From: Bacteroidota bacterium
GTDB lineage: Bacteria; Bacteroidota; Bacteroidia; Flavobacteriales; Schleiferiaceae
Length of the DNA: 39,488 nucleotides
Assembly (NCBI GenBank): GCA_016868755.1
Contig: VGFU01000012.1
Location: forward strand, 1-39,488
Direction of reading: 5' to 3'
The notes below the pieces were generated by a model. That model had not been told where the DNA came from and ran no database searches. It was given only the letters and a program-made list of their open reading frames with translations. A program made the position numbers and the translations under genes. Below, piece after piece: positions 1 to 39,488 of the stretch (position 1 is its first letter; every line of letters starts with the position of its first letter).

Positions 1-575
1 AGCTCTTCAACTGGGCTGCGCGCAAAATGAGCGGAATTTACCTGCACGACTTCAACTGCGGCCTCAAGGCCTACCGCCTCGAGGTGGCGCAGGCGGTCGA
101 GGTTCAGGGCGAAATGCACCGCTACGTTCCCGTCCTTGCCAAGATGCAGGGCTTTACCCGCATCGGCGAAAAAGTTGTGGAGCACCGCGCACGCCCTTAC
201 GGCGTGACTAAATTTGGCCTTAACCGCTTCACCAACGGCCTTTTGGACCTGGTGACGCTCAGCATGGTTTCGCGCTTTCGCCGCCGTCCGATGCACTTTT
301 TTGGCACCTGGGGCCTCGCCATGTTCTTCTTCAGCGGCGTGTCGCTGAGCGTCTTGGGCGGACTCAAACTCGCCCGCCTTTGGAGCGGACAACGCCCCGG
401 CCTGATCACCGACGATCCCTGGTTCTTCATCTTTTTGACGGCCATGATCCTGGGGACCCAGCTCTTCGTAACCGGCCTTTTGGCGGAACTCGTGGTGCGC
501 AGCGGCCGCCGCCGTCCCGAGTACGGAATCGCCGAAGAACTGAACCGCCCCCATGACGACTCTAGCGCACGCTGA
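1..575 (+). CDS. Family 2 glycosyltransferase, C-terminal part (5' partial)
   Basis: The reading frame is open from the first bases of the window, so the N-terminal GT-A domain lies outside. The visible part contains the segment LHDFNCGLKAYR, typical of the end of the catalytic domain in DPM1/GtrB-like polyprenyl-phosphate glycosyltransferases. Two hydrophobic segments follow (about 95-115 and 130-155 counted from the Met at position 27), then a charged C-terminus. By family this enzyme would move a sugar from a nucleotide donor to a lipid carrier or glycan at the inner membrane. Its stop overlaps the next glycosyltransferase by 23 bp, so the two are probably co-transcribed. The Met at position 27 is not the real start, because the conserved family sequence continues upstream of it. 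The exact sugar cannot be inferred. Confidence 0.85.
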   Translation, partial: LFNWAARKMSGIYLHDFNCGLKAYRLEVAQAVEVQGEMHRYVPVLAKMQGFTRIGEKVVEHRARPYGVTKFGLNRFTNGLLDLVTLSMVSRFRRRPMHFFGTWGLAMFFFSGVSLSVLGGLKLARLWSGQRPGLITDDPWFFIFLTAMILGTQLFVTGLLAELVVRSGRRRPEYGIAEELNRPHDDSSAR

Positions 576-1599
576 GGTACTCCGTGGCCTCGAGTTGGAA
601 CACTACGGCCCCGCGCGCAGCGCGGAGCCCGAGTTTTCGCTGATCTCACCCACGTTTAAGCGCCCCGACGAGGTGCGCGAGTTCATTTCCAGCGCGGCCC
701 AGCTTGCAGGTGCGCGCGGCCGTTTTGAAGTCATTTTGGCCGACGGAACTCCCGACGACAGCCTTCGCCCCGAGATTCAAGCGGCCGCCGAGGCCGCAGG
801 CCTCGGCGTGACGGTCCTGTACCGTTCCGGGCTCCCCGTGAGCGACGCGCGCAACGCCGCCGCCGCCGCGGCGCGGGCCCCCTGGCTCATCTTCCTGGAC
901 TCGGACTGCCTGCTGCCCCACAACTACCTCGACGCGGTGACCCAGGGCCTTGCCCGCGACGCGTGGGACGCCTTCGGCGGCCCAGATGCCGCCCCGTCCG
1001 ACTTCAGCCCGCTCCAAAAAGCCATCAGCTTCGCCATGACGTCGGTGCTGACCACGGGCGGCATCCGCGGCGGCTCTGCAAAACCCACCGCCACCTACTA
1101 CCCCCGGGGATTCAACATGGGCATGCGCGCTGAGGCCTTTTGGGCCGTAGGCGGCTACGACACCCAATTCAAGTGCGGAGAAGACGTCGAACTCAGCATT
1201 CGGGTGCGGGCGGCAGGCTTCCGCGTGGGCCTCATCCCCGAAGCCGTCGTGTGGCACAAGCGCCGCGCCACCCTCGGTCAGTTTTACCGTCAGGTGCGCC
1301 GGTTTGGTTCCGCGCGAATAGCCTTGGCGAAGCGCCACTCCGGGCAAATGAAGCCCACCCACGCCTTTCCGTTCGCCTTCATGCTCGCTTGGATTGCAGC
1401 CCTCGCGCTGCACCTCACGGGTCTGTGGATTTGGCCCGTCTACCTCTTTCACGGCTACTTTATCGCCGTATTGGTGCTCAGCAGCATCCAAAACCGCTCC
1501 CTCGGAGTAGGTCTGCGCAGCGTCGCCGCCACCGCCGTCATGTTTGCCGGCTACGCCGTGGGCTTTGGCTCGGCGCTGCTGGGGCGGCCATACCGGTAA
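553..1599 (+). CDS. Family 2 glycosyltransferase with C-terminal membrane segments
   Basis: This 348-aa protein has a GT-A fold. The N-terminal part carries SLISPTFKRPDEVREF (about 28-43), a DXD-like LDSDCLL near 115-121, and GGYDTQFKCGEDVELSIR near 200-217, the acidic acceptor/base region of GT2 enzymes. Hydrophobic stretches near 272-292 and 295-345 suggest C-terminal membrane anchoring. The ATG at 553 lies inside the preceding glycosyltransferase gene (23-bp overlap), which suggests translational coupling and a joint role in surface glycan synthesis. The stop codon falls at the start of the heptamer repeat array that begins at 1591. Donor and acceptor are unknown. Confidence 0.85.
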   Translation: MTTLAHAEVLRGLELEHYGPARSAEPEFSLISPTFKRPDEVREFISSAAQLAGARGRFEVILADGTPDDSLRPEIQAAAEAAGLGVTVLYRSGLPVSDARNAAAAAARAPWLIFLDSDCLLPHNYLDAVTQGLARDAWDAFGGPDAAPSDFSPLQKAISFAMTSVLTTGGIRGGSAKPTATYYPRGFNMGMRAEAFWAVGGYDTQFKCGEDVELSIRVRAAGFRVGLIPEAVVWHKRRATLGQFYRQVRRFGSARIALAKRHSGQMKPTHAFPFAFMLAWIAALALHLTGLWIWPVYLFHGYFIAVLVLSSIQNRSLGVGLRSVAATAVMFAGYAVGFGSALLGRPYR

Positions 1600-1733
1600 C
1601 GAGCAACCAGTAACCAGTAACCTGTAACCAGCAACTGGCAACTAGTAACTGGAAACTAGCAACTAGCTACGAGCAACTAGTAACTAGCAACTAGCTACGA
1701 GCAACTAGTACCTAGCAACTAGTTGCTAGCAAC
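1591..1733. repeat. Heptanucleotide repeat array 1 (consensus AACTAGY, about 20 units)
   Basis: Read in steps of seven from 1591, nearly every unit is a variant of AACTAGC/AACTAGT (AACCAGT, AACTGGC, TACGAGC, AACGAGC and so on). Ten units, starting at 1640, 1654, 1661, 1675, 1682, 1689, 1703, 1710, 1717 and 1724, contain the palindrome CTAG. A higher-order 28-bp repeat (four units) is visible: 1661-1688 and 1689-1716 differ at one base. The array lies between two converging genes. The glycosyltransferase stop (1597-1599) straddles the first unit junction. The last six codons and the TAG stop of aroQ lie inside the array. A related array is at 9224-9281. Confidence 0.9.
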
Positions 1734-2149
1734 CCTTCAATTGCCAAGCGGTAGCCCAGCCAACCGAGGCCGCTGATGGTTCCGCGGGTGTAGGGGGCCA
1801 GGAGGGAGGCGCGGCGAAACGATTCGCGGGCGTAGGTGTGGCTGAGGTGCACCTCGATGATGGGGCAGGTGAGGGCCGCCACGGCGTCGCGCAGGGCGAC
1901 CGAGGTGTGAGTGAAGGCTCCGGGGTTGATTGCAACGGCGTGGTCGGGGCCGTTGTGGGCCGCGAGGTAGGCGCAAAGGGCGCCCTCGTCGTCGGATTGG
2001 AACGAGCGAAGCTCGGTTCCGCCAAAGTTGGCATCAAGCCAGGTCTGCAGTACGGGGATTTGGTCCTCGAGCCGCAGGGTGCCGTAGATTTCGGGCTGGC
2101 GGGTTCCGAGTTGACCCAAATTAATGCCGTGCACGATGTGAATCACCAT
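1712..2149 (-). CDS. aroQ: 3-dehydroquinate dehydratase, type II
   Basis: This cytoplasmic enzyme converts 3-dehydroquinate to 3-dehydroshikimate in the shikimate pathway. At 145 aa it has the normal type II length. Visible motifs are GTRQPEIYG with the catalytic Tyr22 and Arg17, the substrate-binding INPGAFTHTSVALRDA (Asn75, His81), and EVHLS with His101 followed by ARESFR. Type II enzymes usually have NGPNLN near the N-terminus; here it is the diverged HGINLGQLG. The last residues, LLATSC, and the stop are encoded by the heptamer array, so the C-terminus may have been rewritten by repeat DNA. It is divergent from xerD, with facing promoters. A -7-like TACCTTCG ends 4 nt before the ATG, so the mRNA may be leaderless. 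Confidence 0.93.
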   Translation of the reverse strand: MVIHIVHGINLGQLGTRQPEIYGTLRLEDQIPVLQTWLDANFGGTELRSFQSDDEGALCAYLAAHNGPDHAVAINPGAFTHTSVALRDAVAALTCPIIEVHLSHTYARESFRRASLLAPYTRGTISGLGWLGYRLAIEGLLATSC

Positions 2150-2153
2150 GAGG

Positions 2154-2161
2154 CGAAGGTA
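2154..2161 (-). promoter_or_regulatory. Putative -7 box of aroQ
   Basis: On the minus strand this reads TACCTTCG, a one-base variant of the Bacteroidota housekeeping -7 consensus TAnnTTTG. It is separated by 4 nt from the aroQ ATG. No convincing -33 TTG is seen. Confidence 0.45.
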
Positions 2162-2181
2162 CGAAGTAGCGGGTACAGGCC

Positions 2182-2189
2182 TAACTTCG
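2182..2189 (+). promoter_or_regulatory. Putative -7 box of xerD
   Basis: TAACTTCG is a one-base variant of TAnnTTTG and ends 5 nt before the proposed GTG start of xerD. It supports that start over upstream ones, because any start further upstream would lie before the promoter. Confidence 0.4.
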
Positions 2190-2194
2190 GCCTT

Positions 2195-3094
2195 GTGAAG
2201 TGGGACCTGGCGCTAAAGCAGTTTGACGGTTACCTGAGGCTGGAACGCGGTATGAGCCCCAACACCGTGGCGGCCTACGTGCGCGATGTAGAGGCCTTGG
2301 CCTTGTGGTGTGCGGAACGGGACCGCAGTGCGGCCAAGGTTGCGGCCGACGAACTGCGCGAAGCCGTGCGCGAAATGGCCGAAGGCGGACTCAATGCGCG
2401 GTCGCAGGCCCGAAGACTTTCGGCGTGGCGCGCCTTTTTTGGATTTGTGCGCGAAGAAGGGCTGCGCGAGGACCAGCCTGCGCTGTCGCTGGATTTGCCT
2501 TCGCTGCCCAAGCGCTTGCCGGTGTACCTCACCGAGGAGGAAGTGCGCGACCTTTTTGCGGCCGTCGATCGATCGCAGCCCAGTGCGGAACGCGACGTAG
2601 CGGTCTTAGAAGTGCTGTACGGCTGCGGACTTCGGGTGTCTGAGCTCCTTGAGTTGCGGTTGCGCGACGTGCTGGCCGAAGAAGGCTTAATTCGCGTGGT
2701 AGGCAAGGGAGATAAAGAACGGGTGGTACCGATTCACGACACGGCCCTCGCGGCGGTGGAGCGCTACCGCAGCACCGAACGCGTGCACGTCGAGCCGAAA
2801 CGGGGCTACGAAGACTATGTGTTCCTAAACAAACGAGGGCGCAAAATGAGCCGGCAGTGGGTCTTTGTGCGCCTCAAAGAGCTGGCGGCGATCGCCGGAA
2901 TTCGCAAGGTAATGGGTCCGCACACCCTCAGGCACACGTTTGCGACCCATTTGCTTCACCACGGGGTGGACTTGCGCTTTATTCAGGTAATGCTGGGGCA
3001 CAGCTCCATCACGACGACTGAAGTCTATGCGCACCTCGACGACCGCATGCTGCGCGAAACGGTGCTTAAGCACCATCCGCGAAACCTGCGCTAA
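2195..3094 (+). CDS. xerD: Tyrosine recombinase XerD
   Basis: XerD-type recombinases resolve chromosome dimers at dif sites together with a partner recombinase and FtsK. With the GTG start at 2195 the protein is 299 aa, the normal Xer length. The frame stays open upstream to 1838, but that stretch is antisense to aroQ and has no family similarity. The N-terminal SAM-like DNA-binding domain covers about 1-100 and the catalytic domain about 110-290. The full catalytic set is visible: Arg147 (GLRVSELL), Lys171 (GKGDKE), His243 and Arg246 (GPHTLRHTFATHLL), His269 (MLGHSS) and the nucleophile Tyr278 (EVYAHL). A housekeeping XerD next to aroQ is more likely than a mobile-element integrase. Its stop overlaps the converging glycosyltransferase gene by 4 bp. 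Confidence 0.9.
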   Translation: MKWDLALKQFDGYLRLERGMSPNTVAAYVRDVEALALWCAERDRSAAKVAADELREAVREMAEGGLNARSQARRLSAWRAFFGFVREEGLREDQPALSLDLPSLPKRLPVYLTEEEVRDLFAAVDRSQPSAERDVAVLEVLYGCGLRVSELLELRLRDVLAEEGLIRVVGKGDKERVVPIHDTALAAVERYRSTERVHVEPKRGYEDYVFLNKRGRKMSRQWVFVRLKELAAIAGIRKVMGPHTLRHTFATHLLHHGVDLRFIQVMLGHSSITTTEVYAHLDDRMLRETVLKHHPRNLR

Positions 3095-4089
3095 AGGTCG
3101 CGGCGGCCACCGCGGGTGGCCCACAAAATAGAGCCTTTGAACACCCCGTATTCGGGCCAGCGCCTGGGGGTGCGGTCGCGGCTCACGGCGTAGCGACTGA
3201 ACAAGCGGTAAAAATCGAAGTGCGCTTGGACCACGGCCCAGGTGTGCTGGGGCTGGCGTTGGAGCAAAAAACGCAGTCCAGCGGCCCCGTCGAGCAGCAG
3301 CCTAAAGCCGACGATGCGCATGGCGCTTAGGGTGGGCGCGTTGCGCACGACCGTGAGTAGGCTGTTGCGCACGTTGAGAAACGTTTTGCGGGGGCTGCCG
3401 GCGTTAAGGGTTCCGCCGCCGACGTGGAGCACGGTCGACGTGCTGCAGGCTTCGACCGTCCAGCCGTGGCGGTGCATGCGCCAGCAGAGGTCGATTTCTT
3501 CCATGTGGGCAAAAAAGACGGGGTCCAAGCCGCCCACGGCCCAATAGGCCTCGAGGCGCACGGCCAGGCAGGCTCCGCTGGCCCAAAACACGGGCCGGTA
3601 GGTCGGCTGGTCGTACTGACCGTGGTCGAGCGCGCAGCGGTCCAGCACGCGTCCGTAGGTAAAAGGAATACCCCAGGTGTCCATGCGCCCGCCCATGGCG
3701 CCGGCGTATTCGAATCGGTCGGGTTCCGCGTAGCTGCGCAACTTGGGCTGCAGCGCTCCGAGCCGAGGCTGGGCTGCAAATCGCGCCACCAACGGGTCGA
3801 GCCATCCCTCGAGCGGCTCGATGTCGGTATTCATGAGCACCGCGAGGTCGTACCCTTCGAGCTGCAGCAAGCCCTCGTGGTAGCCGCCGGCATATCCTAG
3901 GTTTTGTTCCAGCGCAATCACGCGCACCGACGGGTGCTCCGCGGCTAGCCATTCCAGGGTGCCCGCTTCGGTTGAACCGTTGTCCATTACGACCACATCA
4001 GCCCCAGCGCTGCGGGCGGTGACCAAGGGCAAAAACTGCTTAAGCCAGTGCAGCCCGTTGTAGTTGAGTAAGGCGACCGCGGTCCGCAT
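3091..4089 (-). CDS. Family 2 glycosyltransferase (rhamnosyltransferase-like)
   Basis: This 332-aa cytoplasmic or membrane-associated GT-A glycosyltransferase has an N-terminal VALLNYNGLHWLKQFLP (about 5-21), VVVMDNGSTE (about 33-42), a metal-binding NTDIEP near 88-93 and the acceptor/base segment HMEEIDLCWRMHRHGW near 195-210. This architecture matches WbbL-like rhamnosyltransferases and other surface-glycan enzymes, but the sugar cannot be read from sequence. A hydrophobic or amphipathic stretch lies near 255-275. The start codon overlaps the stop of the upstream GWxTD gene by 1 bp (TAATG) and there is no -7 box before it, so it is the second gene of a two-gene operon. Confidence 0.88.
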   Translation of the reverse strand: MRTAVALLNYNGLHWLKQFLPLVTARSAGADVVVMDNGSTEAGTLEWLAAEHPSVRVIALEQNLGYAGGYHEGLLQLEGYDLAVLMNTDIEPLEGWLDPLVARFAAQPRLGALQPKLRSYAEPDRFEYAGAMGGRMDTWGIPFTYGRVLDRCALDHGQYDQPTYRPVFWASGACLAVRLEAYWAVGGLDPVFFAHMEEIDLCWRMHRHGWTVEACSTSTVLHVGGGTLNAGSPRKTFLNVRNSLLTVVRNAPTLSAMRIVGFRLLLDGAAGLRFLLQRQPQHTWAVVQAHFDFYRLFSRYAVSRDRTPRRWPEYGVFKGSILWATRGGRRDL

Positions 4090-5564
4090 TAGTTGTTGCC
4101 CCCTGATTGAAAAAACATGTTGTTGTAGATTCGCGAACCAAATTTCTCTCCGTCGTTCGCGCCCGTTTGGTCGAGGTCACCCACGATGTAGCTGCGCTTT
4201 TGGAGGGCAATGCGCCAGCGCGGATTCTGAATTTCGCCAATCGCCGACGAGTGAATCAGCTCGTAGTTTCCGCTGGCGAGGTCAAAGTTCCCGAAAATGA
4301 ACACTTTGTTGATTTGGTAGGGGGCATTGGTCACGTCAAGCGTGTTGTACTGCCACATTTCATAGGGGTAGGCGTCGTTTTCGTAGGGACGGCGTTCGGC
4401 CAACGTCGGCGGACCGTACTGCAGGTACACCCGGCCGCGGTCGGTCGCATAGCCCGGAACGGCCTTGCTGCTGAACCGCTTGTTGACCTCGGCTACCCGC
4501 TCCGAATAGGCCCCTGCCTGGCTCAAGGCTTCGCCCGGGTAGCGCTTGGTCCAAAACTGCTGCACAAAGCGCCAGCGAAGGCTGTCGGCGGCCGATTCCT
4601 GAGCGAGCGACTCGATGCTGATGCGTTCTGTCTGGCTGGCGATGGGGTAGAGGGCGCTAACCGACCGACGTGCGGCTTCGCCTTCGCCCATGAGTTCCAC
4701 CCAGCGCGGGTCCACCGTAAGGCGAGCGTACTCGTTAGCCTCCCCGGGGTTCCAGCGAAAGAAGCTGATGCTCTGGGTGGGGAACGCCGCCGGATCCATG
4801 TCTTGAACCGCCAGCGTGAGCTCGAGCTGGTAGCGTCCAGAGGGCACTTGGCTGAGGTTGAGCCCGCCCTGCAGGGCCTGGACCGATTGGCCGGCCTCAA
4901 TTTTAATGCGTCCTCCAAGGTCGGCGCGGAGTTCTCCGCGCTCCGCGCTGCGCAGGGCATAGGTGAGCACCGCCTTTTTGCCTGCGGGAATGCGGTAGGC
5001 CTCGCTGTAAAAGCGCAGCACGTCGTCGCTGGCCGTGAAAACGTGGTCGCCCCAGTGTAGTAGGGGCCGCACTTCAAGGCCGTAGCGGTTGAATTCCAGA
5101 CGCTCCGCTTGGGCCGCGCCCACGTGTTCGGCTAAGAGCACGGGGGCGAGCCGCGGCTGCAGTCCGTCGGTGAGCCTAATGCGGCCGCGCAGGGTGTCCC
5201 ACTTCTCGGGATCGGGCCCCACCGCGACAAAAAGTTGGTACGTCCCCGTGTCGGCTGCGAGGCGAATCATGCTCTGGTAGGTGAGCGGAACATCGGCCGC
5301 TGCTCCTTCGTTGGGGGTCGGTGCCGAAAGGGTGATTTTGTCAGCTGCCACGATCTGTTCCCCCCGCTGGAGCCATGCCGCGACCTGCGTTTGGGTGCGG
5401 GGCGGACTCTGAACGTAGCACAAAAGGTCCACGTAGGGACCCGTTTGCGGGTGCCAAAGGGGCACGACATCGAGGTTAAACGAGGTGTTTTGCGCGCCTA
5501 GCTTGCTGATTGCCAGTAGGCTTATCGCAATGACGTACGCATTTTTTGCAAGGCTTTTTTGCAT
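4089..5564 (-). CDS. GWxTD domain-containing exported protein
   Basis: This 491-aa protein starts with a signal peptide (hydrophobic about 8-23, AQ at about 24-25). The middle part is beta-rich. The C-terminal third holds a GWxTD domain, visible as VPGYATDRGRVYLQYGPPT followed by YEMWQY. GWxTD proteins are common in Bacteroidota and their biochemical role is unknown. Here the signature Trp is Tyr (GYATD). The gene is translationally coupled to a downstream glycosyltransferase. Upstream it diverges from tRNA-Ser, and the two -7 boxes are back to back, 2 bp apart. Confidence 0.85.
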   Translation of the reverse strand: MQKSLAKNAYVIAISLLAISKLGAQNTSFNLDVVPLWHPQTGPYVDLLCYVQSPPRTQTQVAAWLQRGEQIVAADKITLSAPTPNEGAAADVPLTYQSMIRLAADTGTYQLFVAVGPDPEKWDTLRGRIRLTDGLQPRLAPVLLAEHVGAAQAERLEFNRYGLEVRPLLHWGDHVFTASDDVLRFYSEAYRIPAGKKAVLTYALRSAERGELRADLGGRIKIEAGQSVQALQGGLNLSQVPSGRYQLELTLAVQDMDPAAFPTQSISFFRWNPGEANEYARLTVDPRWVELMGEGEAARRSVSALYPIASQTERISIESLAQESAADSLRWRFVQQFWTKRYPGEALSQAGAYSERVAEVNKRFSSKAVPGYATDRGRVYLQYGPPTLAERRPYENDAYPYEMWQYNTLDVTNAPYQINKVFIFGNFDLASGNYELIHSSAIGEIQNPRWRIALQKRSYIVGDLDQTGANDGEKFGSRIYNNMFFQSGGNN

Positions 5565-5586
5565 GCCGTGAAGTTACGTATTTTTG
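5559..5586 (+). promoter_or_regulatory. Promoter of tRNA-Ser
   Basis: TTG at 5559-5561, a 17-bp spacer and TATTTTTG at 5579-5586 match the Flavobacteria/Bacteroides promoter pattern TTG-N17-23-TAnnTTTG. The box ends 4 nt before the mature tRNA 5' end, so transcription must start within about 5 nt of the box. The -33 element lies inside the first codons of the divergent GWxTD gene. Confidence 0.65.
5569..5576 (-). promoter_or_regulatory. Putative -7 box of the GWxTD gene
   Basis: The minus-strand sequence TAACTTCA ends 4 nt before the ATG. It matches TAnnTTTG except at the last two bases, so it is a weak match supported mainly by its position. Confidence 0.35.
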
Positions 5587-5590
5587 CCCC

Positions 5591-5675
5591 GGAAGAATGG
5601 CAGAGTGGTCGATCGCGGCGGTCTTGAAAACCGTTGACTGTAACAGGTCCGGGGGTTCGAATCCCTCTTCTTCCG
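5591..5675 (+). tRNA. tRNA-Ser (anticodon UGA)
   Basis: The 85-nt cloverleaf has acceptor GGAAGAA (5591-5597) pairing with TTCTTCC (5668-5674) and a discriminator G at 5675. The anticodon loop CTTGAAA has anticodon TGA at 5625-5627, reading UCA codons. There is a long class II variable arm and a T loop TTCGAAT flanked by GGGGG/CCCTC. No CCA is encoded (CTG follows the discriminator base), so the tail must be added by a nucleotidyltransferase. A Rho-independent terminator follows directly. Confidence 0.96.
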
Positions 5676-5694
5676 CTGGCTCAATCGAGCGACC

Positions 5695-5723
5695 GCGCCC
5701 CCAACTGGGGGCGCTTTTTTTTT
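5695..5723 (+). terminator. Rho-independent terminator of tRNA-Ser
   Basis: A perfect 8-bp GC-rich stem (GCGCCCCC / GGGGGCGC) with loop AACT is followed by nine T residues. There is no T-run on the other strand, so it acts on the plus strand only. Confidence 0.9.
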
Positions 5724-5782
5724 AGGCCCCCGGCGATCGAGCCCATTTACTGCTTTAGGGCAACCCAACCCAAGCAAGCCGC

Positions 5783-7297
5783 TTATCGTTCCTCAACCCG
5801 CACGTACCGCGCATAGTCCGTACCCGCGGAATGCTCCGTGGGTCCGCGCTTAACCCACGTCGAGCCGTACTGGGTTAAGGTGTCGGGAAGCACCTCGAGC
5901 CAGCCGGCGGCCACCGCCACCACTACCGGCTTGTTGAGCACCTCCTGCAGGTACCGCCGGTCGCGGCAGTGGTCGCCTTCGTGCGGCAATCCCAGCGCCC
6001 GAGCCGACAGACCGTCAAGCAGGTAGCTGTTCCAGTAGCTTCCCACAAACCCCACCGAATCTGATTGAGGTTCAAACTCGCGGAGCAGCTCGACCGCCTC
6101 AATTCGCGTAAGTCGACCTTTAGCCCCAGTAGCAAATTGCGTGGTGAACGACCAGGCCGCCCATGCCTGAAGCGCCCAAAGTCCGCACAAACCCATCCCG
6201 AGGGCAGGTCGCCTAATGTGCCCCCCGTCGCGCACATACGACAGCGCGGCCAACGCCCCCCAACCGTAGGCAGCAGCGAAGTAGCGAAGCGGGAACCCAT
6301 TGGCGGCATTCCATCCCGAGGCGTGAACTACCGCCCATGAGGCCAGCGTTGCAAATCCCAGCGTGCGGGTGAGGGCCGACGCGTGGATGCGGCGAACCCA
6401 GCCCCAGACCGCAATCAGGAATACGGCGACGAGCACTCCCCACCAAAAAACGAGGTTAAACGGTTTGTTTCCGTTCCCCAACAGCGTCGCACTCCATTCA
6501 GATACCTGCTGGGCCACCGAAGCGGCGATCTCGTGCGGTTCTGCCAGCAACCGAGCGAATCCCTTTTGGCGCGGAGCCCCCGACTTGGCCGCCCAAAGGC
6601 CTAACGCACCGATTAGGCCGCCCACGGCAAACAACCCCGGGTTCTCGCGCCCCCGGCGCCCCAAAAGCCCGCGGTAGAACCAGGCTGCCGGAACGATCAA
6701 GGCCACCGAAAGTTCTGAAGCCCAAAGGCTGGCCGCCGCCACAAGCGGTAGCGCCACGGCCCGCAACGGCCCGTACCGCGCCGCGCGCCGCGTGGATTCA
6801 CCGTCGACCCCAGCAGGCACTGGATTGGCGCGGCGTTCCGCTTCAAGTAGGGCCAGCAACCCCAGACCCAGCAGGAATTGGCCCAGGTAGGGATGGCCAA
6901 CATTCACCAACTCATAAAACGGATAGGGCGGAAGGGCGAGCGCGCACCACCCCAATCCAGCTAGCAGCACATCGCGCACAAGCCAAGCCCAAAGGAGTCC
7001 GCAGCCGACCAAAACCGCCCCCTGAACCCAAACCATGGCGCTAAGGCCGTCGAGTCCCCAGGCGGTTAAGAGCGAGCCCAAAAAGGGCAAGAGGCTTCCC
7101 AGGCGGTCCTGGCCCCAGTAGTACGCGTCGCGGCTCCAATCAAAGCGCTCTGCCATAAGCGCGTGAATCGCTTGGTCGGCGTTGAAGTGAGGGGTCGTGG
7201 CTACGCTGAAGTGCCCGGCAAAGAGCACGGCCGTTACCACGGTCATACCGGCGGCAACCGCTAGGGGCCACCGTACCGAATGCCCCGTAGGCCTCAC
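5783..7297 (-). CDS. Polytopic membrane protein, possible GT-C-type glycosyltransferase
   Basis: The protein has roughly ten hydrophobic segments across its length. Near the N-terminus, after the first membrane segment, is HFNADQAIHALMAERF, an acidic loop reminiscent of the first periplasmic loop of GT-C enzymes (ArnT/PMT type, GT39-like), which use polyprenyl-phosphate sugars. The family match is tentative. I chose the GTG at 7297 (504 aa) because its GTGA overlaps the stop of the upstream SRPBCC gene by 4 bp; an in-frame ATG at 7342 would add 15 residues and a 49-bp overlap. The gene is the second member of an operon. Confidence 0.65.
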   Translation of the reverse strand: MRPTGHSVRWPLAVAAGMTVVTAVLFAGHFSVATTPHFNADQAIHALMAERFDWSRDAYYWGQDRLGSLLPFLGSLLTAWGLDGLSAMVWVQGAVLVGCGLLWAWLVRDVLLAGLGWCALALPPYPFYELVNVGHPYLGQFLLGLGLLALLEAERRANPVPAGVDGESTRRAARYGPLRAVALPLVAAASLWASELSVALIVPAAWFYRGLLGRRGRENPGLFAVGGLIGALGLWAAKSGAPRQKGFARLLAEPHEIAASVAQQVSEWSATLLGNGNKPFNLVFWWGVLVAVFLIAVWGWVRRIHASALTRTLGFATLASWAVVHASGWNAANGFPLRYFAAAYGWGALAALSYVRDGGHIRRPALGMGLCGLWALQAWAAWSFTTQFATGAKGRLTRIEAVELLREFEPQSDSVGFVGSYWNSYLLDGLSARALGLPHEGDHCRDRRYLQEVLNKPVVVAVAAGWLEVLPDTLTQYGSTWVKRGPTEHSAGTDYARYVRVEER

Positions 7298-7701
7298 AAG
7301 CTCGCGGCGTAGGCGGCGAAGCGGTCGAGAATCATCTGCCACCCCATGCGCTGCATGTCGTGCGGATTTTGACGTTCGGGGTCAAAACGCTCGGTTACAA
7401 GGCAGGTGCCGTCGCCGCTGTCGCTGAAGTCCACGGTCCAACGTCGGCCGTCGCCCATGGTGAGCGCAAGGTGCTTACCGGGGTCTACTGCCGTGTAGGT
7501 TGATTCAAAATCAAAACCAAAAGACCCGTCGCGGGCTTCCATGCGCGAATTAAGGGTTCCGCCCACGCGCAGGTCGTTGCTGCAGCTCGGGCAGCACCAG
7601 TCGTCGCCGGCAAAGTTCCACTTCATAATGTGTTCGGGCTCGGTAAATGCGCTCCAGGCCGCGTGGGGGGCGGCCGAAACCGCCGAAGAGACGTCAATCA
7701 T
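7294..7701 (-). CDS. SRPBCC (AHSA1-like) domain protein
   Basis: This small cytoplasmic protein of 135 aa spans a single START/SRPBCC fold. It shows the family pattern: an N-terminal strand ending in AAWSAFTEPEHIMKWN (about 14-29), a central GGTLNSRMEARDGSFGFDFESTY, and a C-terminal helix GWQMILDRFAAYAASL. Such proteins bind hydrophobic ligands or act in stress or polyketide-like chemistry; no ligand can be named. The CCPSC motif at about 36-40 is unusual for the fold and could bind a metal. A -7-like TACTTTTA ends 4 nt before the ATG. The downstream membrane protein gene overlaps by 4 bp. Confidence 0.8.
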   Translation of the reverse strand: MIDVSSAVSAAPHAAWSAFTEPEHIMKWNFAGDDWCCPSCSNDLRVGGTLNSRMEARDGSFGFDFESTYTAVDPGKHLALTMGDGRRWTVDFSDSGDGTCLVTERFDPERQNPHDMQRMGWQMILDRFAAYAASL

Positions 7702-7705
7702 GCCC

Positions 7706-7713
7706 TAAAAGTA
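7706..7713 (-). promoter_or_regulatory. Putative -7 box of the SRPBCC gene
   Basis: The minus-strand sequence TACTTTTA ends 4 nt before the ATG. It differs from TAnnTTTG at the last base. Confidence 0.4.
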
Positions 7714-7728
7714 CGGGGAATGCGCCGA

Positions 7729-8550
7729 TTAGGCGCCCAGCGCCACCGACGTCATGGTCAGGGAGCCCGCCAGCGCGTAGTCGTTGAACACCTCGAGCGG
7801 TTCGTCGGGCTCGCGCAGCGCCAGCGTGTAGAGCAACGGCAAAAAGTGCTCTGGGGTTGGAACCGCGTTCTGCACGGCGGTGCCCAGTCGGGCGTAGTTA
7901 GCGAGCTCATCGAGCTTGTGGTTGCGCACCCGGTCCATAATGAGGCTCCGGGCCTCTTCGGCCCAGTCAAAGGCGTATCCCACCTCGTTCAGTCGGTTCC
8001 AGTCGACCCGACCCAAGTTGTGGACCATGTTGCCGCTGCCCACAATGAGCACGCCCCGGCGGCGAAGGTCGGCGAGCTGTCGGGCCACCTCGAGGTGCTC
8101 GGCGGGCGATTTGCCGCGGTCGAGGCTCATTTGCACCACCGGAATGTCAGCGTTCGGCGCCAAGTGCGTCAGGACGCTCCACGCGCCGTGGTCCAAACCC
8201 CAGTGTTCCGTATCAATGCCTCCGTGGGTAAGGGCCGCGCCAGTGGCCGCAAGTTCGGGCATGCCCGGCGCAGGGTACTGCACCTGGTAAAGCGCTTCAG
8301 GAAATCCGCCGAAGTCGTGAATCGTGCGCGGGCGCTCCATCGCCGTAAAAAACGTTCCGCGGGTCTCCCAGTGGGCCGAAACGCATAAAATGGCGCGCGG
8401 CGGACTCAGTTCGGCACCCTGCCGGCGGATTTCGCGCGTGAACAGGTTGTCTTCAATCGCATTCATCGGGCTACCGTGGCCGATAAACAGGGCGGGCATG
8501 CGCTCCGTGCGCGTGCTTCCCAACCACGCGTCGAGTTGCGAAGCGGTCAT
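7729..8550 (-). CDS. ygiD: 4,5-DOPA-extradiol-dioxygenase-like protein (class III extradiol ring-cleavage family)
   Basis: This 273-aa cytoplasmic protein belongs to the DODA/YgiD family, whose members open catecholic rings using a metal. The recognisable pattern is LFIGHGSPMNAIEDN (His25), CVSAHWETRG (His60), GLDHGAWSVLTHL (His121, His129) and GSGNMVHNLGRVDW (His177), that is, the metal ligands and the second-shell histidines. The length is normal for the family. The ATG overlaps the stop of the upstream DsbA-like gene by 4 bp (ATGA) and has no -7 box, so the two are co-transcribed. The natural substrate of bacterial members is uncertain. Confidence 0.88.
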   Translation of the reverse strand: MTASQLDAWLGSTRTERMPALFIGHGSPMNAIEDNLFTREIRRQGAELSPPRAILCVSAHWETRGTFFTAMERPRTIHDFGGFPEALYQVQYPAPGMPELAATGAALTHGGIDTEHWGLDHGAWSVLTHLAPNADIPVVQMSLDRGKSPAEHLEVARQLADLRRRGVLIVGSGNMVHNLGRVDWNRLNEVGYAFDWAEEARSLIMDRVRNHKLDELANYARLGTAVQNAVPTPEHFLPLLYTLALREPDEPLEVFNDYALAGSLTMTSVALGA

Positions 8551-9197
8551 TCGGTAGGCAGCTGAAGCGATTCCTTCATCGCGGATTTAAACGTTTCAAC
8601 GGACTGCGCACCGCTCAAACCCACGCGCTGGTTGAATACAAAAAACGGAACGCCGCGCACGTTGAGCCGCTGTGCGTAGGCGAGGTCGGCCTCGACTTCG
8701 GCTAGAAACGCTTCGGGGTTACCCAATAGTTCTAGGGCGGAGCGGCGATCGAGCCCCGCCCGCTCGGCCGCATCGGCCAAAGCGTCGGGCTCGTTGAGGT
8801 TCACGCCGCCGCAGAAGTAGTCCTTCATAAGCTCTTCTTTGAGGTTTGCAGCCTGCTCGAGCGACTGCGTGCGCGCCCACTGAAGGAGGCGATGGGCGTC
8901 GCGGGTGCGAAGCACCTTGGCCTTGGTAAAATCCATCGGAATGCCCACTTGGCTGGCGCGGTAGGCTACCGCTTGGGTCATGCGCTCGGCATCGGCCACG
9001 CTGAGTCCCTTTTTTGCCGCCAAATGCAGGGTGCTGGGACTGCCTAAATCAGAATCAGCCAGATGGGGATCCAACTCAAAACTGCGGTAGCGCACTTCGG
9101 CGTCGGCAAGGCCCATTTCCGCCAGAGCCGTTTCTAAATGCCGCTTGCCGATGTAGCAAAACGGACACACGACGTCGCTAAAAACTTCCACAGTCAT
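8547..9197 (-). CDS. DsbA/FrnE-family thiol oxidoreductase
   Basis: This 216-aa thioredoxin-fold protein has the active site CPFC (Cys11-Cys14) directly after the first strand (VEVFSDVVCPFCYIGK), a large helical insertion, and the cis-Pro region NVRGVPFFVFNQRVGLSGAQ near 175-195. There is no signal peptide, so it should act in the cytoplasm like FrnE and related proteins, which have been linked to oxidative-stress tolerance. It is the first gene of a two-gene operon with the DODA-like enzyme. A perfect -7 box TAGGTTTG ends 4 nt upstream. Confidence 0.9.
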   Translation of the reverse strand: MTVEVFSDVVCPFCYIGKRHLETALAEMGLADAEVRYRSFELDPHLADSDLGSPSTLHLAAKKGLSVADAERMTQAVAYRASQVGIPMDFTKAKVLRTRDAHRLLQWARTQSLEQAANLKEELMKDYFCGGVNLNEPDALADAAERAGLDRRSALELLGNPEAFLAEVEADLAYAQRLNVRGVPFFVFNQRVGLSGAQSVETFKSAMKESLQLPTE

Positions 9198-9201
9198 GAT
9201 G

Positions 9202-9228
9202 CAAACCTACAAATAAATGTTTAAACAA
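9202..9228 (-). promoter_or_regulatory. Promoter of the DsbA-like gene
   Basis: On the minus strand, TTG (9226-9228) is followed by a 16-bp AT-rich spacer and TAGGTTTG (9202-9209), an exact TAnnTTTG match. Four nt separate the box from the ATG. The -33 TTG falls in the first unit of heptamer array 2. Confidence 0.6.
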
Positions 9229-9281
9229 GTAACGCGAGCAACTAGCTGCTGACAACGAGCTGCTGGCAACTAGCTACGACC
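9224..9281. repeat. Heptanucleotide repeat array 2
   Basis: The units are AACAAGT, AACG(CG)AGC (a unit with a 2-base insertion), AACTAGC, TGCTGAC, AACGAGC, TGCTGGC, AACTAGC and TACGACC. Several are identical or one base away from units of the array at 1591-1733. CTAG occurs at 9242-9245 and 9270-9273. The stop codon of the DUF5916 gene (9274-9276) lies inside the array. Confidence 0.8.
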
Positions 9282-11445
9282 CCAAAGCCACCTGGCCCTT
9301 GAGGTAGGCCTGCCAGGCGCCCTGCACGTATTGACCTCCCGCATACAGCAGCGTAAACGCATTGGGACGGTAGGTGAGTACCGGCTGCACGAGAAGGCGC
9401 GACGCAAAATCGTCCCATTGGCCCACCAAACGAAGCTCCGTGGCGCGCGACATCGACCACTCGAGTCCGCTGCGGTAAATGAATCCGCGGTAAATGAGCT
9501 CGGCGCCGACGAGTTCGTGCATCTGCGAATGAATCAGCATGTGGTTCCAGCGCAGCTGTCCGCCGACCTGAATCTGCAGATCCACCGCGATGTTGGCCTC
9601 GCGACCAACGCGAAGGGGCGTTTCGTTGTACACAATGCTCTGGCCGGTGTTCCACTCGACGCCGGTGCTAAAGGTCTGACTCGGCTTCCAATTGACGTTG
9701 ACCCCGTAGGTGCGCAGGTTGCTAAACCGAACGCCCTTAAACACTTCGTCGAACCGAATGCGGTGAAAAGCGCTGCTGCGCACGTTACCGCCCCACTGGA
9801 TCCAGCCCCAGGCAAGGTGGTGGTTTTGGCGCAGGTCGCCGTCAAAGTACCTGAACTGCGTCGCTTCGTTGTACACGCCCCAGGTCTTGATCCACTTTTT
9901 ATTGGGAAAGCCGTTGTAGCTCGCACCCGCTTCGTACCGCATCCAGTCGTTTTGGGGCTCAAAGCCCATTTCGGCGCGGAACGTGGGGCTTTGTCCCATC
10001 ACGTCGGCGCGGAGGGTCCAGTGCTTGGATTGGCGCACCAGTCCGCTGTAGAGTGCGAGGCCCTGAAAGCGTTCGCCGTCCAGCGCCGCGGTGCGACCCT
10101 TGAAGTTTTCGCCCCCCGTTACCCAATTTGCGTTAGGTTCGTGCGTGCCGCTCAAGGCCACCTCAGCCTTGAAGCGCAGGGCGTCGCTGATCCTCAGATT
10201 GACGTCGGCGGCGGCGAGGGTTCCGCTTCCGCCCTCAAAATAGGTGCGCTGCGTCGCCAGCAACCCGATGCCCGAAGCATAGGGGAGGCGGCGCTGAATG
10301 CGGGCCACGGTCGACCAGTTGGCACCTGAGGTTCCGTAGGCTGAAAAATTCCGCCCCGGAACCAAGTAGGGAGACGCGGCGTCGTAGCCCGTGAGCACGT
10401 AGCTGCGGTACTTCTGACCTTGGTTGGTGAACTTGGTCAGCCCCAAAGGATTGGCGATGCTGCGCGTGTAGACGTAGTTCTGGCGCGTGGCGAACTGGTC
10501 GCTGCCCTCGATGAAAAAGGGGCGCCGTTCCGGATAAAACAGGGCAAACGACGAGTTCACCGAAACCTGCGCGACGTCGGCCTCGACGTTGCTGAAGTCG
10601 GGATTTACGGCCAGTTCCACCGACGAGGCGGCGTTGAGGCCAATGAACGCTGATCCGCCCACTTTAGCGCCCGGCTGCACCGCAGTGCTTGGTTGGCCCA
10701 CCGCGCTGGCAAAGGCATAGGGAATGAGCTGGCGGCGGAGTTTGGGTTTGATTCCGTCCAAAATCATCGCGTGGGCAAACTGGCAGTCGGCGCAGAAGAT
10801 TTCGCGGTATTGCGGGTTGGCCTGCACGTTGATCTGAACGCCCTTAGTATAGGTTTGGCGAAAGAACGTGAACTTCCAGCGCTGGCGTTGGCTGCTACCG
10901 AACTGCAGGGCGTTGAACGGAATGCGAAGTTCGACCGTGTACTCGCCGGGGCTTCGCGCGCCTTGGGCCTCAAATTCGACGTCGTACGAAACGTCCATTT
11001 GGTCGTCCATGTGGTTGGCGGGGTCGTTCTTACGCACGTCGAGCTGGACCCCGAAGGCGTTGGAGCCCAAAAAAACCATGTTGCGCGTGTCGCCGTACAC
11101 GTCGAGGGCGATGCCGACAAAGTCGTCTTCCCAGGCGGCGTCGCGGCTGTTGAGGTTGGCCCTGAAGTCGCTGGGGTCTACGCTGCAGCGAAATGCCACA
11201 TAAAGGGCCTGATCGTCTTTAAAAATATAGCCTTCGGTGGCCAGCGGAGCCGGACTGTTGTAGCCCGGGTTGATTTCCCAGCTGAGCGGAAGGCTCAAGG
11301 CTCCCGCCCATTCGCCGGGGATCATGCTGCCGTCGACCGTCAGTCCTTCGGGCTTAAGCGGGACCTCGTGCTCGGTTACCGAAATTGTTTGTCCGAAGCT
11401 GGCGGTTGCCGCCGTGAGAAAAAGAAAAAGGCCCAGTTTGCGCAT
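9274..11445 (-). CDS. DUF5916 outer-membrane-type protein with N-terminal CBM9-like domain
   Basis: This 723-aa protein has a signal peptide (about 1-19, ending SFGQ). An N-terminal carbohydrate-binding-family-9-like domain (about 30-205) includes DGSMIPGEWAGA and AFRCSVDPSDFRANLNSRDA, with AWEDDFVGIALD following. The rest is the DUF5916 region, with the characteristic VNPDFSNVEADVAQVSVNSSFALFYPERRPFFIEG near 280-315, and long alternating strands typical of a beta-barrel. The function of DUF5916 proteins is not established; an outer-membrane role in binding or uptake is an inference. The C-terminus ends VALGS without the usual terminal aromatic residue, and the stop codon is supplied by the heptamer array. 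Confidence 0.85.
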   Translation of the reverse strand: MRKLGLFLFLTAATASFGQTISVTEHEVPLKPEGLTVDGSMIPGEWAGALSLPLSWEINPGYNSPAPLATEGYIFKDDQALYVAFRCSVDPSDFRANLNSRDAAWEDDFVGIALDVYGDTRNMVFLGSNAFGVQLDVRKNDPANHMDDQMDVSYDVEFEAQGARSPGEYTVELRIPFNALQFGSSQRQRWKFTFFRQTYTKGVQINVQANPQYREIFCADCQFAHAMILDGIKPKLRRQLIPYAFASAVGQPSTAVQPGAKVGGSAFIGLNAASSVELAVNPDFSNVEADVAQVSVNSSFALFYPERRPFFIEGSDQFATRQNYVYTRSIANPLGLTKFTNQGQKYRSYVLTGYDAASPYLVPGRNFSAYGTSGANWSTVARIQRRLPYASGIGLLATQRTYFEGGSGTLAAADVNLRISDALRFKAEVALSGTHEPNANWVTGGENFKGRTAALDGERFQGLALYSGLVRQSKHWTLRADVMGQSPTFRAEMGFEPQNDWMRYEAGASYNGFPNKKWIKTWGVYNEATQFRYFDGDLRQNHHLAWGWIQWGGNVRSSAFHRIRFDEVFKGVRFSNLRTYGVNVNWKPSQTFSTGVEWNTGQSIVYNETPLRVGREANIAVDLQIQVGGQLRWNHMLIHSQMHELVGAELIYRGFIYRSGLEWSMSRATELRLVGQWDDFASRLLVQPVLTYRPNAFTLLYAGGQYVQGAWQAYLKGQVALGS

Positions 11446-11452
11446 GAAGCTG

Positions 11453-11460
11453 CAAAACTA
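11453..11460 (-). promoter_or_regulatory. -7 box of the DUF5916 gene
   Basis: The minus-strand sequence TAGTTTTG matches TAnnTTTG exactly and ends 7 nt before the ATG. No clear -33 TTG is visible upstream. Confidence 0.5.
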
Positions 11461-11502
11461 GGCCTTTCGCCGTTCGGGCCTCAGCCCGGTTGCGCCAGCG
11501 AA

Positions 11503-13956
11503 TTAAAAGTCGCAGCGCAAGTAGAACACGGGGAAGAGTCCGAGCTGGTACTCTTCGCGAATGCCCTCGTCAACATCTGGGGTGTTCACGTCGTCCAAGC
11601 CCGGCACATAGGTCAGCGTCAAGATGTTTTTGGCTCCGGTAAGGTTCGAAATGTCGAGTCCAAATTCCCACGCGAGGTTGGGGTAGTTCCACTTGTAGCC
11701 CAACTTGAGGTCAAGCCGCTGGTAGGCGCGGTTTTGTACGGTGTTGAAGCCCGTTTGCTCAAACACGATTTCGCCTGTGCGCAGCGTGGCATTTTGGTCG
11801 ACTTTGTCGCCAAACCAGCGTCCGCCCACGGTAGTGAACTTGCCGCCCACGGTGAATCGGTTGTTGGGTCCGAGCTTGAATTCTTTGGCAGCCAAGAGGT
11901 TGAGCGCATATCGGCCGTTGAAAATGGTGTTGCGCAGCACGCCGTCGGAGCCGCGGTACTTGGCATCAAACAGCGAACCGGTGGCCAAAAAGTAGAATCC
12001 GCCGGCAAAAAACCGCTCGGCGGTCAGCTCGACGCCGTAGTTGCGGCCCGTCCCCGTGTTTTGCAGGGTGTCGGGCCAAATGCGACCGAATCCGCTGCCC
12101 GCATTGACCATGCTGAAGGCGCTGGAGCGCACTTCAACGGGAATGTCGAACAGGTACTGGTAGTAAGCCTCGACTTTGGTCCGAACGGGCAAGCCCTTGT
12201 ACTTGCGCTCCCATCCGCCGGCGACCTGCGCCGACTTCATCAGGCCGATGCGGTCGGGGTTGTGCTCGAGCGGATCAAAATTCTGCGTTGTCATCGCATA
12301 ATAGTAGAGGTAGGGAGCCTGGCCCTGGGCGTGGAGGCCGCTGCCCGCAAAGAAGCGGTCGGTCGCGGTGGCCTGGTAGCTGATGCCGACGCGCGGCTCG
12401 ACGGGCATGTAGGATTTGCGGTTGACGCCGAGGTAGAGCGAGGTGGCGCCCGCGGTAAAGGTGGTTTTTTCGTTGATGCGGCTCTTGTAGCTCACGTAGG
12501 GCTGAACCACGGGCCATTGCGCCTGGGTGTTCCATTGCTTGCGCCAGGGGGGAACAATACCGGGTTGAGTGCCATCGAACTGCTTCACCGAGTCTTGGTA
12601 GTCCAGCATGTAGAGGTCGATGTTGACGCCCGCCTGAAGGGTGCTGCGCGTGCTCAGTTTTTTGTTAAACGAGAAGAATCCGTGGATTTTGTTCTCCTTA
12701 AACGTGTAGTTGAGCATCGTGTCGTTGGCCGTCACGATCCAGCCGTATTCTCCGCCGCCGAGGTCGCCGATTTCGCGCTGCAGCTTGGTGTTGACGGCGC
12801 GGATTACGGCCGTAGAGCCCGCCACGCCCGCCTTGATGAAGGTGGTTTTGTTCAGGGGCTTGCTGTAGTTGACGCCGCCCACAAACATGTCGCTCCCAAA
12901 GTACTGGTCGCGGTCGGTCGAGCCGTAGCTCTCAAATCCCGAAGTGTCGGTTTGGTTGCTGATCAGGATGTCGATGTCGCTGACCCCAAACATGCCCCAG
13001 GCCGCGATTTTTCCGCCGTTTTTCTGCGGAAACGTGAAGCGAAACGCCCCGTCTTGGTAGCGCGGAATGGCGTTAGTGCCCAAATTGATGTTGAGGGACT
13101 GAAAAAGGCTCAAGGTTGAGTAGCGGTACACACCCAAAAAGCTGGGGGCCTTGGCGCCCTTGCCGAGCGGACCCTCGAGCATGAGCTCGGTTCCGAGCAG
13201 ACCCAGCTGAGCGCTGCCTTCAAACTTCTGGTTGTTGCCGTCGCGCATTTGCAGGTCGAATACCCCGGCGATGGCGTTGCCGTATTCCGCCGGCCACGCG
13301 CCCGTGAAAAAGTCAGAGTTCGCCAGGAACTTGTTGTTCAAAATGGTAACGGGGCCGCCTCCCGTGCCCGGAATGCTGAAGTGGTTGGGGTTCGGAATGT
13401 TAATGCCCTCCATGCGGTAAAGCACGCCCGACGGGGTGTTGCCGCGCACCACCAGGTCGTTGCGCTGGTCGTCGGAACCTTGAACGCCCGCGAAGTTGGT
13501 CGCCATGCGGGCCGGTTCGCCGCGGCTGCCGGCGTACAGATTGGTTTCTTCGACGCTGAACTGGCGCGAACTCACCGTCGCCATTTCGTTTTTGGCTTGG
13601 CCGGCCGCAGTGGCCGTCACGCTTACTTCGTCCAGGCTTAGCGCAGACTCCAAAAGGCCAAACTGCAGTACCGCTTCTTTGGCGGAATTCAGTTCGATCG
13701 CCTGGCTGCGCAGCTCGTAGCCCATAAGGTTGACTACGACCGTTTGGCGGCCGATGGGAATGCCTTTAAGGATGAATTGGCCGTTTTCGTCGGTGGAGGC
13801 GGTAAGGCTACCGATGCGCACCACGGCGCCGGGCAGGGGAAACTTGGAATCGGCGTCGATGACGGTTCCGCGCACCGTTTGCGTGAGCGTTTGTGCGTGA
13901 ATCTGAAGGCTAAAAAGCAGGGCCGCCGAGGCGAGGAGTAATTTTTTAAGGAGCAT
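11503..13956 (-). CDS. TonB-dependent receptor with carboxypeptidase-regulatory-like domain
   Basis: This outer-membrane receptor uses TonB energy to import a ligand. The signal peptide runs LLKKLLLASAALLFSLQIHAQ. A CarboxypepD_reg-like domain follows (about 25-105, GTVIDADSKFPLPGAVVRIG), then the plug (about 125-240, with DLVVRGNTPSGVLYRMEGINIPNPNHF), then the barrel, ending in the aromatic FYLRCDF. I chose the ATG at 13956 (817 aa): the -7 box at 13985-13992 lies 1 nt from the alternative ATG at 13983, so the latter would sit before or at the transcript start. The gene is divergent from a second TonB receptor and has no DUF4249 partner of its own. The ligand is unknown. Confidence 0.88.
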   Translation of the reverse strand: MLLKKLLLASAALLFSLQIHAQTLTQTVRGTVIDADSKFPLPGAVVRIGSLTASTDENGQFILKGIPIGRQTVVVNLMGYELRSQAIELNSAKEAVLQFGLLESALSLDEVSVTATAAGQAKNEMATVSSRQFSVEETNLYAGSRGEPARMATNFAGVQGSDDQRNDLVVRGNTPSGVLYRMEGINIPNPNHFSIPGTGGGPVTILNNKFLANSDFFTGAWPAEYGNAIAGVFDLQMRDGNNQKFEGSAQLGLLGTELMLEGPLGKGAKAPSFLGVYRYSTLSLFQSLNINLGTNAIPRYQDGAFRFTFPQKNGGKIAAWGMFGVSDIDILISNQTDTSGFESYGSTDRDQYFGSDMFVGGVNYSKPLNKTTFIKAGVAGSTAVIRAVNTKLQREIGDLGGGEYGWIVTANDTMLNYTFKENKIHGFFSFNKKLSTRSTLQAGVNIDLYMLDYQDSVKQFDGTQPGIVPPWRKQWNTQAQWPVVQPYVSYKSRINEKTTFTAGATSLYLGVNRKSYMPVEPRVGISYQATATDRFFAGSGLHAQGQAPYLYYYAMTTQNFDPLEHNPDRIGLMKSAQVAGGWERKYKGLPVRTKVEAYYQYLFDIPVEVRSSAFSMVNAGSGFGRIWPDTLQNTGTGRNYGVELTAERFFAGGFYFLATGSLFDAKYRGSDGVLRNTIFNGRYALNLLAAKEFKLGPNNRFTVGGKFTTVGGRWFGDKVDQNATLRTGEIVFEQTGFNTVQNRAYQRLDLKLGYKWNYPNLAWEFGLDISNLTGAKNILTLTYVPGLDDVNTPDVDEGIREEYQLGLFPVFYLRCDF

Positions 13957-13984
13957 ACGCAACGTTAAGGTGATTTTGTGCATC

Positions 13985-13992
13985 CAAACATA
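13985..13992 (-). promoter_or_regulatory. -7 box of the leftward TonB receptor gene
   Basis: The minus-strand sequence TATGTTTG matches TAnnTTTG exactly. It is 28 nt from the preferred ATG at 13956. Confidence 0.5.
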
Positions 13993-14014
13993 GTCAAAGC
14001 GGCTCCAAGCGCCT

Positions 14015-14022
14015 CATCTTTG
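14015..14022 (+). promoter_or_regulatory. Putative -7 box of the rightward TonB receptor gene
   Basis: CATCTTTG is a one-base variant of TAnnTTTG and ends 20 nt before the ATG at 14043. It shares a short divergent region with the leftward receptor promoter. An AT-rich stretch at 14027-14042 is an alternative. Confidence 0.35.
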
Positions 14023-14042
14023 TGGTTAAATTTTTGATTTAG

Positions 14043-16415
14043 ATGCAATTTTTACCGAAGAATCCCCGGGTGTTTGCACTGCTTGCTGTGGCACTTCCGG
14101 TCGCCCTTTTAGGCCAGCGCGCCTGGACCGCGAGCGGATTTGTGCGCGACGCCGAAACCGGAGAGGTGCTGATCAGCGCCTACGTGTACGACGCCGGCTC
14201 GGGTCGGTCGGCACAAACCAACGCCTACGGTTTTTACAGCCTCCAGCTCACGGGCGATTCCGCGCGGCTGCAGGCCAGCTACCCGACGTATGCGCCGGTG
14301 CTGAAGGTGGTTCGCCCTGGGAGTTCCGCGGCTAAGTCCGACTTTGTCCTGCGCTCGCTCGACGTCAAACTGGGCGAAGTAGAGGTTACCGCCGACCGCC
14401 CGATTCAAGAAGAGGTGCAGATGAGTACCGTTTCGCTCAGCATGAAGTCGGTCAAAAACCTGCCGGTGCTGCTGGGCGAGACCGACATTTTGAAAATTAT
14501 TCAGCTGATGCCGGGCGTGCAAAGCGGAACCGAAGGCACCTCGGGCTTTTATGTGCGCGGCGGCGGTCCAGACCAGAACCTTATGCTGATCGACGGCGTG
14601 CCGGTTTATAACGTCAACCACCTCTTTGGATTTTTTAGCGTGTTTAACGCCGACGCGATCAATTCAGTGGACCTGATCAAGGGCGGTTTTCCGGCCAACT
14701 ACGGCGGCCGCCTGTCGAGCGTGCTCGACGTGCGAATGAAGGAGGGCAACCGCAAGGAATGGAAGGCTACCGGGGCCCTAGGCCTGATTTCGAGTCGGTT
14801 GACTCTGGAGGGTCCGCTCTGGAAGGACCGCACTTCGGTTCTGCTTAGTGCGCGCCGTACCTACCTCGACGTGCTCGCGCAGCCGTTTATCGCTGCCCAA
14901 AGCCCAAATACCCGAGGGGGGTACTACTTCTACGACCTCAACGGCAAAATCAACCACCAAATCAGTCGCAACCACCAGATTTACCTGAGCTATTATCAAG
15001 GTTTGGACGAGGCCTATGCCCGGAATACCGAGAAGTACGAGTTCAACGGGACGCAGTTCACCAACACGATCGACAATTCGCTGAATTGGGGTAACCAAAT
15101 CGCCACGGCGCGCTGGTCGTGGGTGATGAGTCCGCGCCTGTTTTCAAACGCCACCGCGACCTACAGCCGCTACCGCTTCGTGACCGACATCAAGGGCGAA
15201 GACCGCGAAGAAAGCGCGGGATCTACGAACATCAACCGGTATGCGATTGCCTACCTGAGCTCGATCAAAGACGTTGGCGGAAAATGGGATTTTGAGTACA
15301 AGTACGCCGCAAATACGACGTTTAAGTGGGGTGCAAGCGTCACGCAGCACCGCTTTGAACCGGGCGTGAGCAGCTTTGGCTGGAGCGACGGCGACGTCAA
15401 CGTCGATACCTCGTTTGGATCGGTTCCACAAACTGCGCTCGACAACGTGGTGTATGGACTCGCCGATATTGCGCTGAACGATCGGATGCGCGTGAACCTC
15501 GGTTTTCACGGAAACCAGTTTGAGGTCGGGTCCAAAAAGTACCTGAGTGTGCAGCCCCGCGTTTCAGCGCGCTATTTGGTGAGCGAAAAGGGTTCGTTTA
15601 AGTGGAGCTACGTGCAGATGGCGCAGTTCATGCACCTGCTGGCGAACCAAACGATCGGGCTCCCCACCGACCTGTGGGTGCCGGCCACGGAGCGCGTGCG
15701 TCCTCAGGAATCCTGGCAATCGGCCATCGGCTATGCCCACAACCTGGGCAAGGGCTGGGAATTGAGCATCGAGGGCTACTACAAAGACATGCGCAACCTG
15801 ATCGAGTACAAGGAGGGCGCTTCGTTTTTCTTGGGCTTCTCGGACTGGCAGGACAAGGTGACGACCGGGCGCGGATGGGCCTACGGCGCCGAGTTCCTGC
15901 TCGAGAAAAAGACCGGCGCCACCACGGGCTGGATCGGCTACACCTGGGCCAAGACAACCCGGCAGTTCGCCGCGCTGAATTTTGGGAACCCGTTCCCGTA
16001 CACCTACGACCGGCGCCACGACATGAGTGTGGTGCTCAACCACGCGTTCAACGACCGAATTTCGTTCGGAGCCGTTTTTGTGTACGGAACCGGCCGCGCG
16101 GTAACGCTGGCCACCCGCAAGATGTTTGCCCGCCCCGAAGATGCGTTTGACGGCACCTGGCTGCAGACCGTCGAGTCGATTGAAGGCCGCAACAGCTTTA
16201 GGGAACCGGCATACCACCGCGCCGACCTGTCGCTCACCATCAAGAGTCCTTCGAAATGGGGCGAGGGCGCTTGGCAAATCGGCGTGTACAATGCCTACAA
16301 CCGCATCAATATTTTCTATATGGACTTTGGGTACGACGACAACAACCGTCGGGTGCTCAAGGGATATGGGTTGTTCCCGATCATTCCTTCGGTATCGTAT
16401 TCTTTTGAATTTTAA
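14043..16415 (+). CDS. TonB-dependent receptor with carboxypeptidase-regulatory-like domain
   Basis: This 790-aa outer-membrane receptor has a signal peptide (about 10-25, ALLGQ). The CarboxypepD_reg-like domain (about 30-110) is recognisable as ASGFVRDAETGEVLISAYVYD. The plug (about 130-235) carries ILKIIQLMPGVQSGTEGTSGFYVRGGGPDQNLMLIDGVPVYN (read as successive motifs MPGVQ, YVRGGGPDQN and LIDGVPVYN). A beta-barrel follows, closing with the aromatic-ended SYSFEF. A DUF4249 lipoprotein gene starts 4 bp downstream, the usual receptor-lipoprotein pair in Bacteroidota. By analogy with SusC/SusD the pair should import one ligand, but the ligand cannot be inferred. It is unlike the divergent neighbour except in domain order. 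Confidence 0.9.
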   Translation: MQFLPKNPRVFALLAVALPVALLGQRAWTASGFVRDAETGEVLISAYVYDAGSGRSAQTNAYGFYSLQLTGDSARLQASYPTYAPVLKVVRPGSSAAKSDFVLRSLDVKLGEVEVTADRPIQEEVQMSTVSLSMKSVKNLPVLLGETDILKIIQLMPGVQSGTEGTSGFYVRGGGPDQNLMLIDGVPVYNVNHLFGFFSVFNADAINSVDLIKGGFPANYGGRLSSVLDVRMKEGNRKEWKATGALGLISSRLTLEGPLWKDRTSVLLSARRTYLDVLAQPFIAAQSPNTRGGYYFYDLNGKINHQISRNHQIYLSYYQGLDEAYARNTEKYEFNGTQFTNTIDNSLNWGNQIATARWSWVMSPRLFSNATATYSRYRFVTDIKGEDREESAGSTNINRYAIAYLSSIKDVGGKWDFEYKYAANTTFKWGASVTQHRFEPGVSSFGWSDGDVNVDTSFGSVPQTALDNVVYGLADIALNDRMRVNLGFHGNQFEVGSKKYLSVQPRVSARYLVSEKGSFKWSYVQMAQFMHLLANQTIGLPTDLWVPATERVRPQESWQSAIGYAHNLGKGWELSIEGYYKDMRNLIEYKEGASFFLGFSDWQDKVTTGRGWAYGAEFLLEKKTGATTGWIGYTWAKTTRQFAALNFGNPFPYTYDRRHDMSVVLNHAFNDRISFGAVFVYGTGRAVTLATRKMFARPEDAFDGTWLQTVESIEGRNSFREPAYHRADLSLTIKSPSKWGEGAWQIGVYNAYNRINIFYMDFGYDDNNRRVLKGYGLFPIIPSVSYSFEF

Positions 16416-16419
16416 GCAG

Positions 16420-17271
16420 ATGAAAAAGTTAAGTGGAATCTTGGTCCTGACCCTATTGTCGACTTCGTGCGAGCGGATTATTCCGTTTGACCCCGACCAA
16501 GTCGATTCGGTGCTGGTGCTGTACAGCGATTTAAACCCCAACAAGCCATTTAAAGCGCACCTTAGCCGGAGCATTGGTATTCTCGACGAAGGCGAGCCCC
16601 AGCGAATTGGCGACGCGCTCGTCTGGGTTGAAGACTCCACTGGGGCTGTGGTCGACAGCCTTCGCCCCGGAGTTGACGCCGACGGCTTTTACTATTCGCC
16701 GCTCAAGCCCGTGGCCGGAGCTGCCTACACCGTCAAGGCCCTTTGGCGCGAACTGCCGTTAGTGAGCGGAACCGCCAAGCCGATGTCTGTCTTAGGGGAC
16801 TTCCGCATGGATTCGGTGGGCTACAGCCCCGGGAACGGAATGTTTGACTCGCCCCACATCATTTACAAGGTGCGCATCGACGACGACGGGGTTTCGGGTT
16901 TTTACCGCCTCGAGTTTTTTGAGGACCTCGCTGACACCTTGGTTCAGCAAATCATTTTTGCAGGTACCGACGACCCCCTTGTGGTTCAGCCTGTGTTTGG
17001 CCAGGACTTTCGCGGGGCCGTCGAGTTTGACAACGCCCTCATTTTGGGCCAGCAGCGCGAACTCCTGATTCGGGTCTACAAGTGGTCGCTGAATTCGCCC
17101 ACCAAAATGCGGGTCACCAAGATTGACGAGGCTACGGCGCGCTACGAACGCTCGCTACGGTCCGCACAAAACAGCGGCGGACTATTCACCCAGCCAGTGC
17201 CGATTTACAGCAACGTCTCGGGCGGAATTGGTCTCGTTGGCGGACAGGGCTTTTTGTGGGTGCGGCCCTAA
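16420..17271 (+). CDS. DUF4249 family lipoprotein
   Basis: The start at 16420 gives a 283-aa lipoprotein whose signal peptide ends in a lipobox, LSTSC (Cys17). The frame is open further upstream, but that part overlaps the end of the TonB receptor gene. After the Cys, the segment VDSVLVLYSDLNPNKPFKAHLSRSIGI is the usual N-terminal pattern of DUF4249, and the protein ends NVSGGIGLVGGQGFLWV, its typical C-terminal glycine-rich strand. DUF4249 genes commonly sit just after TonB-dependent receptors, as here (4-bp gap), and the protein is probably the receptor's surface or periplasmic partner. The stop is 3 bp from the end of the converging sulfur gene. Confidence 0.85.
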   Translation: MKKLSGILVLTLLSTSCERIIPFDPDQVDSVLVLYSDLNPNKPFKAHLSRSIGILDEGEPQRIGDALVWVEDSTGAVVDSLRPGVDADGFYYSPLKPVAGAAYTVKALWRELPLVSGTAKPMSVLGDFRMDSVGYSPGNGMFDSPHIIYKVRIDDDGVSGFYRLEFFEDLADTLVQQIIFAGTDDPLVVQPVFGQDFRGAVEFDNALILGQQRELLIRVYKWSLNSPTKMRVTKIDEATARYERSLRSAQNSGGLFTQPVPIYSNVSGGIGLVGGQGFLWVRP

Positions 17272-17274
17272 GCC

Positions 17275-18759
17275 TCAGCTCAGCAGGCTCTTAAGCCAAC
17301 CTACGAAGCCGTTGCTCGATTCCCGGGTAGCGGCTTCGGGCTTTTTAAGGGTGCTGGGGCACACGTAAGCACTCGTTTCGAGTCCGGGGGTGTCTTTGAT
17401 CGCGCCAAATCCACCGATCACGTCGACGAGGTCATGGATTCCGCGGCTCTTTAGGATCGAGGCAAAAATCATCGACCGGTAGCCGCCGGCGCAGTGAATG
17501 TGCATCGTACTCTGAGTCGGCACCTCGCCAAAACGGGCATTCAGGTCGTCGAGGGCAATGTTTTTGGCCTGGGCCAAGTTTTGGGCCGTCCATTCGCCCT
17601 CCTTGCGGGCGTCGACGATGTTGAGCGCGGGATTTTGGGCCAGGCGCTCTGCCAGATTGCTCGCCGTGATGCGCTGCACGTGGTCGGTTTCGAGCGAAGC
17701 GGCCGTCCAGGCCGCAATTCCGCCCTCGAGGTAGCCCAGTACCCGGTCGTAGCCTACACGGGTCAAACGGGTGATGACTTCGTGCTCACGCCCGGCCTCG
17801 CAAACCAGCATAAGGGTTTGGTCGACCGGAATCAAGGCGCCCACCCACGGAGCAAACTGCCCGTCAATTCCTATGAAAATGGAACCCGGAATGTGGCCAG
17901 CGGCAAAATCGTCGGCCTTTCGGGTGTCGAGCACCAGCGCATCCATTTCGGTGACCATGGCCTTGAAGGCAATCGGGTCAAACGCTTTGGACGCCTCGGC
18001 GAGCACCTCTTCGGCACCCGGGACGGCCTTTTTGTTCATCGCCACATTCATCGGGAAGTAGGCGGGGGGCGCCCCCAGTCCGTCGGTGACTTCAGCAATA
18101 AACTCTTCGCGGGTCATGTCGGCGCGCAGCGCGTAGTTGGTGCGCAGCTGCTCCTCGAGGGTGCCCACCGTTTCTTTGCTCATGTTTTTGCCGCAGGCCG
18201 AACCAGCACCGTGTCCCGGGTACACAGTGATCGACGGCGGAAGCGTCATGATTTTCGTGCGAAGCGAGTCAAACAGAGTTCCGGCAAGCTGCTCTTGAGT
18301 CATACTCGCGGCTTTTTGGGCCAAGTCGGGTCGGCCTACGTCGCCCAAAAACAAGGTATCGCCGGTAAAGAGGGCGACTTGGGCGCCGGCTTCATCGCGG
18401 AGCACGTAGCACGTTGACTCCATCGTGTGGCCGGGAGTGTGCAGCACCTCAATTGAGACGTCGCCCACCGTGATCACTTCGCCGTCGGACGCAATGTGGG
18501 CGTCAAACTCGGGGTTGGCGTTGGGACCGTACACGATGCGGGCCCCGGTAGCCTTCGAAAGCGCGACGTGTCCTGAAACAAAGTCGGCGTGAAAGTGCGT
18601 TTCGAGAATGTGCGTAATGCGCACTCCCAATGCCTCAGCGCGGTCGAGGTAGGGCTTGGTTTCGCGCAAAGGGTCAATAACCACCGCTTCGCCGTTGGAC
18701 GAAATAAAGTAGGCGCCCTGCGCCAAGCAACCGGTGTAAATCTGCTCTACGTTCATCAT
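17275..18759 (-). CDS. Persulfide-dioxygenase-like metallo-beta-lactamase fused to two rhodanese domains
   Basis: This 494-aa cytoplasmic fusion protein has an N-terminal metallo-beta-lactamase domain (about 1-245) with ETHFHADFVSGH (His55, His57, Asp59), TPGHT (His111), FTGDTL (Asp134) and VYPGHGAGSACG (His183), the ETHE1/BLH pattern of glutathione-persulfide dioxygenases. Two rhodanese domains follow. The first (about 265-355) has the loop CEAGRE with Cys320; the second (about 365-460) has CAGGYR with Cys423. Both cysteines are present, so both could carry persulfide. The enzyme probably oxidises persulfide sulfur toward sulfite and thiosulfate. The TauE/SafE permease gene ends 27 bp upstream on the same strand. 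A TACCTTCA box ends 4 nt before the first of two ATGs. Confidence 0.9.
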   Translation of the reverse strand: MMNVEQIYTGCLAQGAYFISSNGEAVVIDPLRETKPYLDRAEALGVRITHILETHFHADFVSGHVALSKATGARIVYGPNANPEFDAHIASDGEVITVGDVSIEVLHTPGHTMESTCYVLRDEAGAQVALFTGDTLFLGDVGRPDLAQKAASMTQEQLAGTLFDSLRTKIMTLPPSITVYPGHGAGSACGKNMSKETVGTLEEQLRTNYALRADMTREEFIAEVTDGLGAPPAYFPMNVAMNKKAVPGAEEVLAEASKAFDPIAFKAMVTEMDALVLDTRKADDFAAGHIPGSIFIGIDGQFAPWVGALIPVDQTLMLVCEAGREHEVITRLTRVGYDRVLGYLEGGIAAWTAASLETDHVQRITASNLAERLAQNPALNIVDARKEGEWTAQNLAQAKNIALDDLNARFGEVPTQSTMHIHCAGGYRSMIFASILKSRGIHDLVDVIGGFGAIKDTPGLETSAYVCPSTLKKPEAATRESSNGFVGWLKSLLS

Positions 18760-18763
18760 GGGT

Positions 18764-18771
18764 TGAAGGTA
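18764..18771 (-). promoter_or_regulatory. Putative -7 box of the MBL-rhodanese gene
   Basis: The minus-strand sequence TACCTTCA, a two-base variant of TAnnTTTG, ends 4 nt before the ATG. It lies in the 27-bp gap after the permease gene, so this gene may have both operon and own transcripts. Confidence 0.35.
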
Positions 18772-18786
18772 CGTTGGGTGTTGGGT

Positions 18787-19593
18787 TTAGACGAAAAATT
18801 CACGGCTCAAAATGAAGAGGCCCATGGCCAAGACGAACCAGCCAAATGCTTTTTGAAGGGGAGCCGACGCGACGCGCTTCGACAGTAGGGTTCCGATCAC
18901 CATGCCGCAGATGGCGACTGCCGTAACGCTCAGGAGCAACGCCCAGTCCAGTTCGAGGTGCCCTAGGTCTCCCGTGAATCCAATTAAGGATTTGGCCGCG
19001 ATGATGGTGAGCGACGTGCCTACTGCGACCTTCATTTCGAGCCCAGTGACAAGTACTAGGGCGGGAATGATTAAAAATCCGCCCCCAGCGCCTACCAAAC
19101 CGGTTAACACCCCGATGCCCGCGCCTTCGGCCAGGACTACGCCGATTTTAGCCGCAGACCCCATGGGCTGCTGTGCTTCAGCCTCAGCCTTAGCAGGCTT
19201 GCGCCCCACGATCATTCCGCGCGCCGCTGCCAGCATCAGAACGGCAAAGAGCAGCATGAGTCCGGTCGATTTGCTCAGGGCCCAACCGTCCCCCGTCCAA
19301 ATGGGGTCGGGGATCCAGGGCATCACGTAGGCTCGGGTCAGGTACACCGCCACCACGGAAGGCAGGCCAAACCAAAAGGCGGTTCGCACGTCGACGTGCC
19401 CCGCTTTGGCTTTGGGAACTATGCTCGCCAAGGCGGTAGCGCCAACGATGAACAGCGAATAGGCGGTGGCCTCGACCGTTCCGACACCAAACAAGTACAC
19501 CAGCACCGGAAGGGTGAGGATGGACCCACCTCCGCCCAAAAGTCCGAGCGAAAGTCCGATGAGCAGCGAGGCGAAGTAGGCGAGCAGGATCAT
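18787..19593 (-). CDS. Sulfite exporter TauE/SafE family permease
   Basis: This inner-membrane permease has about eight hydrophobic segments. The N-terminal repeat signature IGLSLGLLGGGGSILTLPVLVYLFG and its second copy GVLTGLVGAGGGFLIIPALVL are the two glycine-rich halves typical of TauE/SafE (DUF81) proteins, which move sulfite or other small sulfur anions. The ATG at 19593 (268 aa) starts right at the first membrane segment, as in the family; an upstream in-frame ATG at 19656 would add 21 polar residues across the putative promoter. It is likely the export partner of the downstream persulfide-oxidising enzyme. The region at about 130-150 (AKAEAEAQQPM) is a cytoplasmic loop. Confidence 0.88.
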   Translation of the reverse strand: MILLAYFASLLIGLSLGLLGGGGSILTLPVLVYLFGVGTVEATAYSLFIVGATALASIVPKAKAGHVDVRTAFWFGLPSVVAVYLTRAYVMPWIPDPIWTGDGWALSKSTGLMLLFAVLMLAAARGMIVGRKPAKAEAEAQQPMGSAAKIGVVLAEGAGIGVLTGLVGAGGGFLIIPALVLVTGLEMKVAVGTSLTIIAAKSLIGFTGDLGHLELDWALLLSVTAVAICGMVIGTLLSKRVASAPLQKAFGWFVLAMGLFILSREFFV

Positions 19594-19598
19594 AAGTG

Positions 19599-19606
19599 CA
19601 AAGGTG
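19599..19606 (-). promoter_or_regulatory. Putative -7 box of the TauE/SafE gene
   Basis: The minus-strand sequence CACCTTTG, a one-base variant of TAnnTTTG, ends 5 nt before the ATG at 19593. The same octamer with the same spacing precedes the divergent DUF6695 gene. Confidence 0.4.
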
Positions 19607-19708
19607 CGTCCAATACCAATGCTTAAAGGTGACTTATATCGCAAAGTTGAAGTCATTTTGGAGTCGCAATTACAGTGGCTGGTTTTGAAATTGGCCTGTC
19701 TCGAACTC

Positions 19709-19739
19709 TTGCGTTAACGGCGATTTAACTGCACCTTTG
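19709..19739 (+). promoter_or_regulatory. Putative promoter of the DUF6695-PLP operon
   Basis: TTG (19709-19711), a 20-bp spacer and CACCTTTG (19732-19739) are followed by 5 nt and the ATG at 19745. Confidence 0.5.
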
Positions 19740-19744
19740 CATTC

Positions 19745-20788
19745 ATGGCGAATTTGCCGCGGAATTCCGCAGTTTTGGTGCTTGCATGGCCCGAGGTGAC
19801 CGCCCGAGGTGAAGAAGGAATCCTCAAAGTTCTTCGTTCCATCGGGGTGGTTAAAAACGTGAACATGATGGTGGGTCATGCTGCCATGATGGTGGCCGAC
19901 GGCACTGACCTGCGCTACTACGATTTCGGACGCTACATTACGCCCCGCCGCATGGGACGCATCCGTTCGGGGGAAACCGATCCGGCCTTGGCGTTTGCAA
20001 CGGTTCCGCAGTGGGACGCCGAAGGCAAATTAACCAACGTAGAAGCCATTTGCCACGAGCTTGACGCGAAGTCGGCGGCCACCCACGGCGAAGGCCTGCT
20101 GCAGCTCTCGATTTACTACACGCCCAATGTGGACTTGGTCGAGGCCAAAGCGCGCGAACTGCAGTTTGGCGGGCTGATTGGCTACCACGGCCTCGACCCC
20201 AAGCAGACCAATTGTGCGCGCTTCGTGCAAACTTCGCTTTTGGCAGGCATTGGCCACGAGCCCAGCCACCACCGTCGCTACCGCCGACCCATTACCTACT
20301 CCGCGCCGACGCCTTTTTTTAACGTGCTTGCAGCCGCTCAAGACGGTTCCAGCTACCTAGAGTGGCGCAGCGGTCAAGCGACCTGGAAGCAGGCCCCTAT
20401 GGTCAAAGCTTGGTGGGACGTGACCGCCAAGATCTTTGCTTCAGCCAGCCGCAGTAAAACCACCCACCTCAACCGCGACGAGGTAGTGGGCAAGCTCGAA
20501 GCGCCGGCCCAACGGCCCGGTGACGTTCCGCTGCACGCTGAGTATTTGGGCGGAATCGGGGAGGGGGCCTGGTACGTCGCCCATCCGTCGGCCGACCAGC
20601 TGATTTATTCTGAACGCTGGTCCTACGCAGGCAACCTCGAGTACCAGGCGCACTACCTCGCTGAAGAAACCCTGGTCCGCCAGCTGGCCGACCGCGAGGC
20701 CCGATTGACGCACGACAGCCATTTTGCCTGGCTGACCCTTGAACAAAGTAACGGAATGAAGCACCGGGCCTACCGGCACCACGAATGA
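19745..20788 (+). CDS. DUF6695 family protein, possibly a permuted NlpC/P60-like fold
   Basis: This 347-aa protein has no signal peptide. The segment VLVLAWPE followed by VGHAAMMVADGTDLRYYDFGRYITPRRMGR (here cited as VGHAAMMV and YYDFGRYITP) and later TNCARFVQTSLLAG resembles proteins I know as DUF6695 from Flavobacteriia; function is unknown. The order His45 (GHAAMMV) then Cys157 (NCARFV) is the arrangement of circularly permuted papain-like folds (YiiX/LRAT group), which cleave or transfer acyl groups. That fold assignment is inference. The gene is first in a three-gene operon: its stop overlaps the next ATG (ATGA). The partners are two PLP enzymes, so a role in processing an amino-acid-containing molecule is plausible. 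Confidence 0.8.
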   Translation: MANLPRNSAVLVLAWPEVTARGEEGILKVLRSIGVVKNVNMMVGHAAMMVADGTDLRYYDFGRYITPRRMGRIRSGETDPALAFATVPQWDAEGKLTNVEAICHELDAKSAATHGEGLLQLSIYYTPNVDLVEAKARELQFGGLIGYHGLDPKQTNCARFVQTSLLAGIGHEPSHHRRYRRPITYSAPTPFFNVLAAAQDGSSYLEWRSGQATWKQAPMVKAWWDVTAKIFASASRSKTTHLNRDEVVGKLEAPAQRPGDVPLHAEYLGGIGEGAWYVAHPSADQLIYSERWSYAGNLEYQAHYLAEETLVRQLADREARLTHDSHFAWLTLEQSNGMKHRAYRHHE

Positions 20789-22173
20789 TACAGCAATGGC
20801 TTTTAGCGGGATGCGACGAACGCATCGCGCTGCGCCCCGAAACGGACGCCAACCAGTACAACCTCAACCCCATGAAGTACGAGGGGCTGTTGATGCGTGG
20901 TTCGTGCACCTGCGGTACCCTGACGCCGGCGGGTCACGAAACGGCCCGGCGCTTTGAGCGCGACTACCGCGCCGCCGACGACGCTCAGTGGATGCGCACC
21001 CAAACCAAGCGCATACAGCAGCTTTTTGGCGGCGGGCGCAACGACGAATTCCACGTCTACTTCGGACCCTCGGGCAGCGACATGATGTACTGGCCGCTGC
21101 TGATGCAGTCGATGCTCAACCCCGGCCAACGCATCACCAACATCGTGAGCTGCCCCGAGGAACTGGGTTCAGGCTCCATTTTGGCCGCCGAAGGCAAGTA
21201 CTACGCCAACCAAAACCAGTTTGGCGCTACGGTTCCCAAGGGCGGGATGGTCACCGTGGCCCTCGACGTCGACGTACAGTTTTTGCCCGCCCGCGAAGAC
21301 AGCGGCCACATTTCTGACCGCAAGCAGGCGATTCGCGACATTATCGCGGCGCGTCCTGGGCAGCCAATCGTTGGCAATTTGGTATTTGGCTCAAAATCAG
21401 GAATTAAGGACGACCTCGACATCATCGATGAGTTTCGCGACGGAGTGATGTGGGTGGTCGACATGTGCCAGTTCCGCACCCACCGCGGCTTGGTCCACGA
21501 GCTCATTTCAAAGGGCGTGATGCTCATGGTAACTGGTTCTAAGTTTTACCAGGCTCCGCCTTTTTGCGGAGCTCTTTTGGTTCCCAAATTCTGGACCGAA
21601 CGCTTGGCTGGGCGCCCGGTTGACCACCTTGCGGCCTACGGCGCTTTGTTTGCGTCGGCAGACGCTCCGCCCGACCTGCCGCAGCTGCGCGCCCTTTGGC
21701 CCGAGTACGCCAACGTCGGACTCCGCTTGCGCTGGGAAATCGCCCTCGACGAAATGGAGGCCTACTTAGCCTACCCCCAAGAAGAAACTGACGCGCTCAT
21801 TCGTCGCTGGAACCGCGTGGTGGTGGGCCGCCTCGCCCTGAGCGACCGATTTGGCATGATGCCCGACATTGAGTTGACCAACGACAGCATTATTTCGTTT
21901 ACGGTATCGGCGGGTGGCCGCGAGCTCGACTACGACCAACTCAAAACCTTGTTTGACCGACTGGTGCTAACCAACCACACAGGGTTCAACGGGTTTCACC
22001 GGGTTTTCATGGGGCAGCCGGTGCGCTACGGCAAGCGCTCGTTCATTCGCTTGGCCCTTGGATCGTACTCCATTCGCAAAATGATGGGGGCTTATGGTTT
22101 TGACCCCTTTAACGACCTTCACCTGGTGGATTTGATCGAATCAACCGCCGTTCAGCTTTTCGAGCATTCGTGA
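20785..22173 (+). CDS. PLP-dependent enzyme, aminotransferase fold type I, unknown substrate
   Basis: This 462-aa cytoplasmic protein is not one I can name. Fold type I features are visible: a phosphate-binding PSGSD (about 95-99), VVDMCQ with Asp226 for the PLP ring nitrogen, and VTGSKFYQAPPFCGALLVP with Lys253 as the likely Schiff-base lysine. The C-terminal small domain includes IELTNDSIISFTVS and a hydrophobic RFGMMPD-type strand. The N-terminal NPMKYEGLLMRGSCTCGTLTPAG is distinctive and Cys-containing. It overlaps both neighbours by 1-4 bp, indicating coordinated translation with the DUF6695 protein and a second PLP enzyme. It could be an aminotransferase, a lyase or a desulfurase-like enzyme. 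Confidence 0.72.
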   Translation: MIQQWLLAGCDERIALRPETDANQYNLNPMKYEGLLMRGSCTCGTLTPAGHETARRFERDYRAADDAQWMRTQTKRIQQLFGGGRNDEFHVYFGPSGSDMMYWPLLMQSMLNPGQRITNIVSCPEELGSGSILAAEGKYYANQNQFGATVPKGGMVTVALDVDVQFLPAREDSGHISDRKQAIRDIIAARPGQPIVGNLVFGSKSGIKDDLDIIDEFRDGVMWVVDMCQFRTHRGLVHELISKGVMLMVTGSKFYQAPPFCGALLVPKFWTERLAGRPVDHLAAYGALFASADAPPDLPQLRALWPEYANVGLRLRWEIALDEMEAYLAYPQEETDALIRRWNRVVVGRLALSDRFGMMPDIELTNDSIISFTVSAGGRELDYDQLKTLFDRLVLTNHTGFNGFHRVFMGQPVRYGKRSFIRLALGSYSIRKMMGAYGFDPFNDLHLVDLIESTAVQLFEHS

Positions 22174-23414
22174 TGCATCCGCTCGCCGAAGAAGCCGTTT
22201 GGGCCGCCAATGCCCTTCGCCCGCTGAAAACCGCGCAGGACTCGTCGGTTCTTTTGGTGTCGTGGAACGCCCTCGATGCCTACCTCGATGCGCTCGCCGC
22301 ATGCTGGGGCCACGAGCGCGCGGTGCACGCCGTCGCCATTAAGTCGCAGCCGCATTCCGCGGTGCTGCGCCACATCGTGGTCCGGGGATTTGGCCTCGAA
22401 GCCGCCACCTGGGAAGAGGTATTGCTCGCCCGGGCTGCGGGATGTCCGCCCGAGCGAATCGTGTTTGATTCGCCCGTTAAGCGGCCTCACGAGCTGGAGG
22501 ATTGCGCCGCCAACAGTCCCGGAATGCTCGTCAACGCCAACAGCCTCGAGGAACTTGATCGCCTGAAGCCATTTGCCGGACGGCTGCGCTTGGGCCTCCG
22601 AATCAATCCTATGGTTGACGTGGACGCTCCTTCAGTCTACCAGGTGAGCGGAGACGAGTCCAAGTTTGGAACGCCCATCGCCGACCGTGCGGCAATCCTC
22701 GAAGCCGTGCTTGCGCATCCGATCGAAGCGCTTCACGTGCATTCCGGTTCGTCAATGAACGATACCCACGGAGCCGTACGCGCGCTCACCCGACTTCGCG
22801 ACCTGGCCGTGGAGGCCAACGAGCGCCTTGCTGCCGCTGGATCTGGCCGCCGCATTACGACCCTTGACATCGGGGGAGGGCTGAAGCCCGAGCACCTCGA
22901 TGGGCAGGGTTCGGCGCCCCAGATGACTGCCTACGCGCGCGCACTTCGCGCTGCGGTTCCTGAACTTTGGTCCGACTTTAGCCTCGTTACCGAATTCGGT
23001 CAGTGGACCCATTTTCACACGGGCTATGCCCTTAGTGACGTCGAATACGTATTGCCGCGCGGGGACCGTTCGGTCGTTTACCTTCATCTGGGGGCGGACT
23101 TTTTGCTTCGCGACGCTTACGTACGTCCGAGGGGCATTTCGTGGCTTCCGCTGCGCGAAGGTGCCGAAGTGGTCGGTAGGCCGGTGCTCACAGACCTAGC
23201 GGGACCCCTGTGCTTCGCGGGCGATTACCTCGAAAAAGGGTGCATGCTGCCCCAGCTCCAAGCCGGCGACGAGGTGCTCTTTTTGGGTACCGGTTCCAAC
23301 GCCTACGCGCTGTGGTCGCGGCACACCTCGCGGAGCATTCCCGCCGTCTACGGTGTGGACTACGCAAATCGCCGACTCGAACTCCTTTCGGAGCGGACCA
23401 ATCCATTTATTTAG
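22173..23414 (+). CDS. PLP-dependent decarboxylase/racemase-like enzyme, fold type III
   Basis: With the ATG at 22173 this is a 413-aa protein; a GTG at 22170 is also possible. It has the alanine-racemase-like barrel of the Orn/Lys/DAP decarboxylase group. Lys57 sits in VAIKSQPH (the PLP lysine), His188 and His190 in LHVHSGSS, the glycine loop in LDIGGGLKP (about 232-240), and Cys347 and Asp351 in GPLCFAGDYLEKG. The usual EPGR motif is replaced by EFGQ (about 274-277), so the substrate probably differs from diaminopimelate. The C-terminal beta-domain reads GDEVLFLGTGSNAYAL. It is the last gene of the operon, joined to the aminotransferase-like gene by TGATG. Confidence 0.78.
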   Translation: MHPLAEEAVWAANALRPLKTAQDSSVLLVSWNALDAYLDALAACWGHERAVHAVAIKSQPHSAVLRHIVVRGFGLEAATWEEVLLARAAGCPPERIVFDSPVKRPHELEDCAANSPGMLVNANSLEELDRLKPFAGRLRLGLRINPMVDVDAPSVYQVSGDESKFGTPIADRAAILEAVLAHPIEALHVHSGSSMNDTHGAVRALTRLRDLAVEANERLAAAGSGRRITTLDIGGGLKPEHLDGQGSAPQMTAYARALRAAVPELWSDFSLVTEFGQWTHFHTGYALSDVEYVLPRGDRSVVYLHLGADFLLRDAYVRPRGISWLPLREGAEVVGRPVLTDLAGPLCFAGDYLEKGCMLPQLQAGDEVLFLGTGSNAYALWSRHTSRSIPAVYGVDYANRRLELLSERTNPFI

Positions 23415-23482
23415 CCCGACGGCCCCGCAGTTCTGCGCCCGCCGTCAGATTGCCTGTCGTCCGCGCGCCGTACTCAAGGTGC

Positions 23483-23515
23483 AAAAAAAAAGAGGCCGCC
23501 CATCGGGCGGCCTCT
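23483..23515 (-). terminator. Rho-independent terminator of the T9SS adhesin gene
   Basis: A perfect 11-bp stem (23491-23501 with 23505-23515) with a 3-nt loop is followed on the minus strand by a run of T residues (the A-run at 23483-23491 on the plus strand). It is directional for the leftward gene. The plus-strand operon ending at 23414 gains no T-tract from it. Confidence 0.9.
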
Positions 23516-23539
23516 CGTGTTTGGCGAGCAGCCAGGTGC

Positions 23540-26500
23540 TTAGCGTACCACGACGCGAAGAACCGACTGGCCCTCCGCACCGCTGAGGCGCAGCATGTAG
23601 ATGCTTTTTGCGTAGTCGCTCAGGTCCATCGGTACCTCAAGAACGGCGGTCCGCTTCTCGACCGGAATCGAGGCAACCACTTGGCCCATGAGGTTGAGAA
23701 CTTCAAGCTGACCTTCAAACTGCTCCGCACCGCTGATGCGCACTTGGAAGGCGCCGCTGTTCGGGTTCGGGAAGGCCATCATCTGCTGGTTGAGCACATT
23801 CTCACCCAAGCCGATGTGCGACGTTACCACAAACGATACTACGTCTGAAGTGTTACAGGTCGAGTCAGTAACCGTCAGGGTTGCTGTGAACACCCCTGCT
23901 GAACCGTAGCTGTGGCTGACCGTGTCGCCGGTAGCCGTGCCACCGTCGCCGAAGGTCCAGCTAAAGGTCTGGCCCGTAGAACCGCCTGCGTAGAAGTCGA
24001 AGCTACCGGTAGCCGCGTTCACTTCGAGGAAGCTCGCTACGGCATCAGCGCTCGTTGAGTCGATGTTGAGGGTCACCGGCGTGCGCAGGTTTGAACAAGC
24101 TTGAACTTCAGCCACCACCTTCATGTTTGGACGGTTGTTGCTGTAGGTCGCAGAGGTAATGGCGCCCGGAGTACAGCCACTGGCCGTTGAAAGATCAGCG
24201 AAGCCATCGATTGTTCCCGTGCGGCTCAGTGTCTCGTATCGGACTGTTGAGTTTGAGGTCCACGACGTGTTGTCGAAGCAAATCTCAAATACCATGTGGC
24301 TCGTTCCGTCCCACATTACCGGCGTGGTGAAGTTGTGAAGGTTCCATCCCGCATTAGCTACATATGATGCATTGGTATATACAGTAGTAAATGCGGTACT
24401 GGTAATCCAACCTGAAGCTGGGATACTCGCAACATTACCCGCTTTAATTGCAAAGTTGTTCATTCCTTGCGCTGCAGCAGTTACTACGTCAAATGACAGA
24501 CCACTAATCATAGATGGAGCCGAACTACCTAATAACGTAGCAAGTTCATCTGCATAAACGATGTACTGTGCACGACCGTCCATGTAGAAGGTCTTGTAGG
24601 GAGTAATGTTCGTGCCCGTAGAGGTCAAGGTGCCAGTACCAGTAACCAAGGTGTCGAGTGACGAAGTGTAGCCAAGGTAGTAAGTTGAGCCGTTCACCGG
24701 AACCGAAAGCGAGTCGTTGGTACCCAGCTTCGTCGTGTCAGTAGCCGAAGCGTACCATGCGTAACGAACACCCGGGATCGGCTGTGCAACGAGGAGTCCC
24801 GTCGTAGCATTGAAGCAGGTCGGGTCTAACGATACTGCGGCCGGAGCGAACGGAGTCACGCTGCGTGGCGTAGCGTAGGTCAACGTGTCGTTGTTCGGAA
24901 CCTGGTCGCCCGCAAGAACAACCCATCCGCGTACGTTGAAGTTGCCGCCGGCGTAGGTGTTGAATGGTCCAACAACCACGGTATCGGTGGTGAAGTTGGC
25001 CAAGTTCTGGCTAGTCAGGTTGACTGTTTGAACTTGAACACCCGCGGGTCCCGTGATTTCTACGCTCACGCTGTAGGTCGTAGCGGCAATGTTGCCTTTG
25101 TTCTTCACGATCACGTTGGTGTAGGCCGTAGAGTCGCCACAACCGGCGATTCCGTCAAAAGACTCAACGGTCATGTCGTTGTTGATCGGCGTGTACTCGT
25201 CGGCACCAATGTCGGGGGTGGTCGTCGAACGAACGTCGCCGTCGATGTCGGTTGTTACCGATGCGATTGGAGTACCCAAGTTGTTGGGTCCGCCATTTAC
25301 CACGTGGAGGTCAGCTGCCGAAGCAAATACAACGGGAGCTTGAACCGAGTTCACGTTAAGAGTCGGTTGCGCCGTCTGCCACGCGGCCAGCGACGTGAAG
25401 TTCGCCGTGCCGAAGTAGCACATGTTCGTACCACCTGACTGGTAGAGGTTGTAGTTCAACGTCAACGAGTCCATGGTTCCGCTCTGGTAGTATGCGTACG
25501 AACCACCCTTGAAGATGTTGTTGCGCACATCCACATTCTTAGAGATCAAGGTTGGTGTAGTACTAGAAAGTACAAAGTAACCGTAAGTGCTTCCTGCAAA
25601 CGTATTGTTGTGAAGGTCTACGTGACGGATGTAGGGGAAGTATCCCGCGTAGCTAGCCGTCGAACCAAACATGTTGTTGGCAATAACGCTCTTCGTGGCA
25701 GGCTTTGACGCGTTGTTTAAGTACCCTAAGGTGAGTCCGTAGAAGTACGGATTGGGTACGTTGTTGCGCTGAATGTTCACGTTTCCAACATAGTATGCAT
25801 AGATACCGTAGTTGATTGCGTTTCGGTAGTCCTTAATGGTGTTACCGTGCATCGTCAAACCGCCAATGTAGTAGAAGTAGGCACCGTAGTAGTACGACTT
25901 CAAGATTTGGTTGTTGTTGATGGTGAAGCCCGTATTGAAGCTCGTCGTCGTGTTTCCGTTTAAGCGAATTCCGTAGTAACCGCCCTTAATCACGTTGTTG
26001 GTAATTGTGATGTCGTTGGCGTTGTTACCGTAGGTTGACGTTGAGGTCAAGCTACCGGTGCTTACAATACCACACACGAGGCTCGAAGTTCCGGTAGTAT
26101 CTGCCCAAATCGTGTTGTTGTGGATCGTAATGTATTGGGCGTTGTCGGTCAAAAGCACGCCGGTCATGGTCGGACCATTGATGCGTAGGTTTTGAACCTT
26201 AACGTACTTCGTTCCCATGAAGGTTACTGCTGCAGCCTGTCCGCCAGCACCCTTGATTTCGGCGGTGCCGCCAGAAGCGCCTTGGAAGGTTACCAGGTTG
26301 GTTGCACTTGCTCCAGGAATCTGGGCGAGGGCAAGGCCAACAGGGTGAACATACCCCGCAAGGGTTAGGGTAACTGGACCTGACACGCCACACGTCTGAA
26401 GCGCTTGAACGGCCGCTGCGATGGTCTTGAAGTTGGTTGCGCTCGTGGCCAAGTTCGAGTCAATGGTATAAGCACCACTTAGTGCACTCAAACATGGTGT

Positions 26501-29500
26501 AGTAAACGTGAACGGTCCAACCCACTGGCCAAGTGCGGTCGCACACGACGTCTGAATGTAGATCTGGTACTGCGTTCCCGGAGTCAAGCCCGTGAGCGTG
26601 TAGGGGTTGGTGGTCGCCGTGGCCGTGTTGGCACCTGAACCGCCCGAACCGATGATAAAGCCCGAAGGTCCCCATGCGATTTGTGCACTGCCGCTAACGG
26701 GGTTGCCGTTAACGGTCCATCCCAAGGTGGCGGAGTTACTCGTCGTCGTCATCGTCACGTTGGGTACCGGACAAGGCGTTTGTGTGGCGCTCAAGGCTAC
26801 GTTGTCAATAAACAAATCGTAGTCGGTGGCTCCATGTGTGGCGCTCGAAACCGTGCTTTCGATGTAGAAGGCAATTTTAACCAGCCCTGTGTAGGCGCTC
26901 AAGTTCAGAGAGTAGCGTCCGCCCGTGGGGCTGATGCCGCTTAGACGATGGTATTTAGCAAGGGCTTGGCTGCGGTTCCACGTCGTGCCATTATTAGTTG
27001 AGATCAGGACAAACAAGGTGTCGTCGTTACCCATAACTCCAGCGGAAGCAGCGCTACCCAAAGTAGCAGCCATATCCCATTCAAAGAAAGTCGTGTGGGC
27101 TACGTTCCCAAGATCCAGGGTTGGGGTAATAGTCCAACCTTGGGTATTGTTTGAGGTCAAAGGCACGTTATTGCGAACAGCTCCAGTGGTGCCCACGTTG
27201 CGGTAGCCATCTTCCATCCAAGCCGAGGTAGAGGTGCCTGCCGGAGTAGGATTCGCAGCAAGTCCATTGCGCTCGGTCCACGACATTGGCTTGACTGTGG
27301 CACCCGTGGGATCATACCCATTGCTAAATGGCTCTAGCCAGCCAACTTGAGCTGGAGTAGTAAAGCTATAGGGTCCAACCCAAACCGACGTTTGACCGCT
27401 GCCACAGTTACCTGCGACATACAAATCATATGCAGTGTAGGAGCTTAGTCCACTAAGGTTGGTCGTAGTCGTCGATACCGTAGACCCTTGTCCAGTGCCT
27501 GGGGTGAACCCCTTGGGTCCCCACTGTAGATTCACGTTTGGAGAAAGGCTGCTGTAGCTCACCGTAGCGGTTGTAACGCGCACGTTAGTGATCTGTACGT
27601 TAAATGGCGCGGGGCAACCTGAAGGGGTGAATTCTACCGCACCGATATCGGGAATAGTGTCGCGGTTTGCCTTGTTAAGATCTAGTGGCACTTGGCTGAA
27701 TACGTTGGCACCCGCATTCTTGTATGCCCACGAGTTGGGGGTAATGTCTCCTGCAGCAGCGTTAATGAAAAGAGGGCTCGTAGAAATCGAGTTGGCATCA
27801 CGTCCTGTTGCGGTATTCCAAGCTGCAAGGGTGGCATAGGTCACCGTAGTGCTGCGTGCAGCGGCAAAATTGGCAGTTCCACCAGCCCCATTAAACAGGA
27901 TGGAGTTGTTGTTGGAATTTATGAGCGTCGTAGTAGAAGCGTTAAATATCCCGTACTTCGAACCGGTGCTCGGTGATGCGATACTTATGATGTTATTGAA
28001 GAAGTTAACCCTATTCATATTCACTCCTGAGAAGTAGGCTCCGTACACCGTAGCTGTACCAGTAGAAGAAAGAGAACCTAGGTCAATGGTATTGTGGTAC
28101 ACATTCATAGTGTCTCCTGAGAACGAAGCGATTGCATAGTTAATACCATTATTATTATTAATGTTATAAATAGCATTATTAGCAATTAACACAGGGTTAG
28201 CGTTACTTCCGGTTAAGCTACTGAAGTACATCGGGTAGCAACTGAATGTAGTTGTGCCTAATGATCCGCCAGGGCTGTGTATGCGGTTACCTACGAGTTT
28301 GAATCCAGGACTACGACTTACAGCATATACGCCGTAGAAAGTAGTTACTGAAGAGCGAGTACTTCGGTTAATATTATTGTACTCGAGCACTAGGTTGTTC
28401 TGGCCGTTGATATAGAAACCATAAATGTAGAAGTCTGAAATCGTTGAATTAGAGACTTTATTATTCGTCGGGCGCAATGACATGTTAGAGCTATTGCCAT
28501 TTAGGCATACACCGTAATATCCACCTACTATCTGGCATGAGTCTACAGTAAGGTATGAGGCCAATGTTCCTCCAGCCGTGGTTGCTGAAGTCGCTGAAGA
28601 GGACAGTACAAGGCCAGAATAGTTAAGACTTGTTAGGCTCTCATTAGACTTGATAATACAGCGCTTAAACGTGTTGTAATCAGCATTATTATTAAGCCGC
28701 ACAGCCCAACCAAATTCTGTGGTGGTTGAACCAGTTGCATGAATTACCAAATCTTCAAAACGCAGGTAGTCGGCACCGTTGAGGTAAAGTACGTGGCGCG
28801 CGTTACCGATGGTAGACGTGTACGAAAGCGTGTTGTTGTTGCCCTTCACCGTGATGGTATTGGTGGCCGACATTCCAGGGATTGAGCCAATCTCAATTTG
28901 CTCTACGAACGGTGCGGAGTTCGCGAGGACTTGGAATATTACAGGCCCTGCAACGCCACATGAGGCTGCAGCGAATGCCGCGGTGAAGCTGGGGTAAGTT
29001 CCGCCCGAACCGATGGTGTAAGTTCCGGCGGCCAGGTTGGGAAGGGTATTGATGAATACCGGGGCAGAGGCGCCGCTTGCCGAAGCCGCGGCACAGTTTA
29101 CCACGCAACGGTAGTGACTGTTAACTGTTTGAGAGGTAGTGTAGTTGAAGGCGGTAGCTCCGGGGATTGCCGTCCAAGGTCCAGACGCGGACGGGGCAAT
29201 TTCCCATTGGTAGGTAAGGCCGCTCGCCAAAGACTGCCCGGTGAGTGAGAGGGTGAAGCTTTGGTTCGGGCAAACGCTCGTCGTCGAGGCAACTGTGGTT
29301 CCGCCATTAATCGGGCTCGCACACGCTGTGGCAGGCGTGATGCTCAGCTGCATGTTGGGACGGTCTGAGAATGAGCCGGTTCCAGTGAGCGAGCAACCGG
29401 CAGCACCGTCGGTGTTGTGGTTAGTGGTCGATACAAACGTAGCGGTGTGCGACATGACTTGACCGTCTGTCGTGTAGGTCGTATTGTCAAAACATATGTC

Positions 29501-29929
29501 GATAAGAATGTTATCTACTCCGTTCCACACGAATGGTGTGGCAAACGTGTGGGTGTACCAACCGGTGGTGGTGATACTCACCGTAGTGGGCCCCATAACT
29601 GTAGTGGGGTTTGTCGGACTCATGAAGGTTGCCGTTAGTGCCGTAGTGGACACACCTGCCATCTTGATGGTGAAATCGGCCATCGGCTGACCCGGCACCG
29701 TGGTAACGTTGAAACCCAAAGAGGTTATGGTACCAGGCCCAGAACCTGCGGCAATTAATTCCGTTGCCCGGATCAAGTATTGGGCCCGGCCGTCGTGCCA
29801 AAAGGTTTTGTAGGGAGTGATGGTCGTTCCAGTGGTCGGAGTGGTTCCGGTACCAATGGTAAAGACCTGGGCAGAAAGTTGGAGGGAACCCGCCAACATG
29901 GCCAAAAGGACTAGTAGTTTACGCACCAT
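23540..29929 (-). CDS. Giant secreted beta-helix/FN3/PKD protein with T9SS type A sorting domain
   Basis: This 2129-aa mosaic protein has a signal peptide (1-20, LQLSAQ). It contains module A (about 30-200, with TPYKTFWHDGRAQY), an Ig-like domain (215-295), a first right-handed beta-helix (about 300-770, Asn-rich), FN3 (770-860) and a jelly-roll-like region (862-1046). Then come FN3 (1048-1143), a second beta-helix (1150-1583), a CARDB-like region (1583-1700), module B (1765-1945, repeating TPYKTFYMDGRAQY), PKD (1956-2033, FSWTFGDGG) and a C-terminal T9SS sorting domain (about 2043-2129, AFPNPNSGAFQVRI). It should be exported by T9SS and attached to or released from the cell surface, probably as an adhesin or polymer-binding protein. 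The first beta-helix is strikingly AT-rich. The gene is monocistronic, with its own terminator. Confidence 0.9.
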   Translation of the reverse strand: MVRKLLVLLAMLAGSLQLSAQVFTIGTGTTPTTGTTITPYKTFWHDGRAQYLIRATELIAAGSGPGTITSLGFNVTTVPGQPMADFTIKMAGVSTTALTATFMSPTNPTTVMGPTTVSITTTGWYTHTFATPFVWNGVDNILIDICFDNTTYTTDGQVMSHTATFVSTTNHNTDGAAGCSLTGTGSFSDRPNMQLSITPATACASPINGGTTVASTTSVCPNQSFTLSLTGQSLASGLTYQWEIAPSASGPWTAIPGATAFNYTTSQTVNSHYRCVVNCAAASASGASAPVFINTLPNLAAGTYTIGSGGTYPSFTAAFAAASCGVAGPVIFQVLANSAPFVEQIEIGSIPGMSATNTITVKGNNNTLSYTSTIGNARHVLYLNGADYLRFEDLVIHATGSTTTEFGWAVRLNNNADYNTFKRCIIKSNESLTSLNYSGLVLSSSATSATTAGGTLASYLTVDSCQIVGGYYGVCLNGNSSNMSLRPTNNKVSNSTISDFYIYGFYINGQNNLVLEYNNINRSTRSSVTTFYGVYAVSRSPGFKLVGNRIHSPGGSLGTTTFSCYPMYFSSLTGSNANPVLIANNAIYNINNNNGINYAIASFSGDTMNVYHNTIDLGSLSSTGTATVYGAYFSGVNMNRVNFFNNIISIASPSTGSKYGIFNASTTTLINSNNNSILFNGAGGTANFAAARSTTVTYATLAAWNTATGRDANSISTSPLFINAAAGDITPNSWAYKNAGANVFSQVPLDLNKANRDTIPDIGAVEFTPSGCPAPFNVQITNVRVTTATVSYSSLSPNVNLQWGPKGFTPGTGQGSTVSTTTTNLSGLSSYTAYDLYVAGNCGSGQTSVWVGPYSFTTPAQVGWLEPFSNGYDPTGATVKPMSWTERNGLAANPTPAGTSTSAWMEDGYRNVGTTGAVRNNVPLTSNNTQGWTITPTLDLGNVAHTTFFEWDMAATLGSAASAGVMGNDDTLFVLISTNNGTTWNRSQALAKYHRLSGISPTGGRYSLNLSAYTGLVKIAFYIESTVSSATHGATDYDLFIDNVALSATQTPCPVPNVTMTTTSNSATLGWTVNGNPVSGSAQIAWGPSGFIIGSGGSGANTATATTNPYTLTGLTPGTQYQIYIQTSCATALGQWVGPFTFTTPCLSALSGAYTIDSNLATSATNFKTIAAAVQALQTCGVSGPVTLTLAGYVHPVGLALAQIPGASATNLVTFQGASGGTAEIKGAGGQAAAVTFMGTKYVKVQNLRINGPTMTGVLLTDNAQYITIHNNTIWADTTGTSSLVCGIVSTGSLTSTSTYGNNANDITITNNVIKGGYYGIRLNGNTTTSFNTGFTINNNQILKSYYYGAYFYYIGGLTMHGNTIKDYRNAINYGIYAYYVGNVNIQRNNVPNPYFYGLTLGYLNNASKPATKSVIANNMFGSTASYAGYFPYIRHVDLHNNTFAGSTYGYFVLSSTTPTLISKNVDVRNNIFKGGSYAYYQSGTMDSLTLNYNLYQSGGTNMCYFGTANFTSLAAWQTAQPTLNVNSVQAPVVFASAADLHVVNGGPNNLGTPIASVTTDIDGDVRSTTTPDIGADEYTPINNDMTVESFDGIAGCGDSTAYTNVIVKNKGNIAATTYSVSVEITGPAGVQVQTVNLTSQNLANFTTDTVVVGPFNTYAGGNFNVRGWVVLAGDQVPNNDTLTYATPRSVTPFAPAAVSLDPTCFNATTGLLVAQPIPGVRYAWYASATDTTKLGTNDSLSVPVNGSTYYLGYTSSLDTLVTGTGTLTSTGTNITPYKTFYMDGRAQYIVYADELATLLGSSAPSMISGLSFDVVTAAAQGMNNFAIKAGNVASIPASGWITSTAFTTVYTNASYVANAGWNLHNFTTPVMWDGTSHMVFEICFDNTSWTSNSTVRYETLSRTGTIDGFADLSTASGCTPGAITSATYSNNRPNMKVVAEVQACSNLRTPVTLNIDSTSADAVASFLEVNAATGSFDFYAGGSTGQTFSWTFGDGGTATGDTVSHSYGSAGVFTATLTVTDSTCNTSDVVSFVVTSHIGLGENVLNQQMMAFPNPNSGAFQVRISGAEQFEGQLEVLNLMGQVVASIPVEKRTAVLEVPMDLSDYAKSIYMLRLSGAEGQSVLRVVVR

Positions 29930-29974
29930 GAGTAGTTGAGTTAGGTGATCTTATACGTAATAGAAGCGCCTAAT

Positions 29975-30007
29975 CTACACTAATCAACCAAGAACACGGA
30001 AGTGTAG
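29975..30007. repeat. Inverted repeat upstream of the T9SS adhesin gene
   Basis: CTACACT (29975-29981) and AGTGTAG (30001-30007) are perfect inverted copies separated by 19 nt, in the 124-bp gap between osmC and the adhesin start. It could be an operator or a leader hairpin. No exact TAnnTTTG box lies close to the adhesin ATG, unlike most genes here. Confidence 0.35.
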
Positions 30008-30053
30008 TGCATAAATTGTTAATAAGTTTGAGCGAACGACGCCTTTTCGACCG

Positions 30054-30470
30054 TCAACGAATCGACCATGAGATCAGCACGTCCTGAACGATGTCGGGAT
30101 GCAGGCTTCGCGCCACGGGACAGGTGTGTGCGACTCGAGTCAGGCCTTCGCGGTCGCGATCGCTAAACCCCTCAGGCACCGTCAAATTCAGGTGAACTTC
30201 GATGCGCCCAATGCGGCGGGGATCGCTGGACATGTGCTTGAGGGTGCGCGCCTCAGCGGCTAAAATTTGAAGGTTTTTGGCCTGCGCATAAAGCCCCATC
30301 GTAGTAACAATGCACGTCGTCAAACTCAGCGCACACAAGTCGGTGGGCGAAAAGGCGGAACCCATTCCGTGGTTGTCCGTCGGGGCGTCGGTGAGAATGC
30401 GGGTTCCGGATTGCTCGTGAAGGTTCTCGCAGCGCAAACTGCCGAGGTATGTGGTGGTAAAGGCTCCCAT
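30054..30470 (-). CDS. OsmC/Ohr family protein
   Basis: This small cytoplasmic protein of 138 aa is of normal OsmC length. It has the two redox cysteines of the family: Cys53 in LCALSLTTCIVTTMG and Cys117 in AHTCPVARSLHPD. Family members reduce organic hydroperoxides with thiols. The start codon overlaps the selD stop by 1 bp (TAATG) and has no promoter box of its own, so it is the third gene of the mnmH-selD-osmC operon. That position ties it to selenium metabolism, perhaps to detoxify reactive selenium or peroxide by-products (inference). Confidence 0.88.
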   Translation of the reverse strand: MGAFTTTYLGSLRCENLHEQSGTRILTDAPTDNHGMGSAFSPTDLCALSLTTCIVTTMGLYAQAKNLQILAAEARTLKHMSSDPRRIGRIEVHLNLTVPEGFSDRDREGLTRVAHTCPVARSLHPDIVQDVLISWSIR

Positions 30471-31510
30471 TAGGATAATTTAAGGCGAAATTCTTTTTCT
30501 GAATACGTGTGCATTGTTCCAATTGGCTCCGCACACAAGCCCTTTACTGCCAACGCTTCACGTACCAGCGGAGCCGCGTCGGCACCCGCGAACACGAGCA
30601 GTCCGCCACTTGTTTGGGGGTCGCAAAGCACTGCCATGGTGTAGCCATCCATGGTGCTGGTTTCGGCCTGAATCGCGCGGTAGTTGGTTGTAGTCAAGTT
30701 GGGCAAGCAAAATTGCTGGTAAAGCGCGCGGAGGCGTTCGGGGTCGTAGGTCGGAACCGACTTCAGGTCCAGTTCCGCCCGTAACCCGCTGGCGCGGGCG
30801 ACTTCGAGCAGGTGCCCTGCGAGTCCAAATCCGGTCACGTCGGTCATGCTGTGCACCCCAGGAATTTCGGCCAGTTCAGCTCCAATGTCGTTGAGCGTGA
30901 GCATGGTGCGAATCGCCCATTCGCGGTCGGAATCGGTGGCGGTTCCGCGCTTGGTCGCAGTGGCCAAGATGCCCAGGCCCAGGGGTTTGGTCAAAAAGAG
31001 CACGTCGCCGGGCTGAGCGTGGCTGTTGGTTTTCAGGTGCGCCTTGCCGACGATTCCGCTGACGCTGAGGCCAAAAAGCGGTTCGGGGATGTCGATGCTG
31101 TGGCCCCCGGCGAGCGGAATCCCGGCTTCGCGGCACACGTCACGGGCCCCCTCAATCACCCGGCCGGCCAAAGCCGCCGGCAAGCGTTCAACGGGCCACG
31201 CGAGCAGGGCCAGTGCCGAAATGGGCCTTCCGCCCATGGCGTACACGTCGCTCAGGGCGTTGGTCGCGGCGATGCGCCCAAAATCGTAGGGGTCGTCGAC
31301 GATCGGCGTAAAAAAATCGACGGTTTGCACGAGTCCGCGACCGTCGCCAAGGTCGACAACCGCCGCGTCGTCGGCATGCTCGTGGCCCACCCAGAGTTGG
31401 GGCCAAAAATCGCTGGAACGCACACCGCTCGCGCCTAAGATGCACTGTAAGGCTTCGGGGCCAAGCTTGCATCCACAGCCCGATCCGGGGTTAAATTCGG
31501 TGAGGTTCAT
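30470..31510 (-). CDS. selD: Selenide, water dikinase (selenophosphate synthetase)
   Basis: The enzyme makes selenophosphate from selenide and ATP in the cytoplasm. At 346 aa it has the normal length. The N-terminal active-site motif is SGCGCKL with Cys12 and Lys15, so it is the cysteine form and not a selenoprotein. Further motifs are DDAAVVDLGDGRGLVQTVDFFTPIVDDPYDFGRIAATNALSDVYAMGG (ATP/Mg site; read as DDAAV, TVDFFTP, DVYAMGG), GGHSI and TDVTGFGLAGH. It overlaps mnmH by 4 bp upstream and osmC by 1 bp downstream. With mnmH beside it, its selenophosphate is probably used for tRNA selenouridine; no selA or selB is seen in this window. Confidence 0.97.
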   Translation of the reverse strand: MNLTEFNPGSGCGCKLGPEALQCILGASGVRSSDFWPQLWVGHEHADDAAVVDLGDGRGLVQTVDFFTPIVDDPYDFGRIAATNALSDVYAMGGRPISALALLAWPVERLPAALAGRVIEGARDVCREAGIPLAGGHSIDIPEPLFGLSVSGIVGKAHLKTNSHAQPGDVLFLTKPLGLGILATATKRGTATDSDREWAIRTMLTLNDIGAELAEIPGVHSMTDVTGFGLAGHLLEVARASGLRAELDLKSVPTYDPERLRALYQQFCLPNLTTTNYRAIQAETSTMDGYTMAVLCDPQTSGGLLVFAGADAAPLVREALAVKGLCAEPIGTMHTYSEKEFRLKLS

Positions 31511-32481
31511 GACAGAGAAAGGAGTTCGTGGGCGACTTCGGTGTCGCTTTTACCGGTTCCGTCGAAGCGGGTGGTGATGGTTTCGGCGCGAGCCGCCACG
31601 CTCTCGGCGTAGGTTCGGTCGTAGTAATGAAGGGCAATGCGCGCGGCGTCGGCCAGGTTGCCTTGCCGCACGTGATCTACTGCAGCCCGGGCATTTTGGT
31701 CGCCCAATCGCTTAGAAATGCGAACAAAGGTTTCGGCCAGCTCGTCGCGTGACGCTAGCCCGTAGGCCGCCACCAGTCGCTCAATTCGCTCGTCGAGGCT
31801 GCGTTCAAGGAGTACCACGGGCGCGGACTTTTTGTGCGCAAAAAAGCGCTGCTGCAGCCAAATGCGGCCAATGGAGCGCGATTCGTCCTCAATCCAAATT
31901 CGCGGTTGCCCTTCGAGTTCAGCGAGGCGCAAGGCGCCGTCGTTTTCAAATTGTTCGTTGCTGGGCTGGGGAAGCTCGCCAATTTGCCCAAACGCGGATC
32001 CCTTGTGGTGCGCCAAGCCCTCGAGGTCGAGCACCGGTCCGCCCAAATCGTGCATCGCGCGCAGCACCTCGGTTTTGCCCGAGCCTGTCAACCCCGCAAG
32101 CACTAAATAGGGCCGCGCGGTTCCCCAGGATTCTAAAACGCGCCCGCGGTAAGACTTATAGCCTCCGTCCCAGCGGTTGACCTCGTAACCGGCCGTGCGG
32201 AGCAGCCAGGCGACGGAACCGCTTCGTTGGCCTCCGCGCCAACAGTAGACGCCAAGTGGACTGGAGTCTCGCTTCACCAGGGTGTCAACCTCAGCCACCA
32301 GTTCAGCCATGCGCAATCCTGCATACTTGAGTCCGATTCGCACCGCTTTGGCAGGCGATTGCTGCTTGTATACCGTACCAATTTCAGCCCGTTCGGTGTC
32401 GCTAAAGAGCGGAACAGAGTAGGCGCCAGGAACGTGGCCTTCGGCGAATTCAGCAGGACTTCGGACGTCAAGAACGGGCAT
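31507..32481 (-). CDS. mnmH: tRNA 2-selenouridine synthase
   Basis: MnmH (SelU, YbbB) replaces sulfur by selenium in 2-thiouridine at the tRNA wobble position, using selenophosphate and a geranylated intermediate. The 324-aa protein has an N-terminal rhodanese domain with the active-site Cys80 in VYCWRGGQRSG and a C-terminal P-loop domain with GLTGSGKTEVL (about 130-140). It begins directly with the rhodanese strand PVLDVRSPAEF, slightly shorter at the N-terminus than E. coli MnmH. It is the first gene of the selenium operon (ATGA overlap with selD). A TACCTTCG box ends 4 nt before its ATG, facing the divergent lipoprotein promoter. Confidence 0.95.
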   Translation of the reverse strand: MPVLDVRSPAEFAEGHVPGAYSVPLFSDTERAEIGTVYKQQSPAKAVRIGLKYAGLRMAELVAEVDTLVKRDSSPLGVYCWRGGQRSGSVAWLLRTAGYEVNRWDGGYKSYRGRVLESWGTARPYLVLAGLTGSGKTEVLRAMHDLGGPVLDLEGLAHHKGSAFGQIGELPQPSNEQFENDGALRLAELEGQPRIWIEDESRSIGRIWLQQRFFAHKKSAPVVLLERSLDERIERLVAAYGLASRDELAETFVRISKRLGDQNARAAVDHVRQGNLADAARIALHYYDRTYAESVAARAETITTRFDGTGKSDTEVAHELLSLS

Positions 32482-32485
32482 GGAG

Positions 32486-32493
32486 CGAAGGTA
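32486..32493 (-). promoter_or_regulatory. Putative -7 box of the selenium operon
   Basis: The minus-strand sequence TACCTTCG, a one-base variant of TAnnTTTG, ends 4 nt before the mnmH ATG. It is divergent from the box at 32504-32511, with 10 bp between them. Confidence 0.45.
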
Positions 32494-32503
32494 CGATGTG
32501 CGC

Positions 32504-32511
32504 TACCTTTA
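32504..32511 (+). promoter_or_regulatory. Putative -7 box of the small lipoprotein gene
   Basis: TACCTTTA, one base from TAnnTTTG, ends 4 nt before the GTG at 32516 and supports that non-ATG start. Confidence 0.45.
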
Positions 32512-32515
32512 GGCC

Positions 32516-32938
32516 GTGCGAAGCCTATTGCTCCTCGGAATTGCGGTCGCGGTTGCGGCCTGTGGTGTGCCCCGATCGGTCGTCGACGCCCAGTCGGCAG
32601 TCGTGGAGCGCCTTCGCCAAGACAGCGCTACCGCCGAGCTGCGAATCGCCGCGGTTCGCGACAGCTTGGTCGCCATAGAACGCTGGGGTGTCCAATCGGA
32701 GCAGGCATCGCTCGAGCTAGCTACTGAACTCGAGCGCAGGGCGGATGAGCTGAAATTGGCTCAGTTGAGGGCGGATTCGCTTCAGGACCGAGTGCTGCGC
32801 AACGCCACCCAACGCGACGTCTGGCGCCTCGAGCGCCTCGCGGCCGAACGTGCCAAGTTGGCGGCTGAACGCCGTGCCGATTCCCTCAGCGAACTGCTTC
32901 TCATGCTTCCGGCACCCGCCCCCAAAAAAAAGCGCTAG
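32516..32938 (+). CDS. Small coiled-coil lipoprotein
   Basis: This 140-aa protein of unknown function begins with GTG. A hydrophobic signal sequence ends in a lipobox AVAAC with Cys16. The mature part is almost entirely Glu-, Ala-, Leu- and Arg-rich helix with heptad-like spacing (about 25-125), predicted to form a coiled coil. It ends in a Pro-rich, basic tail, PAPAPKKKR. It is probably anchored to a membrane facing the periplasm. Its stop overlaps the end of the converging MFS gene by 4 bp. I see no family match; a structural or scaffold role is only a guess. Confidence 0.75.
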   Translation: MRSLLLLGIAVAVAACGVPRSVVDAQSAVVERLRQDSATAELRIAAVRDSLVAIERWGVQSEQASLELATELERRADELKLAQLRADSLQDRVLRNATQRDVWRLERLAAERAKLAAERRADSLSELLLMLPAPAPKKKR

Positions 32939-34146
32939 TCGCGTTCAACGAAGTCGAGGTCCTGACCAAAGGTTTCGGAGAGGCCCCACGCGGCCCATAG
33001 GGTAACCGCAAACACCAGCAAAGACGTTAGGATTCCGCCCTCGAGGTAGCCCGCCACCGAAGTAAGCCAGAGAAACAGCGCCGAAATTGCGTTGAGTGAC
33101 CCACGAACCATGTTGGGAATCGTCGTGGCGGCCGTGGCGCGCAGGTTGGTGCCAAAACTCTCAGCCCCGACGGTGACAAAAAGGGCCCAAAATCCGGTGC
33201 CAAAGCCCATAATTCCGCAGGCCAAGTAAAGTTCATCGACCGTAGATGCCGTGAAAAAGCGAAGCATTCCCAATGCGGTAATCGCATAAAACACATAAAG
33301 CGCTTTTTTGCGCGACTTAAGCACTTGGCTCAAGAACCCGATGAGGATGTCGCCCAGCGAAATCGCGGCGTAGGCATACAGAATTCCTCGCCCCGGATCC
33401 ACCGTTCCGGAGATGCCCAGGTGCTTGGCAAATTCGTTGCTGAAACTAACCAAGATGCCGATAACGAGCCAGGTAGGGAGCCCGATGAGCACGCAGCGCA
33501 GGTAACGAAGGCTGCGTTCGCGGGTGCGGAATAGCTGCACGAAGTTCCCCCGCACGACATCGCTGCGGGCCGCCGTTTGGTGGAAAAGGGCGGAGTCCAG
33601 TACCCGCAAGCGCAAAACGAGCAGGCTGAGGCCCATGCCGCCGCCGATGAAGTAGGCGGTGCGCCATTCCACGGCTTGGGCGACAAAAAATGCCGCCACC
33701 GCGCCCAGCAGGCCGATTCCGGCCACCAGGGAGGTTCCGATTCCACGCTTAGCCGCGGGAAGCAGTTCGCTCACCAACGTGATTCCGGCGCCCAACTCGC
33801 CGGCGAGTCCGATGCCGGCAAAAAACCGCACCACCGCATACTGTAGCTCGTTCTGAACCAGTCCGTTTGCAAGGTTTCCGAGCGAATAGATGAGGATCGA
33901 CATAAAGAGTACGCGGGTGCGGCCCAGTCGGTCGCCCAGCACGCCCCAGAGGATGCCGCCCAGCATGAGGCCGAGCATTTGAACGTTGATAATGAGTAGT
34001 CCGCTTTCAAACGAATTAGCCACGCCCAGGTCGTCGAGCGACGGAATGCGGACGATGCTAAAGAGCAGCAAATCGTAGATGTCAACAAAGTACCCCAGCG
34101 CGGCGACCCACACGGCGGCGTTGCGTACCACAGATGCCGATTGCAT
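32935..34146 (-). CDS. Major facilitator superfamily transporter
   Basis: This 403-aa inner-membrane protein has about twelve hydrophobic segments. The MFS motif A lies between segments 2 and 3 as GVLGDRLGRTR (about 68-78), and the acidic YFVDIYDLLLFS in segment 1 resembles the metabolite/H+ symporter branch. The substrate cannot be predicted. The start is 3 bp after the stop of the NlpC/P60 gene upstream on the same strand and lacks a -7 box, so the two are probably co-transcribed. It converges with the coiled-coil lipoprotein gene, with a 4-bp overlap. Confidence 0.88.
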   Translation of the reverse strand: MQSASVVRNAAVWVAALGYFVDIYDLLLFSIVRIPSLDDLGVANSFESGLLIINVQMLGLMLGGILWGVLGDRLGRTRVLFMSILIYSLGNLANGLVQNELQYAVVRFFAGIGLAGELGAGITLVSELLPAAKRGIGTSLVAGIGLLGAVAAFFVAQAVEWRTAYFIGGGMGLSLLVLRLRVLDSALFHQTAARSDVVRGNFVQLFRTRERSLRYLRCVLIGLPTWLVIGILVSFSNEFAKHLGISGTVDPGRGILYAYAAISLGDILIGFLSQVLKSRKKALYVFYAITALGMLRFFTASTVDELYLACGIMGFGTGFWALFVTVGAESFGTNLRATAATTIPNMVRGSLNAISALFLWLTSVAGYLEGGILTSLLVFAVTLWAAWGLSETFGQDLDFVERD

Positions 34147-34149
34147 TAC

Positions 34150-34920
34150 TCAGATTAAGCGTTTAACGATGCGCAGTCGGTGGGTGTGGCGGCCCAGTTC
34201 GGCGTGGTAAATTCCGCTCGGGTCGAGCGTATCCACGCGGACCGAACCGCTTGCATGCAGGATTCGGTGGTCGCTGAGCACCAGGCCCACGTGGGTGATG
34301 CGGCCCTCTTCGTTGTCAAAAAACGCGAGGTCGCCCTCTAGCGCTTCTTCGAGAAAGTCGACCGTTTGGCCCTGGTTGGCCTGCTGGTGGGCATCGCGGA
34401 GCAGGTTAATGCCCGCCATGCGAAAGCTGACTTGGGTAAGGCCGCTGCAGTCGATGCCAAATGCGCTGCGTCCGCCCCAGAGGTAGGGCGCATTCAGAAA
34501 GGTGAAGGCGTGGCGCACCACCTGATCGCGCGTGGGCATGAGTTCAGCGAGCGGGCCTTGGTAGTGAAACGTCTCGTCGCCCAGTTCGAGGGCGCCCTCA
34601 TTAAAAAAGGGCAGGTAGGAGCCCGCCACCACGGTGCGGCTTTTCATCGGTTGCGCGTGGTCGACCAAATCCACCGCACTGGCCACCACGGGCTGGGGTC
34701 GGTCGAGTTGGCTTCGGTAGGAATCTCGGCTGAGCGGAACGGTTTGCTGCGTGAGCACCCAACCTTCGTAGCCGTCATGGCCCAAGCGAACCTGGCTCCA
34801 CTCTCGGTCGTGCCCAAGCACTTCGAAGACTTCGCCGAAGAGGCCTTGGTTGACCATTTCGCTGCGGTGCGCCGGTTCGCGGCGCATTGGGGTGAGGCTG
34901 AACGGAAAAGTGCCGAACAT
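34150..34920 (-). CDS. NlpC/P60 family cysteine hydrolase with SH3-like domain
   Basis: This 256-aa protein has an N-terminal bacterial SH3-like region (about 15-65, EVFEVLGHDREWSQVRLGHDGYEGWV read as EVFEVLG and GYEGWV) and a C-terminal NlpC/P60 domain. The domain has Cys158 in FGIDCSGLTQ, His210 in ITHVGLVL and His222 in RILHASGSV, the catalytic triad of peptidoglycan D-glutamyl/meso-DAP endopeptidases. There is no signal peptide, so it may act on imported or recycled muropeptides in the cytoplasm, as do some YkfC-like enzymes. It is first in an operon with the MFS transporter, which could move a related peptide or sugar (inference). A TATCTTTC box ends 4 nt before the ATG. Confidence 0.9.
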   Translation of the reverse strand: MFGTFPFSLTPMRREPAHRSEMVNQGLFGEVFEVLGHDREWSQVRLGHDGYEGWVLTQQTVPLSRDSYRSQLDRPQPVVASAVDLVDHAQPMKSRTVVAGSYLPFFNEGALELGDETFHYQGPLAELMPTRDQVVRHAFTFLNAPYLWGGRSAFGIDCSGLTQVSFRMAGINLLRDAHQQANQGQTVDFLEEALEGDLAFFDNEEGRITHVGLVLSDHRILHASGSVRVDTLDPSGIYHAELGRHTHRLRIVKRLI

Positions 34921-34924
34921 GCGG

Positions 34925-34932
34925 GAAAGATA
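34925..34932 (-). promoter_or_regulatory. Putative -7 box of the NlpC/P60 gene
   Basis: The minus-strand sequence TATCTTTC, one base from TAnnTTTG, ends 4 nt before the ATG. Confidence 0.45.
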
Positions 34933-34950
34933 CGCCGAGCGCCGATTCCG

Positions 34951-35607
34951 CTAAAAGCGAATCGAAAACTCCGGCTCGACGGACACGTCGATGGGCGCAC
35001 CGCTAACGGGATGCGCAAACTGAATGCGCTGGGCGCACAAGTCGATGCCGGCGTCGGCGTTAGGTCGCTTTGCTCCGTACTTCAGGTCGCCCTTGATCGG
35101 ATGGCCGATGGCCTGCATCTGGCAGCGAATCTGGTGGTGCCGGCCCGTTTCGAGGTCGACCTCAACCCGGCTGTAGCGATCCCCAGCGGCAAGCACTCGG
35201 TAGCGGAGCACTGCTCGCTGAGCGTCCTTGCGGGTGGAAACAAACGACTTCTTTTTAACTCCGTCGCGCCAGAGCATGTGCTCGAGCCGCGCTTCGGCCT
35301 CCGCCGGATGCCCTTCGACCAGGCACTGATAGGTTTTTTGGATTCCCCGGTCGGCAAACAGCGCATTCATGCGGGCCAGCGACTTCGACGTCTTGCACAA
35401 AACTACAATTCCGCTGGTGGGTCGGTCCAAGCGGTGGGGGAGTCCGATAAATGCCTTGCCCGGCTTTTGGGACCGCCGTGCGACGTCTTCAGCGGCCCAG
35501 TCGAGCAGCGTGCGGTCGCCTGTCTCGTCGCCTTGGACCAGCAGGCCGGCGGGCTTGTACACCAGCAGCAAGTGGTTGTCTTCCCACAAAATGCGCGGAT
35601 CGGCCAT
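34951..35607 (-). CDS. RluA family RNA pseudouridine synthase
   Basis: This 218-aa cytoplasmic enzyme converts uridine to pseudouridine in rRNA or tRNA. The catalytic Asp61 lies in LPHRLDRPTSGIVV, and the family motif GRHHQIRCQMQAIGHPIKGD sits near 154-173, with KPAGLLV near 18-24. There is no S4 domain, so it is the short type (RluA/RluC-like catalytic core). The exact target position cannot be told. It is joined to panB by a 1-bp overlap (TAATG) without its own promoter box, so it depends on panB transcription. Confidence 0.9.
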   Translation of the reverse strand: MADPRILWEDNHLLLVYKPAGLLVQGDETGDRTLLDWAAEDVARRSQKPGKAFIGLPHRLDRPTSGIVVLCKTSKSLARMNALFADRGIQKTYQCLVEGHPAEAEARLEHMLWRDGVKKKSFVSTRKDAQRAVLRYRVLAAGDRYSRVEVDLETGRHHQIRCQMQAIGHPIKGDLKYGAKRPNADAGIDLCAQRIQFAHPVSGAPIDVSVEPEFSIRF

Positions 35608-36437
35608 TAGTAGCGTTCCTGGTCGTTCGGAAAATCCTGGGCCCGAACGTCGGCCACGTACTGGCGGATCGCGGCGGGAATCACCTCGCCCAGCTGCGCG
35701 TAGCGACGCAAAAACCTAGGATTGAATTCGGTATTCATGCCTAGCATATCGTGGAGCACGAGCACTTGGCCATCGACGTCAGCGCCCGCACCGATGCCAA
35801 TGGTAGGAATGCGCAGCGACGCCGTGACTTTGGCCGCCAGGGCCGCCGGAATTTTTTCGAGCACGAGCGCGAAGCATCCCGCCTCTTGAAGCGCCAGCGC
35901 GTCGTCGATGAGCTTGGTGGCCTCAGCTTCTTCTTTGGCGCGCACCGCGTAGGTTCCGAACTGATAAATGCTCTGCGGGGTGAGCCCCAGGTGGCCCATC
36001 ACCGGAATCCCAGACTGCACTAAGCGCTGCACGGTCGACACTACTTCGCTGCCGCCCTCGAGCTTAACGGAGTGTCCGCCCGACTCCTTCATGATGCGAA
36101 TGGCGGAATTCAGCGCCTCCTTGGGATTGCCCTGGTAGCTGCCGAACGGAAGGTCCACAACTACGAGGGCCCGGTCGACGCCGCGCACCACGCTCGACGC
36201 GTGGTAAATCATTTGGTCGAGCGTAATGGGCAAGGTGGTTTCGTGGCCCGCCATAACGTTGCTGGCGGAGTCGCCGACCAGAATCACGTCAACCCCCGCT
36301 GCGTCTACCAAACGGGCAAACGTGTAGTCGTAGGCGGTGAGCATCGAAATCTTCACACCGCTGTGCTTGAGCTCGGCGAGGCTGTGCGTCGTCACCTTTT
36401 TAAAGGCTTCGGGTCCGGACTTTTTTTGCGTAGACAT
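35607..36437 (-). CDS. panB: 3-methyl-2-oxobutanoate hydroxymethyltransferase
   Basis: PanB makes ketopantoate from alpha-ketoisovalerate and 5,10-methylene-THF, the first committed step of pantothenate and CoA synthesis. At 276 aa it has the normal length. Visible motifs are [20 protein letters not shown], the metal-site [24 protein letters not shown] (Asp56), [10 protein letters not shown] (Asp95), VKLEGG (Lys125, Glu127) and the catalytic Glu in FALVLEKIP. It is first in an operon with an RluA-type gene. A perfect TACCTTTG box ends 4 nt before the ATG. Confidence 0.96.
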
Positions 36438-36441
36438 GCCG

Positions 36442-36449
36442 CAAAGGTA
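36442..36449 (-). promoter_or_regulatory. -7 box of panB
   Basis: The minus-strand sequence TACCTTTG, an exact TAnnTTTG match, ends 4 nt before the ATG. It is divergent from the box at 36469-36476. Confidence 0.55.
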
Positions 36450-36468
36450 TGCGAGGCTGCTTCATCGC

Positions 36469-36476
36469 TATCTTTG
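36469..36476 (+). promoter_or_regulatory. -7 box of the DUF4249-like lipoprotein gene
   Basis: TATCTTTG, an exact TAnnTTTG match, ends 6 nt before the ATG at 36483 and supports that start over the longer upstream open frame. Confidence 0.55.
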
Positions 36477-36482
36477 GCGCTT

Positions 36483-37562
36483 ATGCTGCATCGCCTCGTC
36501 CTCTTGCTCTTAGCGGGCTCTGCTCTGCTGACTTCGTGCAACAACGACCTTGACGTCACCGCCGACTTTGAGCGCGTACCCATCGTGTACGGGGTGATTG
36601 ACCCCAAAAGCGACACGCAGTATGTGCGGGTGGGCCGCAGCTACCTCGGGGTCGACGGCCCGGTGGGCGGCCTCAACCATCCCGATTCGCTGTACTACCC
36701 CAACTTGGTGGTCGAGCTCAAAGCCTTTGGTCCAGCCGGAGCCTTGATTTTTACCGAAACCTACACCGAAACCACCGACATCCCCAAAGACGCCGGCTTG
36801 TTCACGGGACTCGGACACCGAGTGTACCGCATGGTACGCCCAGGATTTTCTAAAAATCCGAGCCGCACCGACTACACCTACGAAATCACCTTGCGCGAAG
36901 CTCCAGGTTCGGACGTACTTGCCAAGGCAGTTACGCCCTGCGTCGACAGCATTCGCCTGAAGCAGCCGAGCTACTTCGGAATCCAGAAGATGTCCATCGC
37001 CTCGAAAAACGGATATTCGCTGCAGTGGAACCAGACCAAAAACGCCCGCATTTACCAGGGCTATGTAGACTTCCACTACATGGAAATGCCGATGGCCAAC
37101 AGCGCCGATTCGGTGCACAAGGTTATTCGCTACGCCCTTCCGTTTATTACGGGCGGTAGCCTCGCCGGCGGAACCTCGATCGTTTCGACCAACATTGACT
37201 ACCAGAGTTTCTATAACTTCTTGAAGAACTCAATCCCCGCCGCCCCGGCCGGAACGATTCGTTGGTTCCGCGGCATGGACCTGTACTTGAGCGCCGGCAG
37301 CGACGCCTTGGCGACCTACATTTCGGTATCGCAGCCTTCAAACAGCATCAACCAGGATCCGCCGTTCTACACCAACATTACGGGCGGAGCGGGCATCTTT
37401 GGCAGCAAGTCGCACATCTTTAAGCCCTACCTGGGGCTGTCGACCGTGTCTCTGGACTCGCTGGGCAACAGCGTTTTGACCTGCAGCCTGCAGTTTGGCC
37501 GCGCTTCAGCGGGCGACACCTGCGCCTGCGGACCCCAGCGCACCTGGGATCGCTGCCTGTAA
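36483..37562 (+). CDS. DUF4249-like lipoprotein
   Basis: With the ATG at 36483 this is a 359-aa protein whose signal peptide ends in the lipobox LLTSC (Cys19). The frame is open further upstream, but that part is antisense to panB. After the Cys, the segment VPIVYGVIDPKSDTQYVRVGRSYLG and the C-terminal TNITGGAGIFGSKSH resemble the DUF4249 pattern of strands, but more loosely than the gene at 16420. A C-terminal Cys cluster, DTCACG, with a final Cys near the end, is unusual. No TonB receptor gene lies next to it in the window. It is probably membrane-anchored, outer-membrane or periplasmic. Function is unknown. Confidence 0.7.
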   Translation: MLHRLVLLLLAGSALLTSCNNDLDVTADFERVPIVYGVIDPKSDTQYVRVGRSYLGVDGPVGGLNHPDSLYYPNLVVELKAFGPAGALIFTETYTETTDIPKDAGLFTGLGHRVYRMVRPGFSKNPSRTDYTYEITLREAPGSDVLAKAVTPCVDSIRLKQPSYFGIQKMSIASKNGYSLQWNQTKNARIYQGYVDFHYMEMPMANSADSVHKVIRYALPFITGGSLAGGTSIVSTNIDYQSFYNFLKNSIPAAPAGTIRWFRGMDLYLSAGSDALATYISVSQPSNSINQDPPFYTNITGGAGIFGSKSHIFKPYLGLSTVSLDSLGNSVLTCSLQFGRASAGDTCACGPQRTWDRCL

Positions 37563-37598
37563 GTGCGCCATTTCGGCGATTTCAGGCGTAGACTGCTG

Positions 37599-37609
37599 AC
37601 ATAATGTCG
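37599..37609. promoter_or_regulatory. Palindrome in the dnaK upstream region
   Basis: GACAT-A-ATGTC is a perfect 11-bp palindrome about 90 bp before the dnaK ATG. A 6-bp hairpin (TTGCCC 37654-37659 with GGGCAA 37666-37671) lies closer to the start. Both are candidates for heat-shock regulation, by repressor binding and by leader structure respectively. No CIRCE element is seen. Confidence 0.35.
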
Positions 37610-37695
37610 CTTTTTGGCAGAAATTTTTTGCGGTGCCGGGGGTGGTACAGTGCTTGCCCTTGAGCGGGCAAATCAACACCAAAGAACTCCACACC

Positions 37696-39488
37696 ATGGG
37701 AAAAATTATCGGTATCGACCTCGGAACAACCAATTCGTGCGTCGCCGTAATGGAGGGCAACGAGCCCGTTGTTATTCCGAATGCCGAAGGAAAACGCACC
37801 ACCCCGTCGGTGGTTGGCTTCGTCGAAGGCGGCGAGCGCAAAGTGGGCGACCCCGCCAAGCGCCAGGCCATTACTAATCCGACGAAGACGATTTTCTCGA
37901 TCAAGCGCTTCATGGGCGAATCCTACTCCAACAGCGAGAAGGAAGTTGGTCGCGTTCCCTACCAAGTAGTGAAAAGCGACAACAACACGCCCCGCGTACA
38001 AATTGACGACCGCGCCTACACGCCGCAAGAAATTTCAGCCATGATTCTTCAGAAAATGAAGAAAACGGCTGAAGACTACCTCGGCACGACCGTAGACGAG
38101 GCGGTAATCACGGTTCCGGCCTACTTCAACGACGCCCAGCGCCAGGCCACTAAAGAAGCGGGCGAAATTGCTGGCCTGAAGGTGCGCCGCATCATTAACG
38201 AGCCGACCGCAGCCGCGCTCGCTTACGGCATCGACAAGATGAACCGCGACATGAAAATCGTCGTGTTTGACTGCGGAGGCGGAACCCACGACGTGTCGGT
38301 CCTCGAGCTCGGTGACGGCGTATTCGAGGTGAAGTCAACCGACGGAGACACCCACCTCGGCGGCGACGACTTCGACGATCGCGTCATCAATTGGTTGGCC
38401 GACGGCTTCAAGTCCGACGAAGGCATCGACCTTCGCCAAGACGCGATGGCCCTTCAGCGCTTGAAGGAAGCCGCCGAGAAGGCCAAGATCGAGCTTTCGA
38501 GTACAACGTCAACCGAAATTAACCTGCCCTACATCACCGCCACGGCGAGCGGCCCGAAGCACATTGTGCGCAACCTCAGCCGTGCCGAATTTGAGCGCCT
38601 TGTTTCGGACCTCGTAGACCGCACGATTGAGCCCTGCAAGAGCGCCCTCAAAAATGCGGGATTGAGCACGAGTGACATCGACGAAGTGATCATGGTTGGC
38701 GGTTCAACCCGCATCCCTGCGATCCAAGATGCGGTGAAGAAGTTCTTCGGCAAGGAGCCCAACAAGGGCGTCAACCCCGACGAAGTCGTGGCCATCGGTG
38801 CCGCCATTCAAGGCGGAGTTTTGGCCGGAGACGTCAAGGACGTGCTGCTGCTTGACGTGACTCCGCTCTCGCTCGGAATCGAGACGATGGGAGGCGTCAT
38901 GACCCGCTTGATCGAGTCGAACACGACGATTCCGACCAAGAAGTCTGAGGTGTTCAGCACCGCCAGCGACAACCAGCCCAGCGTTGAGATCCACATCCTG
39001 CAGGGCGAGCGCCCCATGGCCAAGGACAACAAAACGATCGGACGTTTTCACCTGGACGGAATTCCGCCCGCACCCCGCGGCGTGCCCCAGGTCGAGGTGA
39101 CGTTTGACATCGATGCCAACGGAATCCTGCACGTGAGCGCCAAAGACAAGGCGACCGGCAAGGAGCAAAAGATCCGCATCGAAGCTTCTTCGGGCCTCAG
39201 CCAAGAAGAAATCGAGAAGATGAAGAAGGAGGCCGAGGCCAACGCCGACGCCGACAAGCTCGCCAAGGAGCGCGTCGACAAGCTTAACGCTGCCGACCAA
39301 ATGATCTTCCAAACCGAGAAGCAGCTCAGCGAGTTTGGCGACAAGCTCGGCGACAAGAAAGGCGTCATCGAGTCTTCGCTCGAGAACCTGAAGAAGGCCC
39401 ACGCCAGCCAAGAGATCAGCGCCATCGACGCCGCCATGGAGCAGATCAACGAGGCCTGGAAGAACGCTTCTGAAGAGATGTACAAGGC
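37696..39488 (+). CDS. dnaK: Chaperone protein DnaK (Hsp70), 3' partial
   Basis: The ATG at 37696 opens a frame that runs off the window after 597 codons, of an expected ~635. DnaK folds proteins with DnaJ and GrpE in the cytoplasm, driven by ATP. Visible features are the phosphate-1 motif [13 protein letters not shown] (about 6-18), the phosphate-2 region [26 protein letters not shown], the adenosine motif [14 protein letters not shown], the interdomain linker [15 protein letters not shown] (about 382-396), a substrate-binding beta-domain and the start of the helical lid. His replaces the common Phe after GGGT, which I believe is usual in Flavobacteriia. The 133-bp upstream region, with a palindrome and hairpin, contrasts with the leaderless genes around it. 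Confidence 0.98.

Follow-up and report, generated by a model that had tools for sequence, protein, structure and literature searches.

A conserved pair of PLP enzyme genes, joined in one bacterial family by a permuted NlpC/P60 protein, as a candidate amine-building module

Three overlapping genes and their products

The window considered here (the whole stretch of DNA that was analysed, 39,488 nucleotides) contains three genes on the plus strand that overlap end to start, and that we refer to as A, B, and C. The first-pass annotation had described three overlapping same-strand genes, and a reading of the sequence and its open reading frames confirms them, together with both overlaps, at the following positions:

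19745–20788, plus strand: gene A, TseH-DUF6695 protein with a predicted permuted NlpC/P60 (papain-like) domain, His45...Cys157, and a C-terminal DUF6695 beta domain
20785–20788, plus strand: ATGA, overlap of the A stop and the B start
20785–22173, plus strand: gene B, predicted PLP enzyme of fold type I resembling class V aminotransferases, with Schiff-base Lys253 and Asp226
22171–22175, plus strand: TGATG, overlap of the B stop and the C start
22173–23414, plus strand: gene C, predicted fold type III decarboxylase-family protein with Lys57 and Cys347-Phe348
23490–23516, minus strand: strong hairpin and T-run from a terminator-like consensus scan, between C and the convergent gene at 23540–29929

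We place the start of C at the ATG at 22173, whereas the ORF lister begins it at the GTG at 22170. The hairpin is predicted to serve at least the convergent gene.

Gene A had been described as a His...Cys protein resembling DUF6695, and its profile matches agree with this. Against Pfam, it scores above cut-off for both TseH (PF25218; 8.4e-35, 120.6 bits, cut-off 27) and DUF6695 (PF20405; 1.3e-8, 35.5 bits, cut-off 25), and His45 and Cys157 are invariant in alignments of 33 and 28 rows, as are His114 and Asn156, the residue before Cys157. The catalytic His precedes the Cys, which is the order expected of a permuted NlpC/P60 protein. Among solved folds, the AF2 model of A (pLDDT 84.9, pTM 0.83) is best matched by TseH 6v98 (Z 16.1, rmsd 2.8, 171 aligned), with a lower score for YiiX (Z 8.0) and weak matches to HRASLS2 (Z 5.1) and CLN5 (Z 5.0). 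The TseH match comes from a second aligner; Foldseek returned no fold at E 0.001 for the same model and listed HLA chains first, at a probability of at most 0.06. Judged by eye, A has no obvious signal peptide. By its domain matches and predicted structure, A is a permuted NlpC/P60 protein of the TseH/DUF6695 kind and a relative of fat-handling enzymes. The available text of PMC12994826 describes the permuted group as lipid-acting and engaged in acyl chemistry, taking in LRAT, HRASLS, and the Bacteroides lipoprotein N-acyltransferase Lnb/DUF4105; for TseH, formerly proposed as an endopeptidase, it records phospholipase activity in one of two assay kinds, N-acyltransferase activity not being the one shown, and it reports that members of the TseH clade occur in conflict contexts. 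With TseH/DUF6695, YiiX, LRAT-HRASLS, and Lnb, A has in common the domain, the His-before-Cys order, and the fold, but its gene differs from theirs in sharing an operon with metabolic PLP enzymes.

Gene B matches no Pfam or NCBIfam profile above cut-off, and represents a PLP enzyme family unnamed in the libraries searched. Its earlier reading as a fold type I PLP enzyme with Lys253 is supported by an AF2 model (pLDDT 89.6, pTM 0.89) and by an invariant TGSKF motif that holds this lysine, accompanied by an invariant Asp226 (50 of 50 rows for both). In a comparison of the model with the PDB, AEP transaminase, NifS, and alanine-glyoxylate aminotransferase come out on top (Z 21.6–23.2 in 50 rows), and Foldseek ranks serine hydroxymethyltransferase level with those class V folds. 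At the sequence level, neither B itself nor its profile found relatives in the PDB (best value with the profile 0.14, at chance level), the PF00266 profile matched neither B nor more than one of 50 B relatives (at E 0.032), and hhalign comparisons of B, one by one, with eight class V-type proteins from the genome were uninformative (E 0.014–0.75). B shares the predicted fold (Z ~23) and the PLP Lys and Asp with the class V aminotransferases and NifS-like proteins of PF00266, but has no sequence-level match to them and carries conserved N-terminal motifs of its own. The model is consistent with a fold type I, class V aminotransferase-like enzyme, which may act by transamination.

Gene C matches PF02784 (3.1e-29) and PF00278 (5.7e-7). 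The claim that it is a fold type III PLP enzyme with Lys57 is upheld by the PF02784 barrel and by the presence of this lysine in all 75 C rows aligned (70 of the 80 loci described below, four others, and the window). The LysA comparison row LysA_L168, a wrong ORF, was left out of this alignment. Of the Cys/Asp pair that had been likened to that of DAP decarboxylase, Cys347 and the later Asp are kept in the motif GPLCFAGD, which aligns to GPLCESGD of 2yxx, but the Glu of the DAP decarboxylase motif (GPxCES) has given way to Phe; the residue after the active-site Cys is Phe in 74 rows and Tyr in 1. This Glu has a role in DAP decarboxylase. Although C has in common with LysA (TIGR01048) the family, Lys57, His188, the Arg313 column, and Cys347, it departs from it in this Phe/Tyr, in Trp381 (74 of 75 rows), and in an E[FY]G motif at a position that reads EPG in 9 of the 11 comparison rows; its score against TIGR01048, 133.2 bits, is less than half the cut-off of 297.9. 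In a tree from which partial or masked C rows were omitted, and which contains LysA_L168, all 74 C rows used lie on one side of a branch and the 11 usable other rows outside it, with support of 92/89, below the tool's 95/80 mark, and recurrence in 94% of bootstrap trees. The earlier system claim had hinged on neither PLP protein belonging to a characterised family with a known substrate: C is related to DAP decarboxylase by fold and PLP Lys but falls outside LysA by score, Glu, and tree grouping, and B matches no family. As far as sequence can tell, C has the DAP decarboxylase fold with a distinct clade and motif, and it would be expected to decarboxylate. An apparent fourth domain of ~440 aa, fused to C in the family's second lineage, proved to be an artefact of ORF read-through of N-masked stretches.

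The B-C pair and its lineage-specific companions

To place the operon in a wider setting, we consider 80 loci fetched with B alone, which are those kept out of 85 confirmed loci in a scan by short peptide patterns that missed other relatives. B is followed directly by C on the same strand in 76 of them, in support of the tight coupling claimed for these genes. The four exceptions end at the contig (L030, L088), have C cut by the contig end (L052), or break after an ATGA C start (L104). In 39 of the 76, the B stop and the nearest possible C start, as distinct from a called one, have 4 bases in common. The loci come mostly from Bacteroidota, plus single MAGs of other phyla, and C adjoins B also in distant B relatives of ~530 aa (families f38 and f68). 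No description of the pair was found in listings of the openly available literature on DUF6695, DUF4105 N-acyltransferases, TseH, serinol phosphate, asparagine synthetases of O-antigen loci, C. jejuni capsule amides, exosortase-linked decarboxylases, Schleiferiaceae, and DAP decarboxylase or its relatives in connection with polysaccharides. We note separately that an origin in phages or viruses was considered and rejected, as there was no match in phages and none of the 44 viral-contig stretches that matched a pattern was confirmed.

The proposal that all three genes form one system fared differently, as A adjoins B, upstream, in only 28 of the 80 loci. A neighbourhood test set beforehand had asked whether DUF6695 occurs mostly without both PLP genes. 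Among 196 genomes of the window's order, DUF6695 is present in 39, of which 8 have it with a short B and C and 31 have no detected B; in 29 of those 31, only a small DUF6695 frame (88–112 aa) is found. DUF6695 and TseH domains also commonly occur without B. Since DUF6695 is mostly found apart from the PLP genes, the three genes do not make up a conserved unit. Within the window's family (f1, 30 genomes), full-length A is present in 8 of the 9 genomes with B-C and in none of the 21 others; A lies apart from B-C in genomes G140 and G188, and G193 has B-C with no DUF6695 match. The fixed unit is B plus C, and A is a lineage-specific companion that became attached to the pair in a single bacterial family, where it is tied to B.

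Where A is absent, the B-C pair often lies among surface-glycan genes, namely uronic-acid makers, sugar aminotransferases, asparagine-synthase-like ligases, and sulfotransferases. In raw counts without a background control, covering 115 flanking genes of the 35 loci that have neither A nor a YfhO-type gene in the stretch examined, DegT, Asn_synthase, UDP-sugar dehydrogenase, and sulfotransferase come first (6 proteins each), followed by Wzx, Wzi, epimerase, and glycosyltransferase families (4 each). Asn-synthase-like genes account for 9 of 457 ORFs within three genes of B and none of 603 at a greater distance (Fisher 5e-4), an enrichment biased by a profile seeded with two near-B proteins. The B tree leaves out L157 and L158, whose contigs have the same lengths as those of L083 and L082, as well as L023 and L025. 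In it, the glycan loci fall mostly into one Saprospiraceae-Portibacter clade, and about five lineages account for the nine Asn-synthase loci, so that neither set is made up of independent observations. A uronic-acid maker and an amide ligase stand beside the PLP genes at other loci; beside the window's operon, where neighbouring ORFs were named by eye only, we saw no glycan or ligase gene, and the capsule gene PF05159 was not found in the window's genome.

In two loci with distant B relatives, a decarboxylase whose fold is unrelated to that of C takes its place. In Rhizobium tumorigenes, the gene overlapped by B encodes a PF00282 (fold I) decarboxylase, and a Bacteroidota protein (f32) has B fused to the same PF00282 subfamily (phmmer 2.2e-123). 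This swap suggests decarboxylation as the second step, and the occurrence of B with decarboxylases of two unrelated kinds hints at the sequence in which the reactions would run. A search for C alone did not find it in three f3 loci with B relatives of ~690 aa. On plasmids of Sinorhizobium and R. leguminosarum, B shares an overlap with an NRPS or AMP-binding gene, and a Neorhizobium B homologue lies after genes for a D-aminopeptidase and a D-Ala aminotransferase.

A possible route to a conjugated amine

We tentatively favour, at somewhat short of even confidence, a reading in which B and C together are a conserved PLP module that works in two steps towards one dedicated and unusual amine, which lineage-specific enzymes then conjugate to glycan, peptide, or lipid. 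B would form or convert an amino acid, and C would remove the carboxylate with a specificity of its own. Conjugation would fall to asparagine-synthase-like amide ligases and the surface-glycan machinery in lineages such as Saprospiraceae and f14, and possibly to an NRPS in rhizobia; in the window's family, A would most likely transfer or remove an acyl group, yielding an N-acylated (lipid-type) amine or tuning the amine. We infer that the final form of the amine is an amide and that A acts on the amine from B and C, whose product is probably fixed onto surface sugars or lipids. The earlier reading had the set build or trim an unusual diamine or amino acid that DUF6695 would attach to, or release from, a peptide, lipid, or wall fragment; the B-C pairing and the glycan contexts are consistent with an amine-building role for B and C followed by conjugation. 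Our confidence is reduced by the plasmid loci with a B homologue, as only 1 of the 5 examined has a decarboxylase beside B. C is kept in 18 of 21 genomes of the window's genus (1.3–1.8 Mb), so its product seems worth the cost to streamlined bacteria. The pairing of B with a decarboxylase makes the substrate testable with two proteins, and if A acylates the amine, a metabolic role would be added to a domain that the available text of PMC12994826 discusses mainly as a toxin.

A more specific version of this reading, which we consider unlikely, is that B is an undescribed PLP family whose product passes through a decarboxylase of fold III or fold I to an amine so far undescribed in bacteria, that A would N-acylate this amine with phospholipid acyl in streamlined marine relatives to give a new phosphorus-free aminolipid, and that related bacteria would amide-link the same amine to capsule.

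Both amine-making enzymes of the Campylobacter jejuni capsule system are PLP enzymes. In the available text of PMC12409886, Cj1436, Cj1437, and Cj1438 serve serinol/ethanolamine capsule decoration: amines come from a decarboxylase, which turns serine phosphate into ethanolamine phosphate, and from an enzyme that produces serinol phosphate, and a ligase domain joins them in amide linkage to glucuronic acid in the surface polysaccharide. Compared by description rather than sequence, B-C resembles this system in pairing a putative amine-supplying decarboxylase with a second enzyme; however, the two C. jejuni enzymes as described there lead to alternative amines, whereas B and C are near-obligate partners, C has a predicted type III fold, and instead of the ligase the window encodes a permuted NlpC/P60 protein. 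Far under cut-off, C also has a match to TIGR03099 (3.9e-21), as two neighbour ligases have to TIGR03108, profiles which we take to be those of the decarboxylase and amidotransferase of the exosortase-A EPS polysaccharide locus, a locus that combines these activities as C and the neighbour ligases would.

Alternative explanations

It is quite unlikely, in our view, that B and C instead catabolise or racemise a D- or unusual amino acid, with the conjugation genes nearby by chance. Class V folds include epimerases and lyases, and the Neorhizobium gene context would suit such a role, but the pair is tightly coupled inside dense glycan clusters, and the overlap of B with an NRPS or AMP-binding gene on the Sinorhizobium and R. 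leguminosarum plasmids likewise speaks against it.

We regard as improbable that C is simply the DAP decarboxylase of lysine synthesis in a streamlined genus, with A and B as coincidental neighbours. No PF02784 protein besides C was found in the window's genome, a C-profile search that detects LysA at ~1e-38 gave one match, C, in 18 of the 21 genus genomes and none in the other 3, and DapF was found in 20 of the 21. However, an f14 genome (G014) carries both a canonical LysA-like gene and C, while G130 (97% complete) has neither; the Phe or Tyr in place of Glu, the separate clade, and a pairing with B maintained across phyla also speak against this explanation.

Peptidoglycan peptide trimming or recycling, with A as a cysteine peptidase freeing a DAP- or D-amino-acid fragment for conversion by B and C, seems to us no more probable. 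It could draw on the former endopeptidase proposal for TseH and is opposed by the lipid action of A's group (both from the available text of PMC12994826), by the permuted order of that group, and by the apparent lack of a signal peptide in A; similarly, C's likeness to DAP decarboxylase and the Neorhizobium D-aminopeptidase and D-Ala aminotransferase genes would fit, but the other neighbourhoods are largely glycan-biosynthetic.

That A is a conflict toxin (a T6SS-type effector) and the operon serves bacterial warfare is very improbable despite the TseH domain in A and the conflict contexts of its clade (PMC12994826, available text), as the window has no space for an immunity gene between A and B, A lies directly before two metabolic enzymes in 28 loci, and it accompanies B-C in its family.

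Gene order and the constancy of the B–C pair

The genes for protein A (TseH/DUF6695), protein B (a predicted fold type I PLP enzyme) and protein C (fold type III, DAP-decarboxylase family) overlap as ATGA at the A/B joint and TGATG at the B/C joint, as the first-pass annotation had read from the sequence. They lie in a genome of 1.62 Mb (96.9% complete, 70 contigs), in the following setting:

5' of A, minus strand: sulfurtransferase with a metallo-beta-lactamase domain, and TauE-type exporter (both named by eye)
19745-23414, plus strand: A, B and C
Between C and the next gene: terminator-like hairpin of 12 pairs
23540-29929, minus strand, convergent with C: 2129-aa protein, repetitive and secreted-looking by eye

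Scanning a species-genome collection with patterns from the B alignment gave 85 confirmed relatives, of which the best 80 loci were kept. C directly follows B on the same strand at 76 of the 80, the remaining four being contig ends or a broken locus, and at 39 of the 76 the closest potential start codon for C gives a 4-base overlap with the stop of B. The loci are mainly from Bacteroidota, with one metagenome-assembled genome each labelled Calditrichota, cyanobacterium, Myxococcales and Acidimicrobiales (such labels may be wrong); the window's closest public-contig matches are labelled Bacteroidota, Cryomorphaceae and Schleiferiaceae, and on the strength of these labels the window family, f1, is taken as Schleiferiaceae. 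Within the order set, 18 of 196 genomes hold B. Eleven have a short, window-type B with C beside every one (in one genome, G150, the pair is split over contigs L003 and L020), and the other seven have a distant match within a 692-701-aa frame, near which tblastn of short flanking stretches did not find C. In the phylum set, 15 of 395 genomes match B at 1e-20, and families f38 and f68 have a B of about 530 aa with C adjacent. At L055, L061 and similar loci, N-read stretches 3' of C cause simple ORF callers to report spuriously long ORFs.

A is a separable companion, directly preceding B at 28 of 80 loci. The earlier proposal of a fixed trio did not survive the order set, where DUF6695 occurs in 39 of 196 genomes and just 8 of these, all from the window family f1 (30 genomes), have B–C. 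Within f1, A is present in 8 of the 9 genomes with a short B–C pair and in none of the 21 others. Small DUF6695 frames (88-112 aa) occur in 27 f11 genomes and one each of f5 and f15, and A-like proteins without B in two f3 genomes. One genome with B–C, G193, gave no DUF6695 match, using a model that is weak on such proteins (38.6 bits for the window's A, cut-off 25), and searches of G130, from the window genus, found none of A, B or C. In the class set the TseH domain occurs in 24 of 295 genomes; two (G000 and G253) hold B, and the other 22 were partly covered by the B search. In G140 and G188, A lies on a different contig from B, near IgGFc-binding/CHU_C genes, and a gene of this type follows C in 11 A–B–C loci (cluster 16, one member identified).

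We note that A is accompanied by IgGFc-binding/CHU_C type IX secretion proteins with or without adjoining B–C (L151 1534-7365, L152 7635-11983, L031 2688-9011). A gamma-glutamyltranspeptidase gene lies 3' of the IgGFc gene at L031 8897-10627 and its relatives, in the A–B–C cluster at nine loci (cluster 23, one member identified).

Predicted folds and chemistry

No Pfam or NCBIfam family exceeded its cut-off for B (a single NCBIfam line, at 0.16, is chance), and a PDB sequence search gave no match. An AlphaFold2 model built from a 46-row alignment (pLDDT 89.6, pTM 0.89) was compared with solved structures using a second structure aligner, and almost all of the 50 matches listed are class V-type fold I PLP enzymes. 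These include AEP transaminase, NifS/IscS, alanine-glyoxylate aminotransferase, kynurenine transaminase and phosphoserine aminotransferase, with Z tied at 21.6-23.2 across the list; two listed matches are named otherwise, 9os7 (rank 1, a tRNA synthetase with N-terminal ancillary domains) and 2dr1 (PH1308). Foldseek placed serine hydroxymethyltransferase at the top, intermixed with class V enzymes, aminolevulinate synthase and a tryptophan decarboxylase. Given this mixing, the model points firmly to fold type I, with class V-type as the preferred, though not exclusive, assignment. All 50 aligned rows retain Lys253 and Asp226, and at least 90% retain Arg422, which presumably binds the carboxylate of the substrate as its counterpart does in class V enzymes.

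C belongs to the Orn/DAP/Arg decarboxylase family, and its closest solved structures are DAP decarboxylases; against TIGR01048 it scores 133 bits (cut-off 298). Across 75 rows, the GPxCE of DAP decarboxylase is replaced by PLC[FY]xGD (Phe in 74, Tyr in 1) and EPG by E[FY]G, while every row has Arg313 and Tyr316. In DAP decarboxylase, the Glu after the Cys faces the distal amino group of the substrate. Loss of this Glu with retention of the Arg hints at a substrate carrying a distal carboxylate and no distal amino group.

In A, TseH (PF25218, residues 11-169) and DUF6695 (PF20405, residues 265-336) both exceed Pfam cut-offs, and two alignments, of 33 and 28 rows, show no variation at His45, His114 or Cys157, the last of which follows an Asn. 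The predicted structure (pLDDT 84.9, pTM 0.83) best matches solved TseH (6v98, Z 16.1, residues 4-216), followed by YiiX (Z 8.0); HRASLS2 (Z 5.1) and CLN5 (Z 5.0) match at levels that alone prove little. A 2026 paper (PMC12994826) equates the TseH clade with DUF6695, within permuted NlpC/P60 alongside LRAT, YiiX and DUF4105; gives TseH phospholipase activity as positive by fluorescence assay, with none detected by mass spectrometry; and identifies DUF4105 as the Bacteroides lipoprotein N-acyltransferase. Taken with the TseH fold, this grouping and these activities would make acyl chemistry a better guess for A than peptide cleavage.

Outside the B–C context, A-type DUF6695 genes lie beside or overlap a TANGO2/NRDE-family gene (PF05742) at L155 6175-7885 and on an Emticicia plasmid (H22, NC_018742.1 66004-66621). 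A TANGO2/NRDE-family protein may work together with A more generally.

Changing partners and a proposed amine-making module

On a Rhizobium tumorigenes plasmid, the gene for a B homologue with 27.8% identity overlaps one encoding a pyridoxal-dependent decarboxylase of PF00282, and in f32 the single genome examined out of three encodes a 1214-aa fusion of a B domain (199-687) and a PF00282 domain (732-1197) of the same subfamily (phmmer 2e-123). Fold I decarboxylases share no ancestry with those of fold III, so the partner of B in these two cases looks to be constrained by activity rather than descent. Against such a swap, no annotated decarboxylase lies beside B in the other four of the five plasmid loci read: B shares a 4-base overlap with an NRPS or AMP-binding gene in Sinorhizobium medicae and in R. 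leguminosarum, overlaps an unannotated long ORF (>2,980 aa) in Rhizobium sp. 007, and comes after D-amino-acid genes in Neorhizobium.

The S. medicae plasmid pSMED03 (L025/L191), typed as conjugative, carries two giant NRPS genes of about 27 kb each immediately 5' of the B homologue, and SagB-type dehydrogenase and PPTase genes 3' of it. In R. tumorigenes, the gene 5' of B (L021 7149-8861), annotated as TPR, has a weak, sub-cut-off ATP-grasp (Synapsin_C) match, and its product is possibly a third kind of ligase.

Flanks were scanned at 35 loci with neither A nor a YfhO-type gene in the examined stretch (31 of the 80 plus four others), covering 115 genes of at least 120 aa at positions -2, -1, +2 and +3 from B. 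Among the best 25 of 110 families, counted with no background set, DegT, Asn_synthase, UDP-sugar dehydrogenase and sulfotransferase occur six times each, GATase_7 five times, and Polysacc_synt (Wzx), Polysacc_synt_2, epimerase, Wzi, hexapeptide transferase and glycosyltransferase 2 four times each. Of the 457 ORFs no more than three genes away from B, 9 encode Asn-synthase-like proteins, compared with 0 of the 603 at greater distance; two of these nine had served as seeds for the search profile. Immediately 5' of B in the Calditrichota locus lie a gene with a glucuronyl-C5-epimerase domain and another whose product weakly resembles Asn synthase. A second lineage within the window family has, as divergent neighbor, a gene for a membrane protein resembling YfhO (28.1 bits, cut-off 28.5). 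On a tree of 91 B proteins, context labels that we assigned require 16 changes versus a shuffled mean of 53.7; contexts track B clades, yet change several times around a constant B–C core.

The simplest account is that B and then a decarboxylase form an amine-making module attached to differing conjugation systems. B would act first and the decarboxylase second, the resulting amine would pass to a lineage-specific conjugation system, and in the window lineage A would be the candidate conjugation (or deacylation) enzyme. A pathway of this kind exists: PMC12409886 describes C. jejuni capsule amides of serinol and ethanolamine, whose precursors are supplied by a decarboxylase and an enzyme of aminotransferase type; the B–C pair would be a different solution.

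The most serious rival is that C is the lysine-synthesis enzyme of the window genus, where no canonical LysA was found among 21 genomes and DapF is present in 20. However, the C motif differs from that of DAP decarboxylase, and C rows form one side of a branch (support 92/89, 94% of bootstrap trees) with LysA-like and other decarboxylase-family relatives outside; moreover, G014 holds both LysA and C, and G130 neither. The failure to find a canonical LysA alongside DapF may reflect lysine auxotrophy or an unrecognised decarboxylase. Wall-peptide trimming by the operon products, amino-acid catabolism by B and C, and a toxin operon are each less supported than the amine-making module.

In a cyanobacterial metagenome-assembled genome (L084 8601-13080), the gene order is methyltransferase–B–C–O-methyltransferase, a small cluster that is a candidate for identifying the B–C product.
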